Shown one piece after another: positions 1 through 41,435 of a stretch of DNA of 41,435 nt. The first letter of the stretch is position 1. Each line of letters opens with the position of its first letter. The stretch is from a virus. A program made the translations under genes and the position numbers. The stretch spans positions 1 through 41,435 of IMG/VR virus record IMGVR_UViG_3300010885_067782; one strand, 5' to 3'. The notes below the pieces were generated by a model. It worked only from the letters and a program-made list of their open reading frames with translations, did no database searches and was not told where the DNA came from.

Positions 1-7
1 ATCAACA

Positions 8-148
8 ATGAGTCGTCAAGAATGGCAGATATTAAGCAGACACTTTCCTAATTATTTGGCCTGCCCTTATTCATGGGCCGGGGTGATATTCGGAAGTGTA
101 TCTGGTGTATTGTTATTGGAGATTATCCTGCATTTTTGTTCGAGATAA
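8..148 (+). CDS. small membrane protein, possibly truncated at the left edge
   Basis: A 46-residue frame is open from the window edge through an ATG at 8 to TAA at 146-148. Because no stop lies upstream in the window, the true start may be outside it. The C-terminal half (residues about 25-43) is a hydrophobic, Gly/Val/Leu-rich stretch consistent with one membrane helix; the N-terminal half is polar. The next gene starts 3 nt downstream, so it looks like the first visible member of the + strand membrane-protein cluster. I do not recognise the family. Confidence 0.45.
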   Translation: MSRQEWQILSRHFPNYLACPYSWAGVIFGSVSGVLLLEIILHFCSR

Positions 149-151
149 TCC

Positions 152-433
152 ATGGATATGTTCTTTAAGCTAGTAGCCGACGTAGGTTTTCCCATAGCAG
201 CAGCCTGTGCTATGGGTTATTTCATCTTTCTAACCATCAAGTTCATCCTGGCAGGTGTCACTGGTTCGGTTAATGGACTGAAAGGTATCATCATGGCACT
301 GGACAATCGCGTCAAGACTATGAACCACGACGTCATACGAATCGACACGCTGATGTCAAATGCGCTGGGCGTAAAGCCAGATATCGATCGTATCGCAAGA
401 GCTGACGGTAAGAACGATGCGAGGCGCGACTGA
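152..433 (+). CDS. small membrane protein with coiled-coil tail, holin-like topology
   Basis: This is a 93-residue protein. Residues about 8-35 form one hydrophobic helix containing the pattern GFPIAAACAMGYFIF; the rest is a charged helix with regularly spaced hydrophobics (LDNRVKTMNHDVIRID). The gene at 691-1170 has the same layout and related words (GFPIIAAGGMGYIIY, LIDRIRMLDNDLIRLN), so the two are probable paralogues. One N-terminal helix followed by a coiled coil resembles BhlA/UviB-type phage holin-like proteins, but similarity of layout is not proof. Its stop overlaps the next start (TGATG). Confidence 0.7.
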   Translation: MDMFFKLVADVGFPIAAACAMGYFIFLTIKFILAGVTGSVNGLKGIIMALDNRVKTMNHDVIRIDTLMSNALGVKPDIDRIARADGKNDARRD

Positions 434-543
434 TGGATTGGATGATTGATCATACACCTCAGATAGTTGGATGTATTTTCTTTTGTGGTATAGTCTATAT
501 GCTTTTGGAAGAACTAATGAACAAGAAGAACAAACATGATTGA
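433..543 (+). CDS. 36-residue membrane peptide
   Basis: The ATG at 433 shares its A with the stop of the preceding gene (TGATG), a typical translational-coupling arrangement. The product has a short polar start, one hydrophobic helix (residues about 11-26, two Cys) and a Lys-rich end (NKKNKHD). The next gene begins inside its last codons at 536. No family is recognised. Support comes from the unbroken chain of start/stop overlaps on both sides, the membrane character shared with the neighbours, and the lack of any other frame here. Confidence 0.55.
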   Translation: MDWMIDHTPQIVGCIFFCGIVYMLLEELMNKKNKHD

Positions 544-691
544 TACTATCAAAACACATTTTAACAATGACGTCAAGCTGATAAAACAGGCTTGGGAAAA
601 CATGGATACACTCAGCCATATATTAGTGATCATGTTCATAACACTGATCTTTATGGTCACTGATAAGATTGCACATGGGATCCACTTCTGA
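536..691 (+). CDS. 51-residue single-pass membrane protein
   Basis: Starts at ATG 536, overlapping the end of the previous gene by 8 nt, and stops with TGA at 689-691 overlapping the next ATG. The N-terminal 25 residues are amphipathic and charged; residues about 29-42 (ILVIMFITLIFMV) form one membrane helix, followed by a short tail with His and Lys. The function is unknown. Its place in the chain of coupled membrane genes suggests that these products are made together in a fixed ratio. Confidence 0.55.
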   Translation: MIDTIKTHFNNDVKLIKQAWENMDTLSHILVIMFITLIFMVTDKIAHGIHF

Positions 692-1170
692 TGGATATCG
701 CAGAACTAGTCAATAAGTTTGGTTTTCCCATCATCGCCGCAGGCGGCATGGGCTACATCATCTATACCATCTGGATATGGGCCACAGTGGAAGTGAAACC
801 TGTTCTATCCGAGGCTAACACGGTTCTCATCGCGCTCATCGACCGCATACGCATGTTGGACAACGATCTCATACGTCTCAACCAAAAGCTGAACATCGTG
901 CTACAGTTGCGCGGCAAGCAGATAGAATCAGATCGTCATCTGGAAGATGTCAAAACCAGTGCAGAAGCACAGAAGAAAGAATTGGAAGCTGCCGCTCAAC
1001 AACGCAAAGCAGCAGAAGAATTAGCACATAACCACACCATAGATGTGCAACCCAATGGCACAGTTAGCGTCACAGACACACATGGTGACGAAACTGTGAA
1101 AGTGAATGTCATGCCTCAAGAACCCAAGGAAAAAATCAATGGCACAACCAATAAACGAAACTCAAGTTAA
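691..1170 (+). CDS. membrane-anchored coiled-coil protein, paralogue of 152-433
   Basis: The 159-residue product starts with a helix-forming anchor (residues about 10-33, GFPIIAAGGMGYIIYTIWIW). This is followed by a coiled coil (about 45-115) rich in Leu, Gln, Glu and Ala, and a polar tail with Thr/Val-rich character. The anchor and first coiled-coil segment match the layout and several words of the 93-residue gene at 152-433, pointing to duplication. Start and stop overlap both neighbours. Holin-like or spanin-like scaffolding roles fit the topology, but no diagnostic motif is visible. Confidence 0.7.
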   Translation: MDIAELVNKFGFPIIAAGGMGYIIYTIWIWATVEVKPVLSEANTVLIALIDRIRMLDNDLIRLNQKLNIVLQLRGKQIESDRHLEDVKTSAEAQKKELEAAAQQRKAAEELAHNHTIDVQPNGTVSVTDTHGDETVKVNVMPQEPKEKINGTTNKRNSS

Positions 1171-1414
1171 AGACGTAGCAGACGCCAGAACAAAACAACA
1201 TGAATTGCTACATGGTGATGACAAACATGCAGCACACTTCATCTATTGGTTCAGCTGGTTTTGGAGTGCTGTCAGTGCATTATATTTCTTCGCTGTGACA
1301 TTCCTGCCCATGCCCAAAGACAGTCAACACTTTGCAGACATCATATTGGGTTTCCTGTTGGGCACAGCAGTGGCCACTATAATCGGTTACTTCTTTGGTA
1401 ACAGCAAGGAATAA
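1139..1414 (+). CDS. two-helix membrane protein, holin-like
   Basis: I chose the ATG at 1139 (91 residues) rather than an in-frame ATG at 1106, because AAGGA lies 8 nt upstream and this start gives only a short overlap with the preceding gene. A polar N-terminus with many His and Asp is followed by two hydrophobic segments (residues about 36-56 and 64-86), the second with small residues (GFLLGTAVATIIGYFFG). Size and two-helix topology are like a class II holin. Similar two-helix proteins are, from memory, common in marine phages; the exact family is not identified. Confidence 0.65.
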   Translation: MAQPINETQVKDVADARTKQHELLHGDDKHAAHFIYWFSWFWSAVSALYFFAVTFLPMPKDSQHFADIILGFLLGTAVATIIGYFFGNSKE

Positions 1415-1545
1415 TGATGAATTATGGTAACATACACGATTTGTGGGCATTTGGATATCGTCTACCTATAAATGATGCTATTTTCATGGGCACCATGGCT
1501 GCATTGTTATTTGTAGCACTTATATGCATAGTGTTTAAAATCTAA
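1414..1545 (+). CDS. 43-residue membrane peptide
   Basis: The start ATG uses the last A of the preceding TAA stop. The peptide has a polar first half and one hydrophobic helix (residues about 26-42, TMAALLFVALICIVF). It ends at TAA 1543-1545, 18 nt before the next gene. It is supported mainly by the overlap chain and the membrane character shared with its neighbours. Confidence 0.5.
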   Translation: MMNYGNIHDLWAFGYRLPINDAIFMGTMAALLFVALICIVFKI

Positions 1546-1563
1546 TAGTTAATAAATATTTGC

Positions 1564-1989
1564 ATGGCAATTCAAGACATGGATCCCGAAAAAGCATTAA
1601 AGACTGGTGAGAAATGGGGCAAGACTCTCGCTTCAGCTATCTTTGGTGTTACTGATGTACTGCGTGACGGCAAGAATATGAAATCAGCCGCCAACGCTAA
1701 GATGAAACAGCAGAATGCTCTGACTGCTGCCAACAATGCAGTCATCAAAGCTAAAAATGAAGCCTACTTGAAGCAGAAACAAGAAGAAGCGTTCATGAAG
1801 ATGAGCCACAGTGAACGCGAAGCCTATAAGAAGATCATGAAAGAACAGCGCATCGCATCCACTGTGAAGCAGGCACAGCACGATGAGATGATCAGCGTGG
1901 GTCATATATTATTGATCATATTCGGTGTCGCAATCATAGCTGTAGCGGCATTCTTTGGTGCAGTGGCATTTGGTGTGATCCACAGATAA
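1564..1989 (+). CDS. coiled-coil protein with C-terminal membrane anchor
   Basis: This 141-residue protein has a long charged helical region (residues about 35-110, rich in Ala, Lys, Gln, Glu) and a single hydrophobic C-terminal helix (about 112-136), that is, a tail-anchored layout opposite to the 691-1170 protein. No clear Shine-Dalgarno precedes the ATG; the upstream stretch is AT-rich (TTAATAAATATT). The function is unknown. In the context of holin-like genes it could be part of a lysis or membrane-remodelling set, which is inference from topology only. Confidence 0.65.
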   Translation: MAIQDMDPEKALKTGEKWGKTLASAIFGVTDVLRDGKNMKSAANAKMKQQNALTAANNAVIKAKNEAYLKQKQEEAFMKMSHSEREAYKKIMKEQRIASTVKQAQHDEMISVGHILLIIFGVAIIAVAAFFGAVAFGVIHR

Positions 1990-2011
1990 GTAATCTAAAA
2001 GGATCAACGAT

Positions 2012-2611
2012 ATGGCACTGGGTGACGCAATTCTAAAACAACTGAGTAAAAAAGCAGACCAAGTGGGAGAAAATCCCACAGGTGGTATCAAAAGCAAAGC
2101 AGCACTTATCATCAGTATATTTGCTGCCATTTACAGTTTCGATGCCTTTATAGGCAGCACACTCAGCAGCCGTATCCTAAACGAAACAATTCACCTGAAC
2201 GATGTTTATAGTTTTTACCAGGCCAAGAGCATAAAGCAAAGCCTATATCAGATGGCAGCTGATGATCTGGAAATGGTACTGGAAGATAAAAATATGGCAT
2301 CTGGTCCACGTGAACAACTGACAGCCAGACTGAACAAATATAAAGCAGCTATCGCCAGATATGAATCAGATCCTGCTACAGGGGAAGGCAAAAAAGAACT
2401 GTTGGCAAATGCGAAACAAATCGAAGCCGACCGTGACCGTGCTAAGAAACAAGCACCCTGGATCGGCATTGCAGGCAGTGTGATGCAGATCAGTATCGTG
2501 TTGGTCACAGCCAGCATGTTGAGTGCAGGTATGCTGATGTTCTGGGCAGGATTAGCTGCACAAGCAGCAGCATTACTAATGATGGCTCAAGGTTTGTTTT
2601 TATTCTTCTGA
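2012..2611 (+). CDS. multi-pass membrane protein of unknown function
   Basis: The 199-residue product is preceded by AAGGATC about 6 nt before the ATG. It has a hydrophobic segment near residues 30-46, a long charged helical middle (about 60-148) and two strongly hydrophobic segments at the C-terminus (about 151-172 and 176-198) ending in FLFF. The last segment is Ala/Met-rich. The stop overlaps the next ATG (TGATG). No family is recognised. Confidence 0.65.
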   Translation: MALGDAILKQLSKKADQVGENPTGGIKSKAALIISIFAAIYSFDAFIGSTLSSRILNETIHLNDVYSFYQAKSIKQSLYQMAADDLEMVLEDKNMASGPREQLTARLNKYKAAIARYESDPATGEGKKELLANAKQIEADRDRAKKQAPWIGIAGSVMQISIVLVTASMLSAGMLMFWAGLAAQAAALLMMAQGLFLFF

Positions 2612-2703
2612 TGTATACTTTGAGCATAGTTTTAATCTTGTCAGGCTTAGTTCTTGCTATATCAGCAGCACTTATCTTTCACGATATATTTATTAATCAC
2701 TGA
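2611..2703 (+). CDS. 30-residue membrane peptide at the end of the cluster
   Basis: The ATG overlaps the upstream stop. Nearly the whole peptide is one hydrophobic helix (residues about 4-26, including ILSGLVLAISAALIF) with a short polar end. Its last 11 nt overlap the 3' end of the convergent minus-strand hydrolase gene. It is short enough to be a chance frame, but the coupling overlap and composition match the rest of the cluster. Confidence 0.45.
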   Translation: MYTLSIVLILSGLVLAISAALIFHDIFINH

Positions 2704-3253
2704 CAAATTTTTTAATCAATTTAATACAATCGTCGTGTTGCATTATTTCAGCATGGTTTGCAGATATTTCATGAACCTCTCCCACTGACCAACCTCTCTG
2801 AGTCTTGAGGCTGACCACACCGTCGTTCTCGTCGAACATGTAGGGGTTGAATCCACGGGTGGTAATAACATGTTGAACAGGCATCGGATAAGCCGCCCTA
2901 TGTAGGTCATTGACAAATCGACCATTCCGCGCCAACTCCCTGATGAAGCTGCTGCGGCTCATGTACTGTTGCGCCATGCTTACATCCAAACCATCCAATG
3001 GGCTTGCAATGGTAGTTATGCTTTTTACATGATAATGCCCAGCTAGAAACAATGCTATCATTCCACCCATACTATGTCCTACAACATGACAGGGCTCTAG
3101 GATAGCGTCCACTGCACGTTCGCACACTTGTTGGAAATCATTTATGTCATCACTATAATCAAACATCTGCCATTCAACGCCTTTTAATTTATGGCAAGCA
3201 TAATTGAATATGGTTGGTGTGCTGAAAGCACCATGTATAGCTAAGATTTTCAC
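2693..3253 (-). CDS. alpha/beta hydrolase (lipase/esterase-like)
   Basis: A 186-residue single-domain hydrolase. Visible elements are the oxyanion-region motif HGAF (residues 7-10), the nucleophile elbow GHSMGG with Ser61, a probable acid in DENDGVV (Asp144) and a probable catalytic His167 (ANHAEIM). It has no signal peptide, so it should act in the cytoplasm. The start codon is GTG, overlapping the stop of the radical SAM gene (GTGA), so it is translationally coupled. It is the last gene of the unit that begins with csgF. The substrate cannot be told from sequence; it resembles small lipase-type hydrolases. Confidence 0.85.
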   Translation of the reverse strand: MKILAIHGAFSTPTIFNYACHKLKGVEWQMFDYSDDINDFQQVCERAVDAILEPCHVVGHSMGGMIALFLAGHYHVKSITTIASPLDGLDVSMAQQYMSRSSFIRELARNGRFVNDLHRAAYPMPVQHVITTRGFNPYMFDENDGVVSLKTQRGWSVGEVHEISANHAEIMQHDDCIKLIKKFVSD

Positions 3254-4116
3254 CCTTTACTCCCGCACCATTTCAGGCACTTATCCTTCCATTGTCCAGA
3301 AGAAAAATCTTTTGGTATATCTTGCTCAAGATAATCACTGTCGGGATAGTAGCAGCAAGAGCTCAATTTACCTTCATAACTTAAAAACAAACTGGGATAA
3401 GACAAATGCATACAATTTTCTATTTTAACATGATCGTTTGTATGCACATAGGTGTCAAATGGATCTCCCTTGTGCCTATCATAATTGTTTTGCTTATCCC
3501 AAGGTAAAATATCTATAGGTTCACCTGTTTTATAGTGTCTAGCACTACTGGGATAACGAGCATTTTTTACTAGCTCTATCCTTTTAAATCCTAATTTTTG
3601 ACTGGTCTTTATCACATCTTTTAACTGATGTTGGTTATGTTTAAAAGGTATAAATTGCCATACTGCTGTTCCACCAGATTTTATAAATGCTGTGGCATTG
3701 GCGATTATCTTGTTGTAATCTGTATTTTGTCTGTATACACTGTGAGTATCTGATAAACCATCTAATGTGAACCATACTTCATGATTTATATTTTTTAATT
3801 TAACTGCTAGATTACGCCACCAGTCCTCTGTTTTAAGGCTTCCATTAGTATGTATCTGTATATGTCTGATGCCTTTATTCAATACCAATTCCAAACTGGA
3901 TAAAAAATTAGTAGCTGCTATGGCATCGCCACGGTAACCGCAATATTGCACTGTTTCCAATTGGGGAAATTGATCCAAAACTTGTGCAAGCCTATCTAGA
4001 TCTAGATCAGCTTCGACAAAACCTTCTACTAATCCATATCCCTTGTCATTACGTGGACATACAGGGCAACTGGCATTACATCGGCTAGTTTGTTCTAGAT
4101 GTAACCATTTTATCAT
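3250..4116 (-). CDS. radical SAM protein with C-terminal Cys cluster
   Basis: The 288-residue protein carries the 4Fe-4S/SAM motif CNASCPVC (Cys13, Cys17, Cys20) right at the N-terminus. It continues with a half-barrel pattern (YCGYRGDA, HIQIHTNGS, WFTLDGL). The C-terminal region has several Cys (ENCMHL, KLSSCCYY, DKCLKWCG), as in SPASM/twitch-type auxiliary cluster domains. Such enzymes often modify peptides or sugars. It overlaps both neighbours by 4 nt (ATGA/GTGA), between the adenylate cyclase and the hydrolase, so co-expression is strongly implied. Whether it modifies a curli-locus product is speculation. Confidence 0.85.
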   Translation of the reverse strand: MIKWLHLEQTSRCNASCPVCPRNDKGYGLVEGFVEADLDLDRLAQVLDQFPQLETVQYCGYRGDAIAATNFLSSLELVLNKGIRHIQIHTNGSLKTEDWWRNLAVKLKNINHEVWFTLDGLSDTHSVYRQNTDYNKIIANATAFIKSGGTAVWQFIPFKHNQHQLKDVIKTSQKLGFKRIELVKNARYPSSARHYKTGEPIDILPWDKQNNYDRHKGDPFDTYVHTNDHVKIENCMHLSYPSLFLSYEGKLSSCCYYPDSDYLEQDIPKDFSSGQWKDKCLKWCGSKG

Positions 4117-6200
4117 TTAGTATTAGTCCTGAATACGCCATCCCAATCAGCACCTGGAGGATTGGCGATATATTCGTCACAGCGTTCCTGCCACATCTCA
4201 TAATAGTGATCCATCTGACCTTTAAATGCACCCATCAGATCCTTGGCCATGTTCTTGGCAACAGCAAATCTCTGAGCTTTGTATGCGTTCATCATGGTCA
4301 CATGATTGATCTTGGCCTGATTCCATTCAGGCTTGTTAGCACCCTCAGTGTTCAATACCGTGAAGATGTCCACGCCTTCTTTCTTGCCTTTAACCGCCAA
4401 GCAGTCCAAGGGGAGCGTGAAAAAATACGTTTTGACATATTCGTTGGTCTTGGGCCCGATGACCATGGCCACATGGTATGGCTTTGACTGACCCTCCAAT
4501 CTACTAGCCAGATTAACCCCATCACCAAGACAGGTGTAATCGAACCGCTGACTACTGCCCATATTACCGACGACAACAGTATCGGTGTTAATGCCCAATC
4601 CCATCCCAAAAGGAGGAATTCCCTCTGCTGTGACTTCTTTGTTGAATGCATCTAAACTTCCTAACATCTCTAGTGCTGTGCGAACAGCGTTCTTGGCATG
4701 AGCCGCATCGTCTAACGGTGCGTTCCAGAATGCCATCTGTGCGTCACCGATATACTTGTCCAACGTGCCTTCGTTTTCGATGATCTTAGCAGTCATAGCA
4801 GTCATATAACGATTCATTATCTTTGTCAAGCCCTGAACGTCTTTACCATAATGTTCACTGATGGTGGTAAACCCACGCACGTCTGTGAACATGATGCTTA
4901 GTTCTCTGCTGTCTCCCCCCAGCTTGAGCAAGTCTGGATTCTCCTGCAGCTTTTCCACCATCTTGGGACTTAGATAAGTTCCAAACTGTTTCTTTATCTG
5001 TTGCTTGAGTCTGAATTCTCGAACAAAATTGTTAAAAACACATTGGAAAAATACAAGACTACCAGAGACCAAAAGATAGCTGGCATCCAGGAGATAATTT
5101 CCATTATCGAATAGACTATTGTGTACATATATTATTCCACCTATTAGTATAGCATATAGCGGCAGTGTTGTCTTTATTCCAGCACGTGGAACGATTATGA
5201 TAAGCAATATGCTTATCAGAACCAGGGCTGCCAGCTCTGCCAAATCAGCCCAAGCTGGGCGGCTTATCGTAGTGCCGGATATCAGAGTTTGTAATGCCTG
5301 AGCTTGCAGATCATGAGCATATATTTCACCTCTGGGTGTACCAATAACTGTACCCAAACCTTCAGCAGTTAAACCAACGATGACGATCTTGTCTGTGAGT
5401 TCTGTTTTACTGGTATCATTTAATAAATCAATGGCTTCCACACGCTCGAACTTGCTGTTCTGACTGAGCCATATGCGACCGTTATTGTCTGTGGCGATAG
5501 TGGGAAACTGTGGTATACGAACCGCTTCTATGCCAGCTTCGCCAGTCTTGATCTGATAGCTGGGATCGCTGGTTGCCACACGGATGATTTCCAGTGGAAA
5601 ACTGGGATATAGTTCACCAGCCAATCTGACAATCATGGGCATACGGCGCACAACACCATCTATTTCAGGTGTGGTAGCGATTACGCCCACACCATCTGCT
5701 GCTGTGGCTAATGCAGGAATAGGACTGACTCCGCCCCGCCATGTGAATGTCCAGGGCGCAGGATCTTCTCCAATTTTAGCAACACCACGGCGAACAGAGT
5801 CTGGTTGTTGTCCTTTGACACTCACAGTCTGGGCAATCACGACGCCATTGTCTTTCAATTTTGCTGCAAAATCAGCATCGCCACCCATGCGGTCGTTTTC
5901 ACTGAACAACACGTTGTATGCTATCACGGTGGCATTTTTTTCACGTAATTTTTCTATCAGATCGGCAAACTTGTCACGTCGGGGTGGCCATTGCCCCCAT
6001 GCTTTTAGTGTGGGTTCGCCTATGTCAATCAACACGATGTCTTTGCTGACTTCTTGTGGTTGGCTGGTCATCAGATAGTCGAAGTCTTTCAACCTCAGGG
6101 TTTTAACCAGTGATGGATCTGTATATCTGACAAATAATAATGCTGTGGCTATGATGATCACCGCGCCAGTGCCAGTGATCCAGTTGATGTATTTTTCCAT
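4113..6200 (-). CDS. CHASE2-domain class III adenylate cyclase, membrane-bound
   Basis: 695 residues. Helix 1 spans about 8-26; an extracytoplasmic CHASE2 sensor follows (about 35-310: FDYLMTSQP, VLIDIGEPTL, VIAYNVLFSE, EIYAHDLQAQAL). Three membrane helices lie at about 317-393 and the class III cyclase domain at about 430-620. Catalytic residues are all present: metal Asp440 (FTDVRGFT) and Asp486 (DKYIGD), adenine-selecting Lys482 and Asp560 (LGDGVNLASR), transition-state Asn563 and Arg567. This predicts an active ATP cyclase making cAMP under control of a periplasmic signal. A good RBS (AAGGGG) precedes the ATG. CHASE2 cyclases next to FecR proteins are known in bacteria; here the pair sits in a phage curli-like operon. 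Confidence 0.93.
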   Translation of the reverse strand: MEKYINWITGTGAVIIIATALLFVRYTDPSLVKTLRLKDFDYLMTSQPQEVSKDIVLIDIGEPTLKAWGQWPPRRDKFADLIEKLREKNATVIAYNVLFSENDRMGGDADFAAKLKDNGVVIAQTVSVKGQQPDSVRRGVAKIGEDPAPWTFTWRGGVSPIPALATAADGVGVIATTPEIDGVVRRMPMIVRLAGELYPSFPLEIIRVATSDPSYQIKTGEAGIEAVRIPQFPTIATDNNGRIWLSQNSKFERVEAIDLLNDTSKTELTDKIVIVGLTAEGLGTVIGTPRGEIYAHDLQAQALQTLISGTTISRPAWADLAELAALVLISILLIIIVPRAGIKTTLPLYAILIGGIIYVHNSLFDNGNYLLDASYLLVSGSLVFFQCVFNNFVREFRLKQQIKKQFGTYLSPKMVEKLQENPDLLKLGGDSRELSIMFTDVRGFTTISEHYGKDVQGLTKIMNRYMTAMTAKIIENEGTLDKYIGDAQMAFWNAPLDDAAHAKNAVRTALEMLGSLDAFNKEVTAEGIPPFGMGLGINTDTVVVGNMGSSQRFDYTCLGDGVNLASRLEGQSKPYHVAMVIGPKTNEYVKTYFFTLPLDCLAVKGKKEGVDIFTVLNTEGANKPEWNQAKINHVTMMNAYKAQRFAVAKNMAKDLMGAFKGQMDHYYEMWQERCDEYIANPPGADWDGVFRTNTK

Positions 6201-6230
6201 ACTGGTCCCCTTGATCGTTTACTTATTATA

Positions 6231-6755
6231 TCAGTGTTTTACGTAACTGTAACCTGAGCAAGGCGGGGTAAGACATTGGATACTCATGCTGCTAGCATCA
6301 GCTGTGAGTGGATTGTCTTGTAGAGCATTGGCTGTAATGCCCGATCCCGACAGATTGAATACAAAGCTCTTGGGTGCTGAGCCAGCTTGTTGTATTGTAG
6401 CTGAGTTATTATTGTTGCTGGTAGTCTTATCCAGGTTGATGGCAGCAGTGTGATTTCCGCTACCAGTCTGGAATATATTCAAAATATTATTATTGTTGTT
6501 GGGAGCAATACTAGTGATAAAGTTAGTACCAGATTGTCCAGTAGGCGGAGTACCTATGAAAGCCATGTGAGCACCAGGACCTTCCTGGATTATAGTGAAC
6601 TGATTATTATTGCCCTGATTTAGAACAATAGCTGTCTGGTTATCGCCCATTTTCTGGTTTACAGTGATGGTATTGAGATCCCCTACCTGATCAATATAAA
6701 CTGAATCCACAGCATAAACTGGTGTGATCATTAGTAATAATAACAATCTTTTCAT
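6231..6755 (-). CDS. secreted curlin-repeat protein 2 (minor curlin-like)
   Basis: 174 residues with a short signal peptide (about 1-15, ending VYA). It has curlin-type repeats built on hydrophobic-x-Gln/Asn alternation: VYIDQVGDLNTITVNQ, IVLNQGNNNQFTIIQEG, ILNIFQTGSGNH, ATIQQAGS. Repeat spacing is less regular than in the upstream curlin, and a C-terminal tail has two Cys in a Pro context, so it may be a nucleator or anchor (CsgB-like role) rather than the main subunit. That assignment is inference. The start ATG overlaps the FecR gene stop by 4 nt. Confidence 0.8.
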   Translation of the reverse strand: MKRLLLLLMITPVYAVDSVYIDQVGDLNTITVNQKMGDNQTAIVLNQGNNNQFTIIQEGPGAHMAFIGTPPTGQSGTNFITSIAPNNNNNILNIFQTGSGNHTAAINLDKTTSNNNNSATIQQAGSAPKSFVFNLSGSGITANALQDNPLTADASSMSIQCLTPPCSGYSYVKH

Positions 6756-7873
6756 TTGCTCTGCCTTATGGTTATGACACTGCCACCTGGTTTGTTGACC
6801 TGTTGAAGTATGGGCAAACCATCTTGGTAGATGTTTACCTGAGCCGAACTATCTTTGTCAACTATGACCTGTGCAAAATGGCTAGGGGCTGCACGATACA
6901 AGTTTAGGTTGTAATCTTCCACATAATATTTGAGACCCTGTACCTTGTTGGGCTTATACTTGGGTAACATTGGATTGTCATCTTCAGCTAATGCGTTATC
7001 CAGCAAACCAGCGTTCATTAGATCGATGATATTTTCCAGGAAAGCTGAATCCAACATGTTTTGTCCCAGCCTGCTGATATCCTCCTGTAACAGATCTACA
7101 TTTAGAGCATCATATCTGAGCAGGTCTTTGTCCAGTTCGTTCTTGTCCAATATGTTCTTGCCCATCTCATCATGGGTAGCACGTTTGGGTTTGGTCAATA
7201 TCAACATATTACTTATCTGTGCATCTGTAAGTTGTAGTATAGTAGGTTTGCCTGGATTGCTTTCACGGCTCACTGTCTGAGTGCTCTGGAACATCTGATC
7301 CAATGTCACAGTCCCCATGTCTGTGGTAACTGTGATCTTACCCACCTTGCAATCTTTGGCCAGGTTCTTGTAGCCTACAGGACAACTGGGCAACAGCACG
7401 ATCAGGCTACGACCTAGTTCATCCACAGTCATACTAAAGTCAGTGCCACGAACTCCCACAGTGGCAGTGGGTGTTTCAATGCTGACACTTTGTGGATTGG
7501 CTTTAGCAATCTGACCTGATGCAAACTTAGCAGTGCCCAGAGCCATCTTGAGTCCTACCTTGCCAGCATCGCCTTTGGCAGGATCATACACAAAACTGTC
7601 TATGACCAGTTTACCATGTTCAGTTATTTTCACAGTGCTGTTGTCTTGAAAGGTGATGCTGACTTTGCTATTGGCTGTGACCACAGCATCATTCTGCTCC
7701 ACGCCTGAATCTTTGGCGCTGGGAATTACTTGTTTGTCGCGTTGAATTTCAGTAGGTCCAGTCTGTTCGGTTACCGTGCCTGCTGCTGCCTGAACATCAG
7801 TTGCCTGAACGCACAGTAATGCTGTTGTTGCTACCAACGCTCTTGATATTGACTGTTGAATCCACTGTGCCAC
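6752..7873 (-). CDS. secreted FecR-domain protein
   Basis: 373 residues. A signal peptide occupies about residues 1-29. A FecR-type beta domain follows at about 33-180 (GTVTEQTGPTEIQR, VSITFQDNSTVKITEHGKL, LKMALGTAKFASG, VSIETPTATVGVRGTDFSM), then a helical region and a C-terminal stretch with curlin-like wording (AQVNIYQDGLPILQQVN). The annotated start is GTG at 7873, overlapping the curlin gene by 77 nt; a later TTG start is possible but gives a poorer signal peptide. FecR domains sense or bind periplasmic partners; pairing with a CHASE2 cyclase two genes downstream suggests a linked envelope-signalling role. Confidence 0.85.
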   Translation of the reverse strand: MAQWIQQSISRALVATTALLCVQATDVQAAAGTVTEQTGPTEIQRDKQVIPSAKDSGVEQNDAVVTANSKVSITFQDNSTVKITEHGKLVIDSFVYDPAKGDAGKVGLKMALGTAKFASGQIAKANPQSVSIETPTATVGVRGTDFSMTVDELGRSLIVLLPSCPVGYKNLAKDCKVGKITVTTDMGTVTLDQMFQSTQTVSRESNPGKPTILQLTDAQISNMLILTKPKRATHDEMGKNILDKNELDKDLLRYDALNVDLLQEDISRLGQNMLDSAFLENIIDLMNAGLLDNALAEDDNPMLPKYKPNKVQGLKYYVEDYNLNLYRAAPSHFAQVIVDKDSSAQVNIYQDGLPILQQVNKPGGSVITIRQSK

Positions 7874-8483
7874 CTTGTGTGACTCCTATTGTGTTGCTGC
7901 CGCCTGTGACATCCACGGTTGCATCGAATCCGTTCAGACCCGCCGTGCCGGTCTGGCTGACAGTGATGGCATTGCCATTACCACCAGTGCTTGTCACACG
8001 GGCCCTTGCTCCCAGTAGATTGGTTGTTGAACTTGTTATTCCCACTGTGTTGTTGTCACCGGTTGCATCCACTGTGGCTAAACTTTTAGCACCAGATGTG
8101 ATGTTGACATTGTTGGTATTACCGGTGATATTAGCTGTAATGATTGTGTCTGTACATGCTGTGGTAGGCGCAGCACCGCAACTGGCATTCACAGTGTTGA
8201 AACTGCCAGTTACATTGCTGGTCAGCTGTGCACCATTGCCCTGTATGTTGAACACACTATTGTTATTGCTGCCTATCTGGGTTATCATTACCAGCTGGCT
8301 GTTGCCACGAAATATGGTCTTGTTTACCTCGTCACCCACAACATTGTTGCTGCCAGTCTGTGTGACATCTATCGTACTGCTACTGCCTATCTGATCGATG
8401 TATACTGTATTCTGACTTTGAGCGAACACCGGAGTGGTGGCCATAAATGATAGTGCTAGCAACAGTTTTAAAAACTGTTTCAT
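7797..8483 (-). CDS. csgA-like: curlin-repeat amyloid subunit-like protein
   Basis: 228 residues with a classical signal peptide (residues 1-21, ending VFA|QS). The mature part consists of beta-strand repeats with Asn/Gln/Gly-rich turns: VYIDQIGSSSTIDVTQTGSN, LVMITQIGSNNNSVFNIQ, ITANITGNTNNVNI, ITVSQTGTAG, IGVTQGG, VNIKSVGSNNSITV. This is the pattern of CsgA/CsgB curlins, whose repeats stack into a cross-beta fibre. One Cys pair sits mid-protein. It directly follows csgG (12 nt) in transcription order, as expected for a substrate of that pore. Confidence 0.87.
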   Translation of the reverse strand: MKQFLKLLLALSFMATTPVFAQSQNTVYIDQIGSSSTIDVTQTGSNNVVGDEVNKTIFRGNSQLVMITQIGSNNNSVFNIQGNGAQLTSNVTGSFNTVNASCGAAPTTACTDTIITANITGNTNNVNITSGAKSLATVDATGDNNTVGITSSTTNLLGARARVTSTGGNGNAITVSQTGTAGLNGFDATVDVTGGSNTIGVTQGGTVDSTVNIKSVGSNNSITVRSGN

Positions 8484-8495
8484 AGCCTTTAAACC

Positions 8496-9341
8496 TCATT
8501 TTTTATCCGTCTTTCGATTCGCTGCCGCGAGTTCTTCTGCTGTAAGTGGAGCATGTTTCCACAGCCCCTTGACAATGCCTTGTTTGATTAGATCTACCAC
8601 TGCTGCTTCGATTGCAATTCTCACAGCGTAGGTAGTAGGTTCGTTTATTGTGACACCAGCTTCGAATTCCACTGCTTTGGTGCCAGCGTCGATAAATTTC
8701 ATTAGGTTAGCACTGGTGCCTGCTGAGTAAACAGTCTTGCTGGCACCCGAACTTAGTAGTACTTCGCCAGTGTGTACACTGACCAATCTGATGATGATTG
8801 TGACCTCATCGGTACGGTATTGTGTGTTGCCATCGATACCCAGGAATCTGGCGCCGATACCACCTGATCCCACATTGCTGTCATATCCAATGACACCGCC
8901 CTGTAACATGATACCAGCCACCAACATAGGTGCCAGAGGCTTGGCGTTCTGCCCTTCATAGGTCTCACGTTGATTGCGGATCAACTGACGTTCTTTGATC
9001 AGATCGTCCAGCCCCACACGTTCCACAGGTTTGAACCATTGGCCGTTGCCTGCATCTTGCAATGCTTTGATCAGGAACACTTCTGCTCCTTGGGTGACGG
9101 CACTGCTAAAAGTGCTGAACTTGTCGTTGGGCTTGCGCTGACCGGTCTTGTCAGTGAAGCTGTAAACAGCTACCACGATGGGAGGACCATCAGGTTTGCG
9201 TAATGTGGGCAGTTCAGCCAGTCTGGGCTTACTGATGATTTCAGGCATATCGTTGGGTTCCACACTGGTAGGGGTCTTGCCTACCAAGCTGGTGCAACCT
9301 GTCAGTGCTAGTAATAATATCAGCCCTATGTTCTTGATCAA
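8496..9341 (-). CDS. csgG: CsgG-type curli secretion lipoprotein
   Basis: 281 residues from a TTG start at 9341 that overlaps the csgF stop (TTGA). A GGGAG lies about 9 nt upstream. Longer starts on this frame would run back through csgF. The N-terminus is a lipoprotein signal peptide with lipobox LTGC. The body matches CsgG layout: VVAVYSFTDKTGQRKPND, AEVFLIKALQDAG, WFKPVERVGLDDLIKERQLIR, LMVAGIMLQGGVIGYDSN-like segment, then the pore-forming strands ending EVTIIIRLVSVHTGEVL. Length agrees with E. coli CsgG (about 277). It should form the outer-membrane channel that exports curlins. Confidence 0.93.
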   Translation of the reverse strand: MIKNIGLILLLALTGCTSLVGKTPTSVEPNDMPEIISKPRLAELPTLRKPDGPPIVVAVYSFTDKTGQRKPNDKFSTFSSAVTQGAEVFLIKALQDAGNGQWFKPVERVGLDDLIKERQLIRNQRETYEGQNAKPLAPMLVAGIMLQGGVIGYDSNVGSGGIGARFLGIDGNTQYRTDEVTIIIRLVSVHTGEVLLSSGASKTVYSAGTSANLMKFIDAGTKAVEFEAGVTINEPTTYAVRIAIEAAVVDLIKQGIVKGLWKHAPLTAEELAAANRKTDKK

Positions 9342-9784
9342 AATTTGAAACTCCCTATGGGCACACTGATCTCGGTACGGTTGCCAGTGGGATCTATCAT
9401 GGTCAACTTGATCATATTTGTTGTCACATCTTTGATCCAACTGATGGTTGTGCCTTCGAAATTCATAGAACCACTTGTGCTACCATCGCTGAACATGGCA
9501 TTGCTCATCTGTAAACTCAGCTGAGCATAGATGCGGCTTTCCAAGTTATTGAGAAATTTACTGAGATTGGTGTTCTTGGCAGCAGTTGCGATAGCATCCA
9601 TTGCTGCTTGTTCTTGTTGTTTGATAGCTTGCTTGCGATTGAATTCCAGATTCTCTATGGTAAGCGCATGGCTGCTGAACCCATCACCACTAAAGCTGGG
9701 ATTTTTAAAACCAAATACTTGCTCGCTCGCCATTAAAGGGCTGGAAATGATAAAAAATACAGCAAAAGGTATAATTTTACGCAT
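9338..9784 (-). CDS. csgF: CsgF-type curli assembly protein
   Basis: 148 residues with signal peptide (1-19, ending LMA|SE). The start of the mature chain, QVFGFKNPSFSGDGFSSH, has the Phe/Asn-Pro-x-Phe-Gly pattern by which CsgF inserts into the CsgG pore. The C-terminal half ends with DPTGNRTEISVPIGSFKF, similar to the beta region of CsgF. In E. coli CsgF caps CsgG and couples secretion to nucleation. It is the first gene of the unit; translation initiation lies inside a strong hairpin (see 9786-9817). Confidence 0.9.
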   Translation of the reverse strand: MRKIIPFAVFFIISSPLMASEQVFGFKNPSFSGDGFSSHALTIENLEFNRKQAIKQQEQAAMDAIATAAKNTNLSKFLNNLESRIYAQLSLQMSNAMFSDGSTSGSMNFEGTTISWIKDVTTNMIKLTMIDPTGNRTEISVPIGSFKF

Positions 9785-9785
9785 G

Positions 9786-9817
9786 AAAGCCTCCAGAAGT
9801 ATTTATCTGGAGGCTTT
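9786..9817 (-). promoter_or_regulatory. 12-bp inverted repeat hiding the csgF RBS, with a promoter-like loop
   Basis: A perfect 12-bp stem (9786-9797 with 9806-9817) and 8-nt loop lie directly upstream of the csgF ATG. On the minus strand the 3' arm contains GGAGG, 5 nt before the ATG, so a read-through transcript would have its RBS paired. GATAAATA (9807-9800), one mismatch from the T4 late-promoter consensus TATAAATA, spans the loop. A start about 6 nt further on would remove the 5' arm and expose GGAGG. T4 uses this design for a few genes. The hairpin is seen; the promoter activity is inferred. On the + strand it is followed by only a short T-run. Confidence 0.5.
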
Positions 9818-9836
9818 TGCAATTATGTTACTGTTT

Positions 9837-10559
9837 TTAGTTTTCTATGTGTATGCCGTTGGGCGCGATATGACCAGCTACGCCTGTACGGTCAAATAAT
9901 ACAGTGTGTTCCTTGGGTAAGAACATGTGCCACAGATGCTCGATATCGATGTAAGCACCAGCATCAGTACGGCTACGCATGTATTCGGTCATCTTCTGTA
10001 AGATATCGATAAACTCAGGAATACGATTCGTACCAAAGCTGTACACTCTCAACATGTGTTGCATGTCGGTGCCGGTCAATCCTGGTGGAAACTGGCTGAG
10101 CATACGTTTGCTGACCACATATTTGTCGCCTACGATGTCGTTTTCATAGTCTGTGGTACGAAATCTTTCAGTAAGTGTATATCTGCCTGACACTTTGAAC
10201 ACACGATCACAACCAGCATAGAAATCTTCTGCCAGTGCCATCTCGAAAAAACCCTGAGCTACCAACAGCTCTGTGAGATTCTTCACAGTGTCCTGATGCT
10301 CGATGTTCTTCTGGATCCACTGGACTGTTTCATCCGTGCTGAAGTCCACAAAGCGATCCACATCGGCAGTTAGTTTCTTGATAGTCTTCTTGTCCAGACC
10401 TGGCACACTGCAATCTGTCAGACAGATGAAAGCATCTGGGCATCTGGCTTTGATACTCTTGATGGTGTCCAGTGTCTGTTGCAACCGTTCTTCAGGCTTG
10501 TACACACTGAATTTGGCATTCACAGCACTGGTGACGAAAAATCCGTATCTCTTACTCAT
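9837..10559 (-). CDS. possible glycosyltransferase or sugar-processing protein
   Basis: The ATG at 10559 gives 240 residues and overlaps the epimerase stop by 8 nt; longer starts run back through the epimerase in another frame. The start GFFVTSAVNAKFSVYKPEERL, followed by LQQTLDTIKSIKARCPDAFICLTDCS, looks like the first strand-helix-strand of a GT-A-like nucleotide-sugar fold. A later segment CDRVFKVSGRYTLTERF would fit an acceptor region. I cannot match a defined family. Coupling to the epimerase supports a sugar role, for example in fibre or envelope glycan modification. Confidence 0.55.
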   Translation of the reverse strand: MSKRYGFFVTSAVNAKFSVYKPEERLQQTLDTIKSIKARCPDAFICLTDCSVPGLDKKTIKKLTADVDRFVDFSTDETVQWIQKNIEHQDTVKNLTELLVAQGFFEMALAEDFYAGCDRVFKVSGRYTLTERFRTTDYENDIVGDKYVVSKRMLSQFPPGLTGTDMQHMLRVYSFGTNRIPEFIDILQKMTEYMRSRTDAGAYIDIEHLWHMFLPKEHTVLFDRTGVAGHIAPNGIHIEN

Positions 10560-11586
10560 CCAAGTCCAACCAATCTGTACGCTTGAGTGTCCATTCCACC
10601 ACCTGGCTGATGCGTTCTGTGAGCTCGATCTTGGGTTCCCAGCCCATGCTACGCATGAGGTCTCCGCTGAGTGCATAACGCAAGTCATGTCCTGGGCGGC
10701 TGCTGTGGAAGTCCATGAGCTCATAGTTTAGCGGCTTGCCCTGTGCATCTGCAATCAGCTGAGCCAGTTGCAGGTTGTTGATCTCCTGCTTGCCCACCAG
10801 ATTGAACTTGGGACATACCTTGGTACCCATGTCTGTGTAATGGCGTTCATCCACATTGTTCAACAGGAACAACAGACCATCTGCCACATCTGATGCATGG
10901 ATATAAAAACGACTGCCAGGAATGGTCTTGGTCTTGTCGCTGTGTACAGTGATGGTTTCACCATCGCGCACCTTACGGATACACATGGGGATATACTTCT
11001 CAGGATGCTGACGCTGACCAAACACATTCATGGTATGTGTGATGATCACAGGCAACTTGTAGGTGTTCTCATAACACACTGCCAGTTCTTCACCACCAGC
11101 TTTGGTAGCCGAGTAGGGATTACCTGAATTATAACGATCGTATTCGCCATAGTTCACGCCCACTGGCGCTGGACCAAATACTTCGTCTGTGCTGAAGTAG
11201 ACAAATCGTTCCAGGTTTTCCTGCTTGCGAGCAAATTCCAGGATATTACAAGTGCCCACCACGTTGTCCAGCACGAACTCCATGGGATAGTCGATGCTGC
11301 GATCCACGTGACTGCCAGCAGCCAAATGCAGGATGATGTCACACTTTCCGATGCGTTGTGCTGTGAGTGGATTGATCTCTGCTCTGAGATCATGGAATAC
11401 GATCTTCACACGCTTGCGAGTTTCAGCATCATGATCCTGCATGACATCGTACAAGCGATTCAGGTTACCGGAAAAATCCAGTCGATCCAGACTGACGATA
11501 TTCCAGTCTGTGTGTTTTAGTAGAAGGTCGATTACGTGATGTGCGATGAAGCCAGCACCACCTGTTACCAATACATTTTTTGTCAT
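10552..11586 (-). CDS. NAD-dependent epimerase/dehydratase (dTDP-glucose 4,6-dehydratase-like)
   Basis: 344 residues, a full-length extended short-chain dehydrogenase. The Rossmann motif TGGAGFI is at residues 8-14; the acidic cofactor-binding residue follows in SLDRLDFSGN. STDEVFG at about 132-138 contains the Ser/Thr-Asp-Glu triad typical of RmlB-like dehydratases. Tyr158 and Lys162 (YSATK) complete the active site. RBS GGAG lies upstream of the ATG. Product: a 4-keto-6-deoxy-type sugar nucleotide is likely; the exact sugar cannot be set. It has its own promoter at 11608-11636. Confidence 0.88.
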   Translation of the reverse strand: MTKNVLVTGGAGFIAHHVIDLLLKHTDWNIVSLDRLDFSGNLNRLYDVMQDHDAETRKRVKIVFHDLRAEINPLTAQRIGKCDIILHLAAGSHVDRSIDYPMEFVLDNVVGTCNILEFARKQENLERFVYFSTDEVFGPAPVGVNYGEYDRYNSGNPYSATKAGGEELAVCYENTYKLPVIITHTMNVFGQRQHPEKYIPMCIRKVRDGETITVHSDKTKTIPGSRFYIHASDVADGLLFLLNNVDERHYTDMGTKVCPKFNLVGKQEINNLQLAQLIADAQGKPLNYELMDFHSSRPGHDLRYALSGDLMRSMGWEPKIELTERISQVVEWTLKRTDWLDLDE

Positions 11587-11607
11587 AGTATCTCCGCTAT
11601 TGTTGCT

Positions 11608-11636
11608 ATTATATAGTGACTGCTATCACAATGCAA
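11608..11636 (-). promoter_or_regulatory. sigma70-like promoter of the epimerase unit
   Basis: Minus-strand -10 box TATAAT (11613-11608) preceded by TTGCAT (11636-11631) with 17-nt spacing. The -35 is weak, but the same TTGCAT/TATAAT pair occurs upstream of clpS. The distance to the ATG leaves room for the RBS GGAG. Confidence 0.45.
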
Positions 11637-11639
11637 TAA

Positions 11640-11966
11640 TTAATTGTAATCTTTCTGACGTAGGCGTGGCAATCCACGCTCGTGACTGATGCTGTATTTC
11701 ATGTGCAGAGTGCTGTTGCTGTCACTGTTTTTGGGAACCAGTAATAGGAAAAATTTGGTTCGATTTTCCCATTTGCGCTGTTGTTCTATGTTGATTTTAT
11801 TATGTGGTGGCCAAGGTTGCACGATGGTGAATTCTGGAACGGCTTCCACCATTTCTAGAATATCACCATAATTCATACATGCCAGATATATGTTATTAGT
11901 ATCAGGGTAAACACGTTTACTATTCACACCTTCCAATAAGATCAGTGTGTTATTGTTCATATTCAT
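11640..11966 (-). CDS. unknown small protein
   Basis: From ATG 11966 (108 residues), overlapping the end of the upstream gene by 17 nt; ATG 11960 in the same frame is equally possible and neither has a strong RBS. The protein has alternating hydrophobic strands (NNTLILLEGV, TNNIYLACMNYGDILEMVEA, TKFFLLLVP) and a basic C-terminus. It contains the segment FTIVQPWPPHNKI. No family is recognised. Confidence 0.5.
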   Translation of the reverse strand: MNMNNNTLILLEGVNSKRVYPDTNNIYLACMNYGDILEMVEAVPEFTIVQPWPPHNKINIEQQRKWENRTKFFLLLVPKNSDSNSTLHMKYSISHERGLPRLRQKDYN

Positions 11967-12186
11967 TTTTAGGAATAAGCGGTTCATAAAGATCAGTATC
12001 CAGTGGTCTAGTAGCCTTGCTGGCTTTATCATACAAGGCAAAGCCTATGCCAGTGGATGATTCTTCATTGGGATAGGTGACCAGGACAACCTGATTACCA
12101 TAACCCTGATCGTATAAGATGCGATTCAAACGGTTGTATTGATGACGAATGGAAAATTCAGCAGTACAATCAACAAGTTGACCCAT
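11950..12186 (-). CDS. unknown small protein
   Basis: 78 residues from ATG 12186, with AGGTG about 5 nt upstream. The sequence is mixed alpha/beta: an Arg/Asn-rich start (FSIRHQYNRLNRILYDQGYG), then a strand QVVLVTYPN and GIGFALYDK. It lies 10 nt after the stop of the 12197-12484 gene and overlaps the next gene, so the three are probably one unit. No family is recognised. Confidence 0.55.
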   Translation of the reverse strand: MGQLVDCTAEFSIRHQYNRLNRILYDQGYGNQVVLVTYPNEESSTGIGFALYDKASKATRPLDTDLYEPLIPKNEYEQ

Positions 12187-12196
12187 GTTACACCTA

Positions 12197-12484
12197 TCAA
12201 TAAAGTTCGTGAGCGGGGACTACAACAGCACCACAACGGTCCATCTGTTGCTGTTCGGTATCTGGCAGAGCATCTTCTGGAATCACATACCAGCTGTCCA
12301 CATGTTCATGCAATGTGGGCTTGTGCTTTTCCACTTTACAGGCCACCTGATGTACCAGACGTTCTAGTACACTAGGATCAGTCACTGGTTTACGTCCCAG
12401 CCGCAACACATATTCACGTGTGGCGAAATCGCTGAAATGATCTTCCATTAGCGCAAGTACTCGAGTTTTAACAATCAGTTTCAT
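12197..12484 (-). CDS. unknown small protein, first gene of its unit
   Basis: 95 residues with the strongest RBS in the window (AGGAGGT, 6 nt before the ATG) and a clear promoter at 12509-12536. The product is charged and helical (ATREYVLRLGRKPVTDPSVL) with a His-rich middle (KHKPTLHEHVDSWYVIPEDAL). No motif of known function is visible. Strong signals for both transcription and translation suggest high expression early in infection. Confidence 0.65.
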   Translation of the reverse strand: MKLIVKTRVLALMEDHFSDFATREYVLRLGRKPVTDPSVLERLVHQVACKVEKHKPTLHEHVDSWYVIPEDALPDTEQQQMDRCGAVVVPAHELY

Positions 12485-12508
12485 CGGGTTACCTCCTGTT
12501 TACCATTA

Positions 12509-12536
12509 CTTATAACACACTTTGACGCCATGTCAA
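12509..12536 (-). promoter_or_regulatory. sigma70-like promoter for 12484 unit
   Basis: Minus strand: consensus TTGACA (12536-12531), 16-nt spacer, TATAAG (12514-12509). A normal leader with AGGAGGT follows. Confidence 0.65.
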
Positions 12537-12542
12537 GACAAT

Positions 12543-12564
12543 AAAAGGGCCTTGCGGCCCTTTT
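12543..12564 (-). terminator. intrinsic terminator after 12570-13070
   Basis: A 9-bp perfect stem AAAAGGGCC / GGCCCTTTT with a 4-nt loop begins 5 nt beyond the stop of the minus-strand gene. The stem has the A-run/GC-core/T-run form of intrinsic terminators, and since it is symmetric it may act in both directions. It separates the coiled-coil gene from the next promoter. Confidence 0.75.
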
Positions 12565-12569
12565 AGGTA

Positions 12570-13070
12570 TTATTTTTTAGCCTTGGGCTTCCTGGCCTTT
12601 TTGACCTTTTCTTTAACAGCTTTGACTTCGGCTATAATTTCATTGACCACTTTTTCTGGTAATGCTTCAGCTGCTTTAAGTTCTGTTTCTGCGTTTGCTA
12701 CTATAGCAGCAACTTCAGCTGTGACTTCAGTTACCATTGCTTCAGCTTCAGCTTTTAATTCCTCAGCTTTAACTTCCACAGCAGCCACTATGGTCTTCAC
12801 TTCTTCCACAACTGCTTCTGCTTTCACTTCCACAGCAGCCACTATGGTCTTCACTTCTTCCACAACTGCTTCTGCTTTCACTTCCACAGCAGCGATTTCA
12901 GTTTTGACTTCTGTAACAGCTTGTTCCACTTGGGCTTCTACAGCTTTGACATCTGCCTTTACTTCGTCTGCGACTTTCTGCACTTCTGCTTCAATCTTAG
13001 CCATGGTAGCGGCAGGTACTTCCGTAGTCTTGGGTGTTATTCCAAATAGTTTTTTTAACCAGTTTAACAT
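12570..13070 (-). CDS. Ala/Lys/Glu/Val-rich coiled-coil repeat protein
   Basis: 166 residues, preceded by GGAGAT. After a short start (MLNWLKKLFGITPK) almost the whole protein is a low-complexity amphipathic helix of VEVKAEAVVEEVK-type heptad/11-mer units, including one perfect 18-residue duplication. The C-terminus is basic (KARKPKAKK). The pattern resembles apolipoprotein/phasin-like or histone-H1-like helical proteins, which bind lipid surfaces or DNA respectively; sequence alone does not decide. It is transcribed separately, with a terminator directly behind it. Confidence 0.7.
   Translation of the reverse strand: MLNWLKKLFGITPKTTEVPAATMAKIEAEVQKVADEVKADVKAVEAQVEQAVTEVKTEIAAVEVKAEAVVEEVKTIVAAVEVKAEAVVEEVKTIVAAVEVKAEELKAEAEAMVTEVTAEVAAIVANAETELKAAEALPEKVVNEIIAEVKAVKEKVKKARKPKAKK
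12781..12888 (-). repeat. 54-bp perfect tandem repeat, two copies
   Basis: Positions 12781-12834 and 12835-12888 are identical, encoding 18 residues each inside the coiled-coil gene; flanking DNA carries partial copies. In-frame length (54 bp = 18 codons) allows expansion or contraction without frameshift. Confidence 0.9.
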
Positions 13071-13127
13071 CGATATCTCCTAGTTTACCTATTTACTACC
13101 GGAAGTATTACAGTTTTGTAAAAATGG

Positions 13128-13382
13128 TTATTTGGCAGGAACTAAATTTTTCACAGCATTGGTGATAGCAGTGTTGGTGACTTTAGTCAGGTCGACCTGA
13201 ACGTCCACGATCTTGGTGAATACGTCTTTGATTTCCTTGTTGGGAACATAAGCCAGCACTACATTAGCGGTATTGCGGTAAAATTCAGTGATTGATTCGA
13301 TATTCATTTTCTTCTCCTTGGTTGGGTTGGTGCCTGCACCGTCATTGATGAAGGCTAGTTCTGTAATTGTATAAGGCCACAT
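13128..13382 (-). CDS. small helical protein, possible phasin-like; two in-frame starts
   Basis: The long form from ATG 13382 has 84 residues and starts MWPYTITELAFIND, preceded by AAAGGA at 9 nt. A second in-frame ATG at 13307 has an even better RBS (AGGAG) and gives 59 residues (MNIESITEFYRNTANVVLAY to AVKNLVPAK). The short form is a single amphipathic helical unit. Either or both may be made. Its neighbour is the coiled-coil repeat gene. Phasin-like character is a weak guess from the helical pattern. Confidence 0.55.
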   Translation of the reverse strand: MWPYTITELAFINDGAGTNPTKEKKMNIESITEFYRNTANVVLAYVPNKEIKDVFTKIVDVQVDLTKVTNTAITNAVKNLVPAK

Positions 13383-13421
13383 TGGGTTGATTCCTTTGTT
13401 GCATTGCACATTTATTTATAA

Positions 13422-13450
13422 ATTATATTGCACCGCAGCAAAAAAGTCAA
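13422..13450 (-). promoter_or_regulatory. sigma70-like promoter of the 13382 gene
   Basis: Minus strand: TTGACT (13450-13445), 17-nt spacer, TATAAT (13427-13422). TATAAATA (13420-13413), identical to the T4 late consensus, follows directly. The -35 overlaps the end of the UV endonuclease gene. Confidence 0.6.
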
Positions 13451-14475
13451 TGATTATTTTGTAATTTCTGATATGCATGAAGTGCAAAGCTGGCCAAGTT
13501 CTTGCCTTTGCTCTCGCATTGGATGTCAAACTTGTCTGCAAACTGCAATACATAATCATTTACAGCAGTATTCCAATAAAAGTCGCTGTGTGCTCGCAAC
13601 TGGCCCTTCTTGTGGCCCGATTCCAACAACATGTTCATGTCAGGGGCAACGTCTACAGGGTGACCAACCAGATAGTCGTCACGGCTGACACTGTAATGTA
13701 ATACAGGGCGAACGCCGCGCCAACTATCAAGGATCCGAGCAATGCGAACATCATCAGGCGCAATATAAACTCCATCACGAACCCAAGCATGATGAACATC
13801 CAGTACAGTAGGCACAACATCAGCAAGAGCAAGGCAATCATCGATACCATATTTGTATTCCTCGTTCTCCACAGTGATGCAGTTGCGGGCCTCGGGGCTC
13901 AATCTGCCCAGGACAGCACGGATACCATCATGACCACGACGACCGCTGATGTGTACATTGCACTTGAAGTCCTGGAAAGTTTTACCATAACCCATCCAAC
14001 GGATGATGTCAGTGTGATACTCGAATTCTTCTATGCTGCGCTGAACAATATCATCATTATCCGATGCCAGCACCACAAACTGACCGGGATGCATACTGCA
14101 CCTGACATCAAGAGCTTTAGCAGTGGCACCCACCTTAGCGAACGCCCGCTCGCAATAATCACGCACATCCGGACGCTGCCAGAAATAACTGTACGTAGGC
14201 TCAGTGTAGACAGGCAACAGATTGCTGCTAAGACGCACCATTCTAAGGCCGGCATCTTGTTCTCCCACTTTCTTGATCAGTCTGTGTACAGCTTCGATGT
14301 TGTACACCATTATGTCCCACAGCTTCTGTTCAGCCACATCACGTGGTTGCCTGTTGAGCCAGGCCACGGTGGTGCCTTGGTCGGTGTACTGTTTGGCGTT
14401 ATCCTTGGCTTTGAGTCCGGCGGTCTGGTCAGGACGATCCAGCCACTTGCAGCAAAAGCCTATACGATTTGTCAT
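13447..14475 (-). CDS. uvsE: UV damage endonuclease (UvdE/UvsE family)
   Basis: 342 residues, close to the usual length. Typical TIM-barrel metal site motifs are present in order: IGFCCKW at the N-terminus, RLSSNLLPV, MHPGQFVVL, NVHISGR, TVENEE, VLDVHHAWV, VLHYSVSRDD and RAHSDFYW, which supply the His/Glu/Asp ligands. The enzyme nicks DNA 5' of UV photoproducts and starts light-independent repair. The ATG overlaps the stop of the upstream gene (ATGA), so the two are coupled. UV repair genes are common in phages of sunlit water. Confidence 0.93.
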   Translation of the reverse strand: MTNRIGFCCKWLDRPDQTAGLKAKDNAKQYTDQGTTVAWLNRQPRDVAEQKLWDIMVYNIEAVHRLIKKVGEQDAGLRMVRLSSNLLPVYTEPTYSYFWQRPDVRDYCERAFAKVGATAKALDVRCSMHPGQFVVLASDNDDIVQRSIEEFEYHTDIIRWMGYGKTFQDFKCNVHISGRRGHDGIRAVLGRLSPEARNCITVENEEYKYGIDDCLALADVVPTVLDVHHAWVRDGVYIAPDDVRIARILDSWRGVRPVLHYSVSRDDYLVGHPVDVAPDMNMLLESGHKKGQLRAHSDFYWNTAVNDYVLQFADKFDIQCESKGKNLASFALHAYQKLQNNH

Positions 14476-14795
14476 TCTGTTATCCCGTGTTGGAGTATGT
14501 ATAATGTTAGCACATTCATGGCATCTTCGCGATTACGAAAGTACAATTTATGTCTGACTTTGCTAAAATCCGAACTATAATCATAGTCACTGGCAAATCT
14601 TTCATTCCTGATAAGCACCTTGCGCCTATCGAACCAAGCCCAAGGTCCCATCTGACCTTGGGCTACTTTTCTCAATCCATTGAAAGTTTCATAATCAGGT
14701 ATGACCATCCTGTATTCAAAGTTATAGCGTTTGGCTTTCATACGATTGTCCGTAGGAGCCAAAATCACATTGCCTATTTGTTCACTCTTGCCCAT
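14472..14795 (-). CDS. unknown protein, probably from a leaderless mRNA
   Basis: The ATG at 14795 gives 107 residues starting MGKSEQIGNVIL. A longer frame from ATG 14810 exists, but its second and third codons are the -10 box of the promoter at 14802-14829, so the inner ATG, 6 nt after the -10, is preferred. The protein has basic/aromatic segments (RYNFEYRMVIPDYETFNGLRK, split by turns) and GPWAWFDRRKVLIRNERF. No family is recognised. It is coupled to uvsE by an ATGA overlap. Confidence 0.6.
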   Translation of the reverse strand: MGKSEQIGNVILAPTDNRMKAKRYNFEYRMVIPDYETFNGLRKVAQGQMGPWAWFDRRKVLIRNERFASDYDYSSDFSKVRHKLYFRNREDAMNVLTLYILQHGITE

Positions 14796-14801
14796 AATAC
14801 C

Positions 14802-14829
14802 AATATACATGATATCTGGTATATGTCAA
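14802..14829 (-). promoter_or_regulatory. sigma70-like promoter, leaderless geometry
   Basis: Minus strand: TTGACA (14829-14824), 16-nt spacer, TATATT (14807-14802), then exactly 6 nt to ATG 14795. Transcription would start at or next to the start codon. Confidence 0.65.
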
Positions 14830-14832
14830 CTG

Positions 14833-16290
14833 TTAAAATACAGCGACGTCGTTTAATCTGGCGAATCTCACCGCATCTGACCAGTCGTTTACCAGAGGTT
14901 CACCACGAATATTCATACTGGTATTCAGCAATACTGCACATCCTGTGCGTTGATGCCAGGCTTCAAGTATAGTTCTGATGATACTTGGATTATCGTAGTT
15001 CACTGTCTGTACTCTGCTGGTATTGTCCACATGACATATGGCTGGATACTTGTCAGGTTCCAGACAGGGCAGTGCATATTGCATGAAATCGTGACGATTG
15101 TCACTGATATCGAAGTAGAAATGAGCATGTTCGGCCAACACCACTGGTGCGAACGGTCTGAATGGCTGTCGTCTTTTGATACGATTCACACGGTTTTTAA
15201 CATCAGGACCACGTGGATCTGCCAATATGCTGCGATTGCCCAGAGCTCTGGGGCCATACTCTGCCGCACCATTGGCGATGCCTATGACTTCTCCAGCTTC
15301 CAAACGATCAATCACTGCTGTGACATCCACTGGACGACGGATATTATGTCCCAGATAGGCATGTGTCAATTTGACTGGCTTCTGCATCTTGTATAACACA
15401 GCACCCATGCTGAGTCCAGCATCACCAGGATTGGGCGGCACATAAACCCGTTTGAACAGACCCTGTTTGATCACATTATTGTTGGCCACACAATTCAATG
15501 CACAGCCGCCACTGAGTACCAGGTTGGTGGTATTGGTAAATTTTCTAAAACATTTGACAGTTTCTAACAGATATTCTTCATACATCAACTGGGCACTGGC
15601 TGCTACATCTTCTGCTCGCCAATCTCTCCAATCGATCAGGCTCTTTATGCCCATGTGCATGTTGTATCTGACATCTATGATGGGTGGATGCCAGTGATTG
15701 AACAGCATGATTTTTAGTTCGTCCACATGCTTGGGTTCACCAAAAGCAGCCATGCCCATGGTGATGTATTCTTCCTCATTGGGTTTGAGACCGATGGCAT
15801 GTGTGATGGCTGTGTAGAATAAACCCATGCTGTCTGGATATGTGCTCTGCCATCTGCATGTCAGCTTGTGGCCTGAACCTTCCCATACGCTGGTAGTAGC
15901 CAGTTCACCGATGGCATCCACCACCACGATCATGGCATTATTATAGCCACTGGTGTAATATCCCAGGGCAGCATGAGCACCATGGTGTGGCACGGTTTCT
16001 ATTTTCACATCGGTGATACCATGTTTGGCCAGATACTTTTTAGGGCTGTTGAACAATGGCCGTTCACCGCTACGCAGACGACGTAGTGCTTTACTCCAGG
16101 CTATCTCTGGCCAGATTATGCTGTCTGGTTTGCCACGAGCGTACACATCTTCCAGCAGTGCTATGTTGAGATCACTATCATTTTTCTTACGGCTATATCG
16201 TTCAGCATGGGCTGCAAACAGTATGTTGTCTGAGTCAGACAGGCACACACTTGCGTCATGGTTTAGCGCATTTACACCCAGATAAAGCAT
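14833..16290 (-). CDS. carbamoyltransferase (NodU/TobZ/CmcH family)
   Basis: 485 residues from ATG 16290 (a GTG precedes it). The N-terminal Kae1-like domain shows LGVNALNHDASVCL, VPHHGAHAALGYY and VVVDAIGELATTSVW. LSGGCALNCVANN, PPNPGDAGLSMGAVLY and YGPRALGNRSILADPR are signature blocks of the O-carbamoyltransferase family, which transfers carbamoyl from carbamoyl phosphate via carbamoyl-AMP to a hydroxyl. Targets in the family include sugars and antibiotics; phage members are also linked to modified DNA bases. The neighbouring epimerase favours sugar, but a DNA target cannot be excluded. Confidence 0.92.
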   Translation of the reverse strand: MLYLGVNALNHDASVCLSDSDNILFAAHAERYSRKKNDSDLNIALLEDVYARGKPDSIIWPEIAWSKALRRLRSGERPLFNSPKKYLAKHGITDVKIETVPHHGAHAALGYYTSGYNNAMIVVVDAIGELATTSVWEGSGHKLTCRWQSTYPDSMGLFYTAITHAIGLKPNEEEYITMGMAAFGEPKHVDELKIMLFNHWHPPIIDVRYNMHMGIKSLIDWRDWRAEDVAASAQLMYEEYLLETVKCFRKFTNTTNLVLSGGCALNCVANNNVIKQGLFKRVYVPPNPGDAGLSMGAVLYKMQKPVKLTHAYLGHNIRRPVDVTAVIDRLEAGEVIGIANGAAEYGPRALGNRSILADPRGPDVKNRVNRIKRRQPFRPFAPVVLAEHAHFYFDISDNRHDFMQYALPCLEPDKYPAICHVDNTSRVQTVNYDNPSIIRTILEAWHQRTGCAVLLNTSMNIRGEPLVNDWSDAVRFARLNDVAVF

Positions 16291-16299
16291 CACATACTC

Positions 16300-16404
16300 T
16301 CAGTAGATAAAGGGATCTTGCTTACGTAACTTTTCTAACATTTTTCTACGTTTATAGCGAGTATAAAAGGAGTAAAAGTAATTATAAATTCGTTTAAACA
16401 TCAT
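16300..16404 (-). CDS. 34-residue basic peptide
   Basis: Two adjacent ATGs (16404 and 16401) start a short frame that overlaps the stop of the fibre gene (ATGA) and ends 7 nt before the carbamoyltransferase start region. The product is rich in Tyr, Lys and Arg (YNYFYSFYTRYKRRK). It fills an otherwise empty 107-nt gap and is positioned as a coupled gene. No function is assigned. Confidence 0.5.
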   Translation of the reverse strand: MMFKRIYNYFYSFYTRYKRRKMLEKLRKQDPFIY

Positions 16405-17576
16405 ATGACCTTTTGCCAGCTGTTGCCACCCAGGCATTTGTATATACTTTGCCCATTATTGATGATGGCTATTTCACCAGGTTCACCTATGTTCTCTGGA
16501 ATACGATCTGCGGCTCTGATCAACAACCCAGCTATCCTGACTTTACCCAGCAACTCCACTTCTCCAGTGGTCTTGAGTCTGATCTGGTCTGTGTTGTTGG
16601 TACCCAGCGATACATCAGTGGTACGAGTGCTGCCAGCAAACATGGTGCGTTGTGCTGATTTAACCAGACTAAACTCAGCATCCTGATCCCAAACACTCAG
16701 GGCGCCGGCTGCTTCTTCTGTATTGATGCCCACTCTGCTATCAGATACAACCAAAGTGTCATTCATCATGGCCTGGCCACTCACTGTCAATTCAGTGAGA
16801 TTGCCCACTCGGCGTAGATTGCTGTTTACTATCTGTGGACCCAATGTGTCGGCTGACAATACACTGCGGCCATCCGATACGATTTGTTTGTTGGCTAGAT
16901 CTATATCTTGCTGATTGTTTTTTGTGATAAGTTTGTCAGTGACTGCGGTGATATAATCAGTGAGTGCTGGACTATCAGTTATTTTTCCAGCGATATCCAG
17001 GATGCCTTCCACAGTGATGTTGTTGGTAAATGTGTTATCAGCAATCAGCAGATTCTGTGCTGTTATGTTATCTGTGATGATCACGCCATCAGGATTCACA
17101 GTCAATTGAACACGATCAGCTTGATCGCTGATACCAGTGCTGGAAAAATCTCGGATCGTACCAGAGGTAATATTATTTTGACTTACCGTGAATCCGGTAA
17201 AATTCATGCTCTCATGTGGTATGCTACCAGGGGGAAATGTGTAATGTTGTACCACGCCGGCCAGTTGTTCTGCCACAGCACTACGTATGAGTGTGGTTAG
17301 ATCTATCTGGGCCATCTGTTCATTGACTTGTTTGGCACTCAGTTGCAATACATGGTCGGTGATTATGCTGCTGACTATGTGTGTGATTTCCGATTCCAAG
17401 TTGCGTTTACTGGTGATGTTATCCAGTATGCGAGTACTGGTATTGGCTACCATGGCACCGATATGTGTTTCCATCTGTTCAGTGATGATCTTACCCAAGT
17501 CAACAGCTGATAGTTTTTCATTTATCAGTGACTTTATGGTATTATTGATGTGTTCTTCTAGATTTAGTTCTATCAA
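16401..17576 (-). CDS. phage fibre-like structural protein
   Basis: 391 residues from a TTG start with GAGG 5 nt upstream, overlapping the preceding gene (TTGA). The N-terminal 120 residues are helical (INNTIKSLINEKLSAVDLGK). The central part is a repetitive beta region (ITSGTIRDFSSTGISDQADR, IITDNITAQNLLIADN, NITVEGILDIAGKI). The end resembles fibre head modules (VGINTEEAAGALSV, RTTDVSLGTNNTDQIRL, GEPGEIAIINNGQSIYKCLG). This suits a trimeric tail or whisker fibre. The adhesin target is not predictable. Confidence 0.7.
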   Translation of the reverse strand: MIELNLEEHINNTIKSLINEKLSAVDLGKIITEQMETHIGAMVANTSTRILDNITSKRNLESEITHIVSSIITDHVLQLSAKQVNEQMAQIDLTTLIRSAVAEQLAGVVQHYTFPPGSIPHESMNFTGFTVSQNNITSGTIRDFSSTGISDQADRVQLTVNPDGVIITDNITAQNLLIADNTFTNNITVEGILDIAGKITDSPALTDYITAVTDKLITKNNQQDIDLANKQIVSDGRSVLSADTLGPQIVNSNLRRVGNLTELTVSGQAMMNDTLVVSDSRVGINTEEAAGALSVWDQDAEFSLVKSAQRTMFAGSTRTTDVSLGTNNTDQIRLKTTGEVELLGKVRIAGLLIRAADRIPENIGEPGEIAIINNGQSIYKCLGGNSWQKVI

Positions 17577-18283
17577 GGAAACCTCATGGCGATTATGTGT
17601 TCGTAGTGTTTCTTATAGAAACCACGATAGATCAGATTCTTCTGAATCACATAATCCATACCTGACAAATCACTCGCATATTTTGCCAGTTGTTTGAAAT
17701 ACATGGTACGACGCATTTCAGGACCCAACACAATCAGATTAGCATGGTTTTCTATCATGTATATATAGTTCTGCCAATTCTGTTGACTATTTTTGTCCCA
17801 TAGGTTTTGATCGATCACCACAAACTTGTGTTTTTCCTGATGAGTGGTAGCTTCTATCTGGCTGCGTTTGTGTGGAGCAGTGTTTTTATAATCCTGCAAT
17901 GTGGTGATTACATAACCCTGTGTGCTGGCTTTGAGTTCGGCTAGACGATCACGTTGGTCCTGTTCTGTATCTGCGTATGTGAGATACTCATCCAGTGCCA
18001 GACACAAGTCTGCTGGTTCAGGAAGATCTGCCAGTGAGTCGATGAATGTGGCTGTGCTTTTCCACAGTGCTTTTACTTCTGCACTGGCTACCACATAACA
18101 ATCATAATGTTTTTCGTAATATAATAACAGAGGATTGAAGCTGGGAAATACTATGCTACGAGGTATATAATTCAGTGTCTGAATAGTCTTGTTGATAATG
18201 TCGGACTTGGATTCAGATTGCTCTATCCATTTGGCCAGGTCTGCAATTTGCTGGATTTGTATCCAGTACTGATCATCTTTCAT
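17573..18283 (-). CDS. unknown protein coupled to the fibre gene
   Basis: 236 residues, preceded by AGGAATCGGA. The fold looks alpha/beta, with strands IPRSIVFPSFNPLLLYYE, CYVVASAEVKALW, GYVITTLQDY, KFVVIDQNLWD and NLIVLGPEMRRTMY. This could be a Rossmann-like domain, but no cofactor loop is clear. Overlap with the fibre gene hints at a role in fibre assembly or modification. No family is recognised. Confidence 0.55.
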   Translation of the reverse strand: MKDDQYWIQIQQIADLAKWIEQSESKSDIINKTIQTLNYIPRSIVFPSFNPLLLYYEKHYDCYVVASAEVKALWKSTATFIDSLADLPEPADLCLALDEYLTYADTEQDQRDRLAELKASTQGYVITTLQDYKNTAPHKRSQIEATTHQEKHKFVVIDQNLWDKNSQQNWQNYIYMIENHANLIVLGPEMRRTMYFKQLAKYASDLSGMDYVIQKNLIYRGFYKKHYEHIIAMRFP

Positions 18284-18294
18284 TCCGATTCCTA

Positions 18295-18328
18295 TTCACG
18301 TGAAATATTTAGCAGAAATCACGTGATT
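18295..18328. repeat. two CACGTG palindromes
   Basis: TTCACGTGAA (18295-18304) and AATCACGTGATT (18317-18328) are each perfect palindromes; TCACGTGA is shared, so the pair can also fold as a hairpin. They fill the gap between 18283 and 18327 and could be an operator or a transcript-end structure. Confidence 0.5.
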
Positions 18329-18518
18329 AGTTAACTAGTATACCCAATTCTTTTAATTCGTCATGTAATACGAAGTCTTCAGGTATCTGCATACTCTGAC
18401 CAGATTTGATTATTTTGACTATTTTGTCTATCTCTTGAGGAGTCATAGCTGTGCATTTTTTAAAGGCTGCGCGAACCTTGCTCCAGTCGATGTTACCCTT
18501 GTATCCAATAATCAGCAT
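18327..18518 (-). CDS. 63-residue unknown protein
   Basis: Starts at ATG 18518 with AGGAG at 8 nt and has its own promoter. The sequence is helical and mixed-charge: YKGNIDWSKVRAAFKKCTAM, then TPQEIDKIVKIIKSG and a C-terminal VLHDELKELGILVN. It may be a small regulatory or RNA-binding protein, but no motif proves it. Confidence 0.6.
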   Translation of the reverse strand: MLIIGYKGNIDWSKVRAAFKKCTAMTPQEIDKIVKIIKSGQSMQIPEDFVLHDELKELGILVN

Positions 18519-18538
18519 AGTGCTTACTCCTAGTATCG

Positions 18539-18567
18539 ATGATACTAAGAAATAGGACAGTTGTCAA
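18539..18567 (-). promoter_or_regulatory. sigma70-like promoter of the 18518 gene
   Basis: Minus strand: TTGACA (18567-18562), 17-nt spacer, TATCAT (18544-18539). The -35 overlaps the stop of the lipoprotein gene. Confidence 0.6.
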
Positions 18568-19253
18568 TTAAAATAATAACGACCATTGATAATTTTCACA
18601 TCCACAGGCATGTGTGTCTGTTCGAATATCTGATAGCCTGCTCGCAACTGCTGCCAGAAGTCAGCGTGTTCACCTGACAAATCCGCACCGAAACCCATGC
18701 GTCGGGGATAGATTTGCAACTGTATACTCGACTGTCCAGCCTGGAAAGCATCACGCATCACAGCATACAGATCCTGCATGGGACCATCTTTGATGGCATA
18801 ACAGCCGATACTGCTGCAACCACCATGTACCATCAGTGCGCTACCTGAACGACGATGATAACGATCAAACTGATTGGGATAACCAGTGTCGAAGCTGAGC
18901 CACTCTCTGCTACCTGGATTCATCTGATAGGGTTTTACTTCATAAAAACCTTCAGGAGCCTGACGGTCACCCTCACGTTTCTTAGGGCCCAGCTCTCCAC
19001 TAAACTTGCAGATTTCAAAGGTGGCTACCAGCACATAGCTGTTGCCCTTTTGTTTCCACAGTTCCAGTTCATGCTCTGCTTTGAAGATACGCAACAGCAC
19101 TGGTGCATTGGTGGCCACACCAGCGTCATTCGTCCTGCTGAACATCCAAGCTGATTGTGGTGCTGAGCTGCGATAGGTGCTGCGTGGCTGATCAGGAACC
19201 GTGTGAGTACAGGCTGTGAGCAGCAATAATACCAACGATGCGAGTAATTTCAT
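18564..19253 (-). CDS. lipoprotein with YafK/YkuD-type L,D-transpeptidase domain
   Basis: 229 residues. A lipoprotein signal peptide ends in lipobox LTAC (Cys15). The catalytic domain begins near residue 50 (VLLRIFKAEHELELWKQKG, ATFEICKFSGELGPK). The signature HGGCSSIGC places His143 and catalytic Cys151 as in YkuD-fold enzymes. The insert GDRQAPEGFYEVKPYQMNPG is characteristic of the YafK/DpaA branch. That branch includes an enzyme that cuts lipoprotein-peptidoglycan links, so the phage protein may act on envelope tethering during lysis; this is inference. The ATG overlaps the upstream stop (ATGA). Confidence 0.85.
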   Translation of the reverse strand: MKLLASLVLLLLTACTHTVPDQPRSTYRSSAPQSAWMFSRTNDAGVATNAPVLLRIFKAEHELELWKQKGNSYVLVATFEICKFSGELGPKKREGDRQAPEGFYEVKPYQMNPGSREWLSFDTGYPNQFDRYHRRSGSALMVHGGCSSIGCYAIKDGPMQDLYAVMRDAFQAGQSSIQLQIYPRRMGFGADLSGEHADFWQQLRAGYQIFEQTHMPVDVKIINGRYYFN

Positions 19254-20023
19254 GTCCAGAGACTTCTGCGTACCTTGATGATTTTCATCAACATTAGTTC
19301 ATCTTCTTTTTCATACTGCTCTTCGATCTCACGAAGTTTAGTAAACGCTGTGTCACTTTCTGTGATCTGTTCAGGTGTGACATCCTCGGTCTTTTGTTTC
19401 CAACTATGAGGATACTTTGAACAGTAGGCAGTCCAGCCGCTTGCTTCGTGTGGGTCAGGTCTGGTAGGGCGCGACTTGGCCCAGTCATAGACCAGCTTGA
19501 CTTCTCTGGCACTGTTAGCTTGGGTGTCAGCGCGACTGTATTCGTCCAGTTCAGGGCTGTCCAGACCCATTTCCCATTCCAGGTACTTGAGTCCCAGTTC
19601 TGGACAACGACCGTTTCGCCACTCAGCGTTCTCTACCTCATCACTGCCACACCACATGTGCTTGTATGCCAGCTCTATCTCCACATAGTCGATGATGGCA
19701 TTGGCCAGTGCGGTGAGGATGCGTTCATCCGTGTCACAGTATTCACCCACTGGACAATCGGTACGCAAAACATGTGTGCGACGTAAGAAGCGATTGCGGA
19801 TATAATAACGGGTATTGTAATAAGGAGCAGTGACAAACTCGTACACTGCTACGATCCAGTCTGGCAGCGTCTCAGTGAGGAACCAACCTACTGGATGTTC
19901 CCGACGGATGCGAGCGTTGATCTCGTCCCACTCGCCCAATCCTGCCCACTTGGGTTTATCGATACCAAATCGCTGGCGTAGTGCTTCCACCCACTCGCTA
20001 TCGCCCAGATAAAGTCTAGACAT
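19250..20023 (-). CDS. unknown acidic protein
   Basis: 257 residues from ATG 20023; a longer start would run into the tRNA. Only a weak AAGGG precedes it. The protein is rich in Trp, Tyr, Glu and Arg (WAGLGEWDEINARIRREHPV, DWIVAVYEFVTAPYYNTRY) with no hydrophobic helix. It precedes the L,D-transpeptidase gene and overlaps it by 4 nt. No family is recognised. Confidence 0.6.
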   Translation of the reverse strand: MSRLYLGDSEWVEALRQRFGIDKPKWAGLGEWDEINARIRREHPVGWFLTETLPDWIVAVYEFVTAPYYNTRYYIRNRFLRRTHVLRTDCPVGEYCDTDERILTALANAIIDYVEIELAYKHMWCGSDEVENAEWRNGRCPELGLKYLEWEMGLDSPELDEYSRADTQANSAREVKLVYDWAKSRPTRPDPHEASGWTAYCSKYPHSWKQKTEDVTPEQITESDTAFTKLREIEEQYEKEDELMLMKIIKVRRSLWT

Positions 20024-20042
20024 AATTGCCCTTTGTGTGTTA

Positions 20043-20117
20043 TGGTGCCCCATGACCGACTTGAACGATCATCTGCCGCTTACAAGGCGGCTGCATCTCC
20101 ATTTATGCTTATGGGGC
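20043..20117 (-). tRNA. trnT: tRNA-Thr (anticodon UGU)
   Basis: Reading the minus strand: 7-bp acceptor GCCCCAT/ATGGGGC, D-stem GCAT/ATGC with GG in the loop, anticodon stem GCCGC/GCGGC, loop CTTGTAA (anticodon TGT, codon ACA), variable AGAT, T-stem GATCG/CGGTC with loop TTCAAGT, discriminator A, encoded CCA. All stems pair. Position 8 is A instead of the near-universal T, which is odd. It lies between two genes and is probably cut from their transcript. Confidence 0.93.
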
Positions 20118-20123
20118 ATATAA

Positions 20124-20501
20124 TTAGTCATCTAAGATTTGGCCTTCCACTGGAACAGTGTGCTTGACACCATCCCACTGTAGATTTACTTTAGCAGATT
20201 CCCGACAAAAGTCAATGACTAAATCATAAAACTCGTTCAGTTCACCACCAAATTGACCACGCAAGCTCTGGGCTAAACCAGTAGCCTTGTCCCAATCACC
20301 ACCCTTGTATGTTTTGATCATTTCTTCATGCATCTCTTTAAAGAATGGCAAAGTACTTATCTCTGAAATGTTCACTGTTTCCACAACAGCATACAATGTC
20401 AGAGGTTGGGCCATCTTGGGCTGCATAACAGTATCCAGTTCCAATACTGTATACTTTTCTTTGAGTTTTTGTGCTACTTCGCTGTCAAAAATAATATTCA
20501 T
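20124..20501 (-). CDS. conserved phage protein of unknown function
   Basis: 125 residues, beginning MNIIFDSEVAQKLKEKYTVL, then ELDTVMQPKMAQPLTLYAVV and ISTLPFFKEMHEEMIKTYKG. From memory this pattern matches a conserved unknown protein of T4-like cyanophages, which would support phage ancestry; it should be checked. The start codon lies 6 nt behind a near-consensus -10 box, so the mRNA is predicted to be leaderless. tRNA-Thr follows immediately. Confidence 0.75.
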   Translation of the reverse strand: MNIIFDSEVAQKLKEKYTVLELDTVMQPKMAQPLTLYAVVETVNISEISTLPFFKEMHEEMIKTYKGGDWDKATGLAQSLRGQFGGELNEFYDLVIDFCRESAKVNLQWDGVKHTVPVEGQILDD

Positions 20502-20507
20502 GGTATC

Positions 20508-20536
20508 ATTATATATAATTATTATGGTAACGTCAA
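20508..20536 (-). promoter_or_regulatory. sigma70-like promoter, leaderless geometry
   Basis: Minus strand: TTGACG (20536-20531), 17-nt spacer, TATAAT (20513-20508), 6 nt to ATG 20501. The same short gap must carry the + strand promoter for the phosphoesterase at 20546; no good + strand -35 is seen. Confidence 0.7.
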
Positions 20537-20545
20537 GAAAAAACC

Positions 20546-21328
20546 ATGCATTTTGATTTAATAAGCGATCTACACATAGACTTTTGGCCTGAGTCAGAAC
20601 AGATAGATTTCAACGGCCTAGGTACCAGTTTGCTTGCTGTAGTGGCAGGCGACATCAGCATGGATTGGCAAAAGAGCTATGATAAACTGGTGGAATTGGG
20701 TCAGTATTATCGCCATGTGATCTTTGTGGACGGCAATCACGAACATGCCGAAGACCGTAATAACATAATGAAGAACTGTGCTGATTTTTATGAAAAAATC
20801 AGGCATCTGGACAATGTCACATATCTGCATCATCGTAGCAGTATCATACTGGATGACACTGCCTTCATTGGTTGCAACGGTTGGTGGACATTCGATTATG
20901 GTCAGCCAGAATTCAGCCAGGAAGAATGTTGGCAGAGATTGCTGGCCGAGTCAGATGACGAAATGTTCCAAGCAGAGGTCATGCGCTGTGCAGAACTGGA
21001 TGCTGAAAATCTGTGTATGCAAGTGCAAATTTTCAACAATGATCCCAGGATAAGGAACATCGTGATCGTCACACATACCGCACCGCTACAGCAGTTTGCT
21101 TTCATACCTGATCATCTGGCACCATATCACAAGGGTCGTGCTGGCAATAGTCGAATGATCAATGCACTACAATACAATCTGCACAACAAAGTCCGAGCCT
21201 GGTGCTTTGGTCACACTCATACTCGTTATGATGAAGTGATAAACGATATCAGATTCGTATGTCATCCCAGAGGTAGACCTGGTGAAAAATTACAGCAGGT
21301 CTATTATCCCAAACTGATAGAAGTTTAG
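20546..21328 (+). CDS. calcineurin-like metallophosphoesterase
   Basis: 260 residues, the only gene on the + strand right of 2703. Metal-site motifs in order: SDLHID (Asp8, His10), AGDIS, GNHEHAE, VTHTAP and FGHTHTRYD, giving the two-metal centre of this superfamily. A Trp-rich insert (NGWWTFDYGQ) lies mid-protein. Substrates range from nucleotides to cyclic nucleotides; because the phage also encodes an adenylate cyclase, a cAMP phosphodiesterase role is conceivable but unproven. Its stop overlaps the convergent clpS gene by 4 nt. Confidence 0.88.
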   Translation: MHFDLISDLHIDFWPESEQIDFNGLGTSLLAVVAGDISMDWQKSYDKLVELGQYYRHVIFVDGNHEHAEDRNNIMKNCADFYEKIRHLDNVTYLHHRSSIILDDTAFIGCNGWWTFDYGQPEFSQEECWQRLLAESDDEMFQAEVMRCAELDAENLCMQVQIFNNDPRIRNIVIVTHTAPLQQFAFIPDHLAPYHKGRAGNSRMINALQYNLHNKVRAWCFGHTHTRYDEVINDIRFVCHPRGRPGEKLQQVYYPKLIEV

Positions 21329-21639
21329 TCTTCTGGTTCCAGCTTGACATTCAGCGGGAAGTTGTTGCTACGTGCCAGCATGGTCACTTCCACAGCCTTG
21401 CTTTCAGCGATTTCGAATGGCAACACTGCCACGCTGGCATTGCCCTGCTCGTGGATTTTCATTGTCAGATCCATGGCACTTTTTTGATTATGGTCAAATA
21501 TTTCCATCAATACTGCGATGACGAAGTCCATGCTGGTTACATCATCATTGAGGAAAATAACACGATATCTGGGCGGTGGTGTCAGGTCCAGATTGGCGGT
21601 TACTTTGTTACGAACTTTGGTAGCTGTGTCTGTGCTCAT
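21325..21639 (-). CDS. clpS: ClpS adaptor protein
   Basis: 104 residues from ATG 21639 (ATG 21648 and GTG 21651 are possible earlier starts; RBS is weak for all). The ClpS core is clear: PPRYRVIFLNDDVTSMDFVI, VLMEIFDHNQKSA, MKIHEQGNASVAVLPFEIAE, then KAVEVTMLARSNNFPLNVKL. It contains the N-degron pocket Asn-Asp-Asp segment and the Met and His positions expected. ClpS delivers N-end-rule substrates to host ClpAP, so the phage copy could redirect host proteolysis. Confidence 0.93.
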   Translation of the reverse strand: MSTDTATKVRNKVTANLDLTPPPRYRVIFLNDDVTSMDFVIAVLMEIFDHNQKSAMDLTMKIHEQGNASVAVLPFEIAESKAVEVTMLARSNNFPLNVKLEPED

Positions 21640-21660
21640 GTTTCCCATCACTTATTTAAC

Positions 21661-21683
21661 ACAGCGGGCAAGATGCCCGCTGT
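21661..21683 (-). other. hairpin in the clpS leader
   Basis: Perfect 9-bp stem ACAGCGGGC/GCCCGCTGT with a 5-nt loop between hsp20 and clpS. It lacks a clear T-run on the minus strand. If the promoter at 21691-21718 is used, the hairpin forms the very 5' end of clpS mRNA; alternatively it ends hsp20 transcripts. Confidence 0.6.
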
Positions 21684-21690
21684 ATCTTCA

Positions 21691-21718
21691 ATTATAACAC
21701 ATCAGTTGATATATGCAA
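21691..21718 (-). promoter_or_regulatory. possible clpS promoter
   Basis: Minus strand: TTGCAT (21718-21713), 16-nt spacer, TATAAT (21696-21691), located partly inside the hsp20 3' end. Confidence 0.45.
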
Positions 21719-22130
21719 TAGCAATTTTTTGGGGTTTATCTTCTTCTGGAATATGTTGTTCCAGTTCGATGATCAGCATACCATTCTTTACTGTGGCACT
21801 CTTGACTTCCACATTGTCAGCCAATTGCCAACTGCGCTCGAATTTGCGAGTGGCGATACCACGGTACAGGAAGTTGTTTTCGTTAGGTGTACGAATCTCA
21901 CCTGTGACGCTCAACAATCCTTTGTGCAAGGTCACATCCAGATCTTCTTGCGTGAAACCAGCCACAGCCACTTCGATGCTGTAGTTGTTTTCTTCATTCT
22001 GGATGATGTTGTAGGGAGGGTAACCTGTGCTGTTGGTCACTGTGGTTGTGCTGTGTAGGCGATTGAAAATGTCATCAAAACCCACGCTTACACGGTGAAA
22101 GTCATGAAGTTGCTGTAGTAGATTAGTCAT
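21702..22130 (-). CDS. hsp20: small heat shock protein Hsp20
   Basis: 142 residues, preceded by AAGGAG. The alpha-crystallin domain is complete: YPPYNIIQNEENNYSIEVAV, AGFTQEDLDVTLHKGLLSV, FLYRGIATRKFERSWQLADN, and VKNGMLIIELE with the conserved Asn-Gly-x-Leu. It resembles IbpA-type chaperones. It would hold unfolded proteins during infection; Hsp20 genes are frequent in T4-like marine phages. Its leader carries two inverted repeats (22130-22155 and 22157-22192). Confidence 0.93.
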   Translation of the reverse strand: MTNLLQQLHDFHRVSVGFDDIFNRLHSTTTVTNSTGYPPYNIIQNEENNYSIEVAVAGFTQEDLDVTLHKGLLSVTGEIRTPNENNFLYRGIATRKFERSWQLADNVEVKSATVKNGMLIIELEQHIPEEDKPQKIAIAYIN

Positions 22131-22155
22131 TGCTTGTTTCTCCTTTTTTAAGCAA
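22130..22155 (-). promoter_or_regulatory. inverted repeat around the hsp20 RBS
   Basis: TTGCTT and AAGCAA (22150-22155 and 22130-22135) form a 6-bp stem that puts AAGGAG in a 14-nt loop and touches the ATG. The stem is weak, so it may melt with temperature or be chance. Confidence 0.35.
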
Positions 22156-22156
22156 G

Positions 22157-22192
22157 AATATCAGACAGCCCATTATGGCGCCGTCTAATATT
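22157..22192 (-). other. 13-bp hairpin between bS21 and hsp20
   Basis: Arms 22157-22169 and 22180-22192 pair over 13 bp, with two G-U pairs on the minus strand, around a 10-nt loop. It may end the bS21 transcript, or be a leader structure of hsp20; no T-run follows. Confidence 0.5.
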
Positions 22193-22209
22193 ATATATGC
22201 ATTCAGGTA

Positions 22210-22452
22210 TTAAAGTGCAATACCCTGTGTGCGTAAATCTTTAAGTTTTTTCTGCCAGCGTTTGGCAGCACGTGCCTTGGCCTTCTTACGTTTCTGGCTG
22301 GGGGTTTCAAAACGCTCGCGTTCGCGCAACGTCTGGAAAATACCATCACCCTGAACTAATTTCTTTAATTTTCTCAGTGCTTTGTTGACATCGTTGTTGT
22401 GGACTTCCACAAACAAACCTTTTTGTTTTAGATCTTCTACTTCGAAACTCAT
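22210..22452 (-). CDS. rpsU: ribosomal protein bS21
   Basis: 80 residues. Typical bS21 features are VEVHNNDVNKALRKLKKLV, then FQTLRERERFETPSQKRKKA and a basic helical end KARAAKRWQKKL. bS21 sits near the anti-Shine-Dalgarno end of 16S rRNA and affects initiation. Phage copies are known in some pelagic and huge phages and could bias ribosomes toward phage messages. The ATG directly abuts the upstream stop. Confidence 0.92.
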   Translation of the reverse strand: MSFEVEDLKQKGLFVEVHNNDVNKALRKLKKLVQGDGIFQTLRERERFETPSQKRKKAKARAAKRWQKKLKDLRTQGIAL

Positions 22453-22842
22453 TTATACCTCACGTTTCTTCTTATAGTTATCATATTGAGCAATCAGCCA
22501 AGAATAAATGTCATAGGTACTACGGTGTACATATTTGCCCAGGCTGTTGTCTCCCAATACCCAACAGTTGTTGTTGTGTAACAACCAACCTTTGAGCATC
22601 TCTTTCTCTCCGGCAAACCGACAATTCAATAACACTGCATCACTGTGCTGAGCCTGATTCAAACACCAGACATCATCTGTGTCCTTGCTGCCATACAGGA
22701 ACAGAGTCACAGGTTCTGGAAAATTTTTAATAGTCTGGCTCAGACGTTCCACATCAGACCATTCGCAATCCACCAACAATACACGGAAGCGGTCGCTGAG
22801 ATCCAGATCTGGTGCAGTTACAATGCGACTCTGATCATGCAT
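22453..22842 (-). CDS. unknown protein between the coiled-coil gene and bS21
   Basis: 129 residues, alpha/beta in appearance: FRVLLVDCEWSDVERLSQTI, VTLFLYGSKDTDDVW, DAVLLNCRFAGEKEM and NCWVLGDNSLGKYV. It overlaps the upstream gene by 8 nt. The strands could be a flavodoxin- or response-regulator-like fold, but no conserved functional residues stand out. No family is recognised. Confidence 0.65.
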   Translation of the reverse strand: MHDQSRIVTAPDLDLSDRFRVLLVDCEWSDVERLSQTIKNFPEPVTLFLYGSKDTDDVWCLNQAQHSDAVLLNCRFAGEKEMLKGWLLHNNNCWVLGDNSLGKYVHRSTYDIYSWLIAQYDNYKKKREV

Positions 22843-24460
22843 TATGTTTTAAACTTTCTTCCAATGCTGCCTGTTCAGCTGTCAACAGATCTTCCCATTC
22901 CACTTCGGCACGAGCGATGCGACCCATTATCCAGTGTTTCCAACTATCATCTGTAGTATAACTGGTATTCTGGTTCTTGTCAACCGCCATCCAATTGGTG
23001 CCATTGAATTTCCACAACATGTCGGTCTGTGTGTTTATCCACAGTTGACCTATCTCGGGATTCTGTGGTGTCTCTGTGCCCAATAGTGTGCTGTGTGCAT
23101 TAGCTGAAAACTCTTCGGCATCAATGCCAGTCATTTCTTCTATTAGTATTTCTTCTTTGATCTGTAGCTGATGTATGATGTCATCCTTGCGGCGATTCTC
23201 CTGCATCAGATGTTCCAATGCCTGACTCAGGTTGCCGATGGTGGTGTAATCGGTATTGTCGATGGTTTCACCAGCGGTTTCCAATTTGAGTAATACTTCG
23301 GCCAATTCCTGCTCAGCTATTTCAGCACGACTTATTTCGGCATTTAATTCAGTGAACAATCTGTCGCGTTCCTGTCTCAGCTGTGGATCTTCCACTTGCT
23401 TGACCACTTCGACTATCTTTTCCACTTCCACTTCGCGGATGACCTCCACAGGCACTTCCACGATCTTTTCCACTTCCACTATCTTTTCTTCGATGATGGG
23501 CACAGGTTGTGTGACGATGCGATCCACATATTCCACAGGACCAGGCACCTCAACTTCCACGATCTTTTCCACCTCGACTTCACGCACAACTTCCACAGGC
23601 ACTTCCACGATCTTCTCGATCACAACAGGTTCCTGATGCACGAGTGCTTCAGCCTGTGCTTGCAGTTCTGCCTGTTCTTCCCTGCGGCGTGTCATCACCA
23701 TGGTGACACCCAGTACCATCGCCACTGCTAGCGGATCAAACACGGCCACGATAACGATGATGACCCATCTGACGGCACGTTCCATCATGTCCTTGCTGGC
23801 ACTGTCATCATATATCAGCTGTGCGATGTATTTGATAGGGCCCACTTCGGCTTCCATCTTCAGCTGTTCCTGGTTCAGCTTGAGCTTCTGTTTGTTCAGC
23901 TCTGTGATGCGATTGTTGCTGGCATCTATGCTGGCGTTGAGACTGTCGCGTTCTTTCTTCTGGCCATCACGCAGTTTGGTGGCCTGTGCTGTCATACTAG
24001 CAGTGCGATTGTTGTCACGTTCGGCATTGGCACCTGAACCTTTGAGCAGACTGCTGACAGCATCATCCATTTGCACTATGACTTTTCTGGCATCGTCTAT
24101 ACGTCTCTGTTCGATGGCGATGTTCTGATCCACTTGTTGGATCAACAGGTCGCCACCACCAGCTTGACTGGTCACCTCGATGTGAGCGCGGCTTAGGAAG
24201 CCAAAGATGCCCATGCTGGTGATGAACATCAGCACTACCACAGCAATGCTCATGTAGCTTTTGAGTAACCATCTCAGGTGTGACCAGTAGGTGTGCAGCC
24301 ACACCGTGGTGACGATCTTGCCCACTTCTAGTACGCTGCCCATGATCACGATAGGCCAGAACACACCACTAAAGATAGCGGTGAGACCGTAAATGCTGTA
24401 GTATGCTGCCACGCCGCTGATGCTGAGGGCAGTGAATAGTGCTAAAAAATTCAACATCAC
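22835..24460 (-). CDS. large membrane/coiled-coil protein with EKIVEVP repeats
   Basis: 541 residues; the GTG at 24460 is 6 nt behind the -10 box, with an ATG one codon later. N-terminal helices (about 1-90: LFTALSISGVAAYYSIYGL, WPIVIMGSVLEVGKIV) precede a coiled coil (about 105-210), another helix (about 233-258), and a Val/Glu-rich repeat segment EKIVEVPVEVVREVEV present twice (about 280-365). A second coiled coil and a C-terminal module (PEIGQLWINTQTDMLWKFNG) follow. The N-terminal part recalls a conserved protein of marine T4-like phages. Function unknown; perhaps a membrane scaffold. Confidence 0.8.
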   Translation of the reverse strand: MMLNFLALFTALSISGVAAYYSIYGLTAIFSGVFWPIVIMGSVLEVGKIVTTVWLHTYWSHLRWLLKSYMSIAVVVLMFITSMGIFGFLSRAHIEVTSQAGGGDLLIQQVDQNIAIEQRRIDDARKVIVQMDDAVSSLLKGSGANAERDNNRTASMTAQATKLRDGQKKERDSLNASIDASNNRITELNKQKLKLNQEQLKMEAEVGPIKYIAQLIYDDSASKDMMERAVRWVIIVIVAVFDPLAVAMVLGVTMVMTRRREEQAELQAQAEALVHQEPVVIEKIVEVPVEVVREVEVEKIVEVEVPGPVEYVDRIVTQPVPIIEEKIVEVEKIVEVPVEVIREVEVEKIVEVVKQVEDPQLRQERDRLFTELNAEISRAEIAEQELAEVLLKLETAGETIDNTDYTTIGNLSQALEHLMQENRRKDDIIHQLQIKEEILIEEMTGIDAEEFSANAHSTLLGTETPQNPEIGQLWINTQTDMLWKFNGTNWMAVDKNQNTSYTTDDSWKHWIMGRIARAEVEWEDLLTAEQAALEESLKHNA

Positions 24461-24466
24461 ATATTT

Positions 24467-24495
24467 ACTTTACTATTAGCTTTGTTCATTGTCAA
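24467..24495 (-). promoter_or_regulatory. sigma70-like promoter, leaderless geometry with GTG
   Basis: Minus strand: TTGACA (24495-24490), 17-nt spacer, TAAAGT (24472-24467), then 6 nt to GTG 24460. The -10 is a poor match. Confidence 0.45.
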
Positions 24496-24832
24496 TAATT
24501 ACTATCCAGCCTATGCTGTTGAGATCTGTTTTTATTTCTTCTGTGACAGTACCTTCAGCCACATAACCTTCCAGTACATCCCCCATACCTGCACAATAGA
24601 ATTGCAGGTAATCCTCTGTAACCATATCGTTTAACAATTTGCTGGCTATGCCGCCTGCATAACGCCAGCTGCAACTCCATCGTTCGTCAGCCAACACAGG
24701 TTCCACAGCCAGTTTCTGGAATTCATTGTTGCACAAGGCAGCATACAGGCAATGGCAATAAGCGTCATTGCCCACTGCTTTTGCTCTGATATCCTTGCTG
24801 TCGTATAGATCACGTTCCAGGCTGTGTTGCAT
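24476..24832 (-). CDS. unknown small protein
   Basis: 118 residues from ATG 24832, overlapping the upstream gene by 23 nt. Cys-rich in its first half (NDAYCHCLYAALCNNEF, DERWSCSWRYAGGIASKL), acidic later (GYVAEGTVTEEIKTDLNSIG), ending in a strand WIVIID. The Cys spacing is not a recognised zinc-binding pattern. No family is recognised. Confidence 0.6.
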   Translation of the reverse strand: MQHSLERDLYDSKDIRAKAVGNDAYCHCLYAALCNNEFQKLAVEPVLADERWSCSWRYAGGIASKLLNDMVTEDYLQFYCAGMGDVLEGYVAEGTVTEEIKTDLNSIGWIVIIDNEQS

Positions 24833-25046
24833 CTATGATCACTTCCGATTCTGTTTCTATCCACACTTTGGCACCACAGCTGAGTGGTTTATCTGGACTG
24901 TATATCACAGTGCTGGGCCCCAGTATCTGCACACTATGACCATATGTATTTTTCTTGCCTTGTTTGACAGTGATCACAGGATCACTTTCTCCAGTTTTAC
25001 TGTTGCGTTTGATTATATGTTGATTGACATGTATGCGACTTTTCAT
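24810..25046 (-). CDS. unknown small protein from a leaderless mRNA
   Basis: 78 residues. The start ATG is 6 nt behind a perfect TTGACA/TATAAT promoter and has no RBS. The sequence is strand-rich and basic (RIHVNQHIIKRNSKTGESDP, VITVKQGKKNTYGHSVQILG, AKVWIETESEVII). It may be a small beta-barrel or OB-like protein; no family is recognised. Confidence 0.65.
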   Translation of the reverse strand: MKSRIHVNQHIIKRNSKTGESDPVITVKQGKKNTYGHSVQILGPSTVIYSPDKPLSCGAKVWIETESEVIIDATQPGT

Positions 25047-25052
25047 CTTTAC

Positions 25053-25081
25053 ATTATAACCTGAATTTTTTAGATTGTCAA
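25053..25081 (-). promoter_or_regulatory. consensus sigma70 promoter, leaderless geometry
   Basis: Minus strand: TTGACA (25081-25076), 17-nt spacer, TATAAT (25058-25053), 6 nt to ATG 25046. Both hexamers are perfect consensus. Confidence 0.8.
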
Positions 25082-25085
25082 GATA

Positions 25086-26564
25086 TTAGTCCGATTGGGT
25101 TACAAAGTCAGGACTTACATGACTAAGGTATTCCAGATATCTGTGTGTATACGGCACAGGATATCTTAGTTCAGCAGCCCGTTTACGGAAAGCCATATCG
25201 CGCAGTATTCGTTTTTTTATGTTCAGATCAGGATTCATGGTATTGATCCAATTCAAACTTTTGTTGTCGTAGTCCTGTAATATTTCTATACCAATGCTAT
25301 CCCTATTCAAGTGTACAGGGCTGTCGGGAATCATGCTGAATATACCGCTGAATGTTATCCCCCCTATGGTGCCATCCAGAAGATATTTCTGGTAACGCTC
25401 AAGCATGTGTAATGTTTGTTGGAAATCTTCGTCTGTTTCTGTAGGATAGCCCACGAACATCAGGAAGAAATTTTTAATTCCATACTTGCTGCAACACTGT
25501 AGGTGATAATCCAGATCTGCATTTTTAAACTTTTTGTTCATGTCGTAACGCAATCTGTCGCTGCCAGTTTCCACACCTATGGCTAAACTCTCACAACCTG
25601 CCAGTTTCATATTACGGAAAAAATCCTCCGTGTGAGTGCGTTTGTCCCTGACTATAAACATTCCGTTATAACTGAAATCAGCTAAACCTGGATGTTCCTG
25701 TTTAAGTTTGATCATTTCCAGATTAAACTCATTGAAGCTTTTAACACTGCCATTGATCAGACTGTCGGTTATGTAAAAATTTGTTATGCCAGTATCCTTA
25801 TAGTGTTGCATGATTTCTGATACAATACTCTTGCCACTGCGGAAACGGAAACGAGGCCAGCTTTGTGCTATGTCACAAAATGTACAAGCTCTGACACATC
25901 CACGACTGGTTGTGATGCTTATAACACCTTTTTGTTTGTTCTCTAAATTCTGGTAAAAACTGAAATCTATATTTTTATAACTGGGCATCAAAAATTTATC
26001 ATCCAGATCATTGATCTGGGGTACAAATAAATCTTGGCCGTCGGCGTTGAATAAAGGATTAGTCCTGTCACCTCTGAGGAAATCCAAAAGTATCTGATCG
26101 CCCTCTCCCAAAACATAATAGTCTATAATGTTTTGATCCAACAGCTGTCTGCCATAGCTGTGTCCTACCTTATTTGTTTTGCTGACACCCGGCCCTCCCA
26201 CTATGATTTCTGCATCAGGTAGGGATTTTTTAATCAGTGACAGCACTAATTTTGTCACTGGTATCTGAAAATAACTGAATAAACTCACTAGTATGATACT
26301 TGGATCACGTTTTGTGATTTCTTCCACCATGCCATCAAACGCAAACTGTATGTTTGGCAAATATTCATTCAGTGTATCCAGTTTGATATGGCTATAAAGA
26401 GATTGATACTGTGCGTCTGTCAATCTTTTTACCATCTCGATATTCACACTGTGACAAAAATAATCGCAGCCCACTGCTTCACATGCTCCTGCAAGGAAAG
26501 CCAGGCTTGCTGGAGGTTTGTCGGCATTGATTACATCGATACTCAAACAACATACAGCTTTCAT
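25086..26564 (-). CDS. B12-binding-type radical SAM enzyme
   Basis: 492 residues. The N-terminal part is a Rossmann-like cobalamin-type domain (about 1-150: PSIILVSLFSYFQIPVTKLV, EIIVGGPGVSK, YYVLGEGDQILLDFL). The radical SAM core starts at about 213 with TTSRGCVRACTFC (Cys223, Cys227, Cys230), followed by YITDSLINGS, IGVETGSDRLRYDMNKKF and FLMFVGYPTETDEDF. The canonical His-containing B12 base-on motif is not obvious, so cobalamin may bind base-off-His-off or not at all. Members do methylations or ring chemistry. It is coupled by ATGA to the upstream gene. The phage substrate is unknown. Confidence 0.88.
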   Translation of the reverse strand: MKAVCCLSIDVINADKPPASLAFLAGACEAVGCDYFCHSVNIEMVKRLTDAQYQSLYSHIKLDTLNEYLPNIQFAFDGMVEEITKRDPSIILVSLFSYFQIPVTKLVLSLIKKSLPDAEIIVGGPGVSKTNKVGHSYGRQLLDQNIIDYYVLGEGDQILLDFLRGDRTNPLFNADGQDLFVPQINDLDDKFLMPSYKNIDFSFYQNLENKQKGVISITTSRGCVRACTFCDIAQSWPRFRFRSGKSIVSEIMQHYKDTGITNFYITDSLINGSVKSFNEFNLEMIKLKQEHPGLADFSYNGMFIVRDKRTHTEDFFRNMKLAGCESLAIGVETGSDRLRYDMNKKFKNADLDYHLQCCSKYGIKNFFLMFVGYPTETDEDFQQTLHMLERYQKYLLDGTIGGITFSGIFSMIPDSPVHLNRDSIGIEILQDYDNKSLNWINTMNPDLNIKKRILRDMAFRKRAAELRYPVPYTHRYLEYLSHVSPDFVTQSD

Positions 26565-27067
26565 AATATGATATTCACCTTGTCAACTAATTTATCTATA
26601 CCCTGTATGATATCATCAGTGCTACCAGGGCCCAATTGATAACTCCAGGGATATTTGTAGTTATCACTGTATATGGCTTCATGATGTATGCTTAAATCTA
26701 ATAGGTAAGTGATTATGGGGCTGTGGAAAAAGAATCGCCAAGTTCCGTCAGGACCAAAATAGGTGCTGCCTTTATCTATGATGTCATTATATTCAAATTC
26801 ACAGCATTGCCTTATCAGATGATCAGGTACCATCACACCATCTACGCTAACTGCTGTTATCTCTAAAATCTGATCATGATGGGTTTTATCTGTCCTGTCC
26901 ACTCGGACAGTATGCTTGCTTGGAGTATAAGTTACTGGAATGTTTATAACTTGTATGTTCTGGTTGAATTTATAATCTTGTAATAGTTTATCATCTAAAT
27001 AAATCCTAGCTCGAGGCCAACCGTTTTTTTCTGTTGATCTAAATGTGAGACTTATAATATTATGCAT
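26561..27067 (-). CDS. unknown protein coupled to the radical SAM gene
   Basis: 168 residues. The N-terminal half looks like a beta-sandwich (SLTFRSTEKNGWPRARIYLD, IQVINIPVTYTPSKHTVRVD, ILEITAVSVDGVMVPDHLI). The second half is aromatic-rich (YFGPDGTWRFFFHSPIITYL). The layout hints at a carbohydrate- or ligand-binding module, but this is not shown by a motif. It lacks a visible RBS. The 4-nt overlap with the radical SAM gene suggests that the two work together. Confidence 0.6.
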   Translation of the reverse strand: MHNIISLTFRSTEKNGWPRARIYLDDKLLQDYKFNQNIQVINIPVTYTPSKHTVRVDRTDKTHHDQILEITAVSVDGVMVPDHLIRQCCEFEYNDIIDKGSTYFGPDGTWRFFFHSPIITYLLDLSIHHEAIYSDNYKYPWSYQLGPGSTDDIIQGIDKLVDKVNIIL

Positions 27068-27103
27068 TTTTATATTTAAGATAAAGCCTGGCGCAAATTG
27101 TAT

Positions 27104-27244
27104 TCATGACCACCTCAGGGCGAATAATACACGTTGCTGCTCATCAGGCACCGTCCAATCATCCCACTCTCTGCCAGTGCTATATCTGGCTGCTTGGATA
27201 CCATTTTCTCGGCACCAGTTTTCCACCAGGTAGGGCCTGACCAT
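27104..27244 (-). CDS. small RW-ending protein, possibly the second half of a split gene
   Basis: 46 residues from ATG 27244: MVRPYLVENWCRENG, then STGREWDDWTVPDEQQ and VLFALRWS. The end matches the Phe-x-x-Arg-Trp-Ser end of the neighbours. It overlaps 27180-27314 by 65 nt in a frame one nucleotide on. Joining both by a +1 shift would give about 70 residues, the normal length of this family, so either it is an independent small gene or the pair is one frameshifted gene. Confidence 0.5.
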   Translation of the reverse strand: MVRPYLVENWCRENGIQAARYSTGREWDDWTVPDEQQRVLFALRWS

Positions 27245-27314
27245 AACGACCTATTTCATCGTAATAGTATTCTTCCGCTGTCACAGTGACTAATGCTCGA
27301 TAAAAATCTGTCAT
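27180..27314 (-). CDS. small protein of the overlapping train, possibly frameshifted
   Basis: 44 residues from ATG 27314, which overlaps the upstream stop (ATGA) with GAGGTGG just before it. MTDFYRALVTVTAEEYYYDE is followed by a basic end lacking the Arg-Trp-Ser terminus of its relatives; that terminus is found in the +1 frame at 27104. See that entry for the split-gene reading. Confidence 0.5.
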   Translation of the reverse strand: MTDFYRALVTVTAEEYYYDEIGRYGQALPGGKLVPRKWYPSSQI

Positions 27315-27550
27315 GACCACCTCATGACAAACAGCGTGGCATCTTCCTTGTGCTTGAACATCAGTATAGGCATAGGGCTCATTGTGGTTTGGTCTAATAT
27401 ATAGGCCCATTGTATCTGCATTAGTCGCAGCCATTGTGAGACATCTTCATCGCCGATATATAGCAACTCTGAGAAAGTCTCTGGACAACGACGTCTCTGG
27501 GGCAACAGATGTTGTATGTCCACCTGTGTCCAACCGTCCCAATCATTCAT
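27311..27550 (-). CDS. small RW-ending protein
   Basis: 79 residues from ATG 27550 (MNDWDGWTQVDIQHLLPQRR). The end, LMFKHKEDATLFVMRWS, shares the Glu-Asp-Ala-x-x-Phe-x-x-Arg-Trp pattern with the next two genes. Start and stop both overlap neighbours by ATGA. The AGG TGG codons of the preceding gene act as its RBS. Function unknown. Confidence 0.65.
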   Translation of the reverse strand: MNDWDGWTQVDIQHLLPQRRRCPETFSELLYIGDEDVSQWLRLMQIQWAYILDQTTMSPMPILMFKHKEDATLFVMRWS

Positions 27551-27768
27551 GACCACCTCAGTATGAATCTCACGGCATCTTCTTCTGTGGCGAATACGAT
27601 GTCGTTTCTAACGATGCGAGCATTGTATTCTTTATTCAATATCTCATTGCCATACAGATACTGATCGTCAGACTCCACGAAGTTTTTCCACACTTGTGCA
27701 TAGTCGCGGGCATACGTTACCCCATCTGGATTGATGCCCCATTCTATGAAACAGATACGAACAGTCAT
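27547..27768 (-). CDS. small RW-ending protein
   Basis: 73 residues from ATG 27768: MTVRICFIEWGINPDGVTYA and an end VFATEEDAVRFILRWS. It is the clearest member of the family. It overlaps both neighbours by 4 nt; GAGGT lies 4-5 nt before the start, inside the last codons of the upstream gene. Function unknown. Confidence 0.68.
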   Translation of the reverse strand: MTVRICFIEWGINPDGVTYARDYAQVWKNFVESDDQYLYGNEILNKEYNARIVRNDIVFATEEDAVRFILRWS

Positions 27769-27998
27769 GAATACCTCATCACAAATGACATATACGACAT
27801 TTCGTTGAAAAAGTCAAGATATATCCTGTCACGGGGATATTCAGCTGAGTTATCAAATCCAAAGCGTCTGACACAGCCCAATTCTTTTTGCATACGCCAG
27901 CTAAGGAATATGCTGATGCCATGTTCATCAATCAAGTCCTGTCTTATAGGTTGCCATTCCTGTTCTGTCATCTCCACCATGAGGAATTTGAACTTCAT
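27765..27998 (-). CDS. small RY-ending protein
   Basis: 77 residues from ATG 27998, which shares its A with the upstream TAA; a GTG three codons earlier is possible. MKFKFLMVEMTEQEWQPIRQ leads into a region with Arg/Asp-rich turns, and the end is FNEMSYMSFVMRYS, a diverged version of the Arg-Trp-Ser terminus. Function unknown. Confidence 0.63.
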   Translation of the reverse strand: MKFKFLMVEMTEQEWQPIRQDLIDEHGISIFLSWRMQKELGCVRRFGFDNSAEYPRDRIYLDFFNEMSYMSFVMRYS

Positions 27999-28309
27999 TA
28001 TCCCCACCTGAGCAGATAACTTGTGACATCTTCCTTGGATAGCATAACAAACATTTTCACAACATATTCATCGCAATTTATGTCCAGATAATTTTTAAGG
28101 AATATCTCATATTCCCATCCCTGGTCCTCTATCCAGCTGATGCGTTCCAAGTTGTCTTTCTTGTTCCATTCCTCACGCAGATCCATTATGGGAGTATCAG
28201 AATCACGTCTGATGATGAATTTATCCAACAGCAAGACAGCATGAGTCTCAGGCACAGGTTCTGTCCTGTCCTGAGCATTCAACATATTTTGAAAATCGCT
28301 AGCCATCAT
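27998..28309 (-). CDS. small RW-ending protein
   Basis: 103 residues from ATG 28309 (ATG 28306 also possible, with AGGTGG 3 nt upstream). MMASDFQNMLNAQDRTEPVP, a strand THAVLLLDKFIIRRDSD, and the end MLSKEDVTSYLLRWG, which keeps the Glu-Asp-x-x-x-x-Leu-Leu-Arg-Trp pattern. Function unknown. Confidence 0.63.
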   Translation of the reverse strand: MMASDFQNMLNAQDRTEPVPETHAVLLLDKFIIRRDSDTPIMDLREEWNKKDNLERISWIEDQGWEYEIFLKNYLDINCDEYVVKMFVMLSKEDVTSYLLRWG

Positions 28310-28614
28310 CCACCTGCAAACGCCACAGCCAGCAATGCAAGTTCACTATCGGTTCGGAGATAGATACGCAATTTGCTGTGTTCGGTTTCCCAGGCCCAGG
28401 GATCTGATTTATCCAGGAATCGGGCCAGATGCAACTCTGCACCTGGTCCCCACTGACTCCAGCACCACTGACGCATCTGATCGAACAGTTGTGCTTTCTG
28501 CATACTGCTGCCTACCACATAACGGGTGAAATAAGGTTCAGCCATATAGGCATATTGTTCATGACCAGTGTATCTGCGGTCCAGTTTAGTAACCTTGTAA
28601 TCACCGATCTGCAT
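28306..28614 (-). CDS. small protein of the overlapping train
   Basis: 102 residues from ATG 28614 (AGGA at 8 nt), overlapping the DUF7448-like gene by 14 nt. The body GDYKVTKLDRRYTGHEQYAY and WCWSQWGPGAELHLARFLDK is Trp-rich. The end LRTDSELALLAVAFAGG aligns in position with the neighbours' terminus but ends in Gly-Gly rather than Arg-Trp. Function unknown. Confidence 0.6.
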   Translation of the reverse strand: MQIGDYKVTKLDRRYTGHEQYAYMAEPYFTRYVVGSSMQKAQLFDQMRQWCWSQWGPGAELHLARFLDKSDPWAWETEHSKLRIYLRTDSELALLAVAFAGG

Positions 28615-28951
28615 GCCACTGTTCCTCGATGCTGAAACCACCATAATAGCCGTTGTGCTCGTTGTGGTTCACAAGTGTGATGAAACCTGAGTCTGTCTGG
28701 ATTTCCAAGAACTGGGTGTCGTGGACTTCGTATTCATCATCCTCGCTGACATCAGGACCGTCCTTGACTTCATAGCAGACAAAACGGCTGCCCACCAGGC
28801 TTTTTATATCATCGTCGGTGCTCATGTAGCGATTTTCACAGCAACACTGACCGTTGTCACGCAGAGTCAACTGACCGAAATCGAACTTCAGAGTGATGCT
28901 GTCTTCATCTACCTCTGCATCACGGATGATCATTCCTCTAAGCTGCTTCAT
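28601..28951 (-). CDS. unknown protein, DUF7448-like
   Basis: 116 residues: MKQLRGMIIRDAEVDEDSIT, then a Cys-rich turn NGQCCCENRYM, DIKSLVGSRFVCYEV and TLVNHNEHNGYYGGF. The Cys-Cys-Glu segment and the Asn-Gly-Tyr-Tyr segment recall the phage protein family DUF7448, from memory. It overlaps both neighbours by 14 nt. No biochemical role is known to me. Confidence 0.62.
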   Translation of the reverse strand: MKQLRGMIIRDAEVDEDSITLKFDFGQLTLRDNGQCCCENRYMSTDDDIKSLVGSRFVCYEVKDGPDVSEDDEYEVHDTQFLEIQTDSGFITLVNHNEHNGYYGGFSIEEQWHADR

Positions 28952-29303
28952 CTAACACCTGTCGAATATGTTTGCAGTCCTTGCGGAAGCCATAACCTGG
29001 GCAAGTGCAAGTACGCTGATTGCCTTCTATGGTCACACTGTATGTGCTGCCTTTGCTGCCAGTGATAACATACACACGCTTGCTCTCTGGTATCACAGGC
29101 ACTTGTACATATTCGCTACACTCTGCGATCCATTCTGCTGGGATGATGTGCAGTCCTTTGTGATCCACGATACATACTGCACCAGGCTCTGCCCATGCAG
29201 GAGCAGGCACACGCTCACCAGTATATTCATGGAATTCGCGCACCACGCCGCGAGCATACAGATGACGTTTGGGCCACTTGGGGTCACGAACTTTAACGTA
29301 CAT
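28938..29303 (-). CDS. SWIM-type zinc finger protein
   Basis: 121 residues from ATG 29303, chosen over longer frames because AAGGAG lies 7-8 nt upstream. The C-terminal part has the SWIM pattern C-x-C-x8-C-x-H: Cys99, Cys101, Cys110 and His112 in TCTCPGYGFRKDCKHI. The N-terminal part is basic (MYVKVRDPKWPKRHLYARGV). SWIM fingers bind zinc and take part in protein or DNA contacts. It overlaps the 43-residue gene upstream by 11 nt. Confidence 0.78.
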   Translation of the reverse strand: MYVKVRDPKWPKRHLYARGVVREFHEYTGERVPAPAWAEPGAVCIVDHKGLHIIPAEWIAECSEYVQVPVIPESKRVYVITGSKGSTYSVTIEGNQRTCTCPGYGFRKDCKHIRQVLDEAA

Positions 29304-29424
29304 CTGTATGCTCCTTTTTATCACGCTTGCGATTGTAGCTGCCAGCACCCTTGCGAGCAACCACAATGCGCTGGCGATACTTGCGATCTGCCAATGCTTT
29401 TGCCTGTATGCTACGCTGTTTCAT
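29293..29424 (-). CDS. 43-residue basic protein
   Basis: Starts at ATG 29424, with AGGAG at 7 nt and a promoter further up. MKQRSIQAKALADRKYRQRI and VVARKGAGSYNRKRDKKEHT are strongly basic. Short proteins of this DRKYRQR type are, from memory, common in T4-like cyanophages. Nucleic-acid or ribosome binding is plausible from charge only. It opens the unit that runs to 27104. Confidence 0.65.
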   Translation of the reverse strand: MKQRSIQAKALADRKYRQRIVVARKGAGSYNRKRDKKEHTDVR

Positions 29425-29450
29425 CACTCACTCCTGTGCTCTATATATCC

Positions 29451-29478
29451 AATATAGCACATAAAGACCAGCTGTCAA
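29451..29478 (-). promoter_or_regulatory. sigma70-like promoter of the small-gene train
   Basis: Minus strand: TTGACA (29478-29473), 16-nt spacer, TATATT (29456-29451). It would drive the chain of overlapping genes from 29424 to 27104. Confidence 0.65.
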
Positions 29479-29488
29479 CCAGAAAAGA

Positions 29489-29998
29489 TCAGCGAGGAAC
29501 CAGAGATTCTATGCTTTTTGGAGTATAATCCTGCACTTCCACACAGCAATTTATGTGTTGTGGGCCGGGACTGGCGTTCTGATGTATGTGACCGTGTAGG
29601 TTGTATTCCACCTTGAACATGGTGCTCTCATGTACTGGCACATGAGTCAGCACACAGTTGAACTCTGGAAACATGCGCCACATCATGATCTTTTCGAAAT
29701 GCTTGTGCAGGTTCTGGTCCTTGCCATTGTCATGATTGCCCAAGATCAGACGCTTGCGGCCACGCAGTCTAGACAGTATGGTTGTTCCACGATTGCCGCC
29801 CATGTAGACATCGCCCAGATGATATACGATGTCGCCGTCTTTGACCACACTGTTCCACTGAGCGATCATATGCTCGTCCATGTCATCCACGTTTTCCCAC
29901 AGTGGTCTTACACGGGCTCCTGTGGTGCTGTCAGTGAACTTCAGCATATTGGCATGGCCAAAATGTGTGTCGGATACGATGAATATGTCCCGGGTCAT
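29489..29998 (-). CDS. calcineurin-like phosphoesterase
   Basis: 169 residues from ATG 29998, which overlaps the 26-residue upstream gene (TGATG). Motifs: VSDTHFGH, YHLGDVYMGG, LILGNHDNGK, CVLTHVPVHE and NLHGHIHQ, all matching the metal site of phage-type metallophosphoesterases. It is smaller than, and not a close copy of, the enzyme at 20546. Substrate unknown. Confidence 0.9.
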   Translation of the reverse strand: MTRDIFIVSDTHFGHANMLKFTDSTTGARVRPLWENVDDMDEHMIAQWNSVVKDGDIVYHLGDVYMGGNRGTTILSRLRGRKRLILGNHDNGKDQNLHKHFEKIMMWRMFPEFNCVLTHVPVHESTMFKVEYNLHGHIHQNASPGPQHINCCVEVQDYTPKSIESLVPR

Positions 29999-30078
29999 CA
30001 CATATAATCCATCATTATCCACGTGCTGATCAGACAGCCTATGAGATATATTGTTACCAGTATCTCTATGATAAACAT
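29998..30078 (-). CDS. 26-residue membrane peptide
   Basis: MFIIEILVTIYLIGCLISTW followed by a short Met-rich end. One membrane helix. The start has AGGGGA upstream and the stop overlaps the phosphoesterase ATG, so it may act as a coupled leader gene. Short, but well placed between promoter and gene. Confidence 0.5.
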   Translation of the reverse strand: MFIIEILVTIYLIGCLISTWIMMDYM

Positions 30079-30081
30079 GGC

Positions 30082-30128
30082 GATCCCCTGTGTATAATTC
30101 AATATAACACAGGGGATCAATTTGTCAA
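30082..30128 (-). promoter_or_regulatory. promoter within a 12-bp inverted repeat
   Basis: Minus strand: TTGACA (30128-30123), 16-nt spacer, TATATT (30106-30101). A perfect 12-bp inverted repeat GATCCCCTGTGT (30082-30093 with 30107-30118) brackets the -10. The downstream arm contains the RBS AGGGG of the 30078 gene. Read-through RNA could fold and hide the RBS, while RNA from this promoter would lack the upstream arm. Alternatively the repeat is a repressor operator. Confidence 0.6.
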
Positions 30129-32477
30129 TCAGAATTTCCAGTCCAGCCCTACCATACCAGTGGTGTTAGTATAGCGGTTGCCCTTGGCGTAACTGATGCT
30201 GGCATTCACGCTGATGTCATCAAAGATCTCTTGTTTTACTGTGGCCTTGATGCTCTTGACATTACCAAAATCTCTGGTCTGTGTGGTACGTGCTTCCAAG
30301 CTGACATTATCATTAAATTCATAACGTAATCCTGCATAGGGCAATGTCTGCACAGTGGCGCCAGTACGGGGAGTGGCAGTCAACATGGGGTTAGTATTCC
30401 ATGCATCTGTGATGGTGCTGCGTACCACTGTGACGCCCACCAGTGGACGGAAGCCCCAGTAATTTTCAGCACTATACAAAGTCACATCGCCATACACCAG
30501 AGTCTGTGCAGCCTTGCTGCCGCCAGTAAGTCCCACTTCTGGAATGTTGGTGCTGGTGCTGTATACGCCCTTGCTTACACCTGCTGATGCCTTGACCCAA
30601 ACATATTCCTGTTTGGTCAGTGCATACACAGTGCCTGTATAGCTGTCACCGCTGGTGCGTGTGTTGATGTAACCTGCACTCTCGGTCTGTGTGGCACTAA
30701 AAGCAAATCCGCCTGTGTTGTTGTCAGCACTGGTCTGCCAACCGCCTGACAATGTATTGGCGTTCATGCGTCCGTTGATGGTAGTGCGACTGAAGCCAGG
30801 AATAACCCAGGCGCCGTCCTTGGTGCTGAGAGCATCTACTATGAAGGGATTGCTGCGAGCAGCCTTGGTTATGTCAGTGATGCCTGTGTTGCTAGCACTG
30901 CCACGTGTGGTCACAGGTGTCTGTATGACCTCATTGTTGACCACGCTGGTTGTTACTACCTGGTTGTTCACAGTGGTGACGTTTACCGTTTCCTGGCTGT
31001 TGGTCACACTGTCAGTAGGAGTGCCATATGTAGTGCTGATAACATTACCTGATCCGTCCACTGTGGTTGTGGTTGGTGTGGTAGTCACAGTGGTGGTTAT
31101 GGGAGTCACAGTGGTGGTCACCGTGGTGATGGGAGTCACCGCAGTAGTGGTGGTGGTGATGGGTGTGACATCTGTGGTCACCACGGTCTTGGCCACGTCT
31201 GTGGTCCGGGCACCCTGGGCCACCTGGTAGAAACTGCTCTTGTTCTCCATGGTGATGCCGCGTGTGTTGACCGCAGTGGTGGTGGTCTGTCCTGGTGTGT
31301 TGACAGCTGACACAACAGGTGTGCCACGTACTACAACAGGTGCTGCTGCCACAGGCGCTGTGGTAGCCACGCTGGCCACTCCGCCAGCACTGGTGCTGGT
31401 GGTGGTTGTGCTGCTGCTGCTGGTACTTGTGGTAGGTGAGCCATTGGTGGTTGTTGTGCTGCCATCGCTGTAAGTTGTCACAGTGGTGGGTGTTGTGGTT
31501 GTGGTAGTAGTATAAGGAGTGGTGGTGGTTGTCACAGTGTCATTGTATGTGGTCACTGTGGGATTGCCGTTGGCGTCTGTACCGTTCACCGTACGTTGCA
31601 CAGTGGTGGTGGTCACAACAGGTGATCCGGCCACTGGCTGGCTGGTGGTAACCACAGGCGTACCAGCGGCAGTTGACACTACAGTTGGACCTGATGGAGC
31701 AGGTGTGCCACCCCCCGGATTATTAGTGCTCATTGTGCTGTTATAACCCCCAGCAGTTCCACTTATAGTACCACCAGTTGCGCTGGGTCCGCCACCGTTC
31801 TGGTTAGCAACAAGACCTACTGTGCTCTGTCCTGGTTGACCGCTGCTGTTGACGATACAGGCATTGCTGCCGCCCCATGCACCTTGACAAGCACCGAAAC
31901 CTGGACTTGCTGTCCAACCCTGTGCTGTGATGTTGTTATAGGGACCAAACTCTGGATTGTACAGCATGTTGTTGCCAGCACCGTTCACTGTCAGTGTTGG
32001 CGCACGATACCAAGGACCGTAGTCGCCTGCCCAATAGCTGCCGTCGATACCATACATGCTGACCTTGGCATAAGCTACAGTTGCTGCCTGTGCTTGGGTC
32101 AATGTCTTGCTGATGGCCAGTGTGGTCCAGGGAACAGCAGGATCGATCTGTGGATTGCCGCCCAGTGCAGTTGGATTGGGCAGGTTGTTGCTGAAACTGG
32201 TGTTAGCACTAGTGACCAGTGCATTACCGCTGGTGAAGAACTCTATCTTCACGTTAGCAGTATCCGATTGTCCTGCACGGCCACCGCCGTTGTGTGCCAG
32301 GACTGAGAAGTCGAAAGTTCCGCCCTGTTGCATAGTGCTATCGAACACTACGAACTGGCTGATGGTAGTTGTCACATATGCTGTGGCTATGCTGTTATAA
32401 ACTTGCTGTGCTGATGCTCCACTGACCGCGAATAGCCCTGCGATCAAAGCACAGGCTTTGATTAGATTTTTAATCAC
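30129..32477 (-). CDS. secreted protein with Thr-rich linker and C-terminal outer-membrane barrel
   Basis: 782 residues from GTG 32477 (GGAGAG upstream); the frame upstream of it has no supported start. Signal peptide 1-24 (ACALIAGLFAVSGASA|QQ). A passenger region follows (TTISQFVVFDSTMQQGGTFD, MYGIDGSYWAGDYGPWYRAP), then a long Thr/Val/Pro low-complexity stretch (about 270-480). The last 220 residues have alternating strands and end MVGLDWKF, with terminal Phe as in outer-membrane beta-barrels. The layout is autotransporter-like. Such a protein in a phage would alter the host surface; a virion role is also possible. Confidence 0.72.
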   Translation of the reverse strand: MIKNLIKACALIAGLFAVSGASAQQVYNSIATAYVTTTISQFVVFDSTMQQGGTFDFSVLAHNGGGRAGQSDTANVKIEFFTSGNALVTSANTSFSNNLPNPTALGGNPQIDPAVPWTTLAISKTLTQAQAATVAYAKVSMYGIDGSYWAGDYGPWYRAPTLTVNGAGNNMLYNPEFGPYNNITAQGWTASPGFGACQGAWGGSNACIVNSSGQPGQSTVGLVANQNGGGPSATGGTISGTAGGYNSTMSTNNPGGGTPAPSGPTVVSTAAGTPVVTTSQPVAGSPVVTTTTVQRTVNGTDANGNPTVTTYNDTVTTTTTPYTTTTTTTPTTVTTYSDGSTTTTNGSPTTSTSSSSTTTTSTSAGGVASVATTAPVAAAPVVVRGTPVVSAVNTPGQTTTTAVNTRGITMENKSSFYQVAQGARTTDVAKTVVTTDVTPITTTTTAVTPITTVTTTVTPITTTVTTTPTTTTVDGSGNVISTTYGTPTDSVTNSQETVNVTTVNNQVVTTSVVNNEVIQTPVTTRGSASNTGITDITKAARSNPFIVDALSTKDGAWVIPGFSRTTINGRMNANTLSGGWQTSADNNTGGFAFSATQTESAGYINTRTSGDSYTGTVYALTKQEYVWVKASAGVSKGVYSTSTNIPEVGLTGGSKAAQTLVYGDVTLYSAENYWGFRPLVGVTVVRSTITDAWNTNPMLTATPRTGATVQTLPYAGLRYEFNDNVSLEARTTQTRDFGNVKSIKATVKQEIFDDISVNASISYAKGNRYTNTTGMVGLDWKF

Positions 32478-32552
32478 AATTCTCTCCAAAATGATTGATT
32501 TTTTGTCGAAAAAAACTATTTTAGATTGAATTGTTGAATAATAAGGTTGTTG

Positions 32553-32576
32553 AGTGCCCAATATTTATCAGGCACT
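32553..32576 (-). promoter_or_regulatory. GATAAATA element in a small inverted repeat
   Basis: AGTGCC/GGCACT (32553-32558, 32571-32576) flank GATAAATA (minus, 32569-32562), one mismatch from the T4 late consensus. It lies upstream of the barrel-protein gene. It has no sigma70 -35. Confidence 0.35.
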
Positions 32577-32586
32577 GCAACAGGAT

Positions 32587-32976
32587 TTATGCTACTTTAA
32601 GGTCTGAACCCACTTCAGCGTAGTTTTTACGTGCTTTTTTGCCAGCAGTCACAATTTTGTCTGCTTCGATCTGATGATTGAGTTCATCGATACGGCTGAG
32701 GCTGTTTTCCACTTTGGCATTGGCTTCTGCCACAGCCAGCTTCTGTTCAGCAATCTTTAAATCACGACGACGAAGTTCCACGTCATATACAGCACGTTCC
32801 AGATTGCGGCTGTGTTCGATATCTTCCATGCTGACAGGAAGGTCACTGACGCCTGTTTCACGTAGTTCTTTCTTGATATACCAGGCATGAATCTTGAGTA
32901 TAAAATACCAGACAGTGCTGGTGAGAATCACGGCCAATACAAAACTTGCGCCGTCTACTTTGTTGATAATATCCAT
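32587..32976 (-). CDS. membrane-anchored coiled-coil protein
   Basis: 129 residues: one N-terminal membrane helix (about 10-30, SFVLAVILTSTVWYFILKI), then a charged coiled coil (about 50-115, LERAVYDVELRRRDLKIAEQ) and a short tail. Topology is like phage spanin inner-membrane subunits (i-spanin), and its neighbour is the SleB lysin, which makes a lysis role reasonable but not proven. The ATG is inside an inverted repeat (32975-33002). Confidence 0.68.
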   Translation of the reverse strand: MDIINKVDGASFVLAVILTSTVWYFILKIHAWYIKKELRETGVSDLPVSMEDIEHSRNLERAVYDVELRRRDLKIAEQKLAVAEANAKVENSLSRIDELNHQIEADKIVTAGKKARKNYAEVGSDLKVA

Positions 32977-33002
32977 AATTGATCTCCACTTGGATCAATT
33001 AT
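32975..33002 (-). promoter_or_regulatory. 10-bp inverted repeat covering a start codon
   Basis: ATAATTGATC (32975-32984) and GATCAATTAT (32993-33002) form a perfect 10-bp stem, with GGAG at the loop. The ATG at 32976 overlaps the stem end. A TATAAT (minus) runs through the upstream arm but lacks a -35. Confidence 0.5.
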
Positions 33003-33012
33003 ATATCTGGAA

Positions 33013-33489
33013 TTAAATGCGCCTATAAAAATAATGGCCGCCGATCTGTGCCACTTTGACCAACCGTTTGTCACGGAACGGACGATTGTTGAATGAGGTG
33101 GCGCCATTGCTGACATCTGCATGGAAACCCAGCATGACACTTTCAGCTATCACCATGGCTTCTTCATAAAGCATCTGGCTGGCAATCTTGTTGTTTTTTC
33201 TGCAAGCCCAGGTGAACTGGCATCCTACTTGTTGGTAATTATGCTGATAAACCACACCGCATACATTTTGAGGGTATACACCGCTGTTCACACGGTTTAG
33301 CACCACTTTTGCCACAGCGATGCGCCCGGCCACAGGTTCATTACCCGCTTCGAAATAGATGGCCTTGGCCATACATTCCACTTGCTTGGTATCAGGAGCG
33401 GCAGGTGCTGCCCAACTGATCCATTCGCCTGCTGATGCTGGCGATAAGGTCGCCAGCACCACAGACAATACTGCTATCATCTGTCTCAT
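33013..33489 (-). CDS. SleB-type cell wall hydrolase (probable lysin) with signal peptide
   Basis: 158 residues from ATG 33489. Signal peptide 1-20 (MIAVLSVVLATLSPASA|GE). The Hydrolase_2/SleB domain shows CMAKAIYFEAGNEPVAGRIA with the catalytic Glu47, VAKVVLNRVNSGVYPQNVCG, VVYQHNYQQVGCQFTWAC and GATSFNNR with the end HYFYRRI. It cuts the glycan strand as a lytic transglycosylase-type enzyme. A Sec signal would let it reach the periplasm without a holin, or it is held until activation. The start overlaps nothing; RBS is weak. Confidence 0.88.
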   Translation of the reverse strand: MRQMIAVLSVVLATLSPASAGEWISWAAPAAPDTKQVECMAKAIYFEAGNEPVAGRIAVAKVVLNRVNSGVYPQNVCGVVYQHNYQQVGCQFTWACRKNNKIASQMLYEEAMVIAESVMLGFHADVSNGATSFNNRPFRDKRLVKVAQIGGHYFYRRI

Positions 33490-33497
33490 GTAATTAC

Positions 33498-33701
33498 TTA
33501 CTTCTTTTCGGCAAAAGCCTTGATCTCTTCGGCCAATGCGAAGATCTGGTTTGCTGTGGGATATGTGGGCCAATCTTTGATCTGTTCGCCCGCATCTTTA
33601 CGGATTTGTGCTTCCGTAAATTCACAATGGTATGCATTGGTCAGTTGATCCCGTGCAGCCAAGTAATAATTGAACCGTTGTTCATAAGGTGTAGTTCCCA
33701 T
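33498..33701 (-). CDS. 67-residue unknown protein
   Basis: Starts at ATG 33701 with GGAG at 8 nt. A helical, acidic/aromatic protein: YEQRFNYYLAARDQLTNAYH, then YPTANQIFALAEEIKAFAEK. It lies directly behind the tmRNA, so it may share its transcript. No family is recognised. Confidence 0.6.
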   Translation of the reverse strand: MGTTPYEQRFNYYLAARDQLTNAYHCEFTEAQIRKDAGEQIKDWPTYPTANQIFALAEEIKAFAEKK

Positions 33702-33735
33702 AATTTTTCTCCTTTGTGTGTTGTGTGTATATGGG

Positions 33736-33986
33736 TAGTTCAGTGGCCCGTTCTGTTTCTAGGTGGAGCCATACCCAAGGTGTTATGCAGCTAGTGCATA
33801 ATCCTGTGCAACGAAGTTATCGTTAGCATTTGTCATTTTGCTTTCTGTCTCCGCTAGTCTTTATCACACCTGTCGATCCTATTTCGCCCCCAACAAAGAT
33901 ACACCATTAGTGTAACTATGGTGGAGGCGCCGGGTACCGCCCCCGGGTCCAGTGAGCCTATTCCACTTCGCCTCAACGACATAAGC
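33736..33986 (-). ncRNA. ssrA: circularly permuted two-piece tmRNA
   Basis: Reading the minus strand, an acceptor piece comes first: T-stem CCGGG/CCCGG (33946-33930), then CGCCTCC, A, and CCA (33921-33919). After a 27-nt spacer, the coding piece starts at 33891 with GGGGGCG, which pairs over 7 bp with CGCCTCC, followed by GACAGG, typical of tmRNA. A reading frame at 33827-33783 encodes the tag ANDNFVAQDYALAA and stops with TAA. Permuted order and an ANDN...ALAA tag match alphaproteobacterial tmRNAs. The outer ends are estimates. It should rescue stalled ribosomes and tag proteins for Clp proteases. Confidence 0.92.
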
Positions 33987-33992
33987 ATATTA

Positions 33993-34021
33993 TTTATAGC
34001 AGCATCTGTTACAGGTGTCAA
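33993..34021 (-). promoter_or_regulatory. tmRNA promoter
   Basis: Minus strand: TTGACA (34021-34016), 17-nt spacer, TATAAA (33998-33993). The -35 overlaps the stop of the large structural gene. Start would be near 33986. Confidence 0.75.
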
Positions 34022-37000
34022 CTATTCTTTTTAGTTGCTGGATCATAAAGACCATCTGGACCAACACCACCCCAAGCCTGTGTGAGGTTACGATCCAGTC
34101 CAGTGTCGGTATTCTGCAATAATATATCAAATACTGATTTAAACTGGTCCAACAATCCACTGATGGCACTGCCCAACAGGGTGTGTGCCAATGCTGTGCT
34201 GTTTGCTGGAGTCAACTGACCCAACAATTCCATGACTCCGTAAACCATCTGATCTGTAAAGAATGGATTATCATATTTGGTAGCACCGATGTTGCCATAC
34301 AATACTTTGTTTATGATGGCCAGCAAGTTGGCCACAAATACGTTGTTGTTTGTCAACAATAGTCCTTTGGCGGTAGCAGTGGCGAATATGGTCTTGCCTT
34401 TGTCCAATCCGATCAGATAGGCTGCATTGCCTTCGAATCTGACATTGCGATTCAGGATATCTGACAGTATGCTCAGACCCAGGCCTTGACGGACATTCTC
34501 GTTGACATTCTGCCACATTATATCATAGAAGGCTTCGTCTGCCTGTGCTGGTAGCAGAGCATTGGGATCGATACCAAAGTTACGCAGATTGCTGTTGCGT
34601 ACTTCGATATAGGCAGCATTGGGATCTGCTGGCAACACAGTATCTTGTAGATTGAATGGAGTATAAGCCTGCGGTCCTGTATACATTCCCTGATAAAAGC
34701 CCAGTGGATCACGATAGTATTGGCTTTGTGGATAGTTGAATCTTTCGGTGTTCACGCCCAGAGGTTGTAATATGTCTCTGTTATTGCCCATGGCGATAGC
34801 ACCACGGATGGCATCACCATACAGATTATCTGCTGCGATGCGTTTCATGTAGTCACCGATCTGACCATACCCAGTTTGTTGAGAATATGTGGGCAATGTG
34901 TTAGCAAACAAATAGGCACTCATGGGACTGTTCAACACATTTGTATCTGTGAGTTTGATACCAAATTTGTCACACAGATATGCTTCTTTGATGATCTGAG
35001 CACAACTGGCGTTGTGTGCTTTTTCACTCGCAGCAATGGTGGCCTGTAACTCTGGATCTTGGATGTTGGCTATAACTGTCAACTGTGCTTCGATATAAGG
35101 ACAATAAGCTGTGATCAAATCATCCAGTGTTTCATATTGAATGCCATCGAATGGAGTACTGCCAAAGTTTTGTACAGTGTTTGTACCATTGGCGCCTGTG
35201 ACATACAAGCTGGATGTTATCATTACAAACCCTTTGGTAGCACCAGCGCCATTTTCGCCACCATCACTGGGTGGTTGTGTATAGTAACCACTGATGGCAT
35301 TACGCAATATCTGTATGCGACGGATCAGTTCTATACCTTCTGGTAATTTACCGATGGCTTGGTTAGCTGCGGTGATATAAGGCAATGTGTCTGTGTGTAC
35401 ATAACCAGCGGCTGTGCCTATGAAATCGGCCATGGTAATTTCGCCCACTGTGCCGCCACCCCAACCAAATGTGCTGTTGATCAATTTAATGGTAGCTGGA
35501 TCATAGGGAGTGCTCAGCTGGCTAAGATGATTTAGATTTAGACCTGGATCGATCTTGGCCAGTGCTGCTGCCACATCTGCGAATGTAGTAGCACGAACGA
35601 TGCCTATACTGATGAACTGCTGACCTAGATCATGCCAGTTTTTGGCCACGCTGCTCTTGCTGAAGTTGGGACACATGTAGGAAAAACTGGTAAGTTCACC
35701 CAGATTGTAAATCTGTCTGTTCAGATTGAAGTTTACGCTCACTGCTCCCAGTGCTTGTTCATCTGTGATGCCATCCAGTATTTTTTGTACCGCTGCATCA
35801 TTTTGAGGAGTATCCAGTCCGGCAACTGGTATCTGTGCAGCTATCAGAGCCTGTGTCAAACCCGTGACTGTTCCCAGTCCAGCAGCCATGATCTGATAGC
35901 CCACATTAGCAGGAGCCATTATTCTCAGCAAGTTACTGATGTTGAATATACCCATGGCCAACATGTCTTTGGCAGCACCGTTCAGGTTTCTGGTCAAACT
36001 GGTGGTACCGAAACTCATAATGTCGTTCCAGTTGTGGAAGTTGTTGCCCAAACCACCTGGGTTCACAGCACCAAATTTGGCACCAGCCGCATCGTTGGCA
36101 TGGCCGATCATGGTGTTAGCCACCTGTGCAAATGCACTGGCACTGTTTATGTTGTTGATAAAGTTTGTCAGGTTACCACCTGGTCCTTTACCCAATATGT
36201 TATTGCCCACATTCTGGATCATACCCACGGTGCCACCATTTGCTGCCCACTGTGCCACCAGATTGGGCATGTTGAATCCAGGTGCAGTGGCAATGGGATG
36301 CATCAGGTTGCTCAGGCCCTGTGTGACACCAGTGACCAATGCCTGTGATAGGATATTACTGATGGCAGGACTGATGTTGCCCATGATGCTGCTCAATCCA
36401 CTGCTGGCTCCCAGATTACCGATGGCATTCATTGCTGCACTACCGATAGCACTGAAGGCACCACCAACGGCTCCGCCAGCAATGTTCATCAATATGCCTG
36501 TGAGACTGATGGGTCTGCCACTGAGTACACTTGCCACAACCGATCCCAAACTACTGGCCATTGCTTGTGTAACACCATTTACCACACCGCTGACCACACT
36601 GGAACCCAGACTGCCGGCTGCGAAACCCATGGCACCACTGATACTTGTGGCCACACCACTGAGCAATCCTGCTGCCGCAATACTGGCAATAGCCCCGATG
36701 GCAGCACCGATACAGCCTGCACTGGAATTGCCATTTTTAGTGGGCGGAGTGGCAACATTTGTGCCGCCGCCCTGTAATGCACTCATACCGGCCTGCATAC
36801 CACCTGAGGCATTACTCCCGCCCAGAGCAGCTAACCCGCTCTGTGCATCACCACCACTGCCTGCATAGGCTTGTAGGAATCCACTGTCTCTGCTGGTCAT
36901 ACCATAGTTGCCGTATGCTGCGGGATTCAAACTGTCCACACCAGTACCACCTGGATCACTGGGACCACCGGCATCTCGCCAATTTTTAATGAAGGGATTG

Positions 37001-37380
37001 AGACTGCCATTGCCTCCCATGGCTGCTGATGTGGCCACGGATTGCACTTCAGGGCTGGCGTATGCCAAGCTGGGTTCTTTGGCAACAGCAGTACTGAAAA
37101 ACATGCTTTGTTGGATCTGTAACTGGGTGCTGGCAGTGGCATAATCCCAGGTTTCTCCGGGATTCACAGGTCTGGTAGCCAGTGTGTTGGGATCCACATA
37201 ATAATGGAAACCTCCAATGGCTAATCCACTACTTTTGCTGGGATCACTAGCAAAGTTATCCATATGGGTGGACATTGTACCGCCCTGTTTGGGAAAACCC
37301 TGAGTATTGACCCACCATACCGCATTATCCTGTGCTGCTTTGGGTGGAAGTGTGTTTGTGATTACTGCTGAACCTGCCAT
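34018..37380 (-). CDS. large Gly/Ala/Ser-rich virion structural protein
   Basis: 1120 residues. N-terminus MAGSAVITNTLPPKAAQDNA. A flexible, Gly-rich region (about 140-220) leads to a long Ala/Gly/Ser/Ile helical stretch with small-residue repeats (about 225-350: GAAIGAIASIAAAGLLSGVA). The rest is mixed, ending in a polar tail. Size, composition and position beside the PAAR-like and second structural gene suggest a baseplate-associated or internal virion protein. The small-residue-rich stretch could enter a membrane at DNA delivery. The family is not identified. Confidence 0.7.
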   Translation of the reverse strand: MAGSAVITNTLPPKAAQDNAVWWVNTQGFPKQGGTMSTHMDNFASDPSKSSGLAIGGFHYYVDPNTLATRPVNPGETWDYATASTQLQIQQSMFFSTAVAKEPSLAYASPEVQSVATSAAMGGNGSLNPFIKNWRDAGGPSDPGGTGVDSLNPAAYGNYGMTSRDSGFLQAYAGSGGDAQSGLAALGGSNASGGMQAGMSALQGGGTNVATPPTKNGNSSAGCIGAAIGAIASIAAAGLLSGVATSISGAMGFAAGSLGSSVVSGVVNGVTQAMASSLGSVVASVLSGRPISLTGILMNIAGGAVGGAFSAIGSAAMNAIGNLGASSGLSSIMGNISPAISNILSQALVTGVTQGLSNLMHPIATAPGFNMPNLVAQWAANGGTVGMIQNVGNNILGKGPGGNLTNFINNINSASAFAQVANTMIGHANDAAGAKFGAVNPGGLGNNFHNWNDIMSFGTTSLTRNLNGAAKDMLAMGIFNISNLLRIMAPANVGYQIMAAGLGTVTGLTQALIAAQIPVAGLDTPQNDAAVQKILDGITDEQALGAVSVNFNLNRQIYNLGELTSFSYMCPNFSKSSVAKNWHDLGQQFISIGIVRATTFADVAAALAKIDPGLNLNHLSQLSTPYDPATIKLINSTFGWGGGTVGEITMADFIGTAAGYVHTDTLPYITAANQAIGKLPEGIELIRRIQILRNAISGYYTQPPSDGGENGAGATKGFVMITSSLYVTGANGTNTVQNFGSTPFDGIQYETLDDLITAYCPYIEAQLTVIANIQDPELQATIAASEKAHNASCAQIIKEAYLCDKFGIKLTDTNVLNSPMSAYLFANTLPTYSQQTGYGQIGDYMKRIAADNLYGDAIRGAIAMGNNRDILQPLGVNTERFNYPQSQYYRDPLGFYQGMYTGPQAYTPFNLQDTVLPADPNAAYIEVRNSNLRNFGIDPNALLPAQADEAFYDIMWQNVNENVRQGLGLSILSDILNRNVRFEGNAAYLIGLDKGKTIFATATAKGLLLTNNNVFVANLLAIINKVLYGNIGATKYDNPFFTDQMVYGVMELLGQLTPANSTALAHTLLGSAISGLLDQFKSVFDILLQNTDTGLDRNLTQAWGGVGPDGLYDPATKKNS

Positions 37381-37399
37381 TTTTCTACCTTAAATTTTT

Positions 37400-38824
37400 T
37401 TATTTTATAATACCACCAGCCGAACCATCATTACCACTTGTGGTAGTCATGGGAGTGTTGGTGTCATGACTGGGTGCTTGTGCTTGTGATTTACTGGTCT
37501 GTAGTGCTGAATTGTAAAGATTGCTGATGGCCTCACCGCGTAAACCGCTTTTGACTATCTGTGTGATACTCACTGGGCTGGGTGTTAGCACTGGTGGAAC
37601 CCACTCGGCACTAGCAGGCTCGTAAGTGTCCACCGTCACATTCAATACTCCAGGTATGGCAATGGGCGCACCGGTAGCCCTCAGTGTCATCATTCCAGGA
37701 GCCTTTAGCCGCAGACTGAAATCCTGGTTGCTACCCAGATTCTTTCCTGAACCTGGTGCTACGCTGCTGCTGTTTTTTTGACTGAAATAAGTTTTGGCTG
37801 TATTATGATCATCCGTGACACGAGGAATGTTTGCGCCAATCTGTTTGGCAACATAGTCAGGCACAGTGGGCGCAATTAGATTTTTAGCATTTGTGTCATA
37901 TGTGTTACTGTCTTTGCCCACGATATTTTGTAGATAGGCACCGTTGATCAGGTTGGTGTGTAGCTGTTGGATATCTGGACCAAAAAAGCCACCGTCATGT
38001 TCGAAGTTTTCCACACTTACACCGCCAGTGGTCACTCCCAATCCTTTGCCATGGTTATAAGCACTGAGATTATTGGGACTGGCTGCAAATGTATTGGCAT
38101 AGGTTGCTGGCAAGTTCACAGCTATACCAGTCACTGGATCTTGCAGTGGAGGATGGTAACTGTGTATGACATTCAAACCGGGAATCAGGCCGCTGGTTGT
38201 CCAATCATACAGGTGTCCGTTCAAGATCGATAATTGATCTGTTATGTCATTGGGACCTAACAGACTACTGTAACCCAGAGTATTTGTTTTGTCTTGTATG
38301 TCATATTGGCTGTTGCTGTAATATTCCAGATTGCTTACTACAGCACCACTGGTTCCTGCCACATACATGAGATTTTCTGTCACCACAACTGCCACTGTGC
38401 CTATCAGATCGTTGACACCATAGGTGTTGTTGTGTACATTGGGCACTTGTATCACATTGCCAATGGCACAATCTGCGATGAAGTTTGTACCTATGCCTGT
38501 GACAGCACCGTTGCCGGGATAAGTGGTGATATTACCTGAGGTAATGAAACTGTTGCTCCAGATCCACTTGTATGTGTCATAATACCATTTGTTGTATCTG
38601 TAAGTCTGATTAGTCGACGTGCTTTTGGCATTGCTTATCAATGTGAGTGCTGTATTACTGGTTATATTTTGCACATAACCTAAAAATACATTTGCACTGG
38701 TCAATAGTTGGCTACCACGATTGAGTGTGGTCAAAAATGTTGTGCTGCTACCAACTACCGCATTACTGGTTACAGTGGTGCTGATTGTGCCTGGACCGCC
38801 GGTATTACCTGTTGCTATGGTCAT
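37400..38824 (-). CDS. virion structural protein, baseplate/tail type
   Basis: 474 residues. The N-terminal 150 residues contain beta modules with the pattern GNGAVTGIGTNFIADCAIGN (a Gly-Thr-Gly-Thr-x-Phe type repeat also in SNAVVGSSTTFLTTLNRGSQ), typical of phage baseplate/neck proteins. The middle has QDKTNTLGYSSLLGPNDITD and DWTTSGLIPGLNVI. The C-terminus is Pro/Ser/Thr-rich. Next to PAAR and the large structural protein it is most likely part of the tail. Exact gp equivalent unknown. Confidence 0.68.
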   Translation of the reverse strand: MTIATGNTGGPGTISTTVTSNAVVGSSTTFLTTLNRGSQLLTSANVFLGYVQNITSNTALTLISNAKSTSTNQTYRYNKWYYDTYKWIWSNSFITSGNITTYPGNGAVTGIGTNFIADCAIGNVIQVPNVHNNTYGVNDLIGTVAVVVTENLMYVAGTSGAVVSNLEYYSNSQYDIQDKTNTLGYSSLLGPNDITDQLSILNGHLYDWTTSGLIPGLNVIHSYHPPLQDPVTGIAVNLPATYANTFAASPNNLSAYNHGKGLGVTTGGVSVENFEHDGGFFGPDIQQLHTNLINGAYLQNIVGKDSNTYDTNAKNLIAPTVPDYVAKQIGANIPRVTDDHNTAKTYFSQKNSSSVAPGSGKNLGSNQDFSLRLKAPGMMTLRATGAPIAIPGVLNVTVDTYEPASAEWVPPVLTPSPVSITQIVKSGLRGEAISNLYNSALQTSKSQAQAPSHDTNTPMTTTSGNDGSAGGIIK

Positions 38825-39112
38825 TTATGTACCTACTATCACTGTGCCTGGAAATGGTATCATGGGATGGATACACAAGTCCAAGCTGCCGAAATAAGCT
38901 GCTTGCCTACCATTGATGGTCACTTTAAAACTACAAGGTCCCATGATGGGGTTGGGTGGATGCACAGGTGGTTTAGGTATACCGCTGGGATGCGGCAATA
39001 CCAGATCTGCCTGTCTGCCTGCAGGCATACCACCAAATATCACATTAAAACTGCCTGTAACTTGCAGTCCCAACATTATATTAGGACTACCTATCTTGGT
39101 AGGATATGGCAT
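38825..39112 (-). CDS. PAAR-like tail-tip protein
   Basis: 95 residues with the short-repeat layout of PAAR cones: GGMPAGRQADLVLPHPSGIP, GPCSFKVTINGRQAAYFGSL, then CIHPMIPFPGTVIVGT, with His and Cys positions suited to bind a metal at the apex. PAAR proteins sharpen the spike at the centre of the baseplate. It follows the 102-residue gene and precedes the structural protein at a 1-nt junction. Confidence 0.83.
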   Translation of the reverse strand: MPYPTKIGSPNIMLGLQVTGSFNVIFGGMPAGRQADLVLPHPSGIPKPPVHPPNPIMGPCSFKVTINGRQAAYFGSLDLCIHPMIPFPGTVIVGT

Positions 39113-39121
39113 ACTCGTTCC

Positions 39122-39430
39122 TTAAATTGCTTTGGCTATGGTCAAACCTGTGGTTTTAGCCAGGTATTGATTAGCCAGTTCTGATTCTGTGGCACCATGA
39201 AAGGCCACTGCATGTTTATTTAACACCACAGAACCTGCGTTGGGGCCCAAACTAAAAACCGCAGGGGCCAGTCCAAATCCACCTTGTGGTGTATGGACTA
39301 ACACATGCGGTTTAGTCAGTACATAGGTAGTGTCTGTTTCTTCTGCGATCCTGGCAACAACTTCTTCGCCAGCAGTGGTCTTTAGGGTAACTACTTGATT
39401 TGCCTCATAGGCCTTTTTGTTCAATAACAC
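39122..39430 (-). CDS. conserved small phage protein, Sm-like fold suspected
   Basis: 102 residues, beginning MLLNKKAYEANQVVTLKTTA, then GEEVVARIAEETDTTYVLTK and PHVLVHTPQGGFGLAPAVF. The strand pattern is that of a small SH3/Sm-like barrel. From memory, a protein like this is common in T4-like marine phages. It overlaps glutaredoxin by 26 nt. Function unknown. Confidence 0.65.
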   Translation of the reverse strand: MLLNKKAYEANQVVTLKTTAGEEVVARIAEETDTTYVLTKPHVLVHTPQGGFGLAPAVFSLGPNAGSVVLNKHAVAFHGATESELANQYLAKTTGLTIAKAI

Positions 39431-39671
39431 GTTTCTTTTCCTGGATATCTGAAGGATGCAACTGGGTCAGTCCAGTGTAGCCGCCCTCTACCAGTAATTT
39501 ATCGTTATAGTATAACTGTGGTACTGTTTTGTGACCTTGAGCTACCAGCCATTCATGTAGTTCTGGATTTTTCGTGATGTTCACTTCTTCATATTCCTCA
39601 CCGATCTTTTTCAGATAGGCTTTGGCTCCATCACAATAGGGACAAAAATCTTTGGTATAAACAATTATCAC
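39405..39671 (-). CDS. grx: glutaredoxin
   Basis: 88 residues with the redox motif CPYC (Cys10-Cys13), cis-Pro TVPQLY, and the glutathione-binding GGYTGL. It reduces disulfides and supplies electrons to ribonucleotide reductase; nrdB is two genes upstream in the same unit. It overlaps BI-1 by 4 nt. Confidence 0.92.
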   Translation of the reverse strand: MIIVYTKDFCPYCDGAKAYLKKIGEEYEEVNITKNPELHEWLVAQGHKTVPQLYYNDKLLVEGGYTGLTQLHPSDIQEKKRVIEQKGL

Positions 39672-40357
39672 TTGCGATCTCCCATCAGTTGCAGCAGGCT
39701 AGTAAAGATGTTTACAAAATCCAGATACAAATTCAGTGCACCAAATACACCGGCTTTGTCACGCTCTTCCCCCCACATTTCGTAATATGTCTGTTTGATC
39801 TGTTGCATATCCCAGGCTGTGAGACCTGTGAAGATAATCACACCCAGCGCAGAACAGATCATCTGTAATGCACTGCTCTGTAGGAAAACATTTACCAGTC
39901 CAGCGATGATGATACCGAACAGACCCATCATCAAAAAACTGCCCATATTACTCAGGTCACGTTTGGTCGTATAGCCCCACAATGCGGTGGTGCCGAATGT
40001 AGCGGCTGTGATGAAGAACACCTGGGCGATGCTGGCCATGGTATAAGCCACAAAAATACTGCTGAGGCTCAGTCCCATCAGGGCACTGAACACAAACAGG
40101 CAGATCTTCGCTGTGTCTAAGCTCATGCTATTGGCTTTGAACCCCATGAAAAACGCCATACCCAGTGGTGCCAGCATAACCACCCAAGCCACCGGTGTGC
40201 CCCAGATGGCAGATACTAGTGCTGGGGTGTTTCCCACCACAAAAGCGATCACACCACTGATGGCCAGTGCTGCTGTCATATAATTGAAAACACCGATCAA
40301 ATAACGACGCAATCCTTGATCGTATGCTTGTACACTATCTGTATAATTGTCGTACAT
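39668..40357 (-). CDS. Bax inhibitor-1 family membrane protein
   Basis: 229 residues with about seven hydrophobic helices: YLIGVFNYMTAALAISGVIA, VVMLAPLGMAFFMGF, ICLFVFSALMGLSLSSIFV, VFFITAATFGTTALWGYTTK, SFLMMGLFGIIIAGLVNVFL, ICSALGVIIFTGLTAWD and a polar end with DFVNIFTSLLQLMG. The DMQQIKQTYYE and DFVNIF segments are BI-1 (YccA/YbhL) signatures. Bacterial members interact with membrane protease FtsH or transport calcium. A phage copy could block FtsH or alter membrane physiology. It lies between nrdB and glutaredoxin. Confidence 0.9.
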   Translation of the reverse strand: MYDNYTDSVQAYDQGLRRYLIGVFNYMTAALAISGVIAFVVGNTPALVSAIWGTPVAWVVMLAPLGMAFFMGFKANSMSLDTAKICLFVFSALMGLSLSSIFVAYTMASIAQVFFITAATFGTTALWGYTTKRDLSNMGSFLMMGLFGIIIAGLVNVFLQSSALQMICSALGVIIFTGLTAWDMQQIKQTYYEMWGEERDKAGVFGALNLYLDFVNIFTSLLQLMGDRK

Positions 40358-40366
40358 TGTATCTCC

Positions 40367-41435
40367 TTATAAACTAAATCCAGCGAATGTTGTATTGTCC
40401 ACGTCTTGTACTGTGCCACCCTGCACATAACTGCTGATTTCGGTCTCCTGTGGTGCCACTTGCACATCACTACCAGCGATCCATTTCTGTGTCCAGGGCA
40501 GTGGATTGTTTTTGGTGGCATAAGGCTGACCCAGCCCCACTGCCTGCATACGCTTGTTGGCAATGAACTCCACGTACTCAGCCAACAACTGATAATTCAG
40601 ACCGATCATGCTACCGTCTTTGAACAGGTATTGAGCCCAGGCTTTTTCCTGCTGCACTGCTGCATCGAACAACTTGACAGCCTCATCACGACATTCTGCT
40701 TCGATTTGTGCATAGTCAGGGTCGTCTTTGGGCAGGATCTTAAGTAGTGTCTGTGTGCTGGCCAGATGTAGATTTTCATCACGTGCAATGAACTTGATGA
40801 TCTTGGCATTGCCTTCCATCTTCTTGAGTTCAGCAAAGGCCCAGCTACAAGCAAAGCTGACATAGAACCTGACACCTTCCAGGATGTTCACGCTCATCAA
40901 GCAAAGCCACAGGGCTTTCTTGTGTTCGTATTCATTGCCCCGGTATGCTTCAGGATCGTGTGCCATCATGTTGTTATAATGGATCAGCTTGTCATACCAG
41001 AGACTGATGTCGCCAGCACAGTCAACAATCTCCTGGATGTCCATGAGCTCGTCAAACACACGGCTGGGGTTGGCGTACACATTGCGAATGATGTGGGTAT
41101 AACTGCGACTGTGGATGGTCTCTGAAAATGTCCAGGCCACGATCCAGCTTTCCAGTTCAGGCAAGCTGCACACAGGTCCAAACGCTACCATGGGAGCGCG
41201 GCCCTGCACACTGTCCAGCAGGATCTGTCGCTTGAGGTTACTGGTAAAGATATGCTGTTCGTGTTCTGTCAGATCTTTGAAGTCTTGGGCATCACGCAGA
41301 GTATCCACTTCTTGTGGCAACCAGAAGAACGATAATTGTTTTTCTGTCAACTTATCAAATTGACGATATTTCATTGTATCATATCTTTGAATAGTTACTC
41401 CCCCGTTAGGGTCTAAGAAAGCTAAACTGCGAGTA
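40367..41435 (-). CDS. nrdB: ribonucleotide reductase class Ia beta subunit, 5' end cut by window edge
   Basis: At least 355 residues; the frame continues past an internal ATG at 41374 to the right edge without stop. The extra residues LDPNGGVTIQRYDTMKYRQF align with the pre-core start of bacterial NrdB. Iron ligands and radical Tyr are visible: LLDSVQGR, FSETIHSRSY (Glu, His, Tyr), ILEGVRF and DENLH. The C-terminus VQDVDNTTFAGFSL is the tail that binds NrdA. It makes dNTPs for phage replication. nrdA is presumably beyond the edge. BI-1 follows 9 nt downstream with GGAG. Confidence 0.95.
   Translation of the reverse strand, partial: TRSLAFLDPNGGVTIQRYDTMKYRQFDKLTEKQLSFFWLPQEVDTLRDAQDFKDLTEHEQHIFTSNLKRQILLDSVQGRAPMVAFGPVCSLPELESWIVAWTFSETIHSRSYTHIIRNVYANPSRVFDELMDIQEIVDCAGDISLWYDKLIHYNNMMAHDPEAYRGNEYEHKKALWLCLMSVNILEGVRFYVSFACSWAFAELKKMEGNAKIIKFIARDENLHLASTQTLLKILPKDDPDYAQIEAECRDEAVKLFDAAVQQEKAWAQYLFKDGSMIGLNYQLLAEYVEFIANKRMQAVGLGQPYATKNNPLPWTQKWIAGSDVQVAPQETEISSYVQGGTVQDVDNTTFAGFSL

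Follow-up and report, generated by a model that had tools for sequence, protein, structure and literature searches.

The tmRNAs of the mycobacteriophages Bxz1 and Wildcat and of Bacillus phage G are probably standard one-piece forms. A two-piece tmRNA was described in phage Melnitz in 2022 by Buchholz and colleagues (PMC9004378), and 53 of 133 distinct phage tmRNAs are two-piece, nearly all of them from aquatic phages (PMC9004378); a tmRNA database of 2025 holds 79 phage sequences (PMC11915505). Permuted tmRNAs also occur in at least 120 viral contigs in each of three IMG/VR scans and in the isolated phages HTVC008M, Phosso and RcRudolph. Given the Melnitz report, these contigs and these isolates, the gene described here, carried by a 41,435-base IMG/VR fragment of a large environmental phage (the window, meaning the whole stretch of DNA that was analysed), belongs to a known kind, which is common and known from other aquatic phages. 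The initial annotation of this DNA had called a two-piece form on a phage unusual, a view that does not survive the published count or the viral-contig scans.

A complete permuted tmRNA gene

Rfam and ARAGORN together place a complete circularly permuted tmRNA gene on the minus strand of the window, at 33742-34025. The Rfam covariance model alpha_tmRNA (RF01849) matches over its full length from 34025 to 33742 with 135 bits (E 7.3e-37), reaching 34025 because this model takes in the promoter region, and tmRNA_permuted (RF04321) matches from 33981 to 33783 with 113 bits; both scores pass the gathering cut-offs (50 and 47, respectively) and both matches reach the model ends. The gene and its neighbours are laid out as follows:

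34018..37380, minus strand: 1120-aa protein upstream of the tmRNA, within a tail-gene stretch and syntenic in relatives
33992..34021, minus strand: sigma-70 type promoter TTGACA-N17-TATAAAT (pattern search and conservation)
33919..33986, minus strand: acceptor piece, with the 5' strand of helix P2, the T arm, the acceptor 3' strand CGCCTCC, A73 and CCA (RF01849/RF04321, ARAGORN, covariation)
33892..33918, minus strand: intervening spacer of 27 nt with a short hairpin (ARAGORN boundaries)
33742..33891, minus strand: coding piece, with the acceptor 5' strand GGGGGCG, D-like loop, 3' strand of P2, tag frame and 3' hairpin, and no PK1 (Rfam, ARAGORN, hairpin fold, comparison of pre-tag lengths)
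33783..33827, minus strand: tag reading frame ANDNFVAQDYALAA followed by TAA (ARAGORN)
33013..33489, minus strand: cell wall hydrolase (endolysin-like) downstream of the tmRNA (PF07486, 74 bits; PHROG endolysin)

All 7 bp of the acceptor stem GGGGGCG/CGCCUCC pair, with G3-U70 and A73, which are alanine identity signals. The T arm reads CCGGG GGCGGTA CCCGG, helix P2 (UGUC/GACA) joins the acceptor and coding pieces, and the encoded CCA ends at 33919 in the ARAGORN segment coordinates. ARAGORN calls a permuted tmRNA whose tag ANDNFVAQDYALAA is followed by a stop; the frame has an alanine resume codon and a hydrophobic -AA end (...ALAA). The coding piece closes with a terminal hairpin, folded as UGGCUC/GGGCCA, near 33742. 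Model score, piece order, acceptor stem, P2 and tag frame all place the gene in the permuted alpha-type class, and the viral record together with synteny with a terminase-bearing relative (G001, below) makes it a phage-encoded ssrA. The initial annotation, which had read the locus as a phage-encoded, circularly permuted tmRNA of alphaproteobacterial type and named a covariance-model search as its check, is thus borne out by RF01849, RF04321 and ARAGORN, with the gene on the minus strand; the acceptor piece ahead of the coding piece, the 7-bp pairing, the CCA and the in-frame tag that it listed are all present.

Conservation, promoter and genomic setting

Every one of 204 distinct viral permuted tmRNAs forms the acceptor stem. 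Their final selection was made on the D-loop motif, T arm and CCA and not on acceptor pairing, although most of these loci were retrieved by patterns that fix part of the 5' strand, which by itself makes much of the set invariant. Compensatory changes nevertheless occur at acceptor pairs 5, 6 and 7, while G3-U70 and A73 are invariant in the 204; the informative cases include GGGGCAU/AUGCUCC in contigs L124 and L126, GGGGACG/CGUCUCC in L125 and GGGGGUG/CACCUCC in HTVC008M, among others. Loss of this pairing in homologues, which the initial annotation had named as the outcome that would count against it, is therefore not seen. Helix P2 and the T stem covary as well, among 54 relatives of the same length class. 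A further stem at the spacer ends, which RF01849 does not model, covaries among 163 viral spacers (1189 of 1304 cells paired vs 807 in shuffles), and the minimal spacer of the window keeps 7 of its 8 pairs.

The promoter, TTGACA-N17-TATAAA (34021-33993), is unique in the window, had no chance match in 100 shuffles, and recurs upstream of the tmRNA in L129, G001, L126, L125 and Melnitz. A scan demanding T at position 6 of the second hexamer returned no site in the window because the site reads TATAAA. The T4 late-promoter motif, TATAAATA, also lies inside the stretch 33992..34021. The 5' end of the acceptor piece is placed at 33986 by inference from the promoter position, and the end at 33986 and the coordinates given by the initial annotation fit the transcript that would be expected from this promoter.

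The tmRNA is held in a conserved neighbourhood. Homologues of the upstream 1120-aa protein, which matched nothing in Pfam or PHROG, adjoin the tmRNA in the viral contigs G001 and G003 (44-48% identical), and in G001 the hydrolase has a 61% homologue at the corresponding position. Both contigs show the same succession of tail gene, tmRNA and hydrolase, which makes the tmRNA an established component of this phage lineage. G001 spans 183 kb and is closely related to the window (NrdB 95.5% identical); its terminase shares 54% identity with that of Pseudomonas jumbo phage PA5oct and 51% with that of Sinorhizobium phage Phosso. T4 gp23 was sought in the window and in G001 and found in neither; the terminase was found in G001 instead. 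In addition to NrdB, the window carries a glutaredoxin-like protein and a tail-fibre match (Pfam, PHROG). A search for DNA similarity to phage records gave a sole match, 32 bases in RcRudolph, which is part of RcRudolph's own permuted tmRNA.

Two other gene groups in the window deserve mention. A curli block at 4113-9784 (csgF, csgG, a curlin-repeat protein, FecR, a second curlin-like protein and a CHASE2 cyclase) is arranged as it is in Melnitz and HTVC008M. The clpS and hsp20 genes (ClpS PF02617, Hsp20 PF00011) sit side by side at 21325-22130; they are real, but the link to the tmRNA drawn in the initial annotation is loose and finds no support as a unit, the two sites being about 12 kb apart and ClpS occurring in only 4 of 19 records: it is common to the close relatives G001 and G003 and to G010, while Melnitz, HTVC008M and most tmRNA-bearing contigs are without it.

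Proposed function and its alternatives

We hypothesize, with considerable confidence, that this is a functional phage ssrA of the permuted alphaproteobacterial type that acts as a supplement to host tmRNA; the gene itself probably works. Building on anatomy, pairing, covariation, promoter, synteny and a search that found no phage smpB, we infer the following course of expression, processing, charging, tagging and benefit. Host RNA polymerase would read the gene's own sigma-70 promoter into one precursor, which host RNase P would cut at the 5' G of the coding piece, while 3' maturation at the encoded CCA would complete the acceptor piece; the 27-nt spacer is presumably removed on processing. 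The acceptor stem and helix P2 would keep the two remaining RNAs joined. Recognition of G3-U70 would let host AlaRS charge the phage tmRNA, which host SmpB and EF-Tu would then deliver wherever a broken mRNA has stalled a ribosome. Translation would pick up again in the frame ANDNFVAQDYALAA, giving a tagged product that, with its ...ALAA end, would pass to a Clp-type protease. The likely benefit would be to keep ribosomes free while mRNA is degraded in infection. A phage-encoded SmpB partner was considered and set aside: none occurs in the 16 tmRNA-related phage records, the full Melnitz and HTVC008M genomes among them, though the window is a 41-kb fragment and smpB could lie elsewhere in the phage.

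The tag gives little guidance as to the host. The initial annotation had taken it as a clue to an alphaproteobacterium, but the exact tag ANDNFVAQDYALAA occurs in none of 84,980 GTDB species genomes, so that the attempt to name a host from it came up empty, and Melnitz carries an alpha-type tmRNA yet infects a gammaproteobacterium (PMC9004378); on both counts it makes a weak pointer to the host and no safe marker. The same exact tag is found in one other viral contig, L129, despite a quite different spacer.

The shared use of host SmpB that follows if the phage has no smpB of its own also suits a different reading, in which the phage RNA is a decoy that binds host SmpB, AlaRS or ribosomes and so dampens host trans-translation or alters the tag. 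There is a precedent in mycobacteriophage DS6A, where an RNA consisting of the tRNA-like domain only resembles tmRNA inhibitors, and a tag seen in no GTDB genome would agree with it. A decoy, however, would require the tRNA-like part only, and here the full tag frame is retained along with the resume site and the 3' hairpin, and an -AA end recurs among many different viral tags; we regard a decoy as unlikely.

Two further readings would deprive the gene of a phage function altogether. Because ssrA is a common integration site, the gene could be an inert remnant left when a prophage sitting at host ssrA excised imprecisely, a route proposed for Melnitz (PMC9004378); this is very unlikely for a gene that is complete with both pieces, whose promoter is conserved, whose helices covary and whose synteny is kept over large divergence. 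Searches aimed at other genes brought no integrase to light in the window. It is harder still to credit that the window is a fragment of bacterial chromosome misclassified as viral, with the tmRNA as a host gene. The alpha_tmRNA model is indeed that of cellular alphaproteobacteria, and no capsid or terminase gene was found in the window, but its relative G001, with NrdB about 95% identical, has a phage terminase, the window has phage-type genes and a curli block in common with isolated phages, the tag is in no cellular genome, and the short pre-tag form occurs in one GTDB record only, which is phage-like. Judging by its PHROG tail-fibre and endolysin matches, its curli block as in Melnitz and HTVC008M and the G001 terminase, the contig is viral. 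The supplementary phage ssrA thus remains our preferred reading.

The PK1-less form among known systems

The window departs from the usual design ahead of the tag. PK1 upstream of the tag, which is usual but lies outside the Rfam family definition, is lacking: the stretch from the D-like loop to the tag measures 43-44 nt vs 63 in the Rfam consensus, and the PK1 positions of the model are deleted, RF04321 modelling only tRNA-domain pairs. PK1 was once considered necessary for tagging. E. coli tmRNA nonetheless tags efficiently with PK1 swapped for a hairpin or single-stranded RNA (PMC3968760, PMC4236655), so the PK1-less RNA of the window can still be functional. Its absence is a subgroup trait: viral pre-tag lengths fall into three classes of about 27, 43-47 and 60-65 nt, and the short pre-tag pattern, which demands exact flanks, matches at least 120 viral contigs vs a single match in the 84,980 GTDB genomes, on a contig that itself looks phage-like. 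Somewhat more speculatively, at what we judge to be slightly less than even chances, phage two-piece tmRNAs may form a phage-specific structural class in which PK1 has been lost and the pre-tag region reduced (27 or 43-47 vs about 63 nt), and in some lineages the spacer may serve as a cassette that houses either a short conserved ORF or a structured insert of another kind. The window would then be a minimal-spacer member.

Two other groups of viral tmRNAs, and not the window, have a conserved short ORF of 35-42 residues in the spacer (contigs L275, L277, L296, L307, L330, L306; L329, L309, L252, L294). In one group it reads MDEVLLWQFRQRCVEYICINNYSIYHARLFMMGAK plus stop, with an AAGGAG start site, and ends at the TAG of GGGGGCGAAATAG; in the other it reads MKHYMNWFRKLYKEYGLFAALMYTHFNAKHYNLDGSYK plus stop and lies entirely within the spacer. 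Differences gather at third codon positions (45 vs 20 and 20; 12 vs 4 and 4). At the Phosso locus (L346, PV764938 349596-350198) the spacer runs to about 400 nt; it contains long complementary arms, and Rfam matches nothing there apart from the tmRNA. The spacers of L129 (1761-1839) and L126 fold cloverleaf-like with a T-arm-like hairpin, possibly as decayed tRNAs. A tRNA gene nested in the spacer was rejected, since the tRNA mode of ARAGORN found none in 110 long viral spacers and Rfam none in L129 or L126; a known ribozyme was likewise rejected, with no Rfam ribozyme in 20 long-spacer loci or in the Phosso spacer.

Two isolated phages show how such genes escape notice. HTVC008M, a Pelagibacter phage (NC_020484 / KC465899), has an unannotated permuted tmRNA at 145161-145370 (RF04321, 90.6 bits), and in the Rhodobacter phage RcRudolph (OP009285) the permuted tmRNA at 49133-49421 is annotated as the hypothetical protein RCRUDOLPH_61. 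The set of phage ribosome-rescue RNAs therefore exceeds the annotated record, to which the window adds a clear example, and the PK1-less form, with its at least 120 viral contigs and one phage-like GTDB record, amounts to a natural experiment on which tmRNA elements tagging can do without.

Set beside known systems, the window resembles Bxz1, Wildcat and phage G in that ssrA is phage-encoded, in a different host group. With the cellular two-piece tmRNA of alphaproteobacteria (RF01849; Caulobacter) it has in common the piece order, G3-U70 acceptor, T arm, P2, the resume site and tag frame ANDN...AA and the promoter position; in contrast, the RF01849 consensus has 63 nt from D-like loop to resume triplet, with PK1, and a longer part after the tag, against 43-44 nt and no PK1 in the window. 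HTVC008M is an isolated phage with a permuted tmRNA and the same curli block, but differs in its short tag, ANFNEYALAA, and in its acceptor, GGGGGTG/CACCTCC. In Melnitz, a Methylophilales myophage, the spacer is about 140 nt vs 27 nt, the gene occupies a different genomic place, and a glutamine riboswitch lies just downstream, whereas Rfam gives no riboswitch match in the window; such a riboswitch also lies beside the viral permuted tmRNA of L176 (838-886), as reported for Melnitz. Melnitz is nevertheless like the window in its permuted alpha-type ssrA, its TTGACA-N17-TATAAA promoter, the ALAA end of its tag and its csgF-csgG-curlin-FecR-curlin-cyclase block.
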